A stretch of 64,000 nt of DNA from a virus: positions 1 through 64,000 of IMG/VR virus record IMGVR_UViG_3300008262_000018; one strand, given 5' to 3'. The notes under the pieces are model-generated. The model was not told where the DNA came from, searched no databases, and saw only the letters and a list, made by a program, of their open reading frames with translations. Shown here one piece after another: positions 1 through 64,000 of this stretch; positions within the stretch are counted from its first letter, which is position 1, and each line of letters opens with the position of its first letter. Both the position numbers and the translations under genes were made by a program.

Positions 1-31
1 CGCCATCGATTAGGACAAATTGTATTGTCAT
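1..31 (-). CDS. 5' end of a leftward gene (partial)
   Basis: A minus-strand ATG at 31..29 opens a frame that stays open to the window edge and reads MTIQFVLIDG. Only ten codons are visible, so no function can be given. It lies on the same strand as the 132..449 gene, just beyond that gene's terminator, as expected if a leftward gene module continues outside the window. No TTTG/TAnnTT promoter is evident in the 60 bases upstream. The start is tentative. Confidence 0.3.
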   Translation of the reverse strand, partial: MTIQFVLIDG

Positions 32-90
32 GGTGAAAAAAAATTGCGTGTATTTCGTTGGAGTTATGTTTTATAGGGTATGATAGTGAA

Positions 91-118
91 AAAAAAGGGA
101 ATTGATATTCCCTTTTTT
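91..118 (-). terminator. Rho-independent terminator, probably bidirectional
   Basis: A perfect hairpin, AAAAAAGGGAAT with TGAT as loop and ATTCCCTTTTTT, leaves a U tract in either direction. It lies 14 bases beyond the stop codon of the leftward gene at 132..449 and would end its transcript. Confidence 0.8.
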
Positions 119-131
119 AGGTGGTTCTGGG

Positions 132-449
132 TTAATCCCAGAATCCACCTTTCTTTGCTCCCTTTGGGAGTAAAGAACCTGTCTCTGTAATTCGCGTACC
201 AGCGATTACACGATGATTGCCATCGTCATCGATGGCTTCTATCAAATCATTAATTTGATAGACACCTTCTTTCGTGTGCGAGAAGAAGGTGATAACTTGA
301 CCATTGTCAAGTTTAACACGATATCCAACGTTGCCGTTTGAGGCGACTTTGGATTCAACATCTTTGATGTTGAAGGTCAATCCAGTTGTGGATTGAACCT
401 GAATTGACTCAGTCAATTCTGCAAATCCCATTAGGGGTTTGTTTGCCAT
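132..449 (-). CDS. Small protein of unknown function, leftward module
   Basis: Codes for 105 residues beginning MANKPLMGFAEL. It is the only complete minus-strand gene in the window. An upstream in-frame ATG at 494 is rejected as start because it falls between the -33 and -7 boxes of a good promoter (476..505); the ATG at 449 follows an A/T-rich leader. The protein looks like a compact beta-rich domain, with VGYRVKLDNGQVITFFSHT in the middle and a glycine/lysine-rich tail. No family is recognised. A dedicated promoter and terminator suggest a strongly expressed monocistronic gene, perhaps an early or DNA-binding protein, but that is inference. Confidence 0.75.
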   Translation of the reverse strand: MANKPLMGFAELTESIQVQSTTGLTFNIKDVESKVASNGNVGYRVKLDNGQVITFFSHTKEGVYQINDLIEAIDDDGNHRVIAGTRITETGSLLPKGAKKGGFWD

Positions 450-475
450 AAATTTTAATTTAGAAGTGAAACGAT

Positions 476-505
476 AAATTAACAAGGGGGACATAGTCTC
501 CCAAA
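476..505 (-). promoter_or_regulatory. Leftward Bacteroidota-type promoter
   Basis: Read on the minus strand: TTTG (505..502), exactly 20 bases, then TAATTT (481..476). This matches the -33 TTTG and -7 TAnnTTTG pattern of Bacteroidota housekeeping promoters and the plus-strand promoters elsewhere in this window. Transcription would start roughly 20 bases before the ATG at 449. Confidence 0.6.
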
Positions 506-574
506 TTTATGGTGGGGTTGGCTTGATGATCGGGTCCTCACAACCTCTAACATACTAGTTGCTAGGTAGGGGGG

Positions 575-592
575 ATGTTTCTCAAGAAACAT
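575..592. promoter_or_regulatory. Perfect palindrome, candidate operator
   Basis: ATGTTTCT, two bases, AGAAACAT: perfect 8-base arms in the intergenic region between the divergent modules. It sits upstream of both the leftward (476..505) and rightward (763..797) promoters. The size and symmetry fit a dimeric repressor site, but a short cruciform or transcript hairpin is also possible. Confidence 0.45.
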
Positions 593-626
593 TATGGGGG
601 GAGCTAAAACTAAATTATATCCCTAA

Positions 627-700
627 CCACGCATTTTTGCTATGTATAATATAATAATGTATTAGTATTATGGTATGTTATAGATAGCATTTTTGCGTGG
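627..700. repeat. Long interrupted inverted repeat in the divergent region
   Basis: Left arm CCACGCATTTTTGCTAT (627..643) and right arm ATAGCATTTTTGCGTGG (684..700) are inverted copies except for the central T tract. Each arm also contains GCATTTTTGC, itself a small dyad. The 40 bases between are almost pure A/T (TATAATATAATAATG and similar). The rest of 494..790 holds no convincing gene. This could be a regulator site, a replication origin, or a cruciform. Confidence 0.55.
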
Positions 701-762
701 TAGGTAGGATATTAACACTGTGTGGGTAAGTATATATTGGTGATATATTAATTAAAATTAAA

Positions 763-797
763 TTTGTTAAGTTTAAACATTTTAAGTATATTATATT
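763..797 (+). promoter_or_regulatory. Rightward promoter for the main plus-strand module
   Basis: TTTG at 763..766, 20 bases, then TATATTATATTAT at 787..799. Identical spacing and nearly identical -7 sequence recur at 20264, 33401 and (with TTTT) 56961. The ATG of the next gene overlaps the end of the -7 region, so its transcript would have essentially no leader. Confidence 0.65.
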
Positions 798-1028
798 ATG
801 GAGACAAGAAAAATCACACAAGAGGGAGAAGAAGAACTTCTATCTCATTACAGAGTAATTAGAGACAATAATGGAGAAGAGCTAGGGGGCGTTCCTGTAG
901 TTGATGTAAGGGATGGGCTTACATATAGGATGCTAGGGGAGCAAATGTGTAAAGCTGCTAATAGGAGTAAGTTTATTAATTATAATCAATATCATTCATC
1001 ACCTAAAAAGAAACAATATGTATCATGA
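798..1028 (+). CDS. Small protein, first gene of the rightward module
   Basis: Seventy-six residues, charged N-terminal half (METRKITQEGEEELLSHY) and basic tail (SPKKKQY). No family is recognised. It is the first gene after the divergent region. The ATG at 798 lies only about 5 bases past the -7 box, implying a leaderless or nearly leaderless message. The next usable methionine is residue 45, so a later start would leave a fragment. It overlaps the next gene by 11 bases, suggesting translational coupling. Expression straight from the divergent promoter would suit an early protein, but nothing in the sequence shows a role. Confidence 0.65.
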   Translation: METRKITQEGEEELLSHYRVIRDNNGEELGGVPVVDVRDGLTYRMLGEQMCKAANRSKFINYNQYHSSPKKKQYVS

Positions 1029-1323
1029 GTGTAAAGTGTATTGTCATTCGATAACACCAGAACAAGCTGAGGTATTAAATATTACAGATAGTGGAAAGTG
1101 GCTTCCTTTCACCATCTATCTTGGATGTATTAATGCTTTCAAGATGTCTACAGATGAGGATGAGGAGGGTACACAATATTGCACCACTGTATATACAGAT
1201 ACAGGGGACATCTACATATTAGACACACCCTATCCTAAGTTTAATACTATATGGAAAAAGTTTATGGATTTAGAAGAAGAATCCACAGATGAGAGTAGTG
1301 ATGATAATGATGTAAATCTTTAA
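1018..1323 (+). CDS. Small acidic protein of unknown function
   Basis: One hundred and one residues ending in an acidic tail rich in Asp, Glu and Ser (DLEEESTDESSDDNDV). The middle has alternating hydrophobic residues (WLPFTIYLGCINAF, IYILDTPYP) typical of a small beta fold. It begins inside the end of the preceding gene. The acidic tail recalls DNA-mimic or anti-host proteins and, equally, single-stranded DNA-binding protein tails; neither can be claimed. No family is recognised. Confidence 0.7.
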   Translation: MYHECKVYCHSITPEQAEVLNITDSGKWLPFTIYLGCINAFKMSTDEDEEGTQYCTTVYTDTGDIYILDTPYPKFNTIWKKFMDLEEESTDESSDDNDVNL

Positions 1324-1341
1324 TAATAAAAACCAATAATT

Positions 1342-1677
1342 ATGTCAGAAGAACAAAAAGTACCAAGTAAGGAAGAAGTGGTAACATTTCTTAAAGAGCA
1401 AATCGAAGTGAAAGAACTTCAGGCTCAGCTACAAGAGTTAAACATGCGTATTGCTAAAGCTAGAGCTGAGGAAATTCAAGCTATTAGTTTTATAGCACAG
1501 TTAACAAATCCTTCTCAGCCTCCAGTTGAACCAGAGATGGAAGGTGAGCCTCACACAATTACAGAAGAAGATTTGGCTAACAATCCTAGTCTTTCAGAAC
1601 AAGGATTGAAAGTGGGAGATGAGGTGCTTATTACAGATGAGGAAGCTCCTAAAAAACGTTCATTAAAAAAGAAATAA
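1342..1677 (+). CDS. Small coiled-coil protein
   Basis: One hundred and eleven residues. Residues 8-52 form a heptad-like helix (KEEVVTFLKEQIEVKELQ and onward), followed by a Pro/Glu-rich middle and a KKRSLKKK tail. The start is preceded by AAAAACCAATAATT, the leader motif seen before several genes here. It is followed by the next gene after only 3 bases. Small coiled-coil proteins of this kind occur near the packaging genes of crAss-like phages as I remember them; function unknown. Confidence 0.8.
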   Translation: MSEEQKVPSKEEVVTFLKEQIEVKELQAQLQELNMRIAKARAEEIQAISFIAQLTNPSQPPVEPEMEGEPHTITEEDLANNPSLSEQGLKVGDEVLITDEEAPKKRSLKKK

Positions 1678-1680
1678 TCA

Positions 1681-2043
1681 ATGGCAGTAGTAAATCAAAT
1701 AGAGAAAAAGATGAGAATGAATAATTGGGATGCTGTAAAGTACCAACTACTCACCTATTGTTATCTCTATAAGATTTCTGTAAGCGATGCCGATCTTGAT
1801 TGTTTAACATTTCTAGCACTTGAGGGGGAGCAAGAGTTGACATCCTTCTGTAGCAAGGTGCATGAGAAGAAGATATTCTCTTCCCCTCAAAGCGTTAGAA
1901 ATTGTCTTACAAAAGCTGCAAAGAAAAATTTGATTGTAAAGGAAGGTAAGAATAAAAAGAAAATAACCATCAACCCAAAGCTTGATGTATTTTCAAAAGG
2001 TAACTTGCTACTTAATTTTAAAATATTAAGTCTTGCGTCCTAA
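1681..2043 (+). CDS. Winged-helix-like putative DNA-binding protein
   Basis: One hundred and twenty residues. The C-terminal half (about 65-105) reads SPQSVRNCLTKAAKKNLIVK followed by a lysine-rich strand and ITINPKL. That is the pattern of a recognition helix plus a beta wing in winged-helix regulators and replication initiators. It overlaps the HU/IHF-like gene downstream by 11 bases, so the two are likely co-translated. Known: small wHTH proteins are common in phage early modules. Inferred: DNA or promoter binding. A structural role cannot be excluded. Confidence 0.75.
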   Translation: MAVVNQIEKKMRMNNWDAVKYQLLTYCYLYKISVSDADLDCLTFLALEGEQELTSFCSKVHEKKIFSSPQSVRNCLTKAAKKNLIVKEGKNKKKITINPKLDVFSKGNLLLNFKILSLAS

Positions 2044-2455
2044 AAAAGCAAAAGAGTTTATAGATGATGTAGCTAAAGAAGTGGGGTTAGCTAAAGAAGT
2101 GGTGGAAAGCGTTATAGGTTTTTATTATAGAGAGTTGAGACAAAACCTTAGTAATATTTGTCACTACAGAGTGCATGTAACAAATCTTGGAGATTTTACA
2201 ATTAAGCATTGGAAAGTAGATGATAAGATTGATAAGCTTCAGAAATTTGAAGAGAATAATAAATCTAAAGGGCTTCAAAAAATAACAGCTAGATTTAAAA
2301 CAGCTGAATCTTTATATGAGTTAACAGCTCTTAAAAAGTTAATTGAAGAAGAAAACCAAAGAAAAGAATTTATTAAATTACATAAAACTAAAAGCAATGT
2401 CAAATCTAGGAAAAAACATAATAAAGATATGGAAGAACAAGGGTCAGATTCTTGA
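2033..2455 (+). CDS. HU/IHF-like DNA-bending protein
   Basis: One hundred and forty residues from a TTG start at 2033; an in-frame stop lies two codons upstream and no ATG is available, so TTG is the likely start. Residues 5-60 match the HU/IHF pattern: a helical N-terminus (EFIDDVAKEVGLAKEVVESV), then strands with VTNLGDFTIK where HU has LPGFGTFEV. The tail is lysine-rich and differs from the classical DNA-embracing arm. IHF/HU homologues are a recurring crAss-like phage feature. Probable role: bending or compacting phage DNA for transcription or packaging. Confidence 0.7.
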   Translation: MRPKKAKEFIDDVAKEVGLAKEVVESVIGFYYRELRQNLSNICHYRVHVTNLGDFTIKHWKVDDKIDKLQKFEENNKSKGLQKITARFKTAESLYELTALKKLIEEENQRKEFIKLHKTKSNVKSRKKHNKDMEEQGSDS

Positions 2456-2729
2456 AGGAATCACCAACTCTATATTTAAAAAAGAAGATGTAGAAGAAAT
2501 TGCACAACAGAGAATGCAAATATGCAATGAGTGTGAACTTCTAGATGTGCAAGGTGATGGATGTATGGTGCCAGGAACTGCACCCTGTTGTAATGAAAAT
2601 AAAGGTGGTTGTGGATGTAGCTTGTCACTAAAGACAAGAGCCCTTAGTTCTGATTGTCCTCTTGGTAAATGGGAAGCAATTCTTACAGAAGAAGAGGAAG
2701 ACAAACTAAATGAAAAATTAGGACTATGA
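2397..2729 (+). CDS. Cysteine-rich putative metal-binding protein
   Basis: The preferred start is the ATG at 2397 (111 residues, MSNLGKNIIKIWKNKG). A TTG at 2343 would extend it but overlaps the previous gene by more than 110 bases. The centre holds CNECELLDVQGDGCMVPG, CCNENKGGCGCSLSLKT and a later C, nine cysteines spaced like a small zinc or iron-sulfur knuckle. The stop TGA overlaps the next ATG (ATGA). No annotated family is recognised. Likely metal-binding; its place before a nuclease gene suggests a DNA-related job, weakly. Confidence 0.75.
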   Translation: MSNLGKNIIKIWKNKGQILEGITNSIFKKEDVEEIAQQRMQICNECELLDVQGDGCMVPGTAPCCNENKGGCGCSLSLKTRALSSDCPLGKWEAILTEEEEDKLNEKLGL

Positions 2730-3556
2730 GTATATTAAAATTCTACCCTGACAAACATAAGTATATAAGTGATGATGGTACAGATTGGTTAAGTGTAACC
2801 AGTCTCATTTCCAACTTTAAACAACCTTTTGATGCTGATGCTATAGCTGTAAAATCTTCAAGAAATAAAAAGAGCAAGTGGTATGGTCTCACTCCTGAAG
2901 AAATTAAAGAAGCTTGGAAGGCTGAAGCAAATAGAGCAACAACACTAGGTACATGGTATCATAATTGTAGAGAAAATGATATTTGTTCTTTTCAAACGAT
3001 GGAAAGACAAGGATCTACTATTCCTATTTTTAAACCAGTCGAAATTGACCACGTTAAACATTCACCAAACCAAAAACTTGTGGATGGTATTTATCCAGAG
3101 CACATGGTGTATTTGAAATCAGCAGGTATATGTGGACAATCAGATCTTGTAGAAGTGATTAATGGGGTGGTGCACATAACAGATTATAAAACTAATAAAG
3201 AAATTAAGCTTTCTGGATTTACAAATTGGGAAGGAGTGACACAAAAAATGCAGCCCCCTGTATCGCATTTAGATGATTGTCATTTAAATCACTATGCTTT
3301 ACAGCTTAGTATGTATATGTTTATTATTCTTAAGCACAATCCTAAATTAAAGTTTGGAAGCTTAACAATACATCATATATTGTTTGAAGAAGTGGGACGA
3401 GATAAGTTTGACAATCCTATTACAGCTCTTGATACAAATGGTGATCCTATTGTTTTAGATATAGTGCAATACGATCTTCCCTATTTAAAACAAGAAGCAA
3501 TATCTGTAATACATTGGCTAGAAGATAATCGTAACAAAATAAAACCTAAATACTAA
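2726..3556 (+). CDS. PD-(D/E)XK nuclease
   Basis: Two hundred and seventy-six residues. The core motifs of the RecB/Cas4-like PD-(D/E)XK superfamily are visible: a GTWYH helix (about 75-79), then GQSDLVEV with the first catalytic Asp, then ITDYKTNK with D-x-K, and the helix YALQLSMYMFII giving the Q-x(3)-Y motif. These nucleases bind Mg2+ and cut or trim DNA. It overlaps the upstream gene by 4 bases and the downstream gene by 1, so it belongs to a tight operon. Probable roles are recombination, replication intermediate processing or host DNA degradation. Confidence 0.85.
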   Translation: MSILKFYPDKHKYISDDGTDWLSVTSLISNFKQPFDADAIAVKSSRNKKSKWYGLTPEEIKEAWKAEANRATTLGTWYHNCRENDICSFQTMERQGSTIPIFKPVEIDHVKHSPNQKLVDGIYPEHMVYLKSAGICGQSDLVEVINGVVHITDYKTNKEIKLSGFTNWEGVTQKMQPPVSHLDDCHLNHYALQLSMYMFIILKHNPKLKFGSLTIHHILFEEVGRDKFDNPITALDTNGDPIVLDIVQYDLPYLKQEAISVIHWLEDNRNKIKPKY

Positions 3557-3927
3557 TGTGGTTTGAAGTAATTAAGTTGATTGTAACAATAGCACAGCAT
3601 AAAAAAGAAACAGATCAAAAACAAAAGGAACGTGTTTCTAAAATGCTTTTGCAAATGTCTGAGCTTCTTGTAGAGACAGCAAAAGAATTAGCAACAGGTG
3701 TTTATCCACAAGGTAAGTGTGCTACAATGTGGGCTCTATCAGAAGACTTTTTAAATTATGTTCAAGATAAGGTGAATGAAGAAGAGTTTAAATTAATAAG
3801 TGAACTATTGCATTCATGTTCTCAATTAGAAAGAGAATATGCAGATAGAGAAAATCCACAAACTATAACAGATTTGTTTTTGGCTTCTGGACAATTACAT
3901 AGCTTATCAATTTTATACGGAGTATGA
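3556..3927 (+). CDS. Small helical protein of unknown function
   Basis: One hundred and twenty-three residues, predicted almost entirely helical from composition (KKETDQKQKERVSKMLLQMS, EEEFKLISELLHSCSQLE). It starts on the last base of the nuclease gene and overlaps the next gene by 4 bases. No motif or family is recognised. The strict coupling suggests it is made together with the nuclease, perhaps as a partner. Confidence 0.75.
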   Translation: MWFEVIKLIVTIAQHKKETDQKQKERVSKMLLQMSELLVETAKELATGVYPQGKCATMWALSEDFLNYVQDKVNEEEFKLISELLHSCSQLEREYADRENPQTITDLFLASGQLHSLSILYGV

Positions 3928-4244
3928 TAACACAAACAATACATGAGATACATAATCCTTTTGATGCATATGCAAGACAGCTTGGAGAATGTCTTGTTAT
4001 GTTTATGTTTGGTGGTAGTGTAACCTCCAATCCACAATTTGTTGTACGTATATATGAAACAGGAATGATACGTACAGTGGATCAGAATGATTTAATTGTC
4101 TATGGTAATCCTACAGCAGGAGAAGATTTAGTTCCCCATATTCCTGCAGATTGGAAACCACATAGAGGAAGATGGGGCAAAGGAGCTGTAAGAAACATGG
4201 ACTTTTTAAAAGAAAAAGAAAATGGCAAAGAAACCACTAACTAA
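3924..4244 (+). CDS. Small protein of unknown function
   Basis: One hundred and six residues. It has a hydrophobic patch LGECLVMFMFGG near residue 20, then beta-like segments (FVVRIYETGMIRTV) and a C-terminal basic stretch (KPHRGRWGKGAVRNMDFLKE). Begins at an ATGA overlap with the upstream gene and shares 23 bases with the next gene. No family is recognised. Confidence 0.7.
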   Translation: MITQTIHEIHNPFDAYARQLGECLVMFMFGGSVTSNPQFVVRIYETGMIRTVDQNDLIVYGNPTAGEDLVPHIPADWKPHRGRWGKGAVRNMDFLKEKENGKETTN

Positions 4245-4539
4245 AAAGTATTTAATTAAGCGAGGTGTTTGTTGTGGAAATGGATGTCAAAACTGTCCAT
4301 ACACACCTAAACATAAAAAAGGTTCCACTGAACTAGAAGTGGTTAAACTTTTAGATGAATGGCTTGATGATTATGAAGATGGACTAATAGAGTTAGGAAG
4401 TTCTGCACGTAAATGTTATATGAATAAAGATCATGAAATGATGGGTATTACAACATGGGTACATGATGATGAACTTAGAAGATACCATGTTCTTCGTGGA
4501 TTAGGCAAACGTGTAGATAGAACAGTACAAAAAGGATAA
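4222..4539 (+). CDS. DUF5522-like small Cys protein
   Basis: One hundred and five residues. Residues 9-27 read KYLIKRGVCCGNGCQNCPY, the hallmark of the DUF5522 family (RGYCCGNGCRNCPY in bacterial members), which probably binds a metal through CC-x(3)-C-x(2)-C. The remaining 75 residues are an extra helical domain with no recognised motif. DUF5522 proteins are small, often chromosomal in Bacteroidota, and have no assigned reaction to my knowledge. A phage copy with a C-terminal extension suggests acquisition from a host and repurposing. Confidence 0.75.
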   Translation: MAKKPLTKKYLIKRGVCCGNGCQNCPYTPKHKKGSTELEVVKLLDEWLDDYEDGLIELGSSARKCYMNKDHEMMGITTWVHDDELRRYHVLRGLGKRVDRTVQKG

Positions 4540-4542
4540 TAT

Positions 4543-5055
4543 ATGATTAGGTTATTTGATATACAGAATAATAAGGTGGTTCCTACAGAACATTGTTATA
4601 CGCTTAAGTTTTTAAAAGATATTATGGATGAATTTCCAGAAGACTATTTAAAAATTTATTCGTATTTGTTTTATATGAGTTGTCCTAGCCCTGATGTAAA
4701 TCCATTCTTTGATGTACCAGAACATGAAAAAGAAGAACTCATTCTTAAAGAAATTGATGCTGAGTTTTCGACTGATGAAGATCTTATTGTTAATGGTCTT
4801 AAGATGTGTAAGAAGTTGTACGAGACACCAACGTACAGAGCTTATGCTGGTATCAAAAGCATGCTGGATAGGCTTGCTAAATACATGGAGACAACAGAGA
4901 TTGAGCATGGTAGAGATGGTAACATTACAGCACTTATTAATGCAGCATCAAAGTTTGAAGCAATACGTCAGAGCTTTAAAGGCACATTACGAGATTTGGA
5001 AGAAGAACAACAATCATCTGTAAGAGGTGGTCAAAACTTAGCATACGATCAGTAA
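4543..5055 (+). CDS. Conserved-type phage protein upstream of TerL
   Basis: One hundred and seventy residues, mixed helical: FLKDIMDEFPEDYLKIYSYL at 24-43, an acidic centre, and LYETPTYRAYAGIKSMLDRL near 95. A final helix ends in a glutamine/serine tail. It resembles proteins I remember near the packaging genes of Bacteroidota phages, but no function is assigned. By position a small-terminase role could be considered, yet no DNA-binding helix-turn-helix is obvious, so this is not claimed. Confidence 0.75.
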   Translation: MIRLFDIQNNKVVPTEHCYTLKFLKDIMDEFPEDYLKIYSYLFYMSCPSPDVNPFFDVPEHEKEELILKEIDAEFSTDEDLIVNGLKMCKKLYETPTYRAYAGIKSMLDRLAKYMETTEIEHGRDGNITALINAASKFEAIRQSFKGTLRDLEEEQQSSVRGGQNLAYDQ

Positions 5056-5077
5056 ACAATTAAACCCAAATACAAAA

Positions 5078-6133
5078 ATGAAAAGACGAGTTTTATTTAT
5101 TTTAAAGAGAAGAGAAGATTATGGTCAAGAACATCATTCTAATGAAGGCCTAACAACAGGATTGTACAATTCAGCAACATTTGTAAAAGATATGCTGGAA
5201 AAAAAAGGTGTTCCTTCAAAACTTGTTGTTGTTACAGATAACAACGATATTGATAGAGAGGTAACATTATTTAAAGCAACAGATGTAATTATTGAAGGAT
5301 TGTGGGTAGTTCCTGAAAAGTTTGATGTATTAAAACAACTTCATCCAAGTGTAAATTGGATTATACGTATACATAGTAATTCTCCTTTCTTAGCTAACGA
5401 AGGTATTGCATTTAATTGGATTGCACAGTATACAACAAAATCTAAAGTGTTTGTTGCAACAAATGCTAATGCAATGAACAAAGAGTTAAAGTTTTATGTA
5501 AAAGGTAGATTTTCAATGACACCTGAAAAAGAAGAAAATAAAATTTTAGATCTACCAAACTACTACCCTGAAACATTTGAAAGAACAAAAAAAATAAATA
5601 CGAAAGCTGAATATATTAATATAGGATGTTTTGGAGCTATTCGTCCATTAAAAAATCATATGGCTCAAGCAATAGCTGCTGTAAAATTTGCAGATAGTGT
5701 GGGTAAAAAACTACGCTTTCATATTAATACAGGAAGAATAGAACAAAATGGTCAAGCTGTTTATAATAATTTAAAATCATTTTTTAATAATTTAAATGAA
5801 AAAGGGCATGAACTTGTTGAGCATCCATGGATGCTAAGAGAAGAATTTTTACAACTATGTAGACAAATGGATATTGGCATGCAAGTCTCTTTTTCTGAAA
5901 CATTTAATATTGTAGCTGCTGATTTAATAAGTCAAGGAGTTCCTGTAATTAGTACAAATGAAATTCCTTGGATGAGTAAAATGTTTGTTGCACCATCTAC
6001 TAATACAGATCAAATCGCCAAAATACTAAAAAGAACTTATAACCAAAGTTCAATTAATGTATATCTTAATAAAACTAAATTATTAAGTTATGTTAAAAGA
6101 TCTAAAGACGTTTGGTTAAAGTTTTTTAAATAA
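5078..6133 (+). CDS. GT-B fold glycosyltransferase (GT4-like)
   Basis: Three hundred and fifty-one residues, the usual length of a GT-B enzyme. The N-terminal Rossmann half starts RRVLFILKRREDYG. The C-terminal donor-binding half has IGCFGAIRPLKNH at about 185-197, the phosphate/sugar-nucleotide loop, and SFSETFNIVAADLISQGVPV near 270. The latter is the E-x(7)-E region of GT4-like retaining enzymes. It would transfer a sugar from a nucleotide donor. Its acceptor is unknown; it may be phage DNA, a virion protein or host envelope sugar. It precedes the tRNA and ribozyme-like RNA region and is separate from the 31-33 kb glycosylation cassette. Confidence 0.8.
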   Translation: MKRRVLFILKRREDYGQEHHSNEGLTTGLYNSATFVKDMLEKKGVPSKLVVVTDNNDIDREVTLFKATDVIIEGLWVVPEKFDVLKQLHPSVNWIIRIHSNSPFLANEGIAFNWIAQYTTKSKVFVATNANAMNKELKFYVKGRFSMTPEKEENKILDLPNYYPETFERTKKINTKAEYINIGCFGAIRPLKNHMAQAIAAVKFADSVGKKLRFHINTGRIEQNGQAVYNNLKSFFNNLNEKGHELVEHPWMLREEFLQLCRQMDIGMQVSFSETFNIVAADLISQGVPVISTNEIPWMSKMFVAPSTNTDQIAKILKRTYNQSSINVYLNKTKLLSYVKRSKDVWLKFFK

Positions 6134-6137
6134 ATGT

Positions 6138-6261
6138 CCCTACAGGCCATAGGGTCGTAGTTCCTCTCACGCTACCCATAAGAACAGCGCCCCAGGAGAG
6201 CTAGATCGTAAGCTAGATGGGTTTGGCAACTTCCCCACTGACGAGAGAATAAGTTGCATAT
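6138..6261 (+). ncRNA. GC-rich structured RNA region upstream of the tRNA
   Basis: This 124-base gene-free stretch is about half G+C in an AT-rich genome and has many local pairings. CCCTA/TAGGG (6138..6154) forms a hairpin. CTCTC (6164..6168) pairs with GAGAG (6196..6200) around CGCT/AGCG (6170..6173, 6186..6189), closing a 12-base loop. ACCCAT (6174..6179) can alternatively pair with ATGGGT (6217..6222). CCCTACA at 6138..6144 repeats the tRNA's 3' acceptor strand and could pair with its 5' strand TGTAGGG. No frame is open. It may be a tRNA-processing or regulatory RNA; no known ribozyme class fits. Confidence 0.45.
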
Positions 6262-6368
6262 TGTAGGGTGGTGAAATAGGCAAACACGCCATCTTGTCTC
6301 GATGGTTTATGTCGCTAATTTGGTAAATAATTGCGATATAAATGTAGGTTCGACTCCTACCCCTACAG
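6262..6368 (+). tRNA. Class II-like tRNA, anticodon GUC, very long variable arm
   Basis: All arms can be drawn. Acceptor TGTAGGG (6262..6268) pairs with CCCTACA (6361..6367). The D arm is GTG/CAC with an 11-base loop. The anticodon arm CCATC/GATGG has loop TTGTCTC, so the anticodon is GTC (6296..6298, Asp). The variable region is 38 bases (6306..6343) with a 10-pair stem. The T arm is GTAGG/CCTAC with loop TTCGACT, and the discriminator is G6368, followed by CAA. The body looks Leu-like (GGTGAAATAGGCAAACAC), yet the anticodon is Asp, whose normal tRNA has a short variable loop. A tRNA-like element is possible instead. Confidence 0.7.
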
Positions 6369-6377
6369 CAAATAGTT

Positions 6378-7007
6378 ATGAAAAGAATATTAACAATATT
6401 ATTATGTCTTCTATTTTCAATAATAGGATATTCTCAAAATGGTGGGCAATACTTTGAGAACAATGTTATTATTGTTAAGTTTATAGCCTATTCAAATGGA
6501 GAGTATATATTTTCTGTAATAAATAAACAAGAATGTACAGCTAGAATAAGAACAAAAGCTGATCAAGATCCTGCTGTTGATGTTGTAATAAATGCTGGAG
6601 ATTCTGTATGGGTGAGTGTACCAAGACCACAAAACGTAGAAATATTATTTAGAGCAAAAGCCGAAACATTTTGTGTATCTAATCCTGATATGGGGTGGCT
6701 TGAAGTGAAATTAAACCTTGGAGTTTTAGATTTAACTATAACACCGTTTATTCATATTTATAGAGAATCAAACATTTATAAAGTTATATTAAAAAATAAT
6801 ATTTTAAAAAGTGAATTTCCCACTCCAGAAAATCAAATAGTTTTAATTTATGATGGTATTGGAAACAGACTTTTTTATCAAAAAAGTTTTGTTAGAAAAC
6901 AATATGAAATTGACATATCTTCACATCTAAAACCAGGACTTAATTTTATAAGAGTGGTGATAGAAAATAGACAATACAGTAATTTTTTATTTAAAGTAGT
7001 AAAATAA
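6378..7007 (+). CDS. Secreted protein with putative T9SS C-terminal sorting domain
   Basis: Two hundred and nine residues. Residues 1-19 (MKRILTILLCLLFSIIGYS, then Q) form a classical signal peptide of Flavobacteria type. The last 60 residues follow the pattern of type IX secretion sorting domains: IVLIYDGIGNRLFYQKSF, then IDISSHLKPGLNFIRVVI, ending in a strand FLFKVVK. Such domains route proteins across the outer membrane in Bacteroidota. The middle is beta-rich with no recognised enzyme motif. It follows the tRNA by 9 bases. If right, the phage exports a protein to the surface of its host, for example for superinfection exclusion. Confidence 0.65.
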   Translation: MKRILTILLCLLFSIIGYSQNGGQYFENNVIIVKFIAYSNGEYIFSVINKQECTARIRTKADQDPAVDVVINAGDSVWVSVPRPQNVEILFRAKAETFCVSNPDMGWLEVKLNLGVLDLTITPFIHIYRESNIYKVILKNNILKSEFPTPENQIVLIYDGIGNRLFYQKSFVRKQYEIDISSHLKPGLNFIRVVIENRQYSNFLFKVVK

Positions 7008-7012
7008 ATATT

Positions 7013-7258
7013 ATGCAAGAAACACATCAACATTTAGAAACAGTTAATGTTGGCAATGGATTTATGTTTAATTGGGTGTTTCACTATAATCCTTTCACTG
7101 AAGTATGGAACGCTATTCCTAGAGATTTTTATACAGAATATTGGAGCGATAGTGAAAATCTTAGAGTGTTAAAAAGTAGAAATATTTCTGATTTAAAAGA
7201 TATTCTTTATAAAGCTCATGGGGATGAAGAAATAATAAAAGAGATTTTAAATGGATAG
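7013..7258 (+). CDS. Small protein coupled to terminase
   Basis: Eighty-one residues, aromatic-rich N-terminal half (NWVFHYNPFTEVWNAIP) and a helical acidic C-terminus. The last 8 bases overlap the TerL gene, so translation is coupled. No family is recognised. Position immediately before TerL would suit a packaging accessory, but there is no direct evidence. Confidence 0.7.
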   Translation: MQETHQHLETVNVGNGFMFNWVFHYNPFTEVWNAIPRDFYTEYWSDSENLRVLKSRNISDLKDILYKAHGDEEIIKEILNG

Positions 7259-9452
7259 TATTTATAAGGAAGTTCCTACATACAAAGATGGAATATGGAC
7301 TACAACTATGTTTGCTACTCGTGAAGAGTTTAAAGACTTTCTTGTGCCCTTATTTAAGGAACCTGGTAAATATCACTTTAATGAAACAAGTTTAATATTT
7401 AATGCAGAAGCTCGTAAGTTTCAAAAGCAAAAGTATTACTGTGATGCTCCAATTAAAACTAAAGATTTTATAACTTATTGGGATGATCAAAAAGCCAAAT
7501 GTCGTAACGGTATTATTGTACATTCTAAAGGTAGCACTTGGTATATCACTCGTGATTATTATATGTGGCTTAATTTTCTTCCTATTTATGATAAGGAAGA
7601 AAAGCGCTTTGATTTTGCAAAAGTTAGGGATGCGCAATACCACATGGCTCTATACGAACACTTAGCAGAGCTACATTATAAACATGCAATTATATTAAAG
7701 AAACGTCAGATAGCTAGTTCATATTTTCATATGGCTAAGCTTCTTAATCAATATTGGTTTGAAGAGGGAGCTGTATTAAAGATAGGAGCAAGTCTTAAAG
7801 ACTACATTAATGAAAAAGGTTCTTGGAAGTTTCTTAATGAATATAAGAACTTTCTTAATGAACATACAGCATGGTATAGACCAGCTGAACCTGAGAAGGT
7901 GGGAGCTTGGCAACAGCAAATTAAAGTGAGGATTAATGGTAGAGATACTTACAAGGGTAATAAATCTACTATTAATCTTTATTCATTTGAGAAAGATCCT
8001 ACACATGGTGTGGGTGGACCTGTTACGTATTTCTTTCATGAAGAAGCTGGTATTGCTCCTAAGATGGATGACACTTATGGGTTTATGAAACCAGCTCTTA
8101 AATCAGGTCACATTATTACAGGACAATTTATTGCAGCTGGATCAGTGGGTGATCTTGATCAATGCGAACCTCTTAAAGAATACATTCTTCAACCAGATGA
8201 GAATGGGTTCTATGGTGTAGAAACTAACCTAGTAGATAGTGATGGTACAATAGGTGTGACAGGACTTTTTATTCCTGAGCAATGGAGCATGCCTCCGTAT
8301 ATAGATGAGTATGGCAATTCTAAAGTGGAGGAAGCTCTTCAAGCTTTAGATGAAGAATTTCAAAAAGCTAAAAAGAAACTTAACCCAGAAGCTTATCAGC
8401 TTACAATATCTCAGCATCCTCGTAACATTGAAGAAGCTTTTGCTACAAGAAAGGTGAGTGTCTTTCCACCACATCTTGTATCTAAGCAAATGCAGAGGAT
8501 TATGGATAAGGAGTATCCTGTAGAATATCTCAACCTATCGAGAAATGCTGAAGGAAAGATAATTGCTACAGGTTCAAACAAACTTCCAATATCTGAATTT
8601 CCCATATCTAAAAAAACTGAGGATAAAGAAGGAGTGATATGTGTTTATGAACGTCCTTGTAAAGATCCTACATTTGGAATGTATTATGCTAGTGTCGATC
8701 CTGTGGGAGAAGGTAAAACAACAACATCTGAGTCTTTGTGTTCTATATACATATATAAAAATCCTGTAGAGGTTATAACAGATGATGGTGAAGGAAAAGT
8801 AAAAAACACTATTGAGCGTGATAAGCTTGTGGCTAGTTGGTGTGGTAGATTTGATGACATTAATAAAACTCACGAGCGCTTAGAGATGATGATTGAATGG
8901 TATAATGCTTGGACATTAGTGGAAAATAACGTAGCTTTATTCATCCAGTACATGATTTCTAAAAAGAAACAACGTTATTTGGTTCCAAAAGATATGATAT
9001 TATTTCTTAAAGACATAGGTGCTAATAGAAATGTATTTCAACAATATGGATGGAAAAACGTAGGAACAATATTTAAAGGTACTATTCTATCTTATGGAAT
9101 TGAATTCTTACAAGAAGAGCTTGATCACGAAACCCTACCAGATGGTACAATTGTTAAGACAATATATGGCGTGGAGCGCATTCCAGATCCTATGCTTCTT
9201 AAAGAAATGCAAGCATATAGAGAGGGATTAAACGTGGATAGACTTGTAGCATTTTGTTCGCTAGTAGCTTTTGCAAAAGTGCAACAGTCTAATAGAGGTT
9301 ACACTAAGCGTATAGAGACTAAGGAAAACTTGGAAAGTTCCCAAAAATTTAGTAAATTAAATTGGGGACCATTTAGACATATGGGTAAATCTCATGGTGG
9401 TAAAAATACCATGGCTGCACCTTCTAGAAGAGCTTTTAAAAACATAAGATAA
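7251..9452 (+). CDS. terL: Terminase large subunit (TerL)
   Basis: Seven hundred and thirty-three residues, the large size seen in crAss-like phages. The ATPase half has an atypical Walker A region, LKKRQIASSYFHMAKLL near 150, lacking the GxGKS form. Walker B is VTYFFHEEAG near 260, with the catalytic Glu. The nuclease half has the RNase H-like MYYASVDPVGEGKTTTSE near 482 with a metal-binding Asp, and NNVALFIQYM near 560. TerL docks on the portal, pumps DNA into the prohead using ATP and cuts concatemers. Portal, scaffold and capsid genes follow, as is normal. Confidence 0.9.
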   Translation: MDSIYKEVPTYKDGIWTTTMFATREEFKDFLVPLFKEPGKYHFNETSLIFNAEARKFQKQKYYCDAPIKTKDFITYWDDQKAKCRNGIIVHSKGSTWYITRDYYMWLNFLPIYDKEEKRFDFAKVRDAQYHMALYEHLAELHYKHAIILKKRQIASSYFHMAKLLNQYWFEEGAVLKIGASLKDYINEKGSWKFLNEYKNFLNEHTAWYRPAEPEKVGAWQQQIKVRINGRDTYKGNKSTINLYSFEKDPTHGVGGPVTYFFHEEAGIAPKMDDTYGFMKPALKSGHIITGQFIAAGSVGDLDQCEPLKEYILQPDENGFYGVETNLVDSDGTIGVTGLFIPEQWSMPPYIDEYGNSKVEEALQALDEEFQKAKKKLNPEAYQLTISQHPRNIEEAFATRKVSVFPPHLVSKQMQRIMDKEYPVEYLNLSRNAEGKIIATGSNKLPISEFPISKKTEDKEGVICVYERPCKDPTFGMYYASVDPVGEGKTTTSESLCSIYIYKNPVEVITDDGEGKVKNTIERDKLVASWCGRFDDINKTHERLEMMIEWYNAWTLVENNVALFIQYMISKKKQRYLVPKDMILFLKDIGANRNVFQQYGWKNVGTIFKGTILSYGIEFLQEELDHETLPDGTIVKTIYGVERIPDPMLLKEMQAYREGLNVDRLVAFCSLVAFAKVQQSNRGYTKRIETKENLESSQKFSKLNWGPFRHMGKSHGGKNTMAAPSRRAFKNIR

Positions 9453-9455
9453 AAA

Positions 9456-9662
9456 ATGAACAGTCCCCTACATCTTAAGAAAATCGAGATTCTTACAAGA
9501 CTTATAAAGGAAGAAGCTGTTACTCTGAAAGAAGCTTTACTTCTTTTAAAAGAAGAGGATCTTGACCAAGATAATTATGAATATTTATTAAATGATTCAT
9601 CATATTGGACAAAAGATTTAACAAATCGTGTCATATATTTTGATAGAGATATTTCAAATTAG
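9456..9662 (+). CDS. Small protein between terminase and portal
   Basis: Sixty-eight residues, helical and acidic (LTRLIKEEAVTLKEALLLLK). It sits 3 bases after TerL and 5 bases before the portal gene. The lengths and spacing make it a real gene; no family is recognised. Confidence 0.7.
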   Translation: MNSPLHLKKIEILTRLIKEEAVTLKEALLLLKEEDLDQDNYEYLLNDSSYWTKDLTNRVIYFDRDISN

Positions 9663-9667
9663 AAAAA

Positions 9668-12421
9668 ATGCAAGTATATAATGCTCTTGATTTAAAAGGT
9701 GGTAAGAAAAGTGAGTATACCAAAATGGGTACTCTCACCCAACCTATTCAATTTATATCTGATAAAGAAAAGGATGATCAATGGCGTGCTTGGAACTTAG
9801 ATTGGTTAGAATGGCAAGGACTAAAACAACTTAGGCGTAATGCGCGTAGGTTGATGAAAAACTACAAGCTTGCAAGAGGTATTATAGACAAAACAGATTA
9901 TATTGTTGAAGAGGATAATGAAATGGCTGATTTGATTGACACTCTTACAAAAGAGGATGTGTCAGCATTTGAGCTTAAGTTCTATCCTATTATTCCTAGT
10001 GTAGTGAATGTGCTTTGTAATGAGTTTTCAAAGCGTAGTTCACGTATTATGTTTAAAGCTGTTGATGACATTTCTTATAATGAAATGTTAGAAGCTAAAC
10101 GACAAATGATTGAAGAAGTTCTTCTTGAGGATGTAAAAAGGAAAACTATTTTTACAAAAATGAATGCTGGTATTGAAGTTTCTGAAGAAGAAAGACAACA
10201 AGCATCAGATCCAGAAGCTTTAAAAAGACTTCCTGAAATAGAAGGATTTTTTAGAAAAGATTACCGTTCAATGATTGAGCAATGGGCTACGCACCAAATG
10301 GCTAATGATGAAGAAAGATTTAAAATGCAAGAACTTGAGGAGCGTGGATTTAGAGATATGCTTATTACAGATAGAGAGTTTTGGCATTTTAGATTGATGG
10401 AAGATGATTATGAACTTGAACTTTGGAACCCTCTTCTTACATTTTATCATAAATCTCCTGATACAAGATATATATCCCAAGGTAATTGGGTAGGAAAAAT
10501 TGATTTGATGTCTGTTGCTGATGTAATAGATAAGTATGGTTGGATGATGAATCAAGAACAAATGGAAGCTCTTGAAGCCATCTATCCTATTCGTTCTGCT
10601 GGATATATCATTCCAGGTATGCAGAATGATGGATCATATTATGATGCTACAAAATCTCATGAGTGGAATACGCATATGCCAAGTCTTGGGTATAGACAAT
10701 TTATGTCTTTGTATGATAGTAGATTTTTTGGTCAAGGAGATATCATACATATGATACTTTCTGATTCAGAAGACTTTGCTGATTTTGGTCAAAACTATCT
10801 TCTTCGTGTTTCTACAATATATTGGAAATCACAACGTAAGGTGGGCCATCTTACAAAAATTACTGATGAAGGAGAAATTATACAAGATATTATTTCTGAA
10901 GATTATAAAATAACAGATAAACCTGTTTATAATACAAATGTTTACAAACAAAAATCAAAAGAAAATTTAATATTTGGAGAGCATGTAGATTGGATATGGA
11001 TTAATGAAGTTTGGGGTGGTATAAAAATTGGTCCAAATCGTCCAGCGTTTTGGGGTATGAATAACATGGGTGGTATTAATCCTATTTATATAGGTATGAA
11101 TGGTGGTAAACCTGGTAGAGTGCCATTCCAATTTAAAGGAGATGAAACTCTTTATGGATGTAAACTTCCTGTAGAGGGGGCTGTGTTCGGTGATCGCAAT
11201 ACGCGATCAATAAGTCTTGTAGACTTAATGAAGCCATATCAGATTGGGTATAACATTGTAAATAACCAAATTGCTGATATCCTTGTAGATGAATTAGGTA
11301 CAGTGATTATGCTTGACCAAAATGCTCTTCCTCGTCACTCTCTTGGAGAAGATTGGGGTAAGAATAATTTGGCTAAGGCATATGTAGCAATGAAGAATTT
11401 CCAAATGCTTCCTCTGGATACTAGTATCACTAATACAGAGAATGCTCTTAATTTTCAGCATTATCAAGTGTTAAACTTAGAGCAAACACAACGTTTGATG
11501 TCTAGGATACAGCTTGCTAACTATTTTAAACAACAAGCTTTTGAAGTGATAGGATTAAATCCACAACGTATGGGTCAACCTATTGCACAACAACAAACAG
11601 CTACTGGTATAGAACAAGCAATGAGTGCTAGTTATGCTCAAACAGAACAGTATTTTACACAACATAGTGATAATTTAATGCCTCGTGTACATCAAATGCG
11701 TACAGATCTTGCACAATATTATCATTCTAAGAAACCAAGTTTACGTTTACAATATATCACTACAGCTGATGAAAAAGTAAACTTTCAAATAAATGGTTCA
11801 GAACTACTGCTTAGGGATTTAAATATTTATTGCACAACAAAAACAAATACACGTGCTGTAATGGAACAACTAAAACAGTTGGCTATACAAAACAATACAA
11901 CAGGTGCTTCTATTTATGATCTTGGTAATATTATTAAATCTGAATCTATAGCAGAACTTACAGGAGTTCTTAAAGCTGCTGAACAAAAAACAATGGATGC
12001 TAAACGCTCTGAACAAGAACATCAACAAAAGATGCAGCAAGAAATGTTGGCAGCACAAGAAAAAGAAAAGCAAATGGAAATGCAATTTAAAGCAGAGCAA
12101 GCAGATCTTGATAGACAAAATAATATTATTGTTTCAGAAATTCGTTCAGCTGGTTTTGGTTCTCAATCAGATATAAATCAAAATTTACAATCTGATTATC
12201 TTGATGCTATGGAAAGGATTGAAGATGAACAACGATACAACGATCAAATGAATTTAAAAAGAGAATCTGAAATAGTAAGAAAAGAACAAGGGGAACAAAA
12301 ATTAAATATAGAAAGACAAAAGCTACAAACACAACGTGAAATAGCAGATAAGCAATTGCAAATAGCTAAAGAAAATAAGAATAAATACGATGTTAAAAAA
12401 TCTTCTGAAAAGAAGAAATAA
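9668..12421 (+). CDS. Portal protein
   Basis: Nine hundred and seventeen residues, as long as crAss-like portals. The segment about 250-300, WNPLLTFYHKSPDTRYISQ followed by GNWVGKIDLMSVADVIDKYG, is typical of those portals in my recollection. A long central region is followed from about 775 by a Gln/Glu/Lys-rich helix (QQKMQQEMLAAQEKEKQMEM). Twelve copies form the ring at one capsid vertex through which DNA enters and leaves and to which TerL and the neck bind. Its location directly after TerL and before the scaffold-like and capsid genes supports the call. Confidence 0.88.
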   Translation: MQVYNALDLKGGKKSEYTKMGTLTQPIQFISDKEKDDQWRAWNLDWLEWQGLKQLRRNARRLMKNYKLARGIIDKTDYIVEEDNEMADLIDTLTKEDVSAFELKFYPIIPSVVNVLCNEFSKRSSRIMFKAVDDISYNEMLEAKRQMIEEVLLEDVKRKTIFTKMNAGIEVSEEERQQASDPEALKRLPEIEGFFRKDYRSMIEQWATHQMANDEERFKMQELEERGFRDMLITDREFWHFRLMEDDYELELWNPLLTFYHKSPDTRYISQGNWVGKIDLMSVADVIDKYGWMMNQEQMEALEAIYPIRSAGYIIPGMQNDGSYYDATKSHEWNTHMPSLGYRQFMSLYDSRFFGQGDIIHMILSDSEDFADFGQNYLLRVSTIYWKSQRKVGHLTKITDEGEIIQDIISEDYKITDKPVYNTNVYKQKSKENLIFGEHVDWIWINEVWGGIKIGPNRPAFWGMNNMGGINPIYIGMNGGKPGRVPFQFKGDETLYGCKLPVEGAVFGDRNTRSISLVDLMKPYQIGYNIVNNQIADILVDELGTVIMLDQNALPRHSLGEDWGKNNLAKAYVAMKNFQMLPLDTSITNTENALNFQHYQVLNLEQTQRLMSRIQLANYFKQQAFEVIGLNPQRMGQPIAQQQTATGIEQAMSASYAQTEQYFTQHSDNLMPRVHQMRTDLAQYYHSKKPSLRLQYITTADEKVNFQINGSELLLRDLNIYCTTKTNTRAVMEQLKQLAIQNNTTGASIYDLGNIIKSESIAELTGVLKAAEQKTMDAKRSEQEHQQKMQQEMLAAQEKEKQMEMQFKAEQADLDRQNNIIVSEIRSAGFGSQSDINQNLQSDYLDAMERIEDEQRYNDQMNLKRESEIVRKEQGEQKLNIERQKLQTQREIADKQLQIAKENKNKYDVKKSSEKKK

Positions 12422-12468
12422 AATTATAGCTCTATTATCCATTGCTTTGTTCTTTTAAAATATGCATA

Positions 12469-12499
12469 TTTAAATTTTTAAAATTTATTTTGTATATTT
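12469..12499 (+). promoter_or_regulatory. Putative promoter before scaffold and capsid genes
   Basis: TTTA at 12469..12472, 20 bases, then TATATTTT at 12493..12500. It lies in a 114-base gap of nearly pure A/T after the portal gene. The -33 box deviates by one base from TTTG. Its position would give scaffold and capsid their own strong transcript. Confidence 0.45.
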
Positions 12500-12535
12500 T
12501 AAATGTAGATATTACTAATATAAAAACCAACAAAC

Positions 12536-13783
12536 ATGAGTGAGAATCAATCAAATGTACAGACATCTGTAGAACAAGTAGATGTAGATATTGATAATTG
12601 GTTAGGAACCCCTGGTGCTGATAGTATACTAACACCATCTTCAGAACAAGTTGAAGACATTAAACCAAATATCTTTTCAAGTAAAAAACAAGATCTTAGT
12701 TTTTTAGATAAAGAAGATTCTGAAGATGGAGAAACATCTGAAGAAGAAAAAGAAAAAGCTAAAGAAGTTTTTAAAGAACTAGACAAAGAATTTTTAGATC
12801 AACCAGAAGAAGAACAAAAATCTAAAAGTGGTAGACCTAAAACAGATAGATCAGGTTTAGTTCAGTTTTTGAAAAAACGTATTGAATCAAACGAAATGTT
12901 TGCGTTTGATGATTACGATGAAAACAAAGAATCATTAGATGATTACTTAGCAAAACTTGGAGATAAAGATATTGATGAGCTTTGGAAAGCAAATATAGAT
13001 AATATGAAGCAAGAGGTGGCTTCTCAAACACCTCAACAGTTCTTTGAGTCTCTTCCTGAAGAGTTGCAATATGCAGCTAAGTATGTAGCCGATGGTGGTC
13101 AAGATCTTAAAGGATTATTTCAAGCATTAGCTCAAACAGAAGAAATTAGATCTTTAAATCCTGTAGATGATAATGATCAAGAAATGATCATTCGCTCTTA
13201 TCTTCAAGCTACGCAATTTGGTAATCCAGATGAAATTGAAGAAGAAATTGAAACTTGGAAAGATCTTGGAGTTCTTGAAAAGAAAGCAAAACAATTCAAG
13301 CCAAAGCTTGATATGATGCAAGAAGAAATTGTTCAAGCTCAACTTGCTGAACAAGAATACAGAAAGCAACAACAAGAACAAGCTGCACAATCATACATGC
13401 AAAATGTATTTGAAGCTCTTAGACCTGCTGAAATCAATGGTCTTAGACTTGATAAAAAAACACAAGCTCTTTTATATACAGGACTTGTTCAACCTCAATA
13501 TCCTTCTATCAATGGTCGTCCTACAAATCTTTTAGGACATCTTTTAGAGAGATATCAGTTTATTGAACCAAACTATCCTCTTATTGCTGAAGCTCTTTGG
13601 TTACTTTCTGATCCTGATTCATATAAAAATGAACTTAAGAAACAAGGTAAAAATGCTGCTGTTGAGCAAACAGTTAGACAGTTAAAAACAGAACAATCTA
13701 GAAAGAATGCTTCAACATACTATGAAGAAGAAGAACAAAGACCAAGAAAAATCGCTAAACCGCAAAATATTTTTAAACGTTAA
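12536..13783 (+). CDS. Putative scaffolding protein
   Basis: Four hundred and fifteen residues, strongly acidic N-terminal third (DKEDSEDGETSEEEKEKAKE), a helical middle, and a glutamine-rich coiled coil at about 265-295 (QAQLAEQEYRKQQQEQAAQ). The C-terminus is basic (RPRKIAKPQNIFKR). Acidic, coiled-coil proteins with a basic capsid-binding tail encoded just upstream of the major capsid gene are usually scaffolds that shape the prohead and then leave. No protease domain is visible within it. The leader has the AAAAACCAACAAAC motif before ATG. Confidence 0.7.
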   Translation: MSENQSNVQTSVEQVDVDIDNWLGTPGADSILTPSSEQVEDIKPNIFSSKKQDLSFLDKEDSEDGETSEEEKEKAKEVFKELDKEFLDQPEEEQKSKSGRPKTDRSGLVQFLKKRIESNEMFAFDDYDENKESLDDYLAKLGDKDIDELWKANIDNMKQEVASQTPQQFFESLPEELQYAAKYVADGGQDLKGLFQALAQTEEIRSLNPVDDNDQEMIIRSYLQATQFGNPDEIEEEIETWKDLGVLEKKAKQFKPKLDMMQEEIVQAQLAEQEYRKQQQEQAAQSYMQNVFEALRPAEINGLRLDKKTQALLYTGLVQPQYPSINGRPTNLLGHLLERYQFIEPNYPLIAEALWLLSDPDSYKNELKKQGKNAAVEQTVRQLKTEQSRKNASTYYEEEEQRPRKIAKPQNIFKR

Positions 13784-13813
13784 TTTAAATTCTAAACCCT
13801 AAAAAACAGAAAA

Positions 13814-15433
13814 ATGAGTACTCCAGTTTTAAACAATGGTATTTTTCTACGTGACACGCAGTATCACACTAGCTCTCACGTAGACTCTTACCACCTGGTG
13901 AACATGTTGAAGAGTGCAGAGCCTACTGACTTAGGTCCTGTTGACCTTTGGGCTATGGCTCAAAAGGTTGAAATGCCTCTTTATCAAATGTCCAGCTTTG
14001 GTGGTAAAAACGTTATCATGGTAGATAACGCACGTGGTGAATACAAGTGGCAAATTCCTGTTGCACAAGATCTTCCTTACATTGTAGAAGATATTGAAGC
14101 AGAGAATGCAACCAAAGGTATTGATGGTCAAACATTTAAAATCAAGTTAAACAGACGTATGTTTGGACATGGTGATATCATCACTTATGACAAATATAAC
14201 GGTGTGGAAATGTACATCACAGCTGATGATGTTATTCCTACTAACGATGGTTTTGTTTACACAGTACAGCTTGTAAACAACGACAACACTAAATATTTGG
14301 ATAACAAATATTTGAAAGTTGGTACAAAGGTATTTCGTAAAGGTAGTGCTCGTGGAGAATATGGTGAGCGTTTCTCAGATTTGGGAGATGTTCGTGCAGG
14401 TTTCCGTGAGTTCTATAACTATGTAGGTGGTGCTGAAGCTCACGTACACTATTCTATTTCTTCTCGTGCTGATCTTATGATGAAAGGTGGTATGAAAGCT
14501 GATGGAACTGTACCTGTAATTGAGCTTTGGAGAAACTTTGAAAAAACAAATGATCCTTCTATCACTAGCTTGGAAGATATGGCTGCTAAGCTTGGTAAGG
14601 ATTATGTAAAGAAAGCTTATCAATCAGGACAACTCACGCGTACTTTCTTGACTACACTTGAAGCTGCTCACCTGACTAAGATTGCTAATGACATCGAAAC
14701 CTACTTGATGTGGGGACAAGGTGGACGTATTAAGCAAGATGGTCCAGATGATCTGCGTCTTTCTGTGGGTCTTTGGAAGCAACTTGATAACTCTTACAAG
14801 CGTATCTACAACCGTGGTTCTTTCAATCTTGATCTGTTTAAATCTGAGATCTTCAACTTCTTCAATGGTCGTGTGGAGTTCAAAGGTCCAGATCCTCAAC
14901 GTTCTTTGATTGTTCAAACTGGTATTGGTGGTATGAAGCTTGTTAACGAAGCTATTAAGCGTGAAGCTGTTAACTCTGGTTTGGTTCTTAATGCTCATGA
15001 ACTTGGAGCTGTAACTGGTAAAGGTCTTGATCTAAACTTTGGATTTGCCTACACTAGCTACGTAATTCCTTTCTTGGCTAACGTTAAGTTTGTACTAAAT
15101 CCTGCATTTGATAACGTACACACTAATGATATTGAGAATCCAATCATTGATGGTTTCCCACTTTCTTCTTACAACTTTATCATTTTCGATATCACTGATA
15201 ACACAAATGATAACATCTACTTGTTGAAACTTTCTTGGGATAATCAACTTAAGTGGTTCTACCAAAATGGTACTATGGACTACATGGGTCGTACTCAAGG
15301 TTTCCAATCTAGTGGACAATTCAATGGATATCGCGTATTCATGACACAAACAATGCCTGCAATTTGGGTGAAAGATCCTACCAAGGTGTTGAAGATTGTT
15401 ATGCGCAATCCTGTTACTGGTGGTTCATTCTAA
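13814..15433 (+). CDS. Major capsid protein
   Basis: Five hundred and thirty-nine residues. It directly follows the scaffold-like gene and uses more G/C-ending codons and fewer rare forms than its neighbours, as in highly expressed genes. The predicted fold is mixed alpha/beta with a long helical spine region (AAHLTKIANDIETYLMW) and beta-rich C-terminal half, compatible with the HK97 fold, though no short motif defines that fold. The leader is CTAAAAAACAGAAAA before ATG. A hairpin at 15443..15477 follows the stop codon and may stabilise or end the message. Confidence 0.82.
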   Translation: MSTPVLNNGIFLRDTQYHTSSHVDSYHLVNMLKSAEPTDLGPVDLWAMAQKVEMPLYQMSSFGGKNVIMVDNARGEYKWQIPVAQDLPYIVEDIEAENATKGIDGQTFKIKLNRRMFGHGDIITYDKYNGVEMYITADDVIPTNDGFVYTVQLVNNDNTKYLDNKYLKVGTKVFRKGSARGEYGERFSDLGDVRAGFREFYNYVGGAEAHVHYSISSRADLMMKGGMKADGTVPVIELWRNFEKTNDPSITSLEDMAAKLGKDYVKKAYQSGQLTRTFLTTLEAAHLTKIANDIETYLMWGQGGRIKQDGPDDLRLSVGLWKQLDNSYKRIYNRGSFNLDLFKSEIFNFFNGRVEFKGPDPQRSLIVQTGIGGMKLVNEAIKREAVNSGLVLNAHELGAVTGKGLDLNFGFAYTSYVIPFLANVKFVLNPAFDNVHTNDIENPIIDGFPLSSYNFIIFDITDNTNDNIYLLKLSWDNQLKWFYQNGTMDYMGRTQGFQSSGQFNGYRVFMTQTMPAIWVKDPTKVLKIVMRNPVTGGSF

Positions 15434-15442
15434 TTATAACAG

Positions 15443-15477
15443 TACCTGGGTTGCTTCCCGTAAGATCAGCACCCAGG
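15443..15477 (+). ncRNA. RNA hairpin after the capsid gene, related to the 6.17 kb hairpin
   Basis: ACCTGGG (15443..15449) pairs with CCCAGGT (15471..15477). After a single bulged T, TGCT (15451..15454) pairs with AGCA (15467..15470), closing the 12-base loop TCCCGTAAGATC. The same inner stem and loop occur at 6170..6189 as CGCT, ACCCATAAGAAC, AGCG. The stem pair changes T-A to C-G, a compensatory change. There is no long U tract after it, so a simple terminator is less likely than a processing, stability or protein-binding element. Confidence 0.6.
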
Positions 15478-15512
15478 TCTTTATATATTAATAACAATTT
15501 AAAAACTAAACA

Positions 15513-15665
15513 ATGGCTGGAAATCCTAAAACTCCAAAATCTACAGCTCCTTCTTGGGCTGAAAAGTCTAAGTCTAAAGGTGTAATGGTAGGTGTTAATA
15601 AAGGTGCAACATTACCTGGAAACAAAACACAATCTACAGCTTCTGTAGGTAAAAAGAAAAAATAA
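15513..15665 (+). CDS. Small lysine-rich head-associated protein
   Basis: Fifty residues, beginning MAGNPKTPKSTAPSWAEKSK and ending GKKKK. It is basic, rich in Lys, Ser, Thr and Gly, and likely disordered. The ATG follows an A-rich leader (AAAACTAAACA). It lies between two structured RNA stretches directly after the major capsid gene. It resembles the lysine-tailed small proteins at 17.5-19 kb. A minor head protein or DNA-neutralising peptide is plausible; no function is established. Confidence 0.65.
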   Translation: MAGNPKTPKSTAPSWAEKSKSKGVMVGVNKGATLPGNKTQSTASVGKKKK

Positions 15666-15705
15666 CCCTTTGAAAACTAAGGGAATTTAACATATTCCTT
15701 TCCTA

Positions 15706-15763
15706 AACCTATTGTATGCGCACCAAGCAGATCACTTGGAGAGTTCGCAACTCTCATTAGGTT
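15706..15763 (+). ncRNA. Three-way-junction RNA element in a gene gap
   Basis: AACCTA (15706..15711) pairs with TAGGTT (15758..15763), enclosing two hairpins: CCAAG/CTTGG (15723..15727 with 15735..15739) and AGAGTT/AACTCT (15740..15745 with 15749..15754, loop CGC). The rest of 15666..15778 has no gene. It may be a 5' untranslated regulatory structure of the next gene or an RNase processing site. Confidence 0.5.
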
Positions 15764-15778
15764 CTAAATCATAAATAA

Positions 15779-16231
15779 ATGATTTCTTTAAAAAAACTCA
15801 TTCAAGTTCCTGGTAGTCCAGATATTGCTCTTAAGCAACAATGGAAGGAAAGTGAAGCAGCGCATGCGCGCATCGCGCACGTGAATAGACTCTCAAGAGA
15901 TGTCTATGATATTGTTACATATCATGTAGATATGGCTACTGGATCTGTAATTACTGTGCCAATTGAATCTAAAAAAGGAATTTTAGATATTGAAAATGCA
16001 GGTAGTGCAGCTACTAGTTTGTATATATATTTAAAGAATGATGAAATTACAGCAGATCGCACTAAATTTTATATTCAACTTTCTGTATATACGACAAATA
16101 CAGCAGTAACTCCAATTGCAATAGGTAGAGGAATTGCCCCTACTGAATTTTTAATTGAGATTAAAAATCTTGATGCAGCATCTTCTTGGGATAATTTGTA
16201 TCTTTATTACGAACTTGTTAAAATTGATTAA
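15779..16231 (+). CDS. Beta-rich head-associated protein
   Basis: One hundred and fifty residues. A short basic N-terminus is followed by alternating hydrophobic strands (ATSLYIYLKNDEITADRTKF, NLYLYYELVKID at the end), suggesting a single beta-sandwich domain. Being two genes after the major capsid protein, it may be a capsid decoration or auxiliary protein. No family is recognised. The upstream three-way-junction RNA lies in its leader. Confidence 0.7.
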   Translation: MISLKKLIQVPGSPDIALKQQWKESEAAHARIAHVNRLSRDVYDIVTYHVDMATGSVITVPIESKKGILDIENAGSAATSLYIYLKNDEITADRTKFYIQLSVYTTNTAVTPIAIGRGIAPTEFLIEIKNLDAASSWDNLYLYYELVKID

Positions 16232-16232
16232 T

Positions 16233-16463
16233 ATGCAATTTGAAATCTTTACAAGAATTGGTAGAGTTATTCGTATTAAGAATAGGAAAGCTACTAACTT
16301 TACAAATGAGAATGACACATATCTTACTGTATTAGTAAAGGTGGATGGTAAAGTTGAGTCTTTAATGCTCACTGATGTTGAATTTGCTAAAGCTAAATCT
16401 AGAGCAGAAAAAAATAAAGAAGATCAGGTTAAACAAAGCCTCATCTCAAAAATATTAGACTAA
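16233..16463 (+). CDS. Small structural-module protein of unknown function
   Basis: Seventy-six residues. The ATG at 16233 follows the previous stop codon by one base; a longer frame from 16155 lies inside the upstream gene and is rejected. The N-terminal half is beta-like (QFEIFTRIGRVIRIKNRKA, DTYLTVLVKVDGKVESLML) and the C-terminal half is a charged helix. No family is recognised. Confidence 0.7.
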   Translation: MQFEIFTRIGRVIRIKNRKATNFTNENDTYLTVLVKVDGKVESLMLTDVEFAKAKSRAEKNKEDQVKQSLISKILD

Positions 16464-16508
16464 TTGGTTACATATTGTAACCATCTTATAAACCAATAAA
16501 AACCAAAC

Positions 16509-17525
16509 ATGAGTAGTGTAACTATCGTGGAGAAGTATCCACAAAACAAAAAATCAAGTATTGCTGTAAGACCTTTTTTTGATGCCAATGTAGATAACAT
16601 GGGGTTGCAAAAATATGGTTTAACGCTCTTTGATGGCGCTGTACATGAAGAACAACTTGCTTGTTTAGAGATTAACGGAATTAAACGTTACCTCACTGGA
16701 CTAAATGAGTTTGCTCCTGAAATTAAAGATCTTCCTTTAGATGAACAAGAAGCTAAAGTGAAAGAAATTAGAAAGGTAGTTTGCCATTTAGAAAAGGTGT
16801 TAGCAGCAAATGTTCTTGATCCTGAAGATGTAGACTTTTGGAATAAAGTTAAAATTGCTGGTCCTAATAACAGTAATCTTTGGGATAAGATTGTAATTCG
16901 TGTTGGAAATGAACCATTGCATTTAGAGCCAGAAAAAGATCCATATGATCTTATTAAACTATACGCAATTGAAGCTGGAGGATTTTCAATGGTTGCTAAG
17001 TCACTAGATGATGCTCGTAAGATGCCAGTTCCTCCTAAGTTCTTTTTAGATAAGTTGGAGGAAACAGTTTCTACAAATACAGAAGTTAAGAAGCTTAGAA
17101 ATAAATCTCTTGCTGAACTTCAAAAGCTCTTTGATAAGAATACAAATAAACTTTTCTATGTTGCTAAGCTATTAGATCCTAATAGTGCACAATATAAAAA
17201 GTCCACACCAAACGATGTTATTTATGATAACATGGATAAATACATCAATGGTGATCTTTTAGAAAAGAACAAACGCAAAACAGCAGAGAAGTTTCTTGAA
17301 GTTGTAGGACTAGATATGGAATCTCTTAAAATTCGTGCTCTTGTAAAAGATGCTCATTATTATAAGATGATTGCTACAAAAGCTGATGGATTCATCTATC
17401 ATATGGCTACCACTACAATGTTAGGACGTACACAATCTGATGTAGTGGAGTATCTTAAGAATCCTCTTAATGAAGAAATTCTTGTAGATCTTACTAAAAA
17501 AGTAGAACAATATTGGAATAAATAA
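16509..17525 (+). CDS. Conserved-type head-module protein
   Basis: Three hundred and thirty-eight residues. It opens SSVTIVEKYPQNKKSSIAVR and is otherwise mostly helical, with KLRNKSLAELQKLFDKNTNK at about 200-219 and an aromatic helix MIATKADGFIYHMATTTML near 300. The leader carries two copies of the AACCAA motif before ATG. Placed between capsid and the small lysine-rich cluster, it is probably virion or assembly related. I recognise no domain. Confidence 0.75.
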   Translation: MSSVTIVEKYPQNKKSSIAVRPFFDANVDNMGLQKYGLTLFDGAVHEEQLACLEINGIKRYLTGLNEFAPEIKDLPLDEQEAKVKEIRKVVCHLEKVLAANVLDPEDVDFWNKVKIAGPNNSNLWDKIVIRVGNEPLHLEPEKDPYDLIKLYAIEAGGFSMVAKSLDDARKMPVPPKFFLDKLEETVSTNTEVKKLRNKSLAELQKLFDKNTNKLFYVAKLLDPNSAQYKKSTPNDVIYDNMDKYINGDLLEKNKRKTAEKFLEVVGLDMESLKIRALVKDAHYYKMIATKADGFIYHMATTTMLGRTQSDVVEYLKNPLNEEILVDLTKKVEQYWNK

Positions 17526-17542
17526 CTATTAAAATAAAAAAA

Positions 17543-17797
17543 ATGAAAAAGAAAACAATTACATCAAAATCTATTAAAAAGTATCAAGGTGGTGGAACTA
17601 CTATAACAACAACAATTCCTCATTCATTTGCTAAAGGTTTTAAAGTATCAAAGCCAAATCCTAAAACAATTTCACCTTTTGATTATAAAAGAAAAGCAGA
17701 AGATTTATTTAAAAACCCAGAACAACCTGTAAAGCCTACTCCTCCTTCGTATCGTATGAAAAAAGGTGGATCTATTACTAAGTCTAAAAAGAAATAG
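17543..17797 (+). CDS. Small basic protein with cargo-type tag
   Basis: Eighty-four residues. Residues 11-26 read IKKYQGGGTTITTTIP, matching the KY-x(2)-GG then Thr-rich tag found repeatedly in the giant proteins at 42-57 kb. It ends YRMKKGGSITKSKKK. The protein is low complexity and basic. The shared tag suggests that it enters the same structure as the giant internal proteins. It opens a run of seven tiny lysine-rich genes. Confidence 0.7.
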   Translation: MKKKTITSKSIKKYQGGGTTITTTIPHSFAKGFKVSKPNPKTISPFDYKRKAEDLFKNPEQPVKPTPPSYRMKKGGSITKSKKK

Positions 17798-17799
17798 TT

Positions 17800-18003
17800 A
17801 TGGCAAAGAAAAGCATATCAATTGGAATTGATAAAGAAATGCAAGCTAAATGGGATCTTGATACACTTCGTCAAGCTAAAGAAATTGAAGCTAATAAAAG
17901 TAGATTAGCTGCTGCACAAAAATACGCAAAACAACAAGTTGCAATGCTTGGTGGTATTGTTTCCAAACCCATGACATCTCGCTCATCTTCTAAAAAGAAA
18001 TAA
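17800..18003 (+). CDS. Small lysine-rich helical protein
   Basis: Sixty-seven residues. A central amphipathic helix (RQAKEIEANKSRLAAAQKYA) is followed by a disordered SRSSSKKK end. It begins two bases after the previous stop. No family is recognised; the composition suggests nucleic-acid contact. Confidence 0.65.
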   Translation: MAKKSISIGIDKEMQAKWDLDTLRQAKEIEANKSRLAAAQKYAKQQVAMLGGIVSKPMTSRSSSKKK

Positions 18004-18004
18004 T

Positions 18005-18166
18005 ATGGCAGAGAAAAAATGGATTCAAGCAGCTACAAAAAGCATTAAAAAACGTGGTACTGAAGGTGTTTGTACTGGATCTAAATTTGGAGGTCCAACA
18101 TGTCGTCCTGGTACAAAACGTTATAATCTAGCTAAGACGTTTAAATCAATGGCTAAAAATAAATAA
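18005..18166 (+). CDS. Tiny basic WIQ-motif protein
   Basis: Fifty-three residues: MAEKKWIQAATKSIKKRG at the start, then GVCTGSKFGGPTCRPGTKRY and a helix LAKTFKSMAKNK. The KWIQ-x-A-x-K helix and C-T-x(6)-C-R-P-x-T-K-R pattern recur, as far as I recall, in small or multi-module proteins of other large phages. No biochemical role is known. It starts one base after the previous stop. Confidence 0.65.
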   Translation: MAEKKWIQAATKSIKKRGTEGVCTGSKFGGPTCRPGTKRYNLAKTFKSMAKNK

Positions 18167-18167
18167 A

Positions 18168-18317
18168 ATGGCTAAAGAAATGATAAAACGCAAGGATGGG
18201 TCCTATAGCCAACGTGGGCTATGGGACAACATTCGTGCAGCTAAAGGATCTGGTAAAAAGCCTACAGCTGAAATGCTTAAACAAGAAAAGAAAATAAAAG
18301 CTAAAACTAAAAAATAA
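18168..18317 (+). CDS. Tiny basic GLWDNIR-motif protein
   Basis: Forty-nine residues. It holds the string SQRGLWDNIRAAKGSGKKPT followed by AEMLKQEKKIK. This module (GLWDNI-x(4)-GSGKKPT-x-EM) is one I remember in proteins of many phages and some large eukaryotic viruses; its function is unknown. The stop overlaps the next start by one base. Confidence 0.65.
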   Translation: MAKEMIKRKDGSYSQRGLWDNIRAAKGSGKKPTAEMLKQEKKIKAKTKK

Positions 18318-18466
18318 TGGCAAACAAATCTTCTAAAAAATTTGCAGCTTTAGCACCTCCTTATAATAAGGCAACGTTTGCAGATAAAATTGCAGGTGCA
18401 AAAGGAAGTAAACCCAAAATGAAAATGGGTGGTAGTTGTGGAACTCCTAGACGTTTAAAAAAATAA
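18317..18466 (+). CDS. Tiny basic protein with DKI-type module
   Basis: Forty-nine residues: MANKSSKKFAALAPPYNKAT, FADKIAGAKGSKPKMKMGGS, ending PRRLKK. The LAPP-x(7)-DKI-x-GAK segment resembles a third short module shared among viral small basic proteins. Start ATG shares its A with the previous TAA. Function unknown. Confidence 0.65.
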   Translation: MANKSSKKFAALAPPYNKATFADKIAGAKGSKPKMKMGGSCGTPRRLKK

Positions 18467-18468
18467 GA

Positions 18469-18714
18469 ATGCCAAAGGGAGCTAAAAAAGTATCAGCTGG
18501 TGGAGAAAAACATATAGTTTATAAAAAAACTATTGATAAAGGTAAGGGTAAGGTAGGAAACATTATGGTGAATCATCCTACTAAAGATAAAGGAGAATGG
18601 GACACGATTGATCTTACTAAAAAAGCTGGAGCAAAAACTGTAGCTCAAGGTGTTGCAGCAACAAAAAAATGGCATAAAGAAAATCCCTATCCAAAAGCTA
18701 AAAAGAAAAAATAA
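18469..18714 (+). CDS. Small lysine-rich beta protein
   Basis: Eighty-one residues, about one quarter lysine. Segments such as KHIVYKKTIDKGKGKVGNIM and GEWDTIDLTKKAG suggest a short beta hairpin, followed by a helix and the tail KAKKKK. Starts two bases after the previous stop and overlaps the next start by one base. Function unknown; likely virion-associated with its neighbours. Confidence 0.65.
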   Translation: MPKGAKKVSAGGEKHIVYKKTIDKGKGKVGNIMVNHPTKDKGEWDTIDLTKKAGAKTVAQGVAATKKWHKENPYPKAKKKK

Positions 18715-18962
18715 TGGCAAAGTCTCCAGCTTGGCAACGTAAAGAAGGAAAATCACCCTCTGGTGGTTTAAATGCTAAGGGTAGAGCTTCTTATAATAGA
18801 GAGACAGGTGGTAATTTAAAACCACCTCAACCTCAAGGAGGTTCTAGAAAAAAGTCATTTTGTGCTAGAATGGAAGGGCACAAGAAAAAAAATACATCAG
18901 CTGAAACAGCTAGAGATCCTAATAGCAGAATAAACAAAGCTCTGCGTAAATGGAAATGTTAA
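18714..18962 (+). CDS. DUF6321-like small basic protein
   Basis: Eighty-two residues with long conserved-looking strings: SPAWQRKEGKSPSGGLNAKG, then KSFCARMEGHKKK and DPNSRINKALRKWKC at the end. These match a widespread viral domain that I remember as DUF6321, found in phages and in large eukaryotic viruses; the exact family number is from memory. Its role is unknown. It closes the array of lysine-rich small proteins and is the best conserved of them. Confidence 0.7.
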   Translation: MAKSPAWQRKEGKSPSGGLNAKGRASYNRETGGNLKPPQPQGGSRKKSFCARMEGHKKKNTSAETARDPNSRINKALRKWKC

Positions 18963-18963
18963 T

Positions 18964-19665
18964 ATGAATAACAATCTTCTACAAATAAAAATTAAACAGC
19001 GTCTTAATAAACTTGCTTCATTTGATTATGATAATATAGAATGTTGGCAAATACAAGAAGCTGTTAATAAAGCTCAATTGGAGTGGATACGTAGACAGAT
19101 TTATGGTATAAATACTAGAAAAGAAGGATCTGAACAATCTACAGGTCTTGTGGATGACTTACAAGTTCTTTTAAAAAGTAAAAAAGTTGACCCTGTTGAT
19201 AAAAAGTATTTTTATGAAGGCGAACTTCCTGATGATTATTTATACTATGTACGTGTAGATGCGTTTGCTACAAAAGATTGTTGTACAGATAAGAGAAGAA
19301 TGGTTATATATCAAACAGAAGAAGCAAACATGGGCATTCTTCTTACAAGTGATACAAAAGGCCCTAGTTTTGAATGGGGAGAAACATTAGCTACACTTGT
19401 AGGAAATACAGTGAGAGTGTACACAAATGATGAATTTGAAATTACAGATTTTACACTTACATATTTTAGAAAACCTGTAGAAGTTCTTTTTAAAGATTGT
19501 ATAAATCCAAGCACAGGTACTATTAATTTAGCAGATCAAGAATGCGAATTAAAAGACGATATTGCTGAGATTATTGTTGATCAAGCAGCTACCATTCTTG
19601 CTGGAGATATAGAATCAATAACACAATATCAAAGAGGACAGCAAAATGTCCAATTAAATAGTTAA
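18964..19665 (+). CDS. Putative head-tail connector (ring/adaptor) protein
   Basis: Two hundred and thirty-three residues. It has an N-terminal helical part (QIQEAVNKAQLEWIRRQIYG), a beta middle, and a C-terminal helix with DIAEIIVDQAATILAGDIES followed by YQRG. Helix-beta-helix proteins with this final helical segment are typical neck adaptor or ring components. It follows the head genes. The link to a specific crAss-like ring protein is inference. Confidence 0.6.
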   Translation: MNNNLLQIKIKQRLNKLASFDYDNIECWQIQEAVNKAQLEWIRRQIYGINTRKEGSEQSTGLVDDLQVLLKSKKVDPVDKKYFYEGELPDDYLYYVRVDAFATKDCCTDKRRMVIYQTEEANMGILLTSDTKGPSFEWGETLATLVGNTVRVYTNDEFEITDFTLTYFRKPVEVLFKDCINPSTGTINLADQECELKDDIAEIIVDQAATILAGDIESITQYQRGQQNVQLNS

Positions 19666-19667
19666 TC

Positions 19668-20270
19668 ATGGCCATACAAAAAATACCCAGACCTACTATT
19701 TTTAGTACAAAAGGATCTGAAGCAACTGCAGCTCCTATTAAAACAGGAATTAAAACACCTCCTACAAAAGGTAAAAATCCTTTAATCGATGAGTCTTGTA
19801 TTAGTTTTTTGAATTATCGTGTACAACAAGAAGATCAATCTTCTCGCATTTATTTAGCAATGTCTCTTTGGTTAGACAATGCTGGTTATGTAAATGCAGC
19901 TAAACTTTGGAAAAAGTATTCAGATGAAGAAAGAGGACATGCTGACATCGCGCGTGAGTATCTCTTAAACATGGGGGTACAACCTGCTACAGCATCTCTT
20001 GAACAACCTGCTGAAACATTTGGTGGTCTTCCTGATATTATTAGACAATCTTTTGACCATGAGATTCAAATTACAAATCAATGTAGTGATCTTGCTAATC
20101 ATGCTCTTAAAGATGGTTCACATATGTTATATGAACTAGCTCTTCATTATCTTAGAGAGCAAAATGAAGAACATGGTAAAATGCAAAATTGGGTAGATCA
20201 ACTTAATGCATTTGGAGAAGATAAGATAGCAATGCGTCTCCTTGACCATGAAATAAAAGATTATTTGTAA
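19668..20270 (+). CDS. Ferritin-like protein with complete ferroxidase centre
   Basis: Two hundred residues: about 45 lysine/proline-rich residues, then a four-helix ferritin domain. Aligned by eye with E. coli FtnA, ligands E17, E50, H53, E94, Q127 and E130 correspond to E55 (QQEDQSS), E88 and H91 (DEERGH), E132 (DHEIQIT), Q165 and E168 (EQNEEH). The third-site glutamates are matched by E87, E164 and E167. Ferritins oxidise Fe2+ with O2 or H2O2 and store ferric iron. It overlaps nothing and sits among structural genes, ahead of a new promoter. The N-terminal extension is unusual. Confidence 0.85.
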   Translation: MAIQKIPRPTIFSTKGSEATAAPIKTGIKTPPTKGKNPLIDESCISFLNYRVQQEDQSSRIYLAMSLWLDNAGYVNAAKLWKKYSDEERGHADIAREYLLNMGVQPATASLEQPAETFGGLPDIIRQSFDHEIQITNQCSDLANHALKDGSHMLYELALHYLREQNEEHGKMQNWVDQLNAFGEDKIAMRLLDHEIKDYL

Positions 20271-20302
20271 AATTTAGAAATAATTAGTATATTATATTAT
20301 AA
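20264..20302 (+). promoter_or_regulatory. Promoter of the 20.3 kb structural gene
   Basis: TTTG (20264..20267), 20 bases, then TATATTATATTATA (20288..20301). This is nearly identical to the promoters at 763 and 56961. With the terminator at 21766 it isolates one gene as a transcription unit, which suggests high expression. Confidence 0.7.
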
Positions 20303-20341
20303 ACTTATTTTTTATTTATAAACCCTTAAAATTTAAAAACA

Positions 20342-21745
20342 ATGTATTTTAATCACGCGTTTCGAAAATCGTTTCTAGCAGCAACTGATGGATCTGTAAT
20401 TGATCAACTTACTTCTGGATCAACTAATGATCTTGATCCTGGTCAAATTGGTTTGTTTGATGCAAACACCTACCAAGCATTTAGTGGCACTAACAATGGT
20501 AAACCTTTCATCCTTGCTCAAGGTTCTTATTTTACAAAAGATAAGATTGGACCTTACCATGGTGGTTATCAAGAGTCAGTAAAATCTAAAGTGATCAACC
20601 CTAAGTATATCTCTAAGGTGTTCCTCACTTGTTCTACTCCTCCTGTAAACCAAGTTAAAGACATTGAGATTGGTAAAATTGAGTGTGGTAAGACTTATCG
20701 TCTTCGTATTGACCTTAAAGGTTCTCCTGCACTTCGTTTCTTGTCTCATAATATCTATCGTACTCTTGATGCATTTTCAGGATGTTGCACAGATGATTGT
20801 ACAGCTGTATGTACTGGTGCTATTGTAGATCCTACAATTGTAGCAATTCAGTGGGCTAAACAATCTATTGAAAATCCTATTCTTACTAATTTCTTGAAAG
20901 TTAGTGTTAGTGATTCAAATAGTGATTTAGTTGGTTCTTATGATCCTGAGTATACAGGTGGAGATCCTCTTATTCAAAATACTGTATCTGGATTTGTTGC
21001 GCTTGTTGATCAATATACTGCTGATACAGAAACTGATTTTAATGATTGCGATCTTAAAGCTAAAGTAACATTTGAGGTTGCTTATCTTGAAACTAAATTT
21101 GGATATTGTACTTTCACTCCTACTGATTTCTATGAACTTCAACCTCTGCAGCTTTATGCTTCTGTAGTTGATGAATCTGGAGATGCTTGTAATGTACAAT
21201 GTGTTAGCATCACTGGTACTTGGAACAATGGTGTTTACACTCCTGATGTTCAAGAACCTACACAAGCTCAAGGTGTTGGAGAAACTGTTCTTCGTAACTT
21301 GATCCTTGATGGTCGCTATCGTCAAGAAGCATATCCTGATAGTACTCGCGTAGAGCATTTAAGGATGAGAGAGATTGAAGCAAACCCTATTTTAGAACAA
21401 GTAGATCGTAATGGTTTCTTCAATAGCATTAACATTCTTCATAGTGTTCCTCGTTTTAACAACCCTACTGGTACATTTGATAATGATCAATATTTGTTGA
21501 CTATTTATGTTGAAGAAGGAGTTACTGCTAGTAATTTAATTAGTCAACTTGAAAACATTATTGATAGTTGTTGCGTAAATCTTGAAATTGAATACTATTG
21601 TGCTGGCAATGAAGTTCCTGCTGTTCCTGCTGGTCCTCTTGGAGATGGTGCATATCCTAATTATGGAAATTGCGCTTGTTCTTTGGTTAGTGTAGTTGTT
21701 CCTGCAACACCAAACACAGAAACAACAACTCAAGCTCAAGGATAA
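20342..21745 (+). CDS. Major virion structural protein candidate
   Basis: Four hundred and sixty-seven residues. It opens MYFNHAFRKSFLAATDGSV and is rich in beta strands, with a cysteine cluster CCTDDCTAVC near 145 and further cysteines in the C-terminal third. Its own promoter and strong terminator, plus codon choice like the capsid gene, indicate a major structural component. Tail-tube, sheath, head-fibre or decoration roles all remain possible. The Gln-Ala-Gln-Gly ending (TQAQG) repeats an internal TQAQG motif. No family is recognised. Confidence 0.7.
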   Translation: MYFNHAFRKSFLAATDGSVIDQLTSGSTNDLDPGQIGLFDANTYQAFSGTNNGKPFILAQGSYFTKDKIGPYHGGYQESVKSKVINPKYISKVFLTCSTPPVNQVKDIEIGKIECGKTYRLRIDLKGSPALRFLSHNIYRTLDAFSGCCTDDCTAVCTGAIVDPTIVAIQWAKQSIENPILTNFLKVSVSDSNSDLVGSYDPEYTGGDPLIQNTVSGFVALVDQYTADTETDFNDCDLKAKVTFEVAYLETKFGYCTFTPTDFYELQPLQLYASVVDESGDACNVQCVSITGTWNNGVYTPDVQEPTQAQGVGETVLRNLILDGRYRQEAYPDSTRVEHLRMREIEANPILEQVDRNGFFNSINILHSVPRFNNPTGTFDNDQYLLTIYVEEGVTASNLISQLENIIDSCCVNLEIEYYCAGNEVPAVPAGPLGDGAYPNYGNCACSLVSVVVPATPNTETTTQAQG

Positions 21746-21765
21746 TAAAACAATCCTTAATAATA

Positions 21766-21800
21766 AAAAGGGGAGGACAAAAAGTCCCTCCCCTTTTTTC
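21766..21800 (+). terminator. Strong Rho-independent terminator
   Basis: AAAAGGGGAGGAC, a short A loop, then GTCCCTCCCCTTTTTTCTTT. The stem is about 12 pairs with one bulged C, ending in a U tract. It ends the 20342..21745 gene and precedes the next promoter by one base. Confidence 0.85.
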
Positions 21801-21801
21801 T

Positions 21802-21838
21802 TTTGGTAAACTCTCTAAAAATTTGTATATTTTTATTG
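21802..21838 (+). promoter_or_regulatory. Promoter of the 21.9 kb unit
   Basis: TTTG (21802..21805), exactly 20 bases, then TATATTTTTATT (21826..21837). It begins right after the terminator and drives the genes from 21879. Confidence 0.65.
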
Positions 21839-21878
21839 GGGACATCTATTTAATTTTGTAAAAGATAAAAAGAAAACA

Positions 21879-22436
21879 ATGGCTGCTAAACATCAATTAA
21901 GCTTAGAAGTACTTGATGTAAAAAATTTAGGTATTCTTAAAATTACAGACACAAGTGTATATACAGACAAGATTGATGTAGATTGTGAAGTTTTGCACAT
22001 TACTGTCCCTGGATTTAACTCACCTGTTGCAATAGAAGTTGTTAAGGGTTTTGATCTTGTACTAACTGCTTGTGATCTATATGTACAAACAACAAATTGT
22101 GGGGAAACTCTTCAAAATCTTCCTGATGGTGTTTATACAATTAGATATTCAGTAAGTCCTAATGATAAAGTGTATGTTGAATACACACATTTACGTGCAA
22201 CATCTTTATTAGATCAGTGGTATAAACAACTTTGTCAACTAGAATTGGCAGCTTGTGAACCTAATGCAGATGTTAAAGAATCACTAAAAGAGTTAAGGCT
22301 TATTAAATCTTTTATAGATGCAGCAGAAGCTAAAGTAGAATATTGTCATGATACAACAGCTGGCATGGATTTATATAATTATGCTAAACGTAGGCTTGAT
22401 AAATTTCCAGATACTTGTTGCAATTCTTGTAAGTAA
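21879..22436 (+). CDS. Putative virion protein, beta domain plus helical cysteine domain
   Basis: One hundred and eighty-five residues. The first 110 form a beta-rich domain (LHITVPGFNSPVAIEVVKG, LPDGVYTIRYSVSPNDKVYV). From 110 the protein is helical, with cysteines at regular points (LCQLELAACEP, EYCHDT, CCNSCK at the end). It resembles structural proteins I associate with Bacteroidota phages, but no family is recognised. It is first in its transcription unit, followed by a zinc-ribbon-like protein and a protease. Confidence 0.7.
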   Translation: MAAKHQLSLEVLDVKNLGILKITDTSVYTDKIDVDCEVLHITVPGFNSPVAIEVVKGFDLVLTACDLYVQTTNCGETLQNLPDGVYTIRYSVSPNDKVYVEYTHLRATSLLDQWYKQLCQLELAACEPNADVKESLKELRLIKSFIDAAEAKVEYCHDTTAGMDLYNYAKRRLDKFPDTCCNSCK

Positions 22437-22452
22437 TTAAAAACCAACATAT

Positions 22453-22620
22453 ATGCAAAAGTGTTTAAACTGCGATTCACAAATTACTTGTGGGTGCCAA
22501 AGGCGTCATGCTACAGATGGTAAACTGGTTTGTACAAAATGCCTTGCTGATTATGAAAAAAAATTAGCAGAGTCAAAACAAGAAGCTCCTAAACCTGAAG
22601 AAGATAAAAAAGATACATAA
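22453..22620 (+). CDS. Tiny zinc-ribbon-like protein
   Basis: Fifty-five residues. Cysteine pairs CLNC, CGC and CTKC within the first 30 residues suggest one zinc site; the tail is Glu/Lys-rich (KQEAPKPEEDKKDT). The ATG follows AAAAACCAACATAT. The last base of its stop codon is the first base of the protease start, so the two are coupled. Confidence 0.65.
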   Translation: MQKCLNCDSQITCGCQRRHATDGKLVCTKCLADYEKKLAESKQEAPKPEEDKKDT

Positions 22621-23504
22621 TGTATTGTAATACAGATACTAAACCTTGTAGAGATCTATCAGAAAAACAGATAGATATTTATAAACAATTTGGCGACACT
22701 ACCTATCAACTAATGGTGGAAATGAAATATGGTTTGGAATCTTGTAAAAAAACAAGAGATTGGGATCTTCTTGATATGCGTAAAACTCTTGTAGATTGGC
22801 AAACTTTAGAAGATGATTACAATAAATCTGAAGTTAATTTAGGTCTTGGTCGCGTGTACGCGCGCGATGATAGAGATAATAACTATCTTATTGAAAACAG
22901 TAGTATATATTCTAATAGTAGACAAATTACATCTCGCTATTGGGATGATGAGCAGTGGTGGGGTAATCAAGGATCTACATCAGAATGTGTAGCTTATTCT
23001 TGGGTTCATTGGTTAGAAGATGGTCCTGTGTATCAACCAAATACCCCACATCCTATTTTACAACCTAATCCTATTTACAGAGAAGCTCAAAAAATTGATG
23101 AATGGCCAGGTGAAAACTATAATGGTACTTCAGTGAGAGCTGGAGCTAAAGTTTTACAATCATTAGGATTTATACAAAACTACTTATGGACTACTGATAT
23201 TAATGTATTAATTAATACAGTTTTAAATACAGGTCCTGTTGTAGTTGGAACAGTATGGTATAGGAATATGTTTTTTCCTAATAAAACAACAGGTATTATT
23301 TCTGCATCAGGACGTTTTGCTGGAGGGCATGCATATGTAATAAATGGTGTAGACACTAAACGTAGATTATTTAGAATAAAGAATAGTTGGGGGAGAAGTT
23401 GGGGATTACAAGGTAGAGCCTTTATATCTTTTAACGACATGGCTAAATTAATAAGAATGCAAGGTGAAGTGTGTTTAGCTACAGAAAAAATTAAAACTCC
23501 GTAA
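22620..23504 (+). CDS. Papain-like (C1 family) cysteine protease
   Basis: Two hundred and ninety-four residues. Catalytic elements are clear: WWGNQGSTSECVAYSW with nucleophile C123 and oxyanion Gln, AGGHAYVINGVD with H237, and FRIKNSWGRSWGLQG with N255 and the papain NSWG signature. About 95 residues precede the catalytic domain, in the place of a propeptide, although no signal peptide is seen. It cleaves peptide bonds. Within a structural gene unit it could mature virion proteins or act on host targets. It is coupled to the zinc-ribbon gene upstream. Confidence 0.85.
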   Translation: MYCNTDTKPCRDLSEKQIDIYKQFGDTTYQLMVEMKYGLESCKKTRDWDLLDMRKTLVDWQTLEDDYNKSEVNLGLGRVYARDDRDNNYLIENSSIYSNSRQITSRYWDDEQWWGNQGSTSECVAYSWVHWLEDGPVYQPNTPHPILQPNPIYREAQKIDEWPGENYNGTSVRAGAKVLQSLGFIQNYLWTTDINVLINTVLNTGPVVVGTVWYRNMFFPNKTTGIISASGRFAGGHAYVINGVDTKRRLFRIKNSWGRSWGLQGRAFISFNDMAKLIRMQGEVCLATEKIKTP

Positions 23505-23507
23505 ACT

Positions 23508-24443
23508 ATGAAACTTACAAATACGTTAGTTATCATTTTTGCAATACTTTGCATTTTACTTTCTTATTGTACAAAAGAACATTTTGAAGAAAATACAAAA
23601 CTTCCTTTAGATTTCAAACCACAATCGTGTGATTTTTTAAACGGAAATTATAATGTGGTAGGTAGAATGTTACCAGAAGAACAAGTAATTGCTTTTAGAA
23701 GAGGGAGCAAAATAAAAGATACAGATAGAGATGGAATAACTGATACGCAAGATAATTGCTCTGTAACATTTAATCCAGATCAATTAGACTCTGATAAAGA
23801 TGGTCTAGGAGATGCTTGTGATGCTACACCTTTTGCTCCTCCTCCTGCATTTGGACCATGGGTGATATTTTTAGATTTTGATGGGCACACCGTTAATACA
23901 CCTTATTGGAATGGTGGTGTAGCATTTTATGCAACACCTTCTGGTCTTAGCTCAACAGAAATCAATAATATTGTAGATTCTGTAAGAAAAGATTTTGAGC
24001 AATTTGCTCCTATAGCTATCACCACAGATTCAACTGTTTACAATGCTGCTTCTTTAGTGAGAAGACAGAGGGTTATAATTACAGAATTTAATGAGTGGTA
24101 TGGAAGTGTAGGTGGTATAGCTTATATTGAATCTATGACATGGGGGTTAGAAGTTCCTTGTTTTGTATTTAGCAAAGCTCTTGCCTATAAACAAAAACCA
24201 ATTGCTGAAGCTATTTCTCATGAATCAGGACACACTTTAGGATTATATCACCAATCAAGGTGTGATGGAGCTACATTCATATCAGAATACAATCCTGGGT
24301 TTGGTACAGGTTCTACATCAAGAGCACCTATTATGGGTAGTTCTAATGCAAGAATAGGATATTGGTGGATTGGTCCTAACTCATTTGGATGTTCAACTAT
24401 CCAAAATGACAGTTTAATAATTAGACAAAAAGTTGGATTTTAG
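23508..24443 (+). CDS. Secreted metzincin-type zinc protease with TSP3 calcium repeats
   Basis: Three hundred and eleven residues. The N-terminal hydrophobic segment LVIIFAILCILLSYC is followed by TKEHFEEN, a likely lipoprotein signal with Cys 21 as the lipid site. Residues 70-103 hold DTDRDGITDTQDNC and DSDKDGLGDACD, thrombospondin type 3 calcium repeats. The catalytic motif HESGHTLGLYH (238-248) is a perfect HExxHxxGxxH, with a candidate Met-turn in PIMGSS. The enzyme would be exported and act in the periplasm or on the cell surface. This is unusual for a phage and suggests host origin. Confidence 0.85.
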   Translation: MKLTNTLVIIFAILCILLSYCTKEHFEENTKLPLDFKPQSCDFLNGNYNVVGRMLPEEQVIAFRRGSKIKDTDRDGITDTQDNCSVTFNPDQLDSDKDGLGDACDATPFAPPPAFGPWVIFLDFDGHTVNTPYWNGGVAFYATPSGLSSTEINNIVDSVRKDFEQFAPIAITTDSTVYNAASLVRRQRVIITEFNEWYGSVGGIAYIESMTWGLEVPCFVFSKALAYKQKPIAEAISHESGHTLGLYHQSRCDGATFISEYNPGFGTGSTSRAPIMGSSNARIGYWWIGPNSFGCSTIQNDSLIIRQKVGF

Positions 24444-24445
24444 AC

Positions 24446-24485
24446 TTTGAAAAGTTAATAAAATTGCGTAAATTATATTGTATAA
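24446..24485 (+). promoter_or_regulatory. Promoter of the stalk-protein unit
   Basis: TTTG (24446..24449), then about 20-24 bases, then AAATTATATTGTATAA (24470..24485). This aligns with ATTATATTGTA of the 33401 promoter. The ATG follows at 24491, so the leader is very short. Confidence 0.5.
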
Positions 24486-24490
24486 TCTAG

Positions 24491-24820
24491 ATGAAAAATA
24501 GTTGTAATAAATGTGAAAGTTGTTCTTCGTATGTTATACCTGGCACACCATGTGTTTCATGTTCAGGTACAGCATGTCAAGAAATTTATTACAGCAGTTG
24601 TGTAATTTATACGGGAGATTGTTTAAGTTGTTATGGAATAGAAGCAGGTGAAAATTTAACAGCGGTTATTGACAAATTACTAGATCTTATTTATGGGGAT
24701 TGTACACCTTCATCTACAACCACAAGTACGACAACTATTTCTCCTACAACAACAAGTACAACGATACAACCAACAACCACTACAACAACATTATTTTCAA
24801 TATGTGACGATTGTCATTAA
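24491..24820 (+). CDS. Cys-rich protein with mucin-like Thr/Ser tail
   Basis: One hundred and nine residues: CNKCESC and CVSC pairs, then the shared module SSCVIYTGDCLSCYGI (35-50) with a helix VIDKLLDLI. A 30-residue Thr/Ser run follows, and the tail is ICDDCH. The same module appears in the proteins at 27778, 28780 and 33493. The Thr run resembles the linkers of the larger stalk proteins. Likely part of a virion fibre or surface complex. Confidence 0.7.
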   Translation: MKNSCNKCESCSSYVIPGTPCVSCSGTACQEIYYSSCVIYTGDCLSCYGIEAGENLTAVIDKLLDLIYGDCTPSSTTTSTTTISPTTTSTTIQPTTTTTTLFSICDDCH

Positions 24821-24850
24821 AATTTTTTATAAAACTTAAAACTTAAAATT

Positions 24851-25600
24851 ATGCTTTGCGCTACTCCTTCTACAACTGCATGTGTTCCATGTATTCATCC
24901 TTTTGAATATCTATTTGAATTAGCTTATGTTGCAACAACTGGTACTAATAATACAACAGGTCTTGATGAAGCAATGGATAGAATATTAGATAAAGGAATA
25001 AGTATTCCAACTTGTAAATTATGCTGTCCTGATTGCGATGGTGTTTATTCTTTATCTTCTGTTGAAACATTTTTAAAATTAATAGAAGCCCTAATAACTT
25101 GGCCAGATTTTTATAATCAAGATAATAATTGTTGCACTAATACATATGCTTCAACTGAAACATTTTTAAAATTACAAGAATTTCAAGATTTTAATCCAGA
25201 ATATACTATTGCACAATGTTGCAATGGATTTAACGAATGTAAAGATGAATTAATATGTTGGATTACAGAAACTGCAAGAAATTCTTCAGTTGTAATTGAT
25301 AGACTACAAGATAAAGGTTTAGTTGAGTATGGTGCAATACAAAATAATTGCACAGGTGCTGTTTCTAGTAGTATTTGTAAATTTGTTGATCTTTTAGAAA
25401 AATATGAAAATGTTTCTACAGCAGAATCAAGATCTGAATTTATTGATAGACTTTTAGACAAAGGAATAACAATATCTTGTTTTGAGGGAGAAACACATAT
25501 GGCGAGCACTGAAACTTGGCTAAAATATGGTGAAGCTATAAATGGAGGTGGTGCTGTTCCTGCTCTTGGTGAAACAACTACTACTACAACTGTTGCATAA
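24851..25600 (+). CDS. Cys-rich stalk paralogue 1
   Basis: Two hundred and forty-nine residues. It starts with Thr/Cys residues, then CVPCIHPFEYLFELAY, and has repeated units DRILDKGISI-x(3)-CKLCCPDC, VETFLKL, DRLQDKGLVEYG, DRLLDKGITISC, STETWLKYGEA. Internal repeats of a helix, a CC knot and ETFLK-like helix suggest a three-unit solenoid. It ends in TTTTTVA. Three diverged paralogues follow in tandem. No family is recognised; a fibre or host-contact role is inferred from position. Confidence 0.75.
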   Translation: MLCATPSTTACVPCIHPFEYLFELAYVATTGTNNTTGLDEAMDRILDKGISIPTCKLCCPDCDGVYSLSSVETFLKLIEALITWPDFYNQDNNCCTNTYASTETFLKLQEFQDFNPEYTIAQCCNGFNECKDELICWITETARNSSVVIDRLQDKGLVEYGAIQNNCTGAVSSSICKFVDLLEKYENVSTAESRSEFIDRLLDKGITISCFEGETHMASTETWLKYGEAINGGGAVPALGETTTTTTVA

Positions 25601-25625
25601 TAAATACATTAAAGAATAAAACACA

Positions 25626-26303
25626 ATGCAGTGTTCAACACCAATTATAGAACCGTGTGTACCTTGTAAGCATCCTTTAGAATATCTTTTTGAGAATGCT
25701 TATAAGGCTACACTTGGTTTAGAAAATAAAGTTTCATTTATTGAATCTTTATTTGCAATTTTAGATGTAGGATTGTTTGTAACAAATTGTAATATATGTT
25801 GTCCAAGTTGTACAGGTACATATATTTTAACAAACGTAGAAACATTTTTACTATACTCAGAAAATGTTCAATTTTTGAACAATGATGAGTGTTGCAAGAA
25901 TTTCTTTTTATCAACTGAAGCATATTTAGTAGTTGGGGAAGCTTATGACGGATTTGAAATATTTAGTAATTCATGTTGTAATACAAGTTTTAATGAATGT
26001 TTAAATAAACTTATTTGTTGGATAAATAAGCCAGAAGGATCTTCTGATAATTTAGATAGAATATTGGATAAAGGAGTTATTGAGTATGATGGATTTTATG
26101 ATAAATGTACAGGTAAACTTACATCTGGTTTGTGTTATATTGCTGAATTTTTGAAGAAAAATTGTGATTTGCGTATTGGTGTAACAAATGCACAATTTTT
26201 AGATTTACTACTAGAAAGAGGTATTGTTGTAGAGTGTAGAGAAAATCAAGTATTTATTGGTTCAGTACAAACTTATTTACAATATGCAGAAGCTGTAGGA
26301 TAA
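25626..26303 (+). CDS. Cys-rich stalk paralogue 2
   Basis: Two hundred and twenty-five residues. CVPCKHPLEYLFENAYKA near the start matches CVPCIHPFEYLFELAY of the upstream gene. The later landmarks are also shared: CNICCPSCTGTY, NVETFLLYSE, CCNTSFNECLNKLICWI, DRILDKGVIEYDG and LLERGIVVEC. It keeps all the CC pairs of paralogue 1, so tandem duplication with divergence is clear from the sequence. Confidence 0.75.
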   Translation: MQCSTPIIEPCVPCKHPLEYLFENAYKATLGLENKVSFIESLFAILDVGLFVTNCNICCPSCTGTYILTNVETFLLYSENVQFLNNDECCKNFFLSTEAYLVVGEAYDGFEIFSNSCCNTSFNECLNKLICWINKPEGSSDNLDRILDKGVIEYDGFYDKCTGKLTSGLCYIAEFLKKNCDLRIGVTNAQFLDLLLERGIVVECRENQVFIGSVQTYLQYAEAVG

Positions 26304-26314
26304 TATTATATAAA

Positions 26315-27064
26315 ATGTTAGAAAATAATATACATACTAATTCTTGTATAACAACAACTACTACAGATTGTTGCTTTGTAGAATGTACAACTACTACTAC
26401 ACTTCCATGTATAAACCCTATTGATGAACTGTTTAATATAGCTACTATATTTTCTGAAGTTAATGGAGTTAATAAATTAGAAGCATTAGTAAGAGTTTTA
26501 GACGAGGGATTTATATTAAATAGTTGTGGAATGTGTTGTCCTTCATGTACATACATTTTTACAAATGGAAAGGGATATGATAGTATTATTGATGCTATTT
26601 TCCCACCACCAGCACTTTCAGATCAACTCTTGGAAGCAAATGAATCTAATGGTGCAGATGTTGTTTGTTGTGTAAATATATATGGTTCGTATATGAATCT
26701 TCTTCCTCTTTTAAGTAATGATTCTTATAATCTACTATGTTGTAATGAGTTTACAAATTGTGCAGAATCAATATTTGAATATTTTTCTGAAAATAGTTGT
26801 GAAACTTCTGCTCTATTTGAAATAGATGATCTATCTACACTTTTGATAACTATGATAGAGAATGGAATTGTTGAACAAGGTACAATAAATGGAGAATCTC
26901 AAGTGTGTAATATATTTGAATATATGAAAGATTATTTTGAAACTCCATGTTTTTTAGATGAATTTTTTACAATATTAGACAAAGGTATTGTTATAGATTG
27001 TACAGATGGTAGAATGTTTATTTCATCGAATGAAACATATATAAAAAGATTAATTAATATATAA
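26315..27064 (+). CDS. Cys-rich stalk paralogue 3
   Basis: Two hundred and forty-nine residues. The N-terminus has two Thr runs (CITTTTTDCCF, CTTTTTLPC) before CINPIDELFNIA. Shared landmarks are VLDEGFILNSCGMCCPSCTY, VVCCVNIYGSYM, CCNEFTNCAES, IENGIVEQG and LDKGIVIDC. It is the most diverged in the middle section. Position and landmarks make it a member of the tandem set. Confidence 0.75.
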   Translation: MLENNIHTNSCITTTTTDCCFVECTTTTTLPCINPIDELFNIATIFSEVNGVNKLEALVRVLDEGFILNSCGMCCPSCTYIFTNGKGYDSIIDAIFPPPALSDQLLEANESNGADVVCCVNIYGSYMNLLPLLSNDSYNLLCCNEFTNCAESIFEYFSENSCETSALFEIDDLSTLLITMIENGIVEQGTINGESQVCNIFEYMKDYFETPCFLDEFFTILDKGIVIDCTDGRMFISSNETYIKRLINI

Positions 27065-27066
27065 AT

Positions 27067-27735
27067 ATGAGCTGTTGTTTAAGTCCCATAGAATACTTTA
27101 TAGAATATGTAGATTATTTAAAATCTCAAGATCCTGGTATATTAATGGAAGATATTTTAACCAGTGGTCACATATTTCCAAATACAGTAAATATATGTTG
27201 TCCTGATTATTGCTCAAATGAATATATATTAATAGGTCAAGGAACGCAATCTCTTATTGATTATAACGATTTTGGTCCAGGGTTTGATTTTAGTAATTGT
27301 TGTGTAAATACATATTTTCAATTAAATAATTTTTTAAATATAAGTCAAGTTTATTTAGAAAATTTACCAGCTCCTCCACCTGTAACAACTACATTATATA
27401 ATGAATATAGAGCATGTTGCAATAATAATGATACTGCAAGATGTGTAAAAGAATTACTTGAACATACTAATTCAACAGCATTAAAAGAATGGTTTTATTA
27501 TTTTGATGAAAGTAGTACAACTGGTCTTTTTGAATATAATGTTATAAATGGAAATTTTGGATTTTGTCAGTTAGTAGAAATATTAAAAACAAAAACACCA
27601 GTAATTGCTGAAGAATATATGTTAGCAATATTAACATTAGGATTAGTTGTTTCTTGTAAAAATAATGGAACATTTGTAGGAGGTTTAGAGACTTATACTA
27701 ATACTTATTATCCTGATTCAGGTGGTCCTGATTAA
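27067..27735 (+). CDS. Cys-rich stalk paralogue 4
   Basis: Two hundred and twenty-two residues starting MSCCLSPIEYFIEYVDYL, the same opening as its upstream relatives without the Thr leader. Shared landmarks: NICCPDYCSNEYIL, NCCVNTYFQLNNFLN, ACCNNNDTARCVKELLEH, LTLGLVVSC and GGLETYTNTY. It begins 2 bases after the previous stop. The set probably forms related subunits of one structure. Confidence 0.72.
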   Translation: MSCCLSPIEYFIEYVDYLKSQDPGILMEDILTSGHIFPNTVNICCPDYCSNEYILIGQGTQSLIDYNDFGPGFDFSNCCVNTYFQLNNFLNISQVYLENLPAPPPVTTTLYNEYRACCNNNDTARCVKELLEHTNSTALKEWFYYFDESSTTGLFEYNVINGNFGFCQLVEILKTKTPVIAEEYMLAILTLGLVVSCKNNGTFVGGLETYTNTYYPDSGGPD

Positions 27736-27777
27736 TCCTTAGTATACCTATTTATATAATAAATTTAAATTTAATAA

Positions 27778-28776
27778 ATGTCTTGCAATAACTGCAATAA
27801 TGATTGTTTAAATAACGAATCTTGCAATTGTAACTGTACAACAACAACAACGTGCAGTTCTGTTGCAGAAAAGCCATGCGTTACAATATGCAGCGATATT
27901 TATGCATCAGAATGTATTATATATGATGGAGAAGACAATGATTGTTTTGGTGTAAAAAAAGGAGATAAAGTAAAAGATATTATTAATAATATTATTATTA
28001 AACTTGCTGGAAATAATTGTAGTTGTGAATATGGAACTGCAACAATAAATTTAATTACAACTACTACTTCTAGCACTAGTACAACTACTACAACTACAGA
28101 ACCTCCGTATAGTTTATGTATTACAATATATGAAGAAAATAATTGTAATTTTGCGCCAAAAGAAATAACAGCTGGATCATTTATAAATGGAAAAGAAACA
28201 TATACGTTTACATATAATTCTATTAATTATATAATTAAATGGTCAATTGTAGATGAAAGATGGGAGTTATTTTTAACAAGTAATTTTGCATTTCCTATAG
28301 CATATTTAGAACAAGATGTATTACATCCTATTGCACCATTAAAAGGTGATTTATCTACGCATCCAGAACTTTCTTGGAAGATGTATGGAATTGATTCAAT
28401 ACTTGTCACAACTAGAACGTGTTGTCCTGAAAATTTGTGTGCTTTGTTTACTGTAGAGGATGGTTCTTTTGAAACTACTATACAATCACCTTACGATACA
28501 ATAGCAAATCTTCCATCACAACCTTTAAATTTAAAACATGCTTATGTAGGGTGTAAAGATTCATTTACTTTTCAAATAAAATGGAACTTATTTACAGGTA
28601 AGTATGAGCTTATTAATAGTAGTGGTAATGTTGTGGGATATACAACAGAAACAAATTTAGAAACCGTTGACTATATAAATTGGATAATTGATCCTCTTTA
28701 TTATGATACTCCTTTTAGAACATTTAAAACAAAGGTGGGTAGTTGTACAACTACTACAACCACAATCATTGATTAA
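27778..28776 (+). CDS. Cys-rich stalk protein with Thr linkers and repeat domain
   Basis: Three hundred and thirty-two residues. The first 35 are Asn/Cys/Thr-rich. Module SECIIYDGEDNDCFGV is at 44-59. A Thr/Ser linker (ITTTTSSTSTTTTTTEPP) follows, and then a beta domain in two copies: CITIYEENNC to TYTFTYNSINYIIKWSI, and CALFTVEDGS to FTFQIKWNLFTGKYELI. It ends TTTTTTIID. The composition points to an extended, disulfide- or metal-linked surface protein. Confidence 0.75.
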   Translation: MSCNNCNNDCLNNESCNCNCTTTTTCSSVAEKPCVTICSDIYASECIIYDGEDNDCFGVKKGDKVKDIINNIIIKLAGNNCSCEYGTATINLITTTTSSTSTTTTTTEPPYSLCITIYEENNCNFAPKEITAGSFINGKETYTFTYNSINYIIKWSIVDERWELFLTSNFAFPIAYLEQDVLHPIAPLKGDLSTHPELSWKMYGIDSILVTTRTCCPENLCALFTVEDGSFETTIQSPYDTIANLPSQPLNLKHAYVGCKDSFTFQIKWNLFTGKYELINSSGNVVGYTTETNLETVDYINWIIDPLYYDTPFRTFKTKVGSCTTTTTTIID

Positions 28777-28779
28777 CAA

Positions 28780-29100
28780 ATGAATTGTCCTACAAATACA
28801 TATAGTTGTTGTAATTCTTGTTGTAGTAGCTCATGTAGTTGTAAAAAAATAACTACCACAACAACTACTACAATTCCTCCAATTCCTTGCAATGTTAATA
28901 ATTGTGAGCAAGTTATTGATTTACAATGTATTATGCACTATGAACAATTAGAATGTTTATCTATTGAAAGTAATGATTTACAAAGTTTAATTGGAATTAT
29001 TTTTGAAAAAATAACAGGATATAATTGTTCTTGTAATTTTGGTGATGTTATAGTACAAAACTTTATTACTACAACCACAAGTACTATTTTAATTGATTAA
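28780..29100 (+). CDS. Short Cys/Thr-rich stalk protein
   Basis: One hundred and six residues. A very cysteine-rich start (CCNSCCSSSCSC), a Thr run, then the shared module LQCIMHYEQLECLSI (48-62) with a following helix, and a TTTTST-ILID ending like the upstream protein. It reads as a reduced copy of the 24491 and 27778 proteins. Confidence 0.7.
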   Translation: MNCPTNTYSCCNSCCSSSCSCKKITTTTTTTIPPIPCNVNNCEQVIDLQCIMHYEQLECLSIESNDLQSLIGIIFEKITGYNCSCNFGDVIVQNFITTTTSTILID

Positions 29101-29107
29101 TTTAATA

Positions 29108-29758
29108 ATGAAAATATTTTTTAAAATATCATCTTTAGGAATTGGGTTAGGACCAGAATTTATACTATATGATAATTATAGTTTAACTATTCCTTTTAAA
29201 TTTTCTAGTCAACAATTGTTAGATGGCGTTGAAATATTAGTTAATGATTTAGCTACAAATATATATGTAAAATCAACAGGTGTATTTTGTAATGATCCTT
29301 GCGTATATGATGTTAAAAATTATGTAATACCTTTTGCTACAACAACGACTACTACTAGTTCAAGTACAACAACTACTACCACTAATAGTAGTACTACTAC
29401 ATCTACTACTACTACTAGCAGTAGCACTACTACTAGTACTACCACTAGCAATGGTACTACCACCACATCTACCAGTAGTACAACAACAACTACATCTACT
29501 AGTAGTACAACAACTAGTACAACTACTACACCTCCTCCTGTTTGTAATTGTTATAGAGTACAAAATGAAGGAGGATCTTTATCAACATATAGTTATACAG
29601 CATGTAATGGAAATATATTTGATAATGTACTAATAGGTGCTGGCGTAACAGTTTATATATGTGCTGTTATTGATACAGTAGTTACAGGTCCAGAAGTTAC
29701 TGAATTAAATCTAGCAACTAGTTGTTTGGATAGTCCAGAGTGTATTCCAATTGATTAA
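29108..29758 (+). CDS. Mucin-like stalk protein
   Basis: Two hundred and sixteen residues from the ATG at 29108; a TTG at 29093 lies in the previous gene. Residues 1-72 form a beta domain (GIGLGPEFILYDNYSL, QLLDGVEILVNDLATNIYVK). About 65 residues of almost pure Thr and Ser follow. The C-terminal domain begins PPPVCNCYRVQNEGGSL. The N-terminal domain recurs in the next gene. The Thr/Ser block is an extended stalk and a candidate for O-glycosylation by the enzymes 1.3 kb downstream. Confidence 0.75.
   Translation: MKIFFKISSLGIGLGPEFILYDNYSLTIPFKFSSQQLLDGVEILVNDLATNIYVKSTGVFCNDPCVYDVKNYVIPFATTTTTTSSSTTTTTTNSSTTTSTTTTSSSTTTSTTTSNGTTTTSTSSTTTTTSTSSTTTSTTTTPPPVCNCYRVQNEGGSLSTYSYTACNGNIFDNVLIGAGVTVYICAVIDTVVTGPEVTELNLATSCLDSPECIPID
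29337..29530 (+). repeat. ACT/ACA trinucleotide-rich tract inside the stalk gene
   Basis: About 190 bases composed almost entirely of ACA, ACT, AGT, AGC and TCT codons for Thr and Ser in the 29108 gene. It is impure, so perfect-repeat slippage is limited. Similar tracts lie at 29987..30130 and 30367..30441 in the next gene, allowing recombination between genes. Confidence 0.75.
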
Positions 29759-29761
29759 TAT

Positions 29762-31069
29762 ATGACAAAAACTATTTATATACAATTTATTCCACCAATA
29801 GGATATTATTCAGGTCCTAATTTTAGTATTACACCTAATATTGGTACTGCTGTTCCTAATGTATTTTCAAAAGAAGATTTATTAGATGGGGTGTATGTTA
29901 CAGTAGATGAGTTAGTTACTAGTGTAAGTATAAAATCTATTGGAGGAGGATGTAATAATGAGGTAATTTATCCTATAAAATTAATTACAACTACAACTAC
30001 TACTATTCCTGTAACAACAACAACAACTGCTGGTACTTCAACAACAACTAGTACTACGAGTACTAGTACAACAACAAGCACATCAACTACTTCTACTACA
30101 TCCACATCTACAACCAGCACTACAACACAACCACCATGTAAATGTTATAAAATAACAAATACATCATCTGTTTCTAGTATTTCTGGTAATTATAATCCTT
30201 GTGATGGTCTTGGCTCATTCTTAATTGCGCCTACACAATCTGTATATATTTGTACAAGATTTGAAAGTTCTATTGTTTATACTGTAAATGGAAGTCTTGC
30301 TACTCGTATAGAAATTACAAATGCGAATCCTGCTTATCCAAATTGTCCATGTAGTGGAATAATTCCAACGACAACAACAACATCTAGCAGTACAACTACA
30401 AGTACTACTACGAGTACAAGTACTACAACAACTACTACACAACCACCTTATTATACATGGAACATGTCCTCTACGTACAATACTGAGTCGCAAGCGGCTG
30501 CAGCTGGTTGTCAAAATACACTTGTTGTATACACAGGTGTTCCTTTAACAGCACCTTTTGTACAATTTTATACTAATGCATTACTTACTATTCCATTAAC
30601 AACAACAGGTTGGGTTACAGTTAATGATGGTACAAATCTTTTAATTCTAAATTTAGTAGCTGGTATTATAACACAAACAATTCCATTTGGAAAATGCAAT
30701 TCTGTTCATATAGGACTATCTATTACAAAAGATGCAACAAATTGTTATATGACAGCTACTGTTACTAAAGGAATTGTTTTAGACAATTTAGATATTAATG
30801 GTTCATTTTATACCTCTAGTAATTCTGTATGTGGATCAACTCCTATATCAACTTGTGGTTTTTCATTTATAATTCCAGCAGGATCTGTTGTAGGTTATAC
30901 ATATACAACAGCTGGATTATGCGGTGGTGGACCTGGCATATTATCTGCTTATTTAAATTCTTTAACAGTAGAAGGTGTTGCAATTACAACTCCTGCACAA
31001 TTTGAAGATATAAATAGTACAAATTATGGAATATTTAGTAGCTATTTAATTTGTACGCCTTTACCATAA
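29762..31069 (+). CDS. Large mucin-like stalk/fibre protein
   Basis: Four hundred and thirty-five residues. The N-terminal domain (GYYSGPNFSITPN, DLLDGVYVTVDELVTSVSIK) is a paralogue of that in the 29108 protein. Then come a Thr/Ser stalk at about 75-122, a domain CKCYKITNTSSVSSISGNYN, and a second Thr/Ser stalk at about 203-223. The 210-residue C-terminal beta domain (WNMSSTYNTESQAAAAGC) has no counterpart nearby. The unique C-terminus is the likely host-facing tip. It is the last gene before the glycosylation cassette. Confidence 0.75.
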   Translation: MTKTIYIQFIPPIGYYSGPNFSITPNIGTAVPNVFSKEDLLDGVYVTVDELVTSVSIKSIGGGCNNEVIYPIKLITTTTTTIPVTTTTTAGTSTTTSTTSTSTTTSTSTTSTTSTSTTSTTTQPPCKCYKITNTSSVSSISGNYNPCDGLGSFLIAPTQSVYICTRFESSIVYTVNGSLATRIEITNANPAYPNCPCSGIIPTTTTTSSSTTTSTTTSTSTTTTTTQPPYYTWNMSSTYNTESQAAAAGCQNTLVVYTGVPLTAPFVQFYTNALLTIPLTTTGWVTVNDGTNLLILNLVAGIITQTIPFGKCNSVHIGLSITKDATNCYMTATVTKGIVLDNLDINGSFYTSSNSVCGSTPISTCGFSFIIPAGSVVGYTYTTAGLCGGGPGILSAYLNSLTVEGVAITTPAQFEDINSTNYGIFSSYLICTPLP

Positions 31070-31083
31070 AATTTGTATTTTTG
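31050..31083 (+). promoter_or_regulatory. Promoter of the glycosylation cassette
   Basis: TTTG (31050..31053), 22 bases, TATTTTTG (31076..31083), a perfect TAnnTTTG -7 box. It overlaps the end of the fibre gene and is followed by TAAAAACCAACATTT and the ATG at 31099. Confidence 0.6.
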
Positions 31084-31098
31084 TAAAAACCAACATTT

Positions 31099-32019
31099 AT
31101 GAAATTTATATGTGCGCAACCAGCCATAGACTATTACACATGGCAGGTTGAAGTAATGATTAACAACTTTATTAAAAATGGTGTTAATCCTAATGACATA
31201 CACATTTTGTGTGCATACCACGACATAATTCCAAAAACATGGAAAAAGTTGCAAATGCACTATAATGATGTATGTTTTTTCTTTTACAAAGATACACGAG
31301 GTAATCAATTCTATATTCCTTCTATTTATTTTAATATGATGAAACATCATATTAAGGCTCATCCTGAGCTAGAAAAAGAAGTGTTATTTCTTCATGATTC
31401 AGATATTATATTTACACGTCCTATTGATTTTAGTGAAATGGAAAAAGGGGACACTTGGTATTTAAGTGATACTGTAGGTTACATTGGCACCCAGTACATT
31501 TTAACAAAAGGAGAAGATGTTTATTTAGATATGTGTAGAGTGATGGAAATAGATCCATCTATTCCTAAAGAAAGAAATGCAGATTCAGGTGGCGCTCAGC
31601 ATATTGTAAAAAATACAACATACGAGTATTGGGATAAGGTGGAGAAAGATTCAATTAAGCTATATAAACATTTTTGTGAAACAGAACCTCATTATAAAGG
31701 CGAGGGGTATCCAATACAAAAATGGACAGCAGGAATGTGGTCTCTTTTGTGGAATGCTTGGAAGTTTGGACATACAACAAAAGTGGATAAAAGATTAGAT
31801 TTTTGTTGGGCTACAGATTTTATACAAAGATGGGAGCAAGCCCCAATATTTCATAATGCTGGAGTAACAGAAGATAGAAAAGATTTATTCTTTAAAGCTG
31901 CTTATATTAGTAAACTTCCATATAATGAAGTAAAGATAGAAAATATAAGTAATAAGTTTTGTTCTTATAAGTACACAGAAGAATTATTAAAAACCAAAGA
32001 AATATCGTGTTTAATTTAA
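31099..32019 (+). CDS. GT-A glycosyltransferase, possibly peptidyl-Ser/Hyp type
   Basis: Three hundred and six residues. LFLHDSDIIFTRPIDF at about 95-110 carries a D-x-D metal-binding motif within a GT-A fold. QKWTAGMWSLLWNAWKFGH followed by DFCWATDF lies near 212-240, where plant hydroxyproline arabinosyltransferases and serine galactosyltransferases have their acceptor segment; this likeness is remembered, not computed. It would use a nucleotide sugar and Mn2+. Following directly after Thr/Ser-rich stalks, a peptide-Ser/Thr acceptor is attractive. Confidence 0.65.
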   Translation: MKFICAQPAIDYYTWQVEVMINNFIKNGVNPNDIHILCAYHDIIPKTWKKLQMHYNDVCFFFYKDTRGNQFYIPSIYFNMMKHHIKAHPELEKEVLFLHDSDIIFTRPIDFSEMEKGDTWYLSDTVGYIGTQYILTKGEDVYLDMCRVMEIDPSIPKERNADSGGAQHIVKNTTYEYWDKVEKDSIKLYKHFCETEPHYKGEGYPIQKWTAGMWSLLWNAWKFGHTTKVDKRLDFCWATDFIQRWEQAPIFHNAGVTEDRKDLFFKAAYISKLPYNEVKIENISNKFCSYKYTEELLKTKEISCLI

Positions 32020-32035
32020 AAACCAATAAAAATAT

Positions 32036-32650
32036 ATGCAAAATTTAATTCAAAGATTTAATGATATTTATGAAAAAAATTTATGGGGATCTCAAGAAAG
32101 TGTAAGTGGATCTGGAAGTGAACTTAGTAGCACTAAAAAATTAAGAGAAGAATTACCATTTGTTTTTGCAAAATATAATATTAAATCAATGCTTGATATT
32201 CCATGTGGTGATTTTAACTGGATGAAAGAAGTTGATTTATCAAATGTTGATTACATTGGGGCAGATATTGTTCCAACAATAATCGATATAAATAAATCTA
32301 AATATCCCAACTTTAAATTTAAAGTGATGGATATTACAACAAGTAGTTTACCAAAGGTAGACTTAATATTTGTTAGAGATTGTTTAGGACATTTGAGTGA
32401 TCAAAATGTATTAAAAGCAATTGAAAATATTAAAGCTAGTGGAAGCAAATATCTTTTAACAACTAGTTTTACAAAATGGAATTACAACTCAAATATTGAA
32501 GATGGTGGTTGGAGATGTATTAATTTATTAATTCATCCATTTAAATTAAAACCTCAGTATCTTATTAATGAAGATTGTAAAGAAGGTTACCCTTATTATA
32601 ATGATAAATGTATGATTCTTTTTGATTTAGAAAATTTAAATAGTTTATGA
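32036..32650 (+). CDS. Class I SAM-dependent methyltransferase
   Basis: Two hundred and four residues. Motif I is MLDIPCGDFNWMKEV (about 51-65), an acidic end of strand 2 is YIGADIV, and motif IV is VDLIFVRDCLGHLS (about 103-116). All fit a Rossmann-fold methyltransferase. The substrate is not evident. Lying between two glycosyltransferases it may methylate the sugar added to virion proteins. It overlaps the next gene by 4 bases. Confidence 0.8.
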   Translation: MQNLIQRFNDIYEKNLWGSQESVSGSGSELSSTKKLREELPFVFAKYNIKSMLDIPCGDFNWMKEVDLSNVDYIGADIVPTIIDINKSKYPNFKFKVMDITTSSLPKVDLIFVRDCLGHLSDQNVLKAIENIKASGSKYLLTTSFTKWNYNSNIEDGGWRCINLLIHPFKLKPQYLINEDCKEGYPYYNDKCMILFDLENLNSL

Positions 32651-33405
32651 CTTTACCTTTTATATCATGTAAAATGATTACATATGGTAGAGTTGAATTT
32701 CTTGAAGAATCATTGTATTCATTTTTAGCACAAGATTATCCTATAGATAAATGTGAACTTATAATTGTAAATGATTATCCTTTACAAAAATTAGAATTTT
32801 CATATCCAAATGTAAAAATTTTTAATTTGGATGAAACATTTAAAACAATAGGTGAAAAAGAAAATTTTGCTACAAAACAATGTAAAGGTGAAATAATATG
32901 TCAATGGGATGATGATGATTTAGCATTACCAAATCATTTAAAAAATGTAGCTAAATTTTTTATTCCAGGATCAGATCTTCTTCATTGGGACATTGGAGTA
33001 TTTATGAATATGCCTATAATTGAATTTAACGATAGGCCTTTAGGAAATTCAGGAATTGTTTTTAGTAAAACCATATGGAAAAAACTTGGTGGACATCCTA
33101 TAGAAAATGCTGGATATGATATGACATTTGTTATGAATATTCGTAAAATATCTAAAAATATTGTTTATGCAAAACCACCAATAAAAGAAGCAAGTTGGAT
33201 ATATGTTTGGGGAGGTAGAGATTATCATATGAGTGGAGGTGGAGCAGAAACTGCAGATAGACCAAATGTTGTTATAAGAAATGCTCAACATGTAGAAAAA
33301 AGAAGAAAAAGAGGTGAGATTCCTACAGGAGTTATAAAGTTAAATCCTAATTGGAAATATAATTATGTTAAAATGTTACAAGAGTTTAATTCTAAAAATA
33401 TTTGA
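32647..33405 (+). CDS. Family 2 glycosyltransferase
   Basis: Two hundred and fifty-two residues. The N-terminal FISCKMITYGRVEFLEESLY, the VND motif of LIIVNDYPL, and the catalytic QWDDDDLALPNHL (about 83-95) are hallmarks of GT2 enzymes. It uses a nucleotide-diphosphate sugar. ATGA overlap with the methyltransferase shows one transcription unit. Probably adds a second sugar to phage fibres or modifies host envelope sugars. Confidence 0.82.
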   Translation: MTLPFISCKMITYGRVEFLEESLYSFLAQDYPIDKCELIIVNDYPLQKLEFSYPNVKIFNLDETFKTIGEKENFATKQCKGEIICQWDDDDLALPNHLKNVAKFFIPGSDLLHWDIGVFMNMPIIEFNDRPLGNSGIVFSKTIWKKLGGHPIENAGYDMTFVMNIRKISKNIVYAKPPIKEASWIYVWGGRDYHMSGGGAETADRPNVVIRNAQHVEKRRKRGEIPTGVIKLNPNWKYNYVKMLQEFNSKNI

Positions 33406-33438
33406 GAATTTCCTAAAAATTTCATATATTATATTGTA
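33401..33438 (+). promoter_or_regulatory. Promoter of the 33.5 kb gene
   Basis: TTTG (33401..33404, overlapping the stop of the GT2 gene), 20 bases, TATATTATATTGTA (33425..33438). Matches the phage-wide pattern at 763, 20264 and 56961. Confidence 0.7.
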
Positions 33439-33492
33439 GACAACTTGTCTATAAATATACTATTATCGTACATCATTGATATTCAATAAGTT

Positions 33493-33792
33493 ATGATACC
33501 CTCTAAATCTAATCTTTCAAAAGAAAGTTGTTCTCCAATATCATCTAATTGTGTGATATGGCAAGGACCTGATATTCCTTGTTTAAATCTTTGTAATGGA
33601 GATACAGTTTCAGATATACTTTATAAACTTGCTGAAGACTACTGTAAATTTAAAGAGAGTCTTGATGTCCAAGACTTAGATATTACAGATCTATTATCTG
33701 CTTGTGGAACCAACACTCCAGCCCCACAAGATAAATCAATTGTTAAAATCCTTGAGATTATAATTGATAAGATTAACTGTTTATCAAACTAA
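33493..33792 (+). CDS. Small stalk-module protein
   Basis: Ninety-nine residues. It contains SNCVIWQGPDIPCLNL (18-33) followed by GDTVSDILYKLAED, the same C-x(9,10)-C module plus helix found at 24491, 27778 and 28780, but here without any Thr run. It has its own promoter and terminator. This shows the module functions as an independent unit, maybe an adaptor binding the stalk proteins. Confidence 0.72.
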   Translation: MIPSKSNLSKESCSPISSNCVIWQGPDIPCLNLCNGDTVSDILYKLAEDYCKFKESLDVQDLDITDLLSACGTNTPAPQDKSIVKILEIIIDKINCLSN

Positions 33793-33832
33793 TAAATGTC
33801 GGAGTTTAGTTGGTTTTCTTCGACTAATCTAC

Positions 33833-33862
33833 ACCCTCCTTTTCTAGGGAGGGTTTGTTTTT
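33833..33862 (+). terminator. Rho-independent terminator
   Basis: ACCCTCC and GGAGGGT form a 7-pair stem with an 8-base loop, followed by TTTGTTTTT. It ends the 33493..33792 gene. The remaining gap to 33929 is A/T-rich and may hold a weak promoter (TTTG, 21 bases, TATAAA). Confidence 0.8.
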
Positions 33863-33928
33863 AAAACAAATTAGGAAATATAAAAAACTTAATATAACTT
33901 TACCAACCATAAACTAAAAACTTAATTT

Positions 33929-35116
33929 ATGAGTTTACATCACAAGGTCTATGGGACTTTAAAATGGAAAAAGTCAGATGAATATTGTGCTGCAAAATTA
34001 AACATTTCTCTCGAAGAATACAAGAAAATAAAACATAAAGTTTTAGAATCTCCCCCTCCAAAAATTACACATAAGATTATAGAGTTTAAGGAAGACGTTG
34101 AAAATGGTACAGCTGAAATAAAAGGCATTAGTTCTACAGAACCTAAATCAGCTGAGGAAATAATTGAACTCTTGAAGATTGATACTAACAAGTGGAAGCT
34201 TAGTTCTTATTGGAATAAAGAAACACATTCTGGTTGGTATGTATCAGCAATGGTTACACAGAAGAAACAAGAACCTGTTGATTATATATCTAAAGTGATT
34301 GAAAACTTTAAACCTGAATACCAACAAGTTACCACTATACACACAAATGATAAATATGAAAACCCATCAGTTGGAGTACTTTCTATTCAAGATTTACATT
34401 TTGGCAAAGAGGGCAATTTTACTATAGTAGAAGATTTTAAAAATGCTATTAGAGATTTAGTCTTGCGCGCATACGCAAGTCATAAATTAGAAAAAATTAT
34501 ATATGTTGTAGGTGGTGATCTTTTGAACATGGATAATTTTGATGGAGCTACAACAAAAGGAACACCTGTAGATAATGAACAAAGAGCATATGATGCTTAT
34601 AATGATGCATTTAATACACTATATTGGTCTGTAAATTATATCAAACAGTTTTGTAATGAGCTAGAAGTTGTTTATCTTCCAGGTAATCATGATAGACTTA
34701 GTTCATATCATATAGCTCATGCATTGTCAAAATGTTTTCAGGAGGATAGAAATATAGAATTTAATGTAGAATATTCTGAAAGAAAAGTTGTCGTCTATGG
34801 TGACAACTTTTTTGCTTTTGAACATGGGGATGTTACTAAAAAACTAACCCCTCTTGTATATGCTACCGAGTTTCCTAAACAATGGGGAAGTACAACCTAT
34901 CGTACATGTTATACAGGACACTTTCATAGCAAGAAAGTTACAGAATTTGTAACTGATAATGAGGTGCATGGGTTCTCTATAAAGCATCTTCCTTCTCTTT
35001 CTAGATCTGATTATTGGCACTATCATAATAAATTCACTGGCTCAAAACGCCAAGCTATTATGGAAATCCACGATGGAAAAAAAGGTAAAATTTCGGAGTT
35101 TACCTATAATGCCTAA
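33929..35116 (+). CDS. Metallophosphoesterase (calcineurin-like)
   Basis: Three hundred and ninety-five residues. About 45 basic N-terminal residues resemble a small DNA-binding helix. The five metallophosphoesterase blocks are present: QDLHFGK (D155, H157), GGDLLNMDN (D197), GNHDR (N253, H254, D255), EHGD (H299) and GHFHS (H331, H333). Such enzymes bind two metal ions and cleave phosphodiesters; nucleases of the SbcD/Mre11 type and 2',3'-cyclic phosphodiesterases belong here. The substrate is unknown. Confidence 0.85.
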   Translation: MSLHHKVYGTLKWKKSDEYCAAKLNISLEEYKKIKHKVLESPPPKITHKIIEFKEDVENGTAEIKGISSTEPKSAEEIIELLKIDTNKWKLSSYWNKETHSGWYVSAMVTQKKQEPVDYISKVIENFKPEYQQVTTIHTNDKYENPSVGVLSIQDLHFGKEGNFTIVEDFKNAIRDLVLRAYASHKLEKIIYVVGGDLLNMDNFDGATTKGTPVDNEQRAYDAYNDAFNTLYWSVNYIKQFCNELEVVYLPGNHDRLSSYHIAHALSKCFQEDRNIEFNVEYSERKVVVYGDNFFAFEHGDVTKKLTPLVYATEFPKQWGSTTYRTCYTGHFHSKKVTEFVTDNEVHGFSIKHLPSLSRSDYWHYHNKFTGSKRQAIMEIHDGKKGKISEFTYNA

Positions 35117-35177
35117 ATCTTATAAGTTTAATTTTAAAATGTTCCAAGTTTTTAGTAAATTAATAATGTAGATCATT

Positions 35178-35762
35178 GTGTCAAAACCTTATAAAAAACC
35201 AGATTTAAATGCTCCTAGGTATAGATCTAAGAAATTAAATCTTACTAACGTAGACATCTATAATAAGTTCCTTGAAGAGAATCCTCATATTGAAAGAATT
35301 TGTTTAGACAAGTTTAAAGAAGTTATCAAAACTTTTAATGGTAAAATTTGGGAATCAATTATAGAAAATAGAGATGGAGTTGAATTACCAGAACAGTTAG
35401 GATATATTTTTATAGGTACTTGTCCAAGAAAAAAAAGCAATGTTGATTTTAAAAAATCTGAACATTACGGGATAACATTACAAAATCAAAACTGGGAATC
35501 AGATCAATATGTTGCTAAAATATTTTATACAAACTATGAGAGTAAGTATAAATTTAAAAATCATGAGTTATGGGGTTTTAGTGGTGTAAGAGATTTTAAA
35601 AGAAAAGTGGGTCAAACATATCCTAAAGAATGGAAGAAGTATCTTATAGTTGATAACATGGTGAGAGTTAGTAGAATATTTAGAAAACAAAGTTTTGTAC
35701 AATTTAAGAATAAAGAAACCAAAGATCTACTTAAAGATTATGATGAATTTAATCTAGATTAA
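35178..35762 (+). CDS. Conserved-type phage protein of unknown function
   Basis: One hundred and ninety-four residues from a GTG start at 35178 (no suitable ATG). The central part LPEQLGYIFIGTCPRKK, then HYGITLQNQNWESDQYVAKI and KYKFKNHELWGFSGVRDFKR, looks strongly conserved. I remember similar strings in other Bacteroidota phages next to tail or neck genes. The sequence is basic. No catalytic motif is seen. It precedes two neck-protein candidates. Confidence 0.72.
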   Translation: MSKPYKKPDLNAPRYRSKKLNLTNVDIYNKFLEENPHIERICLDKFKEVIKTFNGKIWESIIENRDGVELPEQLGYIFIGTCPRKKSNVDFKKSEHYGITLQNQNWESDQYVAKIFYTNYESKYKFKNHELWGFSGVRDFKRKVGQTYPKEWKKYLIVDNMVRVSRIFRKQSFVQFKNKETKDLLKDYDEFNLD

Positions 35763-35763
35763 A

Positions 35764-36441
35764 ATGGCCAAAGTAACAATAGGAGATGTTTGCTCCAGAA
35801 TTCGTACTCAAGTAAAAGCAGTTAGACAAGATGCTTTGCTAACAGATCGTGTTATATACACGTTTGTTCTTAAGCATGCTAAATGGCTAATGAAGCGTGA
35901 AGATTCTAAAAGTAGGCTTCTTTCTTTTACTAGTGTGATTCAAACACTTGATTTTGTAGAATTAATAGAAGTAGATAAGGTAGAAGCAGAGTGTACAGGT
36001 ATTAGTTCTAATTGTACAATTAAAAGAACAAAAGAAAAAATTCCAGTTTTTTTACAAGGATATTGGGGTCCTTTGATTAGAAGTGTTGCTTCAATAGATG
36101 GTTCTGAACGTCTTCAACCAATTCTTCCTTCTACATATGTTTATAGTTCTAAATCAAAAAATAGCAAGTATAATAAAACAAAATACTTCTGGTATTTAAA
36201 TGACTACTTATATTTTCCTAATCTTGATTGGGATGCTGTAAAAATTGAAGGAATATTTGAAGATGATATAAGTGAATTTACATGTAAGAAAGAAGATAGT
36301 TGTATTCAAAGGCAAGATCAAGCATTTAATGTTCCTGATTACTTGTGGGGTGAAATTGAACAAAGTGTATTTAAAGATCTTGCAGGAATGCTTCAAATAC
36401 CACCTGATGCAGAAAATGATAAACAGAGTATAACTCGCTAA
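35764..36441 (+). CDS. Putative neck/ring protein
   Basis: Two hundred and twenty-five residues. Helical N-terminus (SRIRTQVKAVRQDALLTDRV), central beta region with the cysteines typical of this phage, and a C-terminal helical segment LWGEIEQSVFKDLAGMLQIP. This helix-beta-helix layout and the place just before the muzzle-like gene suit a crAss-like ring protein. No short motif proves it. Confidence 0.6.
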   Translation: MAKVTIGDVCSRIRTQVKAVRQDALLTDRVIYTFVLKHAKWLMKREDSKSRLLSFTSVIQTLDFVELIEVDKVEAECTGISSNCTIKRTKEKIPVFLQGYWGPLIRSVASIDGSERLQPILPSTYVYSSKSKNSKYNKTKYFWYLNDYLYFPNLDWDAVKIEGIFEDDISEFTCKKEDSCIQRQDQAFNVPDYLWGEIEQSVFKDLAGMLQIPPDAENDKQSITR

Positions 36442-36446
36442 TACCT

Positions 36447-37304
36447 ATGAAGACAGAATTAAAATATAGAACATTTGATCAACTTCTTACTGAGGTTATT
36501 ACTGATTTTACAATGTATAATACCGAGGGTATGATTGAACCTGGTCAGCTTATTAAAGTGGCTCAAAGAGTTAATTACGATCTTGGTCTTAGAATTCATG
36601 GAACAAAAGAAAAAGTTTTGGAAATTGAGAGTAAAAAGATGAAACTTCCTGATGATTTCTATGTTCTTAATTATGCTAAACTTTGTGGAGAGTACACATT
36701 AAGAGATCCAATTCTTCATGGTAGACATACTGAGAATGTGATAATGGATAGTTGTCCTAAGTGTGGATGTGATAGCGGATGTGAGTGTGAAGCCACTTAT
36801 GTACAAGAATGTCAAAATGGAGAGAAAATATATGTACAAGTGGTAGAAAAACGCAAACAAGAGGTAAGAACGTATAAGCAATTTGTTGATATTAAGATAG
36901 TTGCTACTACAGGTAGAACTGATGCTCTTGATAATAGCTTTCCTACAGGGTATATTAAAAATGGATTTATATATACTAACCTGGACAAAGGAAATGTATT
37001 TATTTCTTATCAAGGTGCCTTAGAAGATGATCATGGAAACTTATTAGTATTAGATCATCCTGTAATTAACGAGTATTATGAATACGCAATGAAACAACGT
37101 ATTCTTGAAAATTTGTATATGAATGGCGAAGATGTTGTTAATAAAATTCAACTTATTGAGCAACGTTTACGTCCTGCTAGAAATAATGCTTTATCTATTG
37201 TTAACACTCCTGATTTTGAAGAAATGCAACAACTTTGGGAAACAAATAGAAAAGCACAGTATTATAAGTACTACGATATGTTTAAATCATACGGAGGTTT
37301 ATAA
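36447..37304 (+). CDS. Putative neck/ring or tail-stabilising protein
   Basis: Two hundred and eighty-five residues. It has the same layout as the previous protein: helical start (FDQLLTEVITDFTMYNTEGM), a beta core including a C-P-K-C-x-C-x(3)-C-x-C cluster near 100, and a helical end (YYEYAMKQRILENLYMNGED). The C-terminal VINEYYEYAMKQRILENL pattern occurs in ring proteins of crAss-like phages as I remember them. Likely part of the neck between portal and muzzle. Confidence 0.65.
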   Translation: MKTELKYRTFDQLLTEVITDFTMYNTEGMIEPGQLIKVAQRVNYDLGLRIHGTKEKVLEIESKKMKLPDDFYVLNYAKLCGEYTLRDPILHGRHTENVIMDSCPKCGCDSGCECEATYVQECQNGEKIYVQVVEKRKQEVRTYKQFVDIKIVATTGRTDALDNSFPTGYIKNGFIYTNLDKGNVFISYQGALEDDHGNLLVLDHPVINEYYEYAMKQRILENLYMNGEDVVNKIQLIEQRLRPARNNALSIVNTPDFEEMQQLWETNRKAQYYKYYDMFKSYGGL

Positions 37305-37306
37305 TT

Positions 37307-37666
37307 ATGAAATATACATTAAAAATTAAGCTACCAACATATAATTGCGAGCTTCAATTTTATGTTACAGATCAGTTAAATGCTGAAATAAACAAAGTGT
37401 ATAAAAAATATAAAGTGGACGATGTGTTTGAGGATAGTGCTGAGGGAGTGTTATTTACACCAGATATTGATAAATATATACTTTTTATAGATATTAAATA
37501 TCTTAGTCATAACACTATAGCACATGAAATTTTTCATGCGGTTGTAAAAATAACAGGAGATAGAGATATAGAAGATGAAGAGGCACAAGCTTGGTTGGTA
37601 GGACATATCACTGGAGATGTCTATAAGTTTTTAAAGAAAAAAGTAATAGAGATAACTAATGGCTGA
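37307..37666 (+). CDS. Small HExxH metallopeptidase-like protein
   Basis: One hundred and nineteen residues. NTIAHEIFHAVVKI at about 68-81 is a zinc HExxH helix; EEAQAWLVGHITGDVYKFLK at about 92-111 could supply the third ligand. The size matches small ImmA/SprT-like phage domains. It overlaps the next gene by 8 bases. Possible virion maturation or late-stage proteolysis; activity is unproven. Confidence 0.7.
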   Translation: MKYTLKIKLPTYNCELQFYVTDQLNAEINKVYKKYKVDDVFEDSAEGVLFTPDIDKYILFIDIKYLSHNTIAHEIFHAVVKITGDRDIEDEEAQAWLVGHITGDVYKFLKKKVIEITNG

Positions 37667-40600
37667 AGAAACAAATCAAAGTCAAAATGCAGGTACATCT
37701 AAAACCAATACCTTTCAAAAAGGTATGGTTAAAGATTACAACGAAACTTTTGTTGGTGAAGGTTTGTATACGCACGCGCGTAATGCCATAAATAACACTC
37801 ATCATGGACAAATTGGTGTATTAGGTAATGAACCATCTAATCTATCTTGCTACAATTTTCCATACACTGTTATAGGTGCAGTTCACATGTATGATGATAC
37901 ATGGGCTATTTTTACAACGAATGATGTAGATTCTGAAATAGGTTTATTTGATGATTCACAATGTAGTTATGAAACTATTGTAAACAATAAGTGTTTAAAT
38001 TTTAAAAAATCAAATTTAATTACAGGGGCTTATAAAGAAAGATACGATTGTGAAAGAGTTATATACTGGGATGATGGATTAAATCCTACAAGATTTTTAA
38101 ACATAGATGATATTCCTTGGAATGAAAATTGTGTTGTTCAAAATGATTGTAGAATATGTACACCAATAATTGGGGATCTTGATTGTGATCAATTAAGAAT
38201 AGCTCCTTTTGTAACTACACCTTGTATACAAGTTGAGAAAGGAAAAATAGCAGGTACTCTTCCAAATGGTTCTTATCAAGTTTGTATTGCTTATACTATT
38301 AACCAAGTGAGAATAACTGATTATATTGGTCTTAGTGAAGTGCAGCCTTTATTTAATCATCTTGGAAATAGTTCATCTTTAGAGGTTAAAATTAATACAA
38401 TTGATAAAGACAACTTTGATGAATTTGAATTAGTTGTTTATGCAACTATTAATCTTGGAACATATGCTAAAAGAATAGGTTATTATTCAACATCTCAAGG
38501 TACAATTTATATAGATAGATGGGACCCTGAGTTTGTAACTGTACCTATTGAATTAATTCCAATGCGAACAGAGCCTGTTGAAAGAACAGATGCAATGTTT
38601 CAACTAAATAACTATTTAGTAAGAACAGGACCAAGAAGTAAATATAAATTTAATTACCAGCCTCAAGCAAATAATATAATTTCAAAATGGGTGGCTGTTC
38701 AATATCCAGAAGATTATTATAGAAAAGGTGGAAATAACGCTGGATACATGCGCGATGAGCAATACGCATTTTTTATAAGATTTATATATAACACTGGGGA
38801 TAGATCAGAGTCTTTTCATATTCCAGGAAGAGCTACTTTTGTTGGGGATAGGACTATTGTAACAGGTGATGATATTTATGAAACTATACCTGTTGAAAAA
38901 TGGAAAGCTTATAATACAGGCACTGTTATTCCATCTGCTCCTATTCCACAATTACCTGATGGTGGTATTCCATTAGCGCAAGGATATATGGGATATTGGG
39001 AAGCAGAATCTGAATTTTATCCTGATGATAAACCTGATATATGGGGAAATCTTTGTGGTAAAAAAATTAGACATCACAAAATGCCTGATGAAACAGTTGA
39101 TCCTATTCTATCTACATTTAGACCTGGAGGTAAATCAATTGTTTTATTAGGTGTAAGATTTGAAAATATAACTCCTCCTTTAGATGAAAATGGTAATCCT
39201 ATTACATCAATTGTTGCATATGAAATATTAAGAGGATCAAGAGAGGGAAATAAAACAATACTTGCAAAGGGTATTATAAACAATATGTTTGAATACCCTA
39301 TTCCAGGAAATAATCTTGTAAAAGGATTATTTCAAAACTATCCTTATAACGATTTAAGAGCTGATTCATATCTTACTACAAAAAGACAAACATCAAATAC
39401 TGGTGATCCCTTTCCAGCTTCTACTGTAAACAATACTACAGCACCAAAATTAAATACTGTTAAAAGAGATATATTTTCCTTTCATGGTCCTGATGTTGTT
39501 TTTAGTAATCCTTTTTTATCAGCAAATGAATTAAAACTATATTCAGAATTTAATGGTAAACAGTTAGGTATATTTGCTGTTCCGTTTAGACATCCTAGAT
39601 TTAAAGTGATATCAAATGCTCCAGCAATTGTTGCAGACCTTATAGCTTTAGCTGATACCATTTCATCAGCAGCAAATATTGTTGCAACTATTGTAGGAAC
39701 TCAAGGTAGTACTTCATCAAACACCTTAAGTTTTTCAGGAACAGAAGGATTACCACTTATTTTTCAATATGGTCCTTTAAAAAGACCACCAGCTCCACCA
39801 TCTGAAGATAGTGTTACTAGTGGAGGTGTAAATAGAGCTTTGAACTATGCATTGTGGGCACTTGAACTAGTTGGCTGGGCTACACAAACATTAGCATTAA
39901 TAAAACTTGAACTTGCAATGCAATCTGCTAAAGCTGAAAAACTATTGGATGTTTTAAAGTATATTATTCCAAATGTTCAATATGCAAGACAATATAGATC
40001 ACATGGATTATATGATAATTTTAAATCTTTACAAACAAATAATACTCGAAGATCGCTTGTAGAAGCAAATTATATTTTTCCTCAAATACAGCAATTTACT
40101 TTAGACTATCAGGTAAATAATATTAACAGAAGTCAATACGTTTGTTTACAGTTAGACAAAGTGTTAGCAGATCCTTTAACACAAGATACTAGCAAATTTT
40201 TATTAAGTGATGTTGGTTGTGATGATGGATCTGATCATGAAAGACCTATATCATCTTATTATGGAGCTCTTAAGATACCTATTCCTAATCAATATGGTCA
40301 GTTATGGACAATTAAACAACTTCCAATTAATTCAAATTGTTTAACTCAAATAAAACCATCATTTACATCTGTAACTTCTCCTATACTTTTTGGAGGAGAT
40401 GTGTATATAACAAGATTTACAGAAAAGAATACTATGTTCTTTTTTGATAATTGGTTAGTAGGTGAACCTGATGAAGCTTTAATTGATTATACTTATTATA
40501 CAAACATTCCTTGGCCAAGACATTGGATAAATACAGAACCTCAAAAATTAGTATCACTTACAAATACTCCTGCTGTATATAGATCATTAGATTGTAATCA

Positions 40601-42338
40601 AGATAATCCTGGTATTCAGTTTGACAAGGGTAATTTGTTTTATGTTAAGACAGGGTACTTTTATCTTTTTAATTCAGGAGTGAGAGACTTTTTTGTAGAA
40701 TCAGAAGTTAATGTGGCGCTTAGAGATTGGGAAGATGAGTTTGGGAAAAGACATTATGATCCTTACGAGTATACAGATCTTCAAACAATGTTTAGAAGTG
40801 ATCTAATAAAGAATGGTAATTTTTATAAATATGACTATTCATTAAGTGTTTCTAAACTTCCTGGAAGTTCTACAACATGGGGTAAACTATTTGATAGATT
40901 TTACGATCCTCAAGATGCTTCATCATGTTTTACTTATACACCTAATAGAATCATATATTCATCAGCGTCTGATATAGATGCACCCACTGTAACAAGAAGT
41001 GTTCAAGATAACTGGAGAATATTTTTACCAAATAACACAAAGGATTTTGAAACTAATGTTATTTCTATAAAACCTATTAATAAAACAGGTGCTTTGTTTT
41101 TAATGGAAAAGCAAAGTCCATTTTCATTTTCAGGTCAAGAGCAGTTTAAAACAGATCAGGTTAATACAATAATAACTATTGGTACAGGAGATCTATTTAA
41201 AAGTTCTCTTCAAAATATTATAAGATCTGAAGATTATTTTCAATATGGTTCTTGTCAAAATAGATATTCTGTTCTAAACACGTTACACGGTGTATTTTGG
41301 GTGAGTCAAGAGCAAGGTAAAATATTTTTGTTTAGTAGTGGAATAAAAGAAATTACAAGAGATACAGGTTTAAAGATGTGGTTTTCTAGAAACCTCCCCT
41401 CTAATCTTTTAAAACAATTTCCAAATTATATACATAAAGATAACCCTGTAAAAGGTGTAGGTGTATTAACGTCATATGATAATACGTATGAAATCTTTTA
41501 TGTAACTAAAAAAGATTATAAACTAATAGATCCTAATCGAGGTATTTATTTTTATGATGAGGTTCAAGATGAGTTTTATTTTAATGGTAGTAAAATACTA
41601 TTAACAGATACAACACATTTTGTAAAAGCTGATTGGACTATTAGTTATGATCCAAAAAGTCAACATTGGATAAGTTTTCACGATTGGCATCCAACATTTA
41701 ATGTATCAAGTAAGAACCACTTTTTAACTGTTAATAATAACTCTGTTTGGAAACATAATGTAAGATGTGATAGTTATGGTAATTTTTATGGCGTTAACTA
41801 TCCTTTTGAAATAGAGTTTGTGTCATCAACTGGTCAAACAGTTAATTCCATGAGGAATATAGAATATGTGTTAGAAGCATATAGATATCATAACGACTGC
41901 TATGATAAGTTTCATGTTCTTGATGAAAACTTTGATCAAGCAATTATTTATAATTCAGAACAAATATCAGGTGTTTTAAATTTATTTTTAAAAGATAAAA
42001 CAAATCCTTTAGATGTAATAAAGCAACCTGTAATAAATGCTAATTCAATTGACATATTATTTTCAAAAGAAGAAAATAAATATAGATTTAATCAGTTTTG
42101 GGATATAACAAAAGATAGAGGTGAATTTAATAACGTTAATATTCCAATGTTTGTTACAAATGCAAATGGATATGAATATAATATTAATCCAGCATATGTA
42201 AACTATAATAAACCTGTGCTACAACGTAAAAAGTTCAGACATCATGTTAATAGAGTTTTCTTAAGAAGAAATGTGAGTGGTAGTAATAATATGTTATTTA
42301 AGTTATCTAACCAAAAACTACTAAACAGTCCACGATGA
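37659..42338 (+). CDS. Muzzle-like tail protein
   Basis: One thousand five hundred and fifty-nine residues. The N-terminal FQKGMVKDYNETFVGEGLYT, HARNAINNTHHGQIGVLGNE and WAIFTTNDVDSEIGLFDDSQ are distinctive. Repeated beta blades with aromatic Trp/Tyr and Asp turns continue throughout, suggesting a beta-propeller-like body. In crAss-like phages a protein of similar size, the muzzle, closes the tail after the ring proteins and is followed by cargo genes, as here. Function inferred: stopper and host-side gate of the tail. Its TGA overlaps the next ATG (ATGA). Confidence 0.72.
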   Translation: MAEETNQSQNAGTSKTNTFQKGMVKDYNETFVGEGLYTHARNAINNTHHGQIGVLGNEPSNLSCYNFPYTVIGAVHMYDDTWAIFTTNDVDSEIGLFDDSQCSYETIVNNKCLNFKKSNLITGAYKERYDCERVIYWDDGLNPTRFLNIDDIPWNENCVVQNDCRICTPIIGDLDCDQLRIAPFVTTPCIQVEKGKIAGTLPNGSYQVCIAYTINQVRITDYIGLSEVQPLFNHLGNSSSLEVKINTIDKDNFDEFELVVYATINLGTYAKRIGYYSTSQGTIYIDRWDPEFVTVPIELIPMRTEPVERTDAMFQLNNYLVRTGPRSKYKFNYQPQANNIISKWVAVQYPEDYYRKGGNNAGYMRDEQYAFFIRFIYNTGDRSESFHIPGRATFVGDRTIVTGDDIYETIPVEKWKAYNTGTVIPSAPIPQLPDGGIPLAQGYMGYWEAESEFYPDDKPDIWGNLCGKKIRHHKMPDETVDPILSTFRPGGKSIVLLGVRFENITPPLDENGNPITSIVAYEILRGSREGNKTILAKGIINNMFEYPIPGNNLVKGLFQNYPYNDLRADSYLTTKRQTSNTGDPFPASTVNNTTAPKLNTVKRDIFSFHGPDVVFSNPFLSANELKLYSEFNGKQLGIFAVPFRHPRFKVISNAPAIVADLIALADTISSAANIVATIVGTQGSTSSNTLSFSGTEGLPLIFQYGPLKRPPAPPSEDSVTSGGVNRALNYALWALELVGWATQTLALIKLELAMQSAKAEKLLDVLKYIIPNVQYARQYRSHGLYDNFKSLQTNNTRRSLVEANYIFPQIQQFTLDYQVNNINRSQYVCLQLDKVLADPLTQDTSKFLLSDVGCDDGSDHERPISSYYGALKIPIPNQYGQLWTIKQLPINSNCLTQIKPSFTSVTSPILFGGDVYITRFTEKNTMFFFDNWLVGEPDEALIDYTYYTNIPWPRHWINTEPQKLVSLTNTPAVYRSLDCNQDNPGIQFDKGNLFYVKTGYFYLFNSGVRDFFVESEVNVALRDWEDEFGKRHYDPYEYTDLQTMFRSDLIKNGNFYKYDYSLSVSKLPGSSTTWGKLFDRFYDPQDASSCFTYTPNRIIYSSASDIDAPTVTRSVQDNWRIFLPNNTKDFETNVISIKPINKTGALFLMEKQSPFSFSGQEQFKTDQVNTIITIGTGDLFKSSLQNIIRSEDYFQYGSCQNRYSVLNTLHGVFWVSQEQGKIFLFSSGIKEITRDTGLKMWFSRNLPSNLLKQFPNYIHKDNPVKGVGVLTSYDNTYEIFYVTKKDYKLIDPNRGIYFYDEVQDEFYFNGSKILLTDTTHFVKADWTISYDPKSQHWISFHDWHPTFNVSSKNHFLTVNNNSVWKHNVRCDSYGNFYGVNYPFEIEFVSSTGQTVNSMRNIEYVLEAYRYHNDCYDKFHVLDENFDQAIIYNSEQISGVLNLFLKDKTNPLDVIKQPVINANSIDILFSKEENKYRFNQFWDITKDRGEFNNVNIPMFVTNANGYEYNINPAYVNYNKPVLQRKKFRHHVNRVFLRRNVSGSNNMLFKLSNQKLLNSPR

Positions 42339-45300
42339 GTTATAATAAAAAAATGTTTAGAGAAATGGTGGAAGAATCTAAAAAGAAAAAAGTTCTTCCA
42401 AAACCTAAAGATAGGATAGTAGATCCTATGGGTCAATGGGCTCATCCAGGACAAGTGACACGTATTCCTTCTAATAGAATAACAATGCAGGGTGTTCCCT
42501 ATCCTGTATTAGGTGTAGGTAATAATGGTCAACAACAAATGATGTATCCAGGACAAGAATATAGTTTTCCTGGTTCACAATATGTAGATGAATATCCTTT
42601 GATGCAAGCTCAAAATGGAGCTATTATAGATCCTGGAGATGATGAATTAGCTTTTCAAAGGTTTTTTAAAACTCTTCCTTTTAATTTAAGAGTTGATAAT
42701 CCTAGTTATAATATTAGAGGATATTGGAATGCTTTAGGTAGACCAGAAAAATTTGACTACAGTCAACCAAAAGAGGATGATGGAATGTACCATGCATTTA
42801 GTAGAAATCCAAACACTGGTGAAATATTAAAAAGACCTCAACATCCAACATTTAAAATGGCTATTGAGGGAGATAGAGCTGCTGGATATTATCCAATAGT
42901 AACACCTGATGGGAAAATAAAAACAGTATCTGGAAGAGATTTTAAACCTGGTCAATCTATATATTTTAATGGAGGAGATATATCTATACCTAATTTAAAA
43001 AAAGAAGGTTGGTTAAACAAATATGATAATGGTGGACAACTTGAAAAATTTAAACCAGGTGGATTTTTTACAGTACCTACCACTACTAAATTTGATTGGA
43101 GTACTGTACAACGACTTCCAACTAAAGAAGAAAGAGACGAATATTATGCAGAGCAAGGAAGAAATAAACAAAATAAAACAGCAAGAGGACAAATAATTAA
43201 TAAAACTAAAACTACTACTCAAAATAATACTTCCACTACTGCTCAAAATAAAACAAATCAAAATAGTTCTGGAGTTTCTTCTGAAGCAAATCCTAATTAT
43301 AATTGGAATATGACTAGTATTGTTCCTGAATGGACGACAAATACACAATTTCCTACTAGTAATAAAATTCCTATAAATATTAACTATGAAGATATTGTTC
43401 GCAGAGGAGATTTAGAAACACAAACTGGTACAGGTAGACAAGTTCTTTTAAATAAAGCTATTGCTTCACAAAACATTGCTAATCAAAAATTTGAAAAAGG
43501 TGTAGCTGCATTAATGAGTTCTGGTATGTCAGAAGAAAGTGCAATTAGAACATATCAAGAGTATATTAGAAATCCAAAACTTCTTCCAGGAATAGGTTGG
43601 CAGATTGATGATATTGAAAATAGAAACTATAGGATAAGCATGCATCCTGATTATGATCCTAATAAATCTTTTGACCAACAAAAATATTTAGCTACAGATG
43701 GATCACTAAGAGCAAGACTATTAAGAGGTTCTAATATGTTAAATAGTAGTGGAGATCCTGTTTTAAATTTTTTAACTGGTGCTATAACAGCACCAGGAAG
43801 AGCTTTTGCAAATCTTACAACAAATGCTAACCAACGATATTTAAATTCAGATAATTCAATTTTAGAAAATGTTACAAATTTAGGTCTTGATCTTCTTGAT
43901 GTTACTGGAGCAGGTATATTTACTCCTAAAAATGCAGCAAAATTGGTTGGAAATAAAGGTTATACTACGGCTCTTAATCTTTATGGTGATAATATTCCAA
44001 GATTTTCAACAAGTGGTACAACAAATATAGGAAGTTCTTCAGCTCTAAATTTATCTAGAAATTTAGATAATACTGGAGTTGGAGCACGTACTCAAAATAC
44101 TGGAGTAGCTACTCAAAATATTTTTAATAACTCATCAGATGCGATAAATACTGGAGTAGTTTCTCCAAAAGTAAATTTAGCAACATCAGGTAATAAAACA
44201 AGAGCACAAATTCAAGCTGAGAATCTTAGACGTATGGCAGCAGAAGGGGAGGCAGCTAGAAATGCTGCGGTTAATCAAGCTAAAACAACATCACTTGTAT
44301 CTAGAGAAGATGTGGCAAGAAATGTTCTAAAAGATGATCCAATATTTGGTGGCACTGAAGGTGGATGGGGGCGTACTGGTAGTGGTAATAAATCTTTGTC
44401 TTATGATGATATGGTTGATCGTCTTCATGCTGAATATGCTCAAAATGACGTATTAGCATTAGGTAACTATCCTGTTTATTTTCATGGAACAACATCAGGA
44501 TCTCTACCTGGAATTGTAAAAAATCAAGGATTAATACCAACTGGAAAACTTATTAGCCAAGGAGATATTCCTTTAACAGGTGAATTAAGTTTTGGAAGCT
44601 TACCTGGAATAGGAATGAATAATGAAAATCTTTCTGCAGCTTTTATAGGAGACATTAATAGTTCTCTAAATTATGCAGGTGGAAAAAATTTTATTAACCC
44701 TATACAACGACTTGAAACATGGAATACAGTAGATAGACCAGAAGTGATTTCATGGATGCCTGAAAACCAAATTAAATTTTATGATGAATTACTTACAAAT
44801 CAGGCAAATAAATGGCAAACACTTTCTCAAGAAGAAAAACTATTAGCTGAAGAAAACTTTCCTATTTTGTTTGGTATAAGACCAAAAGGAGCAGATAGAT
44901 TTAGTACAATTAGAACATCTATAGACGGAGAAGTTGGTATAAAGGGAGGTGTAGGTTTTAATGAAATTCCTAGTGTATATGTTCCAAAAAGTAAAATAGA
45001 ATATGTTTCTCAATATTTTGGTAATCCAGATAGAATGAATATATTACCAATAGATGAGTTATTGTTAAAGCACAATCAAGGTACAATGCCTAGTTGGTGG
45101 AAGTGGAAAAAAGGTGGAACAATTGGACAATATAAAAAAGGTGGTTGGTTGAATAAATATGATGATAGTAGATTTACTACAGTGTCTACTACTACTTTTT
45201 CACCTGAACAAAAAAATAATCTTGTTACTAATTTAAACTATTGGAAAAATGTTAGCAATAACATGGGAAATCAAAATGCAGGTGAAAAACCTAACAATCC

Positions 45301-48300
45301 AAAAGGAAAAGACAGAGGTGTTTATTTAGGGGATGATAATAGATGGCATTGGAAAAATTGGTGGAATGGTAAAGAATACACATATTATAATCAACCTACA
45401 ATGCCAGGATCTAAAGGTCAAGGATGGGATGAAGATATTATTATAAAAGGACGTGCAAAACCAAAAGAAGAACCTAACATTGACGATTATTATATTCGTG
45501 ATGCTAATGGTAGCATTATAGGTTTTGATAATGAAGGATGGCAAAGAGATAAATATAATAGAGATGTTACTACAATAAATGCAAATGATCTAATTACACA
45601 ACGTTCTCCTATTGAATTAACACAATCTTTGAATCAATCAAAATATAATAGTCAAGTAACAGGATTAGATAATGAAGAAATAAGACAAGCAAAAGAACAA
45701 GAAAGATTAGCATATTTACAACAAAAAGAAGAGGAAGAACGTAATAAACAAGTAATAGATATTAGGAACGATTGGGTATGGATGAATGAAGAAGAAAGAA
45801 ATGCAGAAAGAAATGCTGCTAGTTTTAGAGGTGATAATACATCACTATCTCAAAATTTTCCAGTATATAATCCTATTACTAAAAAATATGAACAAGCTCC
45901 AAGAAGTGATGCCAAATTTTCTAAATTGTGGTCTAAAGATTATTTAAGAGAGAAACCACGCGATATGACCTGGGTAGATTGGGCTCTTCTAGCAGCTCCT
46001 GCTGCTGTTATTGGAGCTGCTACTGCTCCTGCTTGGGTACCTGCTGTAGGTACTGCTCTTACTGCACCATTTACAATAGGTTCTACAACAGTTCCATGGT
46101 TAACAGCAGGTAATGTTCTTAGTGCGTATGGTGCTACTAATAGTTTAATGAATTTAGGAAATCCATCATCTAACTTATATAGATCAATTGGAGAAGCTTA
46201 TAGAAATCCAAATGTTAATACTATAATAAATGCCACTGGAAATGCTCTTGAAACAGGATTAGGTTTTTATGGATTTCCTGCTAAAGCAGGTGCAATATCA
46301 TTAGTTGATGATCTTTCAAGAACAGGTAGATATTTAACAACTCCTTTAAGAAATACAAAAGCATCTAAAACTATTTCACAACTTTCACAAAAAAATTATG
46401 TAGATAAACAAGGACTACCAGTTGTAACTTTTGATGATATAGACGCTCTTATTGAAAAACAAATTAATTGGTTAGATAGTGATGAATATGCTATAAGAAG
46501 AATGGCATCTACTGGAGAATCTTTAAATGAAATTAGAAAAAGTACAGATAAATGGATAAATCAAATAAGAAAAAATAAAAAAGATGTTTTTCGAGTTAAT
46601 CCAAATCTTGAGTCTCAAGGAGAATATAATCTTATACCAGATTATCGTAATTTTATTACTACTTTAATGGGAAAAAGAAAACCTCGCATCATGTATCGTC
46701 CACAAGACAGATCTAATATGTTAAATATTCTTGATCATGAAGTTTTACATGCATTTTCTCCAGCTCTTAAAAATGATAAATTATATAAAAATTATCCAAC
46801 ATTAGATGTTCTACAACCTACTAAACGTACCTTTTTTGAAAAGTTATTTAACAAAAAGCCTTATACTAAAGAGGAACAACACTTGCTTTATCTAGCAGAT
46901 AAACCAGAACAACAAGTAAGAGGAGTTAGATTATATCAAAAAATTATTGATGATTTAGATATTCCAGAATATAGACCAATAACACAAAAAGAATTTGATG
47001 ATTGGATAGATAACTATTTTAATAAAAATGCAAATAAATATTGGGATGAAGGTCTTGGTGATGTAGTTGAGTTATTAGGTTCTGCTAAGCGTGAAGCAGA
47101 TATTAAAAAGACATTAGGTACTGATAAAGGAGTTTTATTTCGAAAATCTGTTTTAGACTTTCTTAATAAAGTATGGGCAATTCCTGCAGCTATTACTATT
47201 GGTTCTGAAACTTTAAAAGAAAAAAAACAAGGTGGAGAAATTAATTGGTTAACTAAGTATGATGATGGAGGATTTGCAACTACAGGTCTAAGTACATATC
47301 CTTCATATATTACAAATAATGTAAATGTTGCAGAAAGTACAAGACCTTCAAATTATAAAAAATTTGAAATAATAGAAAAACAAGAACAATCTGCTTTAAA
47401 TAATAATGTAAAATTTGTTAAAATTAAAACTAATAATGGAAGTTATATTAATTTAAGAACAGATAGTAAAGAATACAATGATTTAATAAAAAATAATGCT
47501 ATTGATCCTTATTCGTTTAATAAAGCAGATGGTTCGTTTAGTTTAAGACCACAAAAACAACAAAAACAAGAACCATCTGCTTTATTAGGCGAAGTAGGAT
47601 CAATAGCTAAAGAAAATCTTAAAAAAGTATATAATAAACTTGAAGAAACAGCAGAAGATTTGTGGAATTCTTATTCAAAAGCGATGAATCAAGCTCCATT
47701 AGATGCTAAAGGTATTAATCTTGGATCTGGATTTGGGGGCATAGAAAGTAAAGGAGTAGCAGCAAAAATAGCAGAGGCAACTAGAGGTTATGTTAGTGGG
47801 GTTATTCGTAAACTTGATCAAATGAAAGAAGAAGACAAAAAAGCAAAAGTAGTAGAAAAGAAAACACCTATGGTAAAAAATTCTCAAAGAAATATATTAC
47901 CACAAGGTTATACAGAGCTAGCTACTGTACCAGATGTTTATTCTTCAAATCCTACAGATAGTTTAGTTTCTTTTATTAATGTTTTTGATAATGATGAAGG
48001 AATTGATTATATTGTAGGTAATAAAATAAAAGAAATTACAGATGGAAAAAATGTACTATCAAGATATGGTAATACACGAGCAGTAGCTCATTTTTTAAGA
48101 GATGCTGATATACTACCTAATCAACAATTTGCACCAATGGAATGGCCTACTATAAAAGGGTATACATTCCGTAGCACATCCCCAGGTAAAGCTATTTCAG
48201 CTACAGGTTTTGATGATCCCGAAAGATATAGAATGCTTTATCAAAAAACTGGTGATGGAAATAGATATCGTATAAAGTATGTTAAAAATAAAGATTTAAC

Positions 48301-48811
48301 AGAGGAACAAATAAAAAATTATGAAACAGATTTTACTGTAAGTGGTTATCATAATTTTTCTGATATTGATTGGGACGGTAAAGGTAAAAGTACAGGATAT
48401 TTATCAAAAAGCAATTGGGTTCCATTAAAAGGAAATAAAGGACATACATACATTCCTTATAAAGATAAAGGATCGTTTTCAAGATTTTCAGGAGGATCGA
48501 TAACATATTTATTTAAAGATCCTATAACAAATAAAAATGTTGGTGTAGATGTTACTGGTTCTGTTAACACCATGAAAAAAATTGGAGAAGATATTATAAA
48601 AATGTATGGTATAAAACCTGAAGATCTTAAAATAATATATCATGATATGGGATCATATTCTGCTAAACCAAAATCAAAAAAAGGTATATTAGATTACAAA
48701 CAATGGATTGACTATAATAGATATAATATGGGTTTTTCTGGAGCTCCTCTTATGGTACCTGAGAAAAAAATAGGTGGAGAAACAAAAAATTGGCTAAATA
48801 AATACAAATAA
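42335..48811 (+). CDS. Giant multidomain internal (cargo-like) protein
   Basis: Two thousand one hundred and fifty-eight residues. Tags GWLNKYDNGG (about 224), GGWLNKYDDSRFTTVSTTTF (about 930) and NWLTKYDDGGFATTGLSTYP (about 1635), with C-terminal NWLNKYK, divide it into three segments. Segment 1 has an ADP-ribosyltransferase-like PVYFHGTTSGSLPGIVKNQG near 710. Segment 2 has an alanine/proline-rich hydrophobic stretch at about 1215-1265 and a zinc-protease-like LDHEVLHAF with H1468 and H1472. Segment 3 has a further domain near 1930-2150. It looks like fused cargo modules delivered with the DNA. Domain calls are tentative. Confidence 0.7.
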   Translation: MSYNKKMFREMVEESKKKKVLPKPKDRIVDPMGQWAHPGQVTRIPSNRITMQGVPYPVLGVGNNGQQQMMYPGQEYSFPGSQYVDEYPLMQAQNGAIIDPGDDELAFQRFFKTLPFNLRVDNPSYNIRGYWNALGRPEKFDYSQPKEDDGMYHAFSRNPNTGEILKRPQHPTFKMAIEGDRAAGYYPIVTPDGKIKTVSGRDFKPGQSIYFNGGDISIPNLKKEGWLNKYDNGGQLEKFKPGGFFTVPTTTKFDWSTVQRLPTKEERDEYYAEQGRNKQNKTARGQIINKTKTTTQNNTSTTAQNKTNQNSSGVSSEANPNYNWNMTSIVPEWTTNTQFPTSNKIPININYEDIVRRGDLETQTGTGRQVLLNKAIASQNIANQKFEKGVAALMSSGMSEESAIRTYQEYIRNPKLLPGIGWQIDDIENRNYRISMHPDYDPNKSFDQQKYLATDGSLRARLLRGSNMLNSSGDPVLNFLTGAITAPGRAFANLTTNANQRYLNSDNSILENVTNLGLDLLDVTGAGIFTPKNAAKLVGNKGYTTALNLYGDNIPRFSTSGTTNIGSSSALNLSRNLDNTGVGARTQNTGVATQNIFNNSSDAINTGVVSPKVNLATSGNKTRAQIQAENLRRMAAEGEAARNAAVNQAKTTSLVSREDVARNVLKDDPIFGGTEGGWGRTGSGNKSLSYDDMVDRLHAEYAQNDVLALGNYPVYFHGTTSGSLPGIVKNQGLIPTGKLISQGDIPLTGELSFGSLPGIGMNNENLSAAFIGDINSSLNYAGGKNFINPIQRLETWNTVDRPEVISWMPENQIKFYDELLTNQANKWQTLSQEEKLLAEENFPILFGIRPKGADRFSTIRTSIDGEVGIKGGVGFNEIPSVYVPKSKIEYVSQYFGNPDRMNILPIDELLLKHNQGTMPSWWKWKKGGTIGQYKKGGWLNKYDDSRFTTVSTTTFSPEQKNNLVTNLNYWKNVSNNMGNQNAGEKPNNPKGKDRGVYLGDDNRWHWKNWWNGKEYTYYNQPTMPGSKGQGWDEDIIIKGRAKPKEEPNIDDYYIRDANGSIIGFDNEGWQRDKYNRDVTTINANDLITQRSPIELTQSLNQSKYNSQVTGLDNEEIRQAKEQERLAYLQQKEEEERNKQVIDIRNDWVWMNEEERNAERNAASFRGDNTSLSQNFPVYNPITKKYEQAPRSDAKFSKLWSKDYLREKPRDMTWVDWALLAAPAAVIGAATAPAWVPAVGTALTAPFTIGSTTVPWLTAGNVLSAYGATNSLMNLGNPSSNLYRSIGEAYRNPNVNTIINATGNALETGLGFYGFPAKAGAISLVDDLSRTGRYLTTPLRNTKASKTISQLSQKNYVDKQGLPVVTFDDIDALIEKQINWLDSDEYAIRRMASTGESLNEIRKSTDKWINQIRKNKKDVFRVNPNLESQGEYNLIPDYRNFITTLMGKRKPRIMYRPQDRSNMLNILDHEVLHAFSPALKNDKLYKNYPTLDVLQPTKRTFFEKLFNKKPYTKEEQHLLYLADKPEQQVRGVRLYQKIIDDLDIPEYRPITQKEFDDWIDNYFNKNANKYWDEGLGDVVELLGSAKREADIKKTLGTDKGVLFRKSVLDFLNKVWAIPAAITIGSETLKEKKQGGEINWLTKYDDGGFATTGLSTYPSYITNNVNVAESTRPSNYKKFEIIEKQEQSALNNNVKFVKIKTNNGSYINLRTDSKEYNDLIKNNAIDPYSFNKADGSFSLRPQKQQKQEPSALLGEVGSIAKENLKKVYNKLEETAEDLWNSYSKAMNQAPLDAKGINLGSGFGGIESKGVAAKIAEATRGYVSGVIRKLDQMKEEDKKAKVVEKKTPMVKNSQRNILPQGYTELATVPDVYSSNPTDSLVSFINVFDNDEGIDYIVGNKIKEITDGKNVLSRYGNTRAVAHFLRDADILPNQQFAPMEWPTIKGYTFRSTSPGKAISATGFDDPERYRMLYQKTGDGNRYRIKYVKNKDLTEEQIKNYETDFTVSGYHNFSDIDWDGKGKSTGYLSKSNWVPLKGNKGHTYIPYKDKGSFSRFSGGSITYLFKDPITNKNVGVDVTGSVNTMKKIGEDIIKMYGIKPEDLKIIYHDMGSYSAKPKSKKGILDYKQWIDYNRYNMGFSGAPLMVPEKKIGGETKNWLNKYK

Positions 48812-48812
48812 T

Positions 48813-50141
48813 ATGAAAAAAGAATTTTTAAAAATGGCTGGTGTAGAAAATGAAAAAGATTTCTACAAATTATTTCCAACAGAAGAAACATTCTTTGGTA
48901 TGTATCCTGAAGCTAGAAAACTAGTTCAAAAGAAATATGGAGGTTTAATTAAAGCTAAAGGAGGATTTGGTGTTACAGGTTTAACCACAGCACCATCATT
49001 AAATAGAACTACTGAAATAGATGACCCATCACGTACATCTTCTAATTTTGCTGCAACACCAATAGCTATAAATCCTAATATGGTAAATCCTAATATAGTA
49101 AATCCATTATTTAGAAGATTTTCAGGAAATCTTAAGTTTAATTGGGGTGATCCTAAAAATAGAAATGTTTTTTCCTACGGATTAACAAAAGAAAAAGAAA
49201 ATCCATATTATAGTCATAAAGCAGGCTTAAGTCTTAATAATTTATTTTCTCCAGGTAGAGGTAGTTTTAATTTAACTGGTGGTTATACACCAAAAACTGG
49301 TGAATATAATGCAGGATTTAATTTTGGATTACCAAGTAGAAGAACTATAGCAAAAGACGAACCTAAATCTAATTTCAATGCTGGATTTAATATCATGCGA
49401 AATGATAAAGGTAGAGTGACAAGAACAGCTGAAGTTGATTATAATACAAGATTGGGCAATAAAAAATCTTCTCCAACATTAAGTGTAGGTGTTGATTTAG
49501 GATATAGATATGGTGGTGGATTAATAAAAGCTGTTGGTGGATTTAATGTTACAGATTTAAGTACAAAACCATCAATGAATTGTAGCAAGGGTAGTTGTCA
49601 AATGAATACAGATGACTATAGCTGGATAAAACAGAATCAAAAAATAAAACCCCCACCTCTTATAAGTCCTTGGGAAGCTATAACTTGGAATAAAGGAGAA
49701 TTTGCTGAAGATCAGCATGCTAAAATAAAAAAAGAGTGGGAACAGAATAAAAATTTATATGCTAACAGATATCCTAATTTAACATATGATGAATTTTATG
49801 CAGCTAATGAATTAGAAAGATATAATAGATTAAATCAAGGTCAATATAATAATTACTTTGATGCACAAGGTAATCCTGTTGAAGGAATGGATGCGCGAGT
49901 TTATTCTGCTCAACCTTATATTCCTTGGGCTAGAGCTGCTTTTAATACACCAACTCCTTCTCGTGAAGCAATTTTAGATTATTTTCAAACTCATAAGTTA
50001 AACAAAGATGATATAAAAAACTTTGTTAATGATCGTTATACATTTCCAAAAGAACATATGGTAGCACCTCCTTATTTTAGAATGGGTGGTGGTTTAATGT
50101 TAGGTAAACAAGGAAGTAAAAAAAAAGGGTGGGTCAATTAA
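48813..50141 (+). CDS. Cargo-like protein with two tag repeats
   Basis: Four hundred and forty-two residues. The N-terminal module KMAGVENEKDFYKLFPTEET, FFGMYPEARKLVQKKYGG is a conserved-looking helical unit that I associate with crAss-like cargo proteins. Two tags follow: GLIKAKGGFGVTGLTTAPS near 47 and GGLIKAVGGFNVTDLSTKPS near 234. Between them is a repetitive beta barrel-like region (Asn-Ala-Gly-Phe-Asn repeats). The gene ends after a run of nine A bases; a -1 slip there would enter the next gene without a stop. Confidence 0.72.
   Translation: MKKEFLKMAGVENEKDFYKLFPTEETFFGMYPEARKLVQKKYGGLIKAKGGFGVTGLTTAPSLNRTTEIDDPSRTSSNFAATPIAINPNMVNPNIVNPLFRRFSGNLKFNWGDPKNRNVFSYGLTKEKENPYYSHKAGLSLNNLFSPGRGSFNLTGGYTPKTGEYNAGFNFGLPSRRTIAKDEPKSNFNAGFNIMRNDKGRVTRTAEVDYNTRLGNKKSSPTLSVGVDLGYRYGGGLIKAVGGFNVTDLSTKPSMNCSKGSCQMNTDDYSWIKQNQKIKPPPLISPWEAITWNKGEFAEDQHAKIKKEWEQNKNLYANRYPNLTYDEFYAANELERYNRLNQGQYNNYFDAQGNPVEGMDARVYSAQPYIPWARAAFNTPTPSREAILDYFQTHKLNKDDIKNFVNDRYTFPKEHMVAPPYFRMGGGLMLGKQGSKKKGWVN
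50118..50131 (+). promoter_or_regulatory. Candidate -1 frameshift site
   Basis: Nine consecutive A bases (50118..50126), read as three Lys codons, are followed by GGGTGGG and a zero-frame stop at 50139. The next gene is in the -1 frame and open through this site. The heptamer A-AAA-AAA is a classic slippery sequence. A homopolymer error in the assembly would look the same. Confidence 0.4.
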
Positions 50142-52243
50142 ATACATATAACAAGGGTGGATTTGTAACAACAGAAGCTACAACAAGACCTAGTGTATCA
50201 GAATCTGATAAACAACTTTTAGATGATGTTAGAAATAAAAAAATTGCTTGGTATAGTCAACGTGTTAATCATCCAGATCCTAGAATTAGCTCTGAAGCTA
50301 GACAAGCACTTGAGTTATTAAATAAGTTTCCTGCAGATCCTAGTAAAGATATAAAGTACACTGATATACCTCTTTTACAACAAAGTGGAGTTGTTGGTTT
50401 ATACCAACCTTATGAAAGAAAAATGTATTTAGCAGATCCTTATAAAACTTTTGATCAACAAGTAAAGTCATATTATCCTAGAGGACTAAGAAATCCAGGA
50501 GAAAAAGATGAACTTAAAAAATACTACGACTACGCTATGACTTCTGAACCAAGAAGTCATGAAGGTGAGCATTATTATGAACATCCTATATTAGATAATA
50601 TAGTTAATAAATATAACAATCAGATTTTTTCACAATATGCTGATCCAGATGTATATAGAGATCTGCTTTATGAAAGAGTAGGTAAACCTGAATTCCCTAA
50701 AAAAAGAGATCAATATGCATTTGATCTAGACGCTAATCATTTTTATAAATGGATGACAGGTACTGATGATCCTCGTTTTGGGTATAATAAAAGAAAAGGA
50801 GTTAATAAACATTTCACTCCAGCTGAAATGTATAGGGCACTTAATGATATAAGAACAGAATATAATATAGATGCTTCTAAAAATACAAGTCCTGAAGATT
50901 TTAAAACTATTTATGAAAAAGTTCAACAATCTTATAAAGATGCTAAAGAAAAGAAAGATAAGGGCGCTGCTATGAGATATGGTCATATGCTTGATCTTTT
51001 CTACATTCACGGAAATGATTTTGAAAAGATAAATAATTTGAATAACTTATTAGTGAGAGATGTGTCTTCGGATTTACCAGTTGCTGATGAAGGATTTATT
51101 GTTACAACAGATGTCACAAGTAAAAGTCCTTCTCAAATAACACGTGAGATAATCTTACTTGGGGAAATAGCTAGAGCTGAGCATGAGGAATTTAAAAAAA
51201 GGCTGAATGCCACTAAATTTTCATTAAGCAATCCACATTTAGCAACACTACCATCATCTGAAGATATGGCAGCTGCTAGAAGACTTGATGAACAAAAACA
51301 ATTCTATGAGGAAAACCCAAATGCTGGTACAATGGCAAGAGGTGATAATACAGTTCTTGTTAAAAACTTTCCTGTTACAGATCCTATAACAGGTAGACTT
51401 ATTCAACCTCAAAAACTCACAGCACCAGCTTGGGCAAAAGGATTATCTTATGAAGCTTGGGATATTGCAAATCAACCTGGTTTTGTTACTCGTTTGCAAA
51501 GAAATCCTTTGCCATTATGGGCACAATTGCTTGATCCTACAGGAGTTAGCAACTATGGAAATGTTAAAACATCTTATGAAGATATGGTAAACTCTGAAGG
51601 GTTTTGGCCTAAAATAGGTAATTCATTACTTTTTGGACTAGATGTTCTTAGTAGTATACCAATTATTGGAAAAGTTCCTAAAGTCCTATCAGGTGCTACT
51701 AAAGGATCAAAAGCTGTAAAAGGAGCAAGCAAAGCTTCTAAAGTTGCAAAAGTAGCAAAACCAAATGTTGCTAAAGAAATATTTTTAAGACCAATAACTA
51801 ATATAGATAGATTTACTGGAGCAAATAATTTATTTCGTTTATCATCAAATGCACCTACCTGGTTAAACAGAGCAACTAATCTAACAAATTCGTTTAATAG
51901 AGGTAGGCGATATTTTGGAGGATTATATCACGGTGGTATGTATGGATTAGATGCTCTTTCTAATTTAGGATCTCAAAATCAACCAGAATATATTCCAAGT
52001 GGTGTAGGTACTGTAGATACTGGATATACAGATAATCAAGAAAAAATTAAAAAAATAGAAAATGATTCTTTGTATGCTAGTCCAGGTGGTGATGATGAAA
52101 TAGTAACATTTCAACTCCCTGATGGGCGTGTTGTAAAAATGAGTTCAGGTAGTAAACCATACGCAGATTTAATGAACAGAATTGATTCTTATGATTTTGA
52201 TGATAAGAAAAACATGTTTATAATAAAAAAATATAAAAAATAA
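50129..52243 (+). CDS. Cargo-like protein, tag at the N-terminus
   Basis: Seven hundred and four residues from GTG at 50129, overlapping the previous gene by 13 bases in the -1 frame. It opens MGQLNTYNKGGFVTTEATTRPS, the shared tag. Residues 30-300 form a helical domain with HEGEHYYEH, which could bind metal. From 500 there is a hydrophobic and basic region (ATKGSKAVKGASKASKVAKV) like a membrane-active or nucleic-acid-binding stretch. The C-terminus VTFQLPDGRVVKMSSGSKPY followed by ADLMNRI also occurs, diverged, in the 42335 giant protein (VKIKTNNGSYINLRTDSKEY). Confidence 0.7.
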   Translation: MGQLNTYNKGGFVTTEATTRPSVSESDKQLLDDVRNKKIAWYSQRVNHPDPRISSEARQALELLNKFPADPSKDIKYTDIPLLQQSGVVGLYQPYERKMYLADPYKTFDQQVKSYYPRGLRNPGEKDELKKYYDYAMTSEPRSHEGEHYYEHPILDNIVNKYNNQIFSQYADPDVYRDLLYERVGKPEFPKKRDQYAFDLDANHFYKWMTGTDDPRFGYNKRKGVNKHFTPAEMYRALNDIRTEYNIDASKNTSPEDFKTIYEKVQQSYKDAKEKKDKGAAMRYGHMLDLFYIHGNDFEKINNLNNLLVRDVSSDLPVADEGFIVTTDVTSKSPSQITREIILLGEIARAEHEEFKKRLNATKFSLSNPHLATLPSSEDMAAARRLDEQKQFYEENPNAGTMARGDNTVLVKNFPVTDPITGRLIQPQKLTAPAWAKGLSYEAWDIANQPGFVTRLQRNPLPLWAQLLDPTGVSNYGNVKTSYEDMVNSEGFWPKIGNSLLFGLDVLSSIPIIGKVPKVLSGATKGSKAVKGASKASKVAKVAKPNVAKEIFLRPITNIDRFTGANNLFRLSSNAPTWLNRATNLTNSFNRGRRYFGGLYHGGMYGLDALSNLGSQNQPEYIPSGVGTVDTGYTDNQEKIKKIENDSLYASPGGDDEIVTFQLPDGRVVKMSSGSKPYADLMNRIDSYDFDDKKNMFIIKKYKK

Positions 52244-52270
52244 TTATTCACAACTTTAAATTTAAAAACA

Positions 52271-54157
52271 ATGTATTACGGAACAAATCCTTATGGTTTA
52301 TCACCTTATATGTATGATGATCCATATACTACCTTGCAACGCGCTCAATATGGTTTAGAATCTGGTATGCCTTTTGAAGGTTTACCTCAATTAACTGGAT
52401 TACCAGAACCAGAACCTCAACCTGCAAATTACGCTTCATATCGTCAATTTAAAGATGCTTATGATAAATGGGTTATTGACAACTCTATGCTATCTCAAAT
52501 GGCTAATGTAGAAGATCCTGGTTTAGTTTCAGATCAAGGTGTAGTTGTACAAAATCAATCACCTTCTGGTTTTGTAGAACCTTCTTATCAAGGTCCAACT
52601 GTTGTTGAATATCTTGGATCAGCTGGTAAAACTTCAGATTATGCTACAAGAAAGCAAATTGCTAAAGTTTTGGGTATTCCAAATTACAAGGGTACTGCTT
52701 CTCAGAATAAGTTAATGATTAATCTTTTAGCTCAAAATCCAGCAGTTTTAAATAGTATTGCACAAAGTGTTAGTAGAGGTAGAGTAGTAGCACCTACTGG
52801 AATAGCTCCATCTCCTTCTATTGAAGAAGAAGAAGTTATTGTAGAAGATACAACTGGTGTAAACATTCCTATTGTTGATAGTTCTGGTAATGTTATTGAT
52901 ACAACGTCAGGAAGAGTTCTTACAACATTACCTAAATCTACTTATAAATCTAAAGGAAAAAAAGAAGAAGGATCTAGTAATCTTGAAAAAGCAATTGCTG
53001 CTTTATCTGCAACAGCACTTATAGGTGGAGCTGGGTATGCTGGTTTTGTAGAAGCAAAAAATATAATTGCTAGTACGTATAATTTAACAGGTGAAAATTT
53101 AAAATTATACAATGAGATTAGTAAAAAAAGAATAATGCCTAAAGTAAGAGGTGCTATAAAAGCTTGGGAAAACTTAGGAGATGAGGGTCAAGCAACATGG
53201 CGTGAACTAGACGATATGATTCGAGAAGATGCACGTATAGCTCGTAAGTATAAAGGTATGACAGCTGAAGAAAGAGTTGCATTTGATCTTCTTGAAGAAC
53301 AACGTAAACTTGAAACTGCTACTCGTACTCAGAAAACCAATATGAGATTAATGCAAAAATATGCTCCAAAAGGTACACCAAAGCTTACAGTTCCAAACAC
53401 TCCAAAAGCATTACCAAAAGTAAAAGCTCCTGTATCAACAGGGAGAGTTCTTCCTAAAGCTACTTTCTCATATCAAGGAGCAGCTCAACAACTTGGAAAT
53501 ACAATGACAAGAGCTTCAAACTATATAAAAGCAAGCAAGCCTTTTCAGAGAACATCAAGTTACTTAGATGAAATTTCAGCTACAGCTAGAAATCTTAAAA
53601 ATTCAAAAGCTTTTAAAACTGCTGGTAATTTGTTAAAAAGATTTAGATTTCAAGAGGGTGGTGAACAGCAAAATCAAATGATGCAACAAATTATTAGTTT
53701 TATTTCTCAAGAGTTACAACAAAATAAATCACCTTATCAAATAGCTGAAGCTTTAATGACGTATGGTATTTCACAAAAAGATGCTTTAGATTTAGTTGAT
53801 CAAGTTACAATGCAGATGTCACAATATATGCAATCAAATATGGCTGGTGCTCCACAAGGAGAAGATCAAGGATATATGTCAGCAGATCAAGGAGAAGCAG
53901 CTCAACAACAAATGATGATGGCATATGGTGGTGGATATTCAGGTACGTATGATCAAGGATCAGGATCTTATTTTCAAGCAGGAGGATCTTTTGTTCCTAC
54001 ATATGGTGATATTCTTCCTCAGTATATGTATGGTTCTGGTTATGATCAATCTTATATGCAAGATGGTGGTTCATTAAATATAGGAGATATGCTTGATGTA
54101 ACTCCAGAACAAATGGAGTATCTTCGCCAACAGGGATATGATTTTGACACAGTGTAA
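52271..54157 (+). CDS. Cargo-like protein with Gln/Gly-rich tail
   Basis: Six hundred and twenty-eight residues. N-terminal Tyr/Pro-rich part (MYYGTNPYGLSPYMYDDPY), a small helical unit SDYATRKQIAKVLGIPNYKG near 122, and a hydrophobic helix ALSATALIGGAGYAGFV near 245. A long basic helical part follows, and then a Gln/Met/Gly/Tyr-rich C-terminal 150 residues (QQMMMAYGGGYSGTYDQGSG). The start follows AAATTTAAAAACA. Likely internal or ejected with DNA, by its neighbours. No family is recognised. Confidence 0.68.
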   Translation: MYYGTNPYGLSPYMYDDPYTTLQRAQYGLESGMPFEGLPQLTGLPEPEPQPANYASYRQFKDAYDKWVIDNSMLSQMANVEDPGLVSDQGVVVQNQSPSGFVEPSYQGPTVVEYLGSAGKTSDYATRKQIAKVLGIPNYKGTASQNKLMINLLAQNPAVLNSIAQSVSRGRVVAPTGIAPSPSIEEEEVIVEDTTGVNIPIVDSSGNVIDTTSGRVLTTLPKSTYKSKGKKEEGSSNLEKAIAALSATALIGGAGYAGFVEAKNIIASTYNLTGENLKLYNEISKKRIMPKVRGAIKAWENLGDEGQATWRELDDMIREDARIARKYKGMTAEERVAFDLLEEQRKLETATRTQKTNMRLMQKYAPKGTPKLTVPNTPKALPKVKAPVSTGRVLPKATFSYQGAAQQLGNTMTRASNYIKASKPFQRTSSYLDEISATARNLKNSKAFKTAGNLLKRFRFQEGGEQQNQMMQQIISFISQELQQNKSPYQIAEALMTYGISQKDALDLVDQVTMQMSQYMQSNMAGAPQGEDQGYMSADQGEAAQQQMMMAYGGGYSGTYDQGSGSYFQAGGSFVPTYGDILPQYMYGSGYDQSYMQDGGSLNIGDMLDVTPEQMEYLRQQGYDFDTV

Positions 54158-54168
54158 AATATATTATA

Positions 54169-56934
54169 ATGCCTAGAATTATTATTAAAAGAAAAGGATT
54201 GGTAAAAGCATTTGATGGGTTAAATCTAACAACAACTAGCACAACTTCAGCTTCTGGAGTAGTAGGAAGTGGTGTTTTTGCTCCTGGATACGGGGTTAAT
54301 GCTACAACTACAACTACAACAAAACCTCCTATTCCTTTTTCAGGTGCAGGAACTAATCCAAATGAAAGTACTACTAACCCATTTAGTACAAATTTTAATG
54401 CATTGGATTGGGCTAGAGATTTGTATATGAACCCTGCTAAATCTTCTCCACAACCTGAAAGACTAAGTTGGGCTGAAAGAACTCAAGATAATCTTAATAG
54501 ATTTTATTCTTCATTAGATGATATTAGAGCACCTTTAGCAGAATATGATGCTTATAGAAGAAATAGAAGAGCAGAAAGATTTGATAGGGAAAATAGTTTA
54601 CCTGATAACTATTTAGCAGTGGGTCAGCAAAGTGCAGCTAATACTAGAGGGGATTGGGATATAAATACAGGTATGTTTGGTAAACAAGGTAGTTATGTTG
54701 CAAACAAAGGACAAACTATTAATCCTACAGGTTTTTTACCTGAAAGGGGCTTTAATAACAGAAACGCACAATATGGAGGGCAACAAGGTATGAAAATTAG
54801 AATAACAGGACTACCAAACCAAGAACAAATGGCTTATGGTGGTCAAGCAAGACATTCGTTAGATATTAGAAGAGATGCTTTAGCAAATCCTAATATTACA
54901 TATGAAGATCCATATGAAGTTAATAATACACTTCAACCTGTTCCCAGAGATGAAGCAAATCTAGAAGCAGAAAAAGATGAAACTGTTTTTGGAGATATTG
55001 ATGGAGATGGTGGTTTTGAACATTTTAAAGTGGGAGGTAAGCGACATTCTCAAGGAGGCACTCCATTAAATCTACCTGAAGGATCTTTTGTATTTTCAGA
55101 CACTGCTAAAATGAAAATAAAAGATGGAGAAGTTCTAGCCTACTTTGGATTGAAACCTAAAAAAGGTGGATACACTCCTGCTGAAATTGCTAAGAGATAT
55201 GATATAAATAGATATAAAGGTATTCTTGAAAATCCTGAAGCTGATGAACTTAGTAAAAATACAGCACAGCAGATGGTGAATAATTACAATAAGAAACTTG
55301 CGTATCTTGCTCTTATTCAAGAATCAATGAAAGGATTTCCACAAGGTATTCCTGAAGTTGCTCAAAAAATTCTTGGATTAGAAGCTCCAGAAGAACAAAT
55401 GGCTTCACCTGAAGATGAAGAAATGGCTATGCAAATGGGGCAACAACCTCAGATGATGGGACAACAACCAAGTGAAGAAGAAATGATGATGATGCAACAA
55501 CAAGGTGCAGAACAGCAAGCTCCTCAAGAACAAGCAGGACAAATGTTTTCTTATGGTGGTGAGTCTCAACTTATGAAATATGCACCTGGAGGTGCTTTTG
55601 ATTTTCCAACAACAAGTACATCAACTTTAGTTGGTAGTGGCTCATCTTTTGATCCAAATGTAACATATCAACATACAGCAACTCAACCTGGTTATTTAGA
55701 TTATAGTGATCCTAATTATGCTGGAGGTATATGGGCTGGTGATAGATATGAGACTGAATGGAAACCTTTAGTTAGTACAACTCTTGATGATCCAACTAAG
55801 TATGATAGAGTTGTAGAAGCTCTTGATAATTATACAGGTCCTGATGCAGATGATGTTAGAGCAATTATGTCTAACGCTAGATCAAGTGGGGATTTAAAAG
55901 GTAGAATTAGAACTTACTCTACAGACACTAAAGTAGGACCTTTTCATAATGCTGTTTATAGTGCTATAAATAGTATAAATGATACTACAACAACTACTAC
56001 TGCAGCTGTTGTACCAGATAAAAAAATTGGATGGAAGTGTGACCCAGCTACAAATAAACCTGTACCAAAAGAATATGCTACAGATGCTGAAATGACAGCT
56101 GATGGTGCTGTAACATATGAGAATCAAGCTAGTCTTCCTTGTGCAAAACCTGGTGATGTAAATTCAGGTAAACCAAGTAATGTTCCTTATGGACCATTGT
56201 GGCCTGATACAAGAAACCTTGCTAGAGCTGGTATGTTCCCACCAAGAAATTATTCTTTAGGTATTAAAGCAGCTCCTTATTCGGAAGATTCTGTATTTTT
56301 AAAAGATCCTAGACAACAACTTGCTGAAAATCAAAGTTTGCAAAACGCTGCTATGCAAGCACTTAGTACATCAGGAGATGTAAGAACATTAGGATCTATA
56401 GGAGCTGGTCTTCAAGGTCAAAGTTTAGCAAATGCTTCTAAAATTATTGATCAGGTTCAAGGTCAAAATGTAGATATTTTAAATGATTGGGCTAAATTAC
56501 GTGGTCAAAAACAACAAGCATACAATCAATATGCTGCTGATCTTGCTACACAAAGAGCATTTTTAAGTAAAGACACAGACGTATTTAATTTAAATCAACA
56601 AAGAGCTTACCAAAGAGGACTAGGTCTTGCTGAAACAAATCTTTGGAATAACATGATGAAGATGGGTCTTCTTAATGCTACTAACCCTCGTTATAATATT
56701 GATCCTAGAACAGGTCGTGTTATATTTAAAGGTGGTTATGGACCTGGAAATTTTGGAGGAGGATCTCAGTTTCAATATGGTACTAGAGAACACTATCTTG
56801 AAATGAAATCTCGTTTTCCAACATTAAGTGAAGAAGAATATTTAAGGATGGGTAAAAACTTTCCAAGCAAAACAGAAGAACCAGATCCTTATGCTCCTTA
56901 TTACAATTTTTATAATCCAACAATTCCTGAATGA
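54169..56934 (+). CDS. Cargo-like protein with GGKRHSQGG domain
   Basis: Nine hundred and twenty-one residues. Tag-like GLVKAFDGLNLTTTSTTS at 7-24 and LMKYAPGGAFDFPTTSTST near 468. At about 281-315 FGDIDGDGGFEHFKVGGKRH then SQGGTPLNLPEGSFVFSDT forms a distinctive domain that I recall in large virion proteins of Bacteroidota phages; DIDGDGG could bind calcium. A Gln/Met-rich stretch separates the halves, and the C-terminal 250 residues are helical. Probably part of the ejected cargo. Confidence 0.7.
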   Translation: MPRIIIKRKGLVKAFDGLNLTTTSTTSASGVVGSGVFAPGYGVNATTTTTTKPPIPFSGAGTNPNESTTNPFSTNFNALDWARDLYMNPAKSSPQPERLSWAERTQDNLNRFYSSLDDIRAPLAEYDAYRRNRRAERFDRENSLPDNYLAVGQQSAANTRGDWDINTGMFGKQGSYVANKGQTINPTGFLPERGFNNRNAQYGGQQGMKIRITGLPNQEQMAYGGQARHSLDIRRDALANPNITYEDPYEVNNTLQPVPRDEANLEAEKDETVFGDIDGDGGFEHFKVGGKRHSQGGTPLNLPEGSFVFSDTAKMKIKDGEVLAYFGLKPKKGGYTPAEIAKRYDINRYKGILENPEADELSKNTAQQMVNNYNKKLAYLALIQESMKGFPQGIPEVAQKILGLEAPEEQMASPEDEEMAMQMGQQPQMMGQQPSEEEMMMMQQQGAEQQAPQEQAGQMFSYGGESQLMKYAPGGAFDFPTTSTSTLVGSGSSFDPNVTYQHTATQPGYLDYSDPNYAGGIWAGDRYETEWKPLVSTTLDDPTKYDRVVEALDNYTGPDADDVRAIMSNARSSGDLKGRIRTYSTDTKVGPFHNAVYSAINSINDTTTTTTAAVVPDKKIGWKCDPATNKPVPKEYATDAEMTADGAVTYENQASLPCAKPGDVNSGKPSNVPYGPLWPDTRNLARAGMFPPRNYSLGIKAAPYSEDSVFLKDPRQQLAENQSLQNAAMQALSTSGDVRTLGSIGAGLQGQSLANASKIIDQVQGQNVDILNDWAKLRGQKQQAYNQYAADLATQRAFLSKDTDVFNLNQQRAYQRGLGLAETNLWNNMMKMGLLNATNPRYNIDPRTGRVIFKGGYGPGNFGGGSQFQYGTREHYLEMKSRFPTLSEEEYLRMGKNFPSKTEEPDPYAPYYNFYNPTIPE

Positions 56935-56960
56935 TTTTTAATTAAACTTTAAAAGTTTAG

Positions 56961-56999
56961 TTTTAAACTTTTAAAATTTTATAGTATATTATATTATAA
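56961..56999 (+). promoter_or_regulatory. Promoter of the 57 kb unit
   Basis: TTTT (56961..56964), 20 bases, TATATTATATTATA (56985..56998). The -7 region equals those at 787 and 20288. An inverted repeat AAACTTTAAAAGTTT (56945..56959) lies just upstream. The ATG follows at 57004, leaving a leader of only a few bases. Confidence 0.62.
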
Positions 57000-57003
57000 A
57001 GGT

Positions 57004-59418
57004 ATGAGACAATATTACTCTGGTATTACACCCGTTTTTCCTGATCCTGTACTTTACTCTCCAGATTTTTCCTATATGGATAAAATGCTGCAGCGTAAAG
57101 AGCAACAGTATAATAGTGGATTTAGCAAACTAGCTAATCAATGGGCGTATATTTCAAGACCTGTAACAAATCCTGAAAATGCAAAGGTTAGGGATGCTTT
57201 TTTAAAACAGGCTAAAGAAAATTTAAAAAATCTTTCTACATTAGATTTATCTGAGTATCAAAATGTTGAGGCAGCTATGAACGTTTTTGCTCCTTATCAA
57301 AACAATGAAAATCTTATTGGAGATCAAGAACTTACAGCATTTTATAATGAGCAAGAAAATATAGCTGAAGGATATAGAAATACAGAAGGAGGTAAGTATT
57401 TTAATGAAGATAATTTAAATGATATTAGATTACAAAGATCTTTATTTGCTCAAGCTAAACCTACTGATTGGAAATCATTTTATAGTGGTAAAAGACCTTA
57501 TAATCCCTATTATGATACTCAAGATGAGTATACTAAATTAATGGAGAAATTCAAACCATCAAGTGTTACAACAATTAATAAAAATGGTTTTTATATTACA
57601 ACAATCACTGATAAGTCTTGGTATAAAGAAGATATCCAAAGGTATTTAAATGGAATGCTTTCTGAGAAAGCTAAAAACCAATGGGAAATTGAAGCTCGTG
57701 TTAGGCTTAATTCTAATCCAGATGGCGTTAAAGAATTATATTTACAGCAATCTAAAGAGAGACTTCCTGCTATTGATAAAGAACTTAATAGAATAAATGT
57801 TGAACTTGTAAAAGCAAAAACACAAGAAGAAAAAGATGCTTTATTAAAAAATAAAGATTACTTTATAAATCTTAAAAAAGAGCTTTCTGATAATGTTTCT
57901 AAAATTGAAAAAGGTGATCAAAACTTTATAAGACAAAATTTAGAGTCATTTTCAAAATCAGTGTATATAAATGGTGTTATAGATAAAATAGCAACTGCAA
58001 ATCAGCATAAAGATATAGATCAAAAACTAGACTTTGATCAAGCTGCTTTAACTGTTTATCAGCAGCAACAACAAAACTGGAGAACTAAATATTCTGAAGA
58101 TGCACAAACCTATAGAACAAAATTAGCAATTGCAGCAGATGAGCGTAAGCGTAAAAGTGGTAGTGGTGATGATGGTGACGTACCTCCTATAACAGTATCT
58201 GACCCTGGTGGCACTTCAGATGTTAATGAACCATTAAATTTTGAACAACTAAAAGAAAAAGCAAGTCAAGCTAAAACAGAAACTGCTATTAAACATGATG
58301 AACTTGTAACTTATATTAAAAGTAGTACTAATAAAAAAGATTTAAGTGAAACAGAATTTCAAAGTTGGGTAGCAAGTCATCCTAATAATCAATTGGTTAA
58401 AGAGTATGTACAAAAAGCTCATAATCAACAAGCTTGGGAATCAATGGGTGAAAGAAGAAAAGAGGATGCGATGAGATTTGCTATTAATCAAATAGGAGAA
58501 GAAAATTATAATAAATTGGTCGAATGGAATAAGACAAAACAATATTATTCTCCCAATGAATCTGCTCCACCTGAACAAATTGTTCAATCAAGGGGGGATA
58601 TGTATAATCTTAATCGTGGACAACGTTTACAAACACAATTTCAAATAGACAAGTTTGCAAGGGAGCAAGCAAATACACAAACAGGTTTTGATGGAAATGC
58701 TTATAATAAACAATTCGATGCTTATGTTAAATCGTATCTTGCAGAAAAAAAGGATGTTGCTCTTAACACTAAAGGTTCTATGTATACAAAAAATGTAATA
58801 GGATTTAAACCAAGACAAGCAACTATAGCTGGTTTAGCAGGATTAGATGTAGATGATGTAACAAGCATTGTTGCAGTACCTACAACTAATGGATTAAACA
58901 TTAGTTTTAAAATTAATGAAAGTAAAGAAAATCCTTATAATGAAGACAAGCATACTATTATTGCTAATAGTATAACAACTAGACTTTCAGGTAGTGGAGC
59001 ATCTGTAGGAGAATATAATTCAGAAACTAAAACAATAACAGTTAGAAATGTACCTACATTAGATGCATTTATGGATGATGATGTTTACGGATCTATAGAT
59101 CATTCATATCATGTGCAAGTTAATGATATTGTTAACTGGAGAGGTAATATTCCAGGTGCAGATAAAATAATTCCTCTTGCTGTTAAAGATGCTGGAGGTA
59201 AAAATCGTGTATTTGAAATTAAAAAAGTAACAGGTTATAGTCCAGATTCTGATTTTTATATGTTATTAAATCCTCTAGATAGAAGTAATTTACATGAAGA
59301 TGTAACATATAGAAATATAGTTGCTCCATATAACGCATTAGCTTATTTATTAAATAATAATTCTGATGATATAGATCTTATGTTACAAACAAAAGCTAAT
59401 AAAAATAAAGGCCAGTAA
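57004..59418 (+). CDS. Cargo-like coiled-coil protein
   Basis: Eight hundred and four residues. The start PDFSYMDKMLQRKEQQYNSG followed by FSKLANQWAYIS resembles internal proteins of crAss-like phages in my memory. Helical segments dominate residues 1-370 (KELNRINVELVKAKTQEEKD), then an acidic/glycine linker (GSGDDGDVPP) near 385 and a C-terminal part with beta segments. It has its own promoter. Inferred role: an internal head protein ejected with the genome. Confidence 0.7.
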   Translation: MRQYYSGITPVFPDPVLYSPDFSYMDKMLQRKEQQYNSGFSKLANQWAYISRPVTNPENAKVRDAFLKQAKENLKNLSTLDLSEYQNVEAAMNVFAPYQNNENLIGDQELTAFYNEQENIAEGYRNTEGGKYFNEDNLNDIRLQRSLFAQAKPTDWKSFYSGKRPYNPYYDTQDEYTKLMEKFKPSSVTTINKNGFYITTITDKSWYKEDIQRYLNGMLSEKAKNQWEIEARVRLNSNPDGVKELYLQQSKERLPAIDKELNRINVELVKAKTQEEKDALLKNKDYFINLKKELSDNVSKIEKGDQNFIRQNLESFSKSVYINGVIDKIATANQHKDIDQKLDFDQAALTVYQQQQQNWRTKYSEDAQTYRTKLAIAADERKRKSGSGDDGDVPPITVSDPGGTSDVNEPLNFEQLKEKASQAKTETAIKHDELVTYIKSSTNKKDLSETEFQSWVASHPNNQLVKEYVQKAHNQQAWESMGERRKEDAMRFAINQIGEENYNKLVEWNKTKQYYSPNESAPPEQIVQSRGDMYNLNRGQRLQTQFQIDKFAREQANTQTGFDGNAYNKQFDAYVKSYLAEKKDVALNTKGSMYTKNVIGFKPRQATIAGLAGLDVDDVTSIVAVPTTNGLNISFKINESKENPYNEDKHTIIANSITTRLSGSGASVGEYNSETKTITVRNVPTLDAFMDDDVYGSIDHSYHVQVNDIVNWRGNIPGADKIIPLAVKDAGGKNRVFEIKKVTGYSPDSDFYMLLNPLDRSNLHEDVTYRNIVAPYNALAYLLNNNSDDIDLMLQTKANKNKGQ

Positions 59419-59442
59419 ATAATTTTATAACCAGTTTAGGAT

Positions 59443-62400
59443 ATGGCAGAAAATAAACTTTTTGAGGGAATGCAGTTAGATCAAAAACTAGGAATGGATG
59501 AGTTTGAACAACAACTTGATCTAGAAGGTTTGGATAAAAAACCTTTTGAAGTAACTGCTGACACTTCATTACCAAGAAGAATTAAAACTGAAGAACAAGC
59601 TTTAAATGCACTTAATGATGCTTTTGTAAGAGGCACTCAAGCTACAAGAGGTGGTTCATCAGGATTGTACAATCCTAAAATTGTTCCTTACAATAGTGTA
59701 AAGAAGTATTTAGACATGCCTTATGGCTACAACTATGGTCTTGATAATGATAATTTTTACGCTAATCAAGAACATTGGTTAAAAACAGCTGGTAAAGGTA
59801 TTATGCGATTTGGTATAGGTACAGTTGCTAAAGTTGGTGAAGGTGCAGGTTTTTTATTAGGATTATCTAATCCATTAAACTGGGATGGTGATGTTATTTC
59901 TAATGCTGCTGATAATGGAATATCACAACTGTTTGGAGCACTTGACCAAAAAACAAAAGAAGATTGGTTTCCTCTTTACCAAGAAGCTGAAGATAGAGAA
60001 AAAGGATTTTGGAATAGACTATTTACTGATGGAGATTTTTGGGCTGGAGATATTGCAGATGGATTTGCATTTGCAGTATCTGTTTTTGTTCCAGGTATGG
60101 CATTGAGTAAGTTAGGATTAGGTGCAAAAGTATTAAGAGCAACTGCTCCTCTTAGAATTGGTACAGGTATTGCTGAAGATGCTGTTATTAATGCAGGAAA
60201 AGTTCAAAACTATCTCACAAGAGGTGCTCAAATAGCAAAAGGAATAGATAAGTTTACTGCATGGGGAACTATGACAGCAAGTGAATCTTTATTTGAAGCT
60301 GCTGAAATAAAAAGAAATATTATAAATTCTCTTACGCAAGATGAATTTGGAAACTATGTAATAAATAAAGAAACAGGTCGTCCATATACAGAAGAAGAAA
60401 AGAAAAGAATTGCTGGTCAAAACGCCCAAGGTGCTTTTTTGTTAAACACTGCACTTCTTGGAATGACTAATATTATACAGCTGAGATGGCTTGGTAAAAT
60501 ATTTAATGAAGGTGCTGAGTTAAGCACTAAACGTATTATAGGAACAAAAAATTTAACTGATGTTTTAAAACTTCCATCAGCATCAGGAAAAATATCAAAA
60601 TTTTTAGATGGTAAGTTAGGTGCGTTTTTTTCAGGTTTACCAACAGCTATTGCATCAGAAGGTTTTGTAGAAGAAAACTTTCAGCTTGCTATTCAAAGGT
60701 TGACCGAATCTTATGGTAAAAAAGGTAAAGTTAGAGACTATTTAAATGTAAAAGAACTTTTAGGTCAAGTTGGTAGTCAAACATTAAAAGCAATTTTGGG
60801 TGATGATCCTGAAGCTTCTACAAGTATTGGACTAGGTGGTTTGATTGGTACATCTATGTCAGGTGTATCTAATGTAATGAACTTTTCAAGAGAAAAAGTT
60901 AATAATGAAAACTTAGTAACATCATACAATAATGCACAACAAAATTGGTTAAAGTTTGGTAACATTTACAAAACACAAACAGTTGAAACAACAGATGATA
61001 GTGGAAATATTGTTAAAACAGAAAAAATAGTATTTGATCCTCAAGGTAGACCAGAAGAAGATGTAGAAAAAGTAGCTGGTGTTTTAACAGGATATAGAGC
61101 TGTTACATCAATGCTTGATGAGTCTGAAAAATTAAAAGATGGTTTGATAAAAACCACAATGCGCGATATGGCTTTTGCTGAGTTTGTAAAAGCACACATT
61201 AACGCTGGAATTGAAAGTAATCTTTTGGAGAAACTTGATGATGTAATAAAAGCATCACCAGAAGAAGTTGTTAAACTTGGGTTTATTCTTGATGATAATG
61301 TTGCAGATCAAGTAAATAGATATAAAAACTTGGCTTCAAAAATAATGAAGCAAGATAAGTTAATAAATAGAGATATTTTATTTGATAATACACCAGAAGA
61401 TTTAGCAAGAAAAAATACATTAATTGACTTAGCTTCTAAACAAGCTGTTTATGAAAACCTTAGAGATGAAATATCTAAGTCACAAACAGAATTAAAAAAT
61501 GAACTAATTGATACTAAAAATACATCTTTATCAGATGGATTAGTAGATCAACTTAATGATCTTGTTTATAGAATTAATGCACAAGAAGAGAAGTTAAATT
61601 CTTTAAAAAAGACTGGCGAGCAATCTTTTGCTTATACAATGGCTAATGATGTTCTTAATGATCTTAAATCTGACCTAAATGATTTATTAAAAAATAATGA
61701 GTTATCTGTTAAAGATATAAAGAAAGGAAAAGATGGTTTTTATAAATATGAAAAGAAGAGAAGAAATCGTCCTGGAATAGTAGATCAATATAATAAGAAA
61801 TCAAAAGTAAAAAGCGAATTAGAAAATTATATTGATGAGCTAGGATATGAGTGGGCAAAATATGCTGATGCAATAAATGGTAAGGATAACTTTCTTAAAA
61901 CTTATAATGAAGAAGTTATAGAACCATTAAATAATGATCTTACTAAAAAAGAAGAAGTAGAAAAAGAATTAGCATCAAGACCAAAGGTAGCTTCTGCAAC
62001 TATAAAGGATAGTGAAGGAAATGATGTAGATATTTCTTTTTCTGAAAAAGATGTTTACACAAGAGTTAATCCCACTACTAAAAAAACAGAAAAAATACAA
62101 GTTGAAAGTATTGACCTTGAAAAAGGTATGGTTATAGTTATTGCTCCTAATGGAACTTCAATAACTGCTCCCATTAAAGATTTTTCACAGGTGCTATTTA
62201 ATGAGCAATGGAAGTTAGAGAAAGTAAAAGAAAAACCAAAAGCTGAACCTAAAGAAGGACAAGATCCTTCTGAAACAGAAGAAGGTTTGTTTACAGAAAT
62301 TGAAGATGGTAAGCTTACAGCTGAAGAAGAAAAGTATGCACAAAGACCTAAGTTTCAAGAAGTAGGATTTGGTAAAACATTTGGTAGACAATTTAACGAT

Positions 62401-64000
62401 CCTCCTGCAAATACTATTCCAAACACTGAGAATGGCTCTGATAGATTCTACTATTTTACGGCTAAGCATAATGTTTACAATCGTTACTACTTTTTAAAAG
62501 TGGTAACAGCTGATAATGATGAGTTTAAAATTAGAGACTCAAAGCAGAATCCAGATGATATCAAAGTAGTCTTGATGAAGAGAACTAAAACTGGTGAAGA
62601 TCAGTTTAGGTATGACTATGTAGATAAAGATAATAAAATAATTCCTGAAGGATCTGCTACAAAAAATAATATTATATATAGATCTTTAATTGATATTAAT
62701 AATCTTGATATTGATAGAGTTAAAAGAGATTATACAATTGGAGGATTGACAGATGCTGAGATACAAAAAGCAATTGATGAACACATTGCTTTTCAAAAAG
62801 ATTTAGCTAAGAGGATAAAAGAAGGTGAGGAAGTATTTTTAAAAGCAGTTTCTACTTCTCCTGGTGTACATACAATAATGTACTCTAATGAGTTTGATGA
62901 AAAAGGTAATCCAAAACCAGCAGAGCAACCTTTAGAAGGTCGTATTATTGCTCGTGATCCTGACTTTGATGATTTAAGAAGTGCAAACAATCCTGAAATT
63001 AATATTGACTTAAGAGTTGTTACAGCAGATAATGTACCAGCTCAAGGTATTAGAGCAGGTCGTCTTGTTATGCAAGAGTACACTCTTGAGAATGGTAGAA
63101 AGATTTGGGGTGATAATATTTATAGAGTATTTAATAGACAGCTTGATGAAAATGAAAAGGAGAACATATATAATGCTCTTCTTAGACTTTCTGATTTGTA
63201 TATTAAAAAATATGGTAAGAAGAATTTCTTTGGTAAGAAAGTAAAAAAATCAACCAAACTTTCAAAAGAAGAAGAGTCTGAGTTAAATCTCATCACTGGA
63301 TATTTAAAAGGTGTTATTAATTGGTCTAAACCAAAGGCTAAAGAAAAGGTTTCTGATAAGAACTTTTGGATAAGCAATGGTTTGCATAGAGGTAGCACAG
63401 TTGTTCCTTTTGATAGAGCTAGTATTACAAAGAATAAAGAAAAACTTACAAAAGGACTCTACCATAATGTAAACAGTACATATCTAAAGGAAGATATGTC
63501 TTTTACTACTCTTAAATTTGACAAACTTGGGAAAGCTTCTAAAGATGTTAAATATGATACATATACAGAATACCTTTTAGCAAAAAGAGAAAAAGGTGCA
63601 CCACCTGTATACACATCTCTTCCTTTAGCAAATTCTGATATTCCACAAAGAACAAATGCTTATATTAAATGGCAAGAGGTTGGTGTTAAAGAAGATGTTG
63701 TTGAGGATACAAAGAAGAGAGAAGAGAAAATGGATGCTGCTTCATCAGCTCTTCCAAAAATAGATAGAGAGATCAATGAATTTGTTTCTTTAAAAAGAAA
63801 GTATTTAAAGATTAGAGGTGTCGAGTTTAAATTTACAATATCAAAAGATAGTGTTGTATTTAGTTTTAAAACAGAGAAAGGATATGAACAAAAGACTGAT
63901 CCTATTCCTTTAAGTGAAGTTCCTAAAAGAAGAGATGATTTAATTCAAGTTATTTCAAAAAGAACAGGGTATAAATACGGAGCTACAGCTGCTTTTCATA
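59443..64000 (+). CDS. Giant virion protein, 3' end outside the window (partial)
   Basis: An ATG at 59443 opens a frame with no stop to the window edge: at least 1,519 residues, beginning MAENKLFEGMQLDQKLGMDE. Hydrophobic helices occur near 205-230 (FAFAVSVFVPGMALSKLGLG), 331, 400 and 465, suggesting membrane contact. Long coiled coils run at about 600-780 and an acidic linker near 925. Later residues mix beta and helix without a recognised catalytic motif. In crAss-like genomes giant cargo proteins and virion RNA polymerases occupy this place; no polymerase motif (DxDGD) is seen in the visible part. Confidence 0.75.
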   Translation, partial: MAENKLFEGMQLDQKLGMDEFEQQLDLEGLDKKPFEVTADTSLPRRIKTEEQALNALNDAFVRGTQATRGGSSGLYNPKIVPYNSVKKYLDMPYGYNYGLDNDNFYANQEHWLKTAGKGIMRFGIGTVAKVGEGAGFLLGLSNPLNWDGDVISNAADNGISQLFGALDQKTKEDWFPLYQEAEDREKGFWNRLFTDGDFWAGDIADGFAFAVSVFVPGMALSKLGLGAKVLRATAPLRIGTGIAEDAVINAGKVQNYLTRGAQIAKGIDKFTAWGTMTASESLFEAAEIKRNIINSLTQDEFGNYVINKETGRPYTEEEKKRIAGQNAQGAFLLNTALLGMTNIIQLRWLGKIFNEGAELSTKRIIGTKNLTDVLKLPSASGKISKFLDGKLGAFFSGLPTAIASEGFVEENFQLAIQRLTESYGKKGKVRDYLNVKELLGQVGSQTLKAILGDDPEASTSIGLGGLIGTSMSGVSNVMNFSREKVNNENLVTSYNNAQQNWLKFGNIYKTQTVETTDDSGNIVKTEKIVFDPQGRPEEDVEKVAGVLTGYRAVTSMLDESEKLKDGLIKTTMRDMAFAEFVKAHINAGIESNLLEKLDDVIKASPEEVVKLGFILDDNVADQVNRYKNLASKIMKQDKLINRDILFDNTPEDLARKNTLIDLASKQAVYENLRDEISKSQTELKNELIDTKNTSLSDGLVDQLNDLVYRINAQEEKLNSLKKTGEQSFAYTMANDVLNDLKSDLNDLLKNNELSVKDIKKGKDGFYKYEKKRRNRPGIVDQYNKKSKVKSELENYIDELGYEWAKYADAINGKDNFLKTYNEEVIEPLNNDLTKKEEVEKELASRPKVASATIKDSEGNDVDISFSEKDVYTRVNPTTKKTEKIQVESIDLEKGMVIVIAPNGTSITAPIKDFSQVLFNEQWKLEKVKEKPKAEPKEGQDPSETEEGLFTEIEDGKLTAEEEKYAQRPKFQEVGFGKTFGRQFNDPPANTIPNTENGSDRFYYFTAKHNVYNRYYFLKVVTADNDEFKIRDSKQNPDDIKVVLMKRTKTGEDQFRYDYVDKDNKIIPEGSATKNNIIYRSLIDINNLDIDRVKRDYTIGGLTDAEIQKAIDEHIAFQKDLAKRIKEGEEVFLKAVSTSPGVHTIMYSNEFDEKGNPKPAEQPLEGRIIARDPDFDDLRSANNPEINIDLRVVTADNVPAQGIRAGRLVMQEYTLENGRKIWGDNIYRVFNRQLDENEKENIYNALLRLSDLYIKKYGKKNFFGKKVKKSTKLSKEEESELNLITGYLKGVINWSKPKAKEKVSDKNFWISNGLHRGSTVVPFDRASITKNKEKLTKGLYHNVNSTYLKEDMSFTTLKFDKLGKASKDVKYDTYTEYLLAKREKGAPPVYTSLPLANSDIPQRTNAYIKWQEVGVKEDVVEDTKKREEKMDAASSALPKIDREINEFVSLKRKYLKIRGVEFKFTISKDSVVFSFKTEKGYEQKTDPIPLSEVPKRRDDLIQVISKRTGYKYGATAAFH

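What the first reader, a model, noticed from the sequence alone, without database searches (positions are those of the whole stretch)
6262..6368. tRNA with Asp anticodon on a class II body and a 38-nt variable arm
Seen: every tRNA arm pairs, the anticodon loop reads TTGTCTC (GUC), and the variable region forms a 10-pair stem with a 17-base loop. Known: Asp tRNAs have short variable loops; long arms mark Leu, Ser, some Tyr and Sec tRNAs, and 38 bases is longer than these. The D arm is Leu-like, the discriminator is G. Inference: a tRNA charged with a class II amino acid but reading Asp codons would mistranslate host or phage messages; or the RNA serves a non-decoding role.
Basis: partly seen in the sequence, partly recalled or inferred. 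Interest (0 to 1): 0.82.

Follow-up and report, generated by a model that had tools for sequence, protein, structure and literature searches.

The report
Phage-borne RNA carrier for asparagine synthesis
The odd phage tRNA belongs to a large, apparently undescribed family of long-armed tRNAs in Bacteroidota and their phages that look built not to read codons but to carry aspartate while the enzyme GatCAB turns it into asparagine, so an RNA seems to stand in for an asparagine-making enzyme.

Summary
In detail: window 6262-6368 is an intact class II tRNA with GUC in the anticodon loop. Covariation supports every helix, and it recurs in about 100 viral contigs. It is not a phage oddity. The same RNA, usually two copies, is in the chromosomes of 97 of 121 genomes of one Bacteroidota order, beside an ordinary tRNA-Asp in the one genome checked. 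Rfam and ARAGORN miss the window and tested host copies.

What is conserved is diagnostic: G10, G34-U35-C36, C38 and G73 (the AspRS identity set), plus U1-A72 (the GatCAB amidation determinant of tRNA-Asn). Position 33 and often 37 are free, which is odd for a decoding tRNA. In the order sample, GatB occurs in exactly the genomes with the RNA (97/97) and in none without (0/24). Most RNA+ genomes also have GlnRS and AsnRS, leaving GatCAB no usual job. They lack the E. coli-type AsnB that RNA- genomes have. The RNA lies divergent from an AsnC orthologue, the place asnA holds in E. coli.

Best explanation (0.72): a dedicated, largely non-decoding carrier on which AspRS loads Asp and GatCAB makes Asn; phages carry it as an auxiliary metabolic RNA. 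Charging, amidation and Asn release are inferred, not shown.

The parts
6262..6368 (+). class II tRNA-like RNA (mature length without CCA), Asp-charging / Asn-amidation hybrid
   Evidence: fold; model R1 94.8 bits, E 5e-25; covariation
6262..6268 (+). acceptor stem 5' strand TGTAGGG; U1 pairs A72 (6367), G2 pairs C71
   Evidence: U1-A72 in 28, A1-U72 in 5 of 33 aligned relatives
6271..6287 (+). D arm GTG AAATAGGCAAA CAC, Leu-type, G10 kept; A at the expected position 20a rather than the U20a antideterminant (position 20a assigned by the Leu convention)
   Evidence: comparison with Pedobacter Leu, Asp and Asn tRNAs
6289..6305 (+). anticodon arm CCATC TTGTCTC GATGG; anticodon GUC 6296-6298, U37 6299, C38 6300
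   Evidence: loop survey
6306..6343 (+). variable region, 38 nt, stem-loop; length 5-104 nt in phage relatives, 38 to about 100 nt in chromosomes
6344..6360 (+). T arm GTAGG TTCGACT CCTAC
6361..6368 (+). acceptor 3' strand CCCTACA and discriminator G73, followed by C; CCA not encoded
   Evidence: G73 in 41 of 41 terminase-anchored copies

Best explanation
The RNA is a dedicated carrier tRNA for making asparagine. AspRS charges it with aspartate because it has the Asp anticodon loop (G34 U35 C36, C38), G10 and G73. GatCAB then amidates the attached Asp to Asn because the acceptor end carries the U1-A72 pair of tRNA-Asn instead of the G1-C72 of tRNA-Asp. The Asn-RNA should be unfit for the ribosome (variable base 33, pyrimidine or G at 37, very large variable arm), so it would not put Asn at Asp codons; Asn is probably freed by deacylation and then used by AsnRS. 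In chromosomes an AsnC orthologue divergent from it probably sets its transcription by Asn level. The phage copy would raise Asn supply during infection, as an auxiliary metabolic RNA. Shown: structure, family, conserved bases, exact co-occurrence with GatB, missing canonical synthetases, AsnC synteny. Inferred: aspartylation, amidation, exclusion from translation, Asn release, regulation, benefit to the phage.
For: (1) All bacterial Asp identity bases are kept (Table 1 of PMC9976931), while base 33 is T, C, G or A and base 37 is U, C or G. (2) U1-A72 confers, and G1-C72 plus U20a block, amidation of Asp-tRNA (PMC9976931); the RNA has U1-A72 in 41/41 terminase-anchored copies, while the same host's tRNA-Asp is G1-C72 and its tRNA-Asn U1-A72. 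(3) In 121 genomes of one order, RNA and GatB (PF02934) have the same 97 positives and the same 24 negatives. In the wider sample 26/26 RNA+ genomes have GatB. (4) 26/26 RNA+ genomes have AsnRS and 22/26 GlnRS over cut-off, so GatCAB has no usual job in most. (5) In-order RNA- genomes have a canonical 560-585 aa AsnB (14/14; four checked are 64-66% identical to E. coli AsnB) and often AsnA (10/14). No RNA+ genome shows that AsnB hit pattern and 3/26 have AsnA; G001's AsnB-like genes lie in a polysaccharide cluster. (6) The RNA is divergent from an AsnC-like gene in 96/117 named loci, median gap 156 bp, and in 21 of 40 further loci checked (overlapping set). That protein is 38-47% identical to E. 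coli AsnC against 22-26% for Lrp; in E. coli asnC is divergent from asnA across 151 bp. (7) Precedent: GatCAB beside AsnRS and GlnRS makes Asn on tRNA in Bdellovibrio, Deinococcus and Thermus (PMC4206432).
Against: No charging, amidation or expression data. The co-occurrence may rest on few evolutionary events: joint loss in one clade would give the same table. Some phage relatives have A1-U72, loop CTGTTTA (GUU, Asn) or CTATCTC, which the simple model does not predict. One host copy has C34 (L411). Many RNA+ genomes keep AsnB-like proteins over the TIGR01536 cut-off that could make some Asn, and three have AsnA. Three Bacteroidota (G014, G020, G032) have GatB, GlnRS and AsnRS, no detected RNA and no Asn synthetase over cut-off, so other solutions exist. 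What frees the Asn is unknown.
Confidence: 0.72

Rival explanations
1. It is an unusual but ordinary decoding tRNA-Asp isoacceptor, used by hosts and phages to read GAU/GAC.
For: GUC anticodon and full Asp identity set; phages often carry tRNAs; relatives have tRNA-Cys, -Met or -Leu genes nearby; Asp codons are frequent in the phage, 63 per 1000.
Against: Base 33 is often not U and base 37 is U, C or G, unlike decoding tRNAs. The one host genome examined has an ordinary tRNA-Asp. U1-A72 would make it a GatCAB substrate and put Asn at Asp codons. It explains neither the exact GatB co-occurrence nor the AsnC synteny.
Confidence: 0.1
2. It is a class II tRNA charged with Ser or Leu that misreads Asp codons.
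For: Leu-type D arm, long variable arm; G73 with a long arm favours SerRS, and Leu-to-Ser switches follow A73 to G73 (PMC9976931).
Against: SerRS and LeuRS ignore the anticodon, yet G34 U35 C36 and C38 are the most conserved loop bases across hosts and phages while the variable arm varies from 5 to over 100 nt.
Confidence: 0.04
3. It is a regulatory sensor: its charging or amidation state reports Asp, Asn or amide-nitrogen supply, perhaps together with AsnC, rather than producing Asn in bulk.
For: Divergent AsnC; elaborate conserved variable arm in chromosomes that could bind a protein.
Against: Phages carry it without AsnC, often with a stripped arm. RNA+ genomes lack the canonical AsnB seen in RNA- genomes, which fits a metabolic replacement better.
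Confidence: 0.1
4. It supplies Asp- or Asn-RNA as donor for another tRNA-dependent reaction (lipid, peptide or cell-wall modification).
For: Non-decoding tRNAs for cell-wall synthesis are known (tRNA-Gly of staphylococci; own knowledge).
Against: No transferase gene is among the conserved neighbours inspected by clustering; GatB co-occurrence points to amidation.
Confidence: 0.04

Closest known systems
Two-step (transamidation) Asn-tRNA-Asn pathway: ND-AspRS + GatCAB (Deinococcus, Thermus, Bdellovibrio; PMC4206432)
   Same: Asp on a G73, U1-A72 RNA expected to be amidated by GatCAB; GatCAB kept beside AsnRS and GlnRS where Asn synthetases are lacking
   Different: Known carriers are decoding tRNA-Asn (GUU) charged by a non-discriminating AspRS. 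Here a separate class II RNA with the Asp anticodon would let an ordinary AspRS do the first step
Bacterial tRNA-Leu (class II)
   Same: D arm, 3-bp D stem, long variable arm, cloverleaf geometry
   Different: G73 instead of A73, GUC loop with C38, U1-A72, variable arm up to about 100 nt
Allo-tRNAs and selC-like tRNAs (reviewed in PMC7609411)
   Same: long variable arm with non-class-II anticodons, GUC among them
   Different: allo-tRNAs have 8/4 or 9/3 acceptor/T stems; this RNA is 7/5 and keeps Asp rather than Ser identity bases
E. coli asnC-asnA module
   Same: asnC divergent from the Asn-synthesis gene across about 150 bp
   Different: an RNA stands where the asnA protein gene is
Non-decoding staphylococcal tRNA-Gly for peptidoglycan (own knowledge)
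   Same: a tRNA dedicated to metabolism outside the ribosome
   Different: different amino acid, no amidation, class I body

Membership tests
tRNA fold, class II | cloverleaf 7/5 with long paired variable arm | tested here: met
bacterial tRNA-Asp (AspRS substrate) | G73, G10, G34 U35 C36, C38 | tested here: met
   against Table 1 of PMC9976931
bacterial tRNA-Asp (AspRS substrate) | short variable loop and G1-C72 | tested here: not met
   38-nt arm and U1-A72; host tRNA-Asp is G1-C72
decoding tRNA | U33 and purine 37 | tested here: not met
   window has U33 but U37; relatives have G, A or C at 33 and U, C or G at 37
GatCAB substrate (tRNA-Asn type) | U1-A72, no U20a antideterminant | tested here: met
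   U1-A72 in window and 41/41 terminase-anchored copies; A at 20a by the Leu numbering convention; some other phage copies are A1-U72
GatCAB substrate (tRNA-Asn type) | Asp on the RNA amidated in vitro | not testable with these tools
   needs aminoacylation assay
tRNA-dependent Asn biosynthesis organism type (AsnRS + GlnRS + GatCAB, no AsnA/AsnB) | gene complement | tested here: met
   exceptions: 4 of 26 lack GlnRS, 3 of 26 have AsnA, AsnB-like paralogues remain in many
non-discriminating AspRS route | AspRS of ND type (His/Gly signature in the anticodon-binding domain, own knowledge) | tested here: inconclusive
   Sphingobacteriales AspRS read RDLGG and SxKN, like E. coli, hence discriminating type; two genomes (G276, G284) lack the Lys. 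The signature itself was not confirmed from a paper
tRNA-Leu / LeuRS substrate | A73 | tested here: not met
   G73
allo-tRNA | 8/4 or 9/3 stems | tested here: not met
   7/5 stems
any Rfam family | match at gathering score | tested here: not met
   (window and four host loci)
AsnC (neighbour protein in chromosomes) | closer to E. coli AsnC than to Lrp over full length | tested here: met
   38-47% against 22-26% or no hit; Pfam PF01037, PF13404

The most novel reading that the evidence does not exclude
A dedicated non-coding RNA cofactor replaces asparagine synthetase: a tRNA with the charging end of tRNA-Asp and the amidation end of tRNA-Asn, kept off the ribosome, sits in the asnA position under AsnC control in a major bacterial order, and has been taken up by phages as an auxiliary metabolic RNA.
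Probability: 0.6. Interest if true: 0.93.

Novelty: new variant of a known kind. Interest (0 to 1): 0.87.

Why it matters
If true, it would be an RNA gene that takes the place of a biosynthetic enzyme gene, and it would answer how AsnRS-bearing Bacteroidota without canonical Asn synthetases make asparagine and why they keep GatCAB. It would also show phages moving a metabolic RNA rather than a metabolic protein, and give a naturally evolved hybrid tRNA identity for study. The family is invisible to ARAGORN and Rfam in the copies tested, so it is probably missing or misnamed in annotated genomes.

Tried and rejected
Rfam and ARAGORN (nothing useful for the window or host copies; ARAGORN does call some shorter-armed phage relatives tRNA-Asp). 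Blastn of the element against annotated phages (no match). First viral pattern with a one-base spacing error (2 hits). Idea that it is the host's only tRNA-Asp: rejected, an ordinary one exists in the one genome checked. Idea that a hammerhead or theta ribozyme upstream processes it: no Rfam support. Idea of antisense pairing through GUCUC: dropped once hosts with GUCCC and GUCGC and phages with GUU were seen. Paper searches for a published description found none, but the library holds only open-licence papers. Mukai et al. 2017 was not held. AsnA genes in RNA- genomes are not next to AsnC.

Full report
Observation. Window 6262-6368 folds as a complete class II tRNA. ARAGORN and Rfam do not report it.

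The phage family. The large terminase gene next to it (phrog_6681) brought in 80 relatives. The terminase and portal hits and the very large ORFs suggest a crAss-like phage, but this was not tested. Of 60 relative loci searched with the covariance model, 40 carry the RNA, and some of the rest are truncated upstream. All 41 copies, window included, have U1-A72, G73 and loop NNGUCUC. A pattern scan requiring GTCTC found 105 viral contigs. A scan without the loop found GUC with C38 in most, plus groups with GUU (CTGTTTA, usually with A1-U72) and AUC. Variable arms run from 5 to over 100 nt. Base 33 is T, C, G or A.

The chromosomal family. Two tandem copies are usual. The arm is conserved (GGAGA..TGGGAAA..GGCTAACCACTCC in one copy, a 67-76 nt arm in the other), and more distant Bacteroidota have arms near 100 nt with GGAYAAAC, GGGTTGACCAC and AGCTAAC motifs. 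Loops are NNGUC(U/C/G)C, with one C34 exception (L411). The Pedobacter montanisoli genome examined also has an ordinary tRNA-Asp.

Structure is under selection. On 33 aligned sequences all five helices are supported, the variable-arm stem included.

Reading the conserved bases. A review table gives bacterial Asp identity as G73, G10, G34, U35, C36, C38 (PMC9976931). The same review says amidation of Asp-tRNA-Asn is conferred by U1-A72 and prevented in Asp-tRNA-Asp by G1-C72 and U20a. The RNA has the first set and U1-A72, on a Leu-type body with A at 20a (assigned by the Leu numbering convention). In the same Pedobacter genome tRNA-Asp is G1-C72 and tRNA-Asn U1-A72. So the RNA combines the charging end of one with the amidation end of the other.

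GatCAB. GatB was sought in 56 genomes: 26/26 with the RNA, 0/14 without it in the same order, 12/16 without it elsewhere in the phylum. For the whole order sample of 121 genomes, the RNA-positive set and the GatB-positive set are identical: 97 and 24, no discordance. The genomes are related, so the Fisher value of 7e-26 overstates independence; joint loss in one clade could contribute much of it. RNA+ genomes have AsnRS (26/26) and mostly GlnRS (22/26) over cut-off, so GatCAB is not needed for translation in most. RNA- genomes of the order all show the canonical AsnB hit pattern, confirmed by 64-66% identity to E. coli AsnB in four checked, and 10/14 have AsnA. RNA+ genomes do not show that pattern. 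Their TIGR01536 hits are longer paralogues, in Pedobacter montanisoli inside a polysaccharide cluster, and four have none over cut-off; three of 26 have AsnA.

Locus. In 96 of 117 named loci the RNA is divergent from one conserved gene, median gap 156 bp, and the same gene was found in 21 of 40 loci checked across more distant Bacteroidota (the two sets overlap in part). It is an AsnC orthologue, 38-47% identical to E. coli AsnC and 22-26% or undetected to Lrp. In E. coli asnC is divergent from asnA across 151 bp. Where E. coli has the asparagine synthetase gene, these bacteria have the RNA. No phage locus carries AsnC.

AspRS. Most AspRS of RNA+ genomes carry the Leu and Lys of discriminating enzymes at one or both of the two diagnostic sites, and all Sphingobacteriales checked carry both where readable (signature from own knowledge). 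A discriminating AspRS could not load Asp on tRNA-Asn, which would explain why a GUC carrier is needed. Two genomes (G276, G284) lack the Lys.

Mechanism. AspRS loads Asp; GatCAB converts it to Asn; the RNA is poorly suited to the ribosome, so Asn is released and used by AsnRS. The first two steps follow from known determinants; release and exclusion are inference. The phage copy would supply the host pathway with more carrier.

Limits. No biochemistry, no expression data, no taxonomic names for the sampled genomes, phylogeny not controlled, GUU and A1-U72 phage variants unexplained, some GatB+ genomes without Asn synthetase and without the RNA (G014, G020, G032), and a literature library restricted to open licences. 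'Undescribed' therefore means not found in Rfam 15 or in the searches listed.

Noticed in passing
window 6139-6258 (+): GC-rich segment just upstream, conserved with pairing in eight phage loci (window, L002-L006, L035, L069); contains CUGACGA and a copy of CCCTACAG found at the tRNA 3' end; no Rfam match. Unidentified structured RNA.
   Followed up: partly
G000 114996-115397 (-), outside the window (L424): The phage genome encodes a tmRNA call with tag GTSNVDRVAEGEAILASIFGEVAIAA, next to a second tRNA-like RNA at about 115403-115512 (46.9 bits to the model).
   Followed up: partly
L002-L006 directly downstream of the RNA: Close relatives carry a tRNA-Cys right after the class II RNA; ARAGORN finds none in the window, so this phage appears to have lost it.
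   Followed up: no
L018, L022, L024, L026, L028, L030-L033, L035, L040: Phage copies with an insertion enlarging the D arm (e.g. GGGTTGTCTCAGTTATGACCC) as well as a roughly 100-nt variable arm.
   Followed up: no
L348-L350, L356, L365, L370, L372, L378, L381: Phage class II tRNAs with the same body, A1-U72 and loop CTGTTTA (GUU, Asn anticodon).
   Followed up: partly
G014, G020, G032: Bacteroidota genomes with GatB, GlnRS and AsnRS but no detected RNA and no Asn synthetase over cut-off: another asparagine route, a diverged RNA, or auxotrophy.
   Followed up: no
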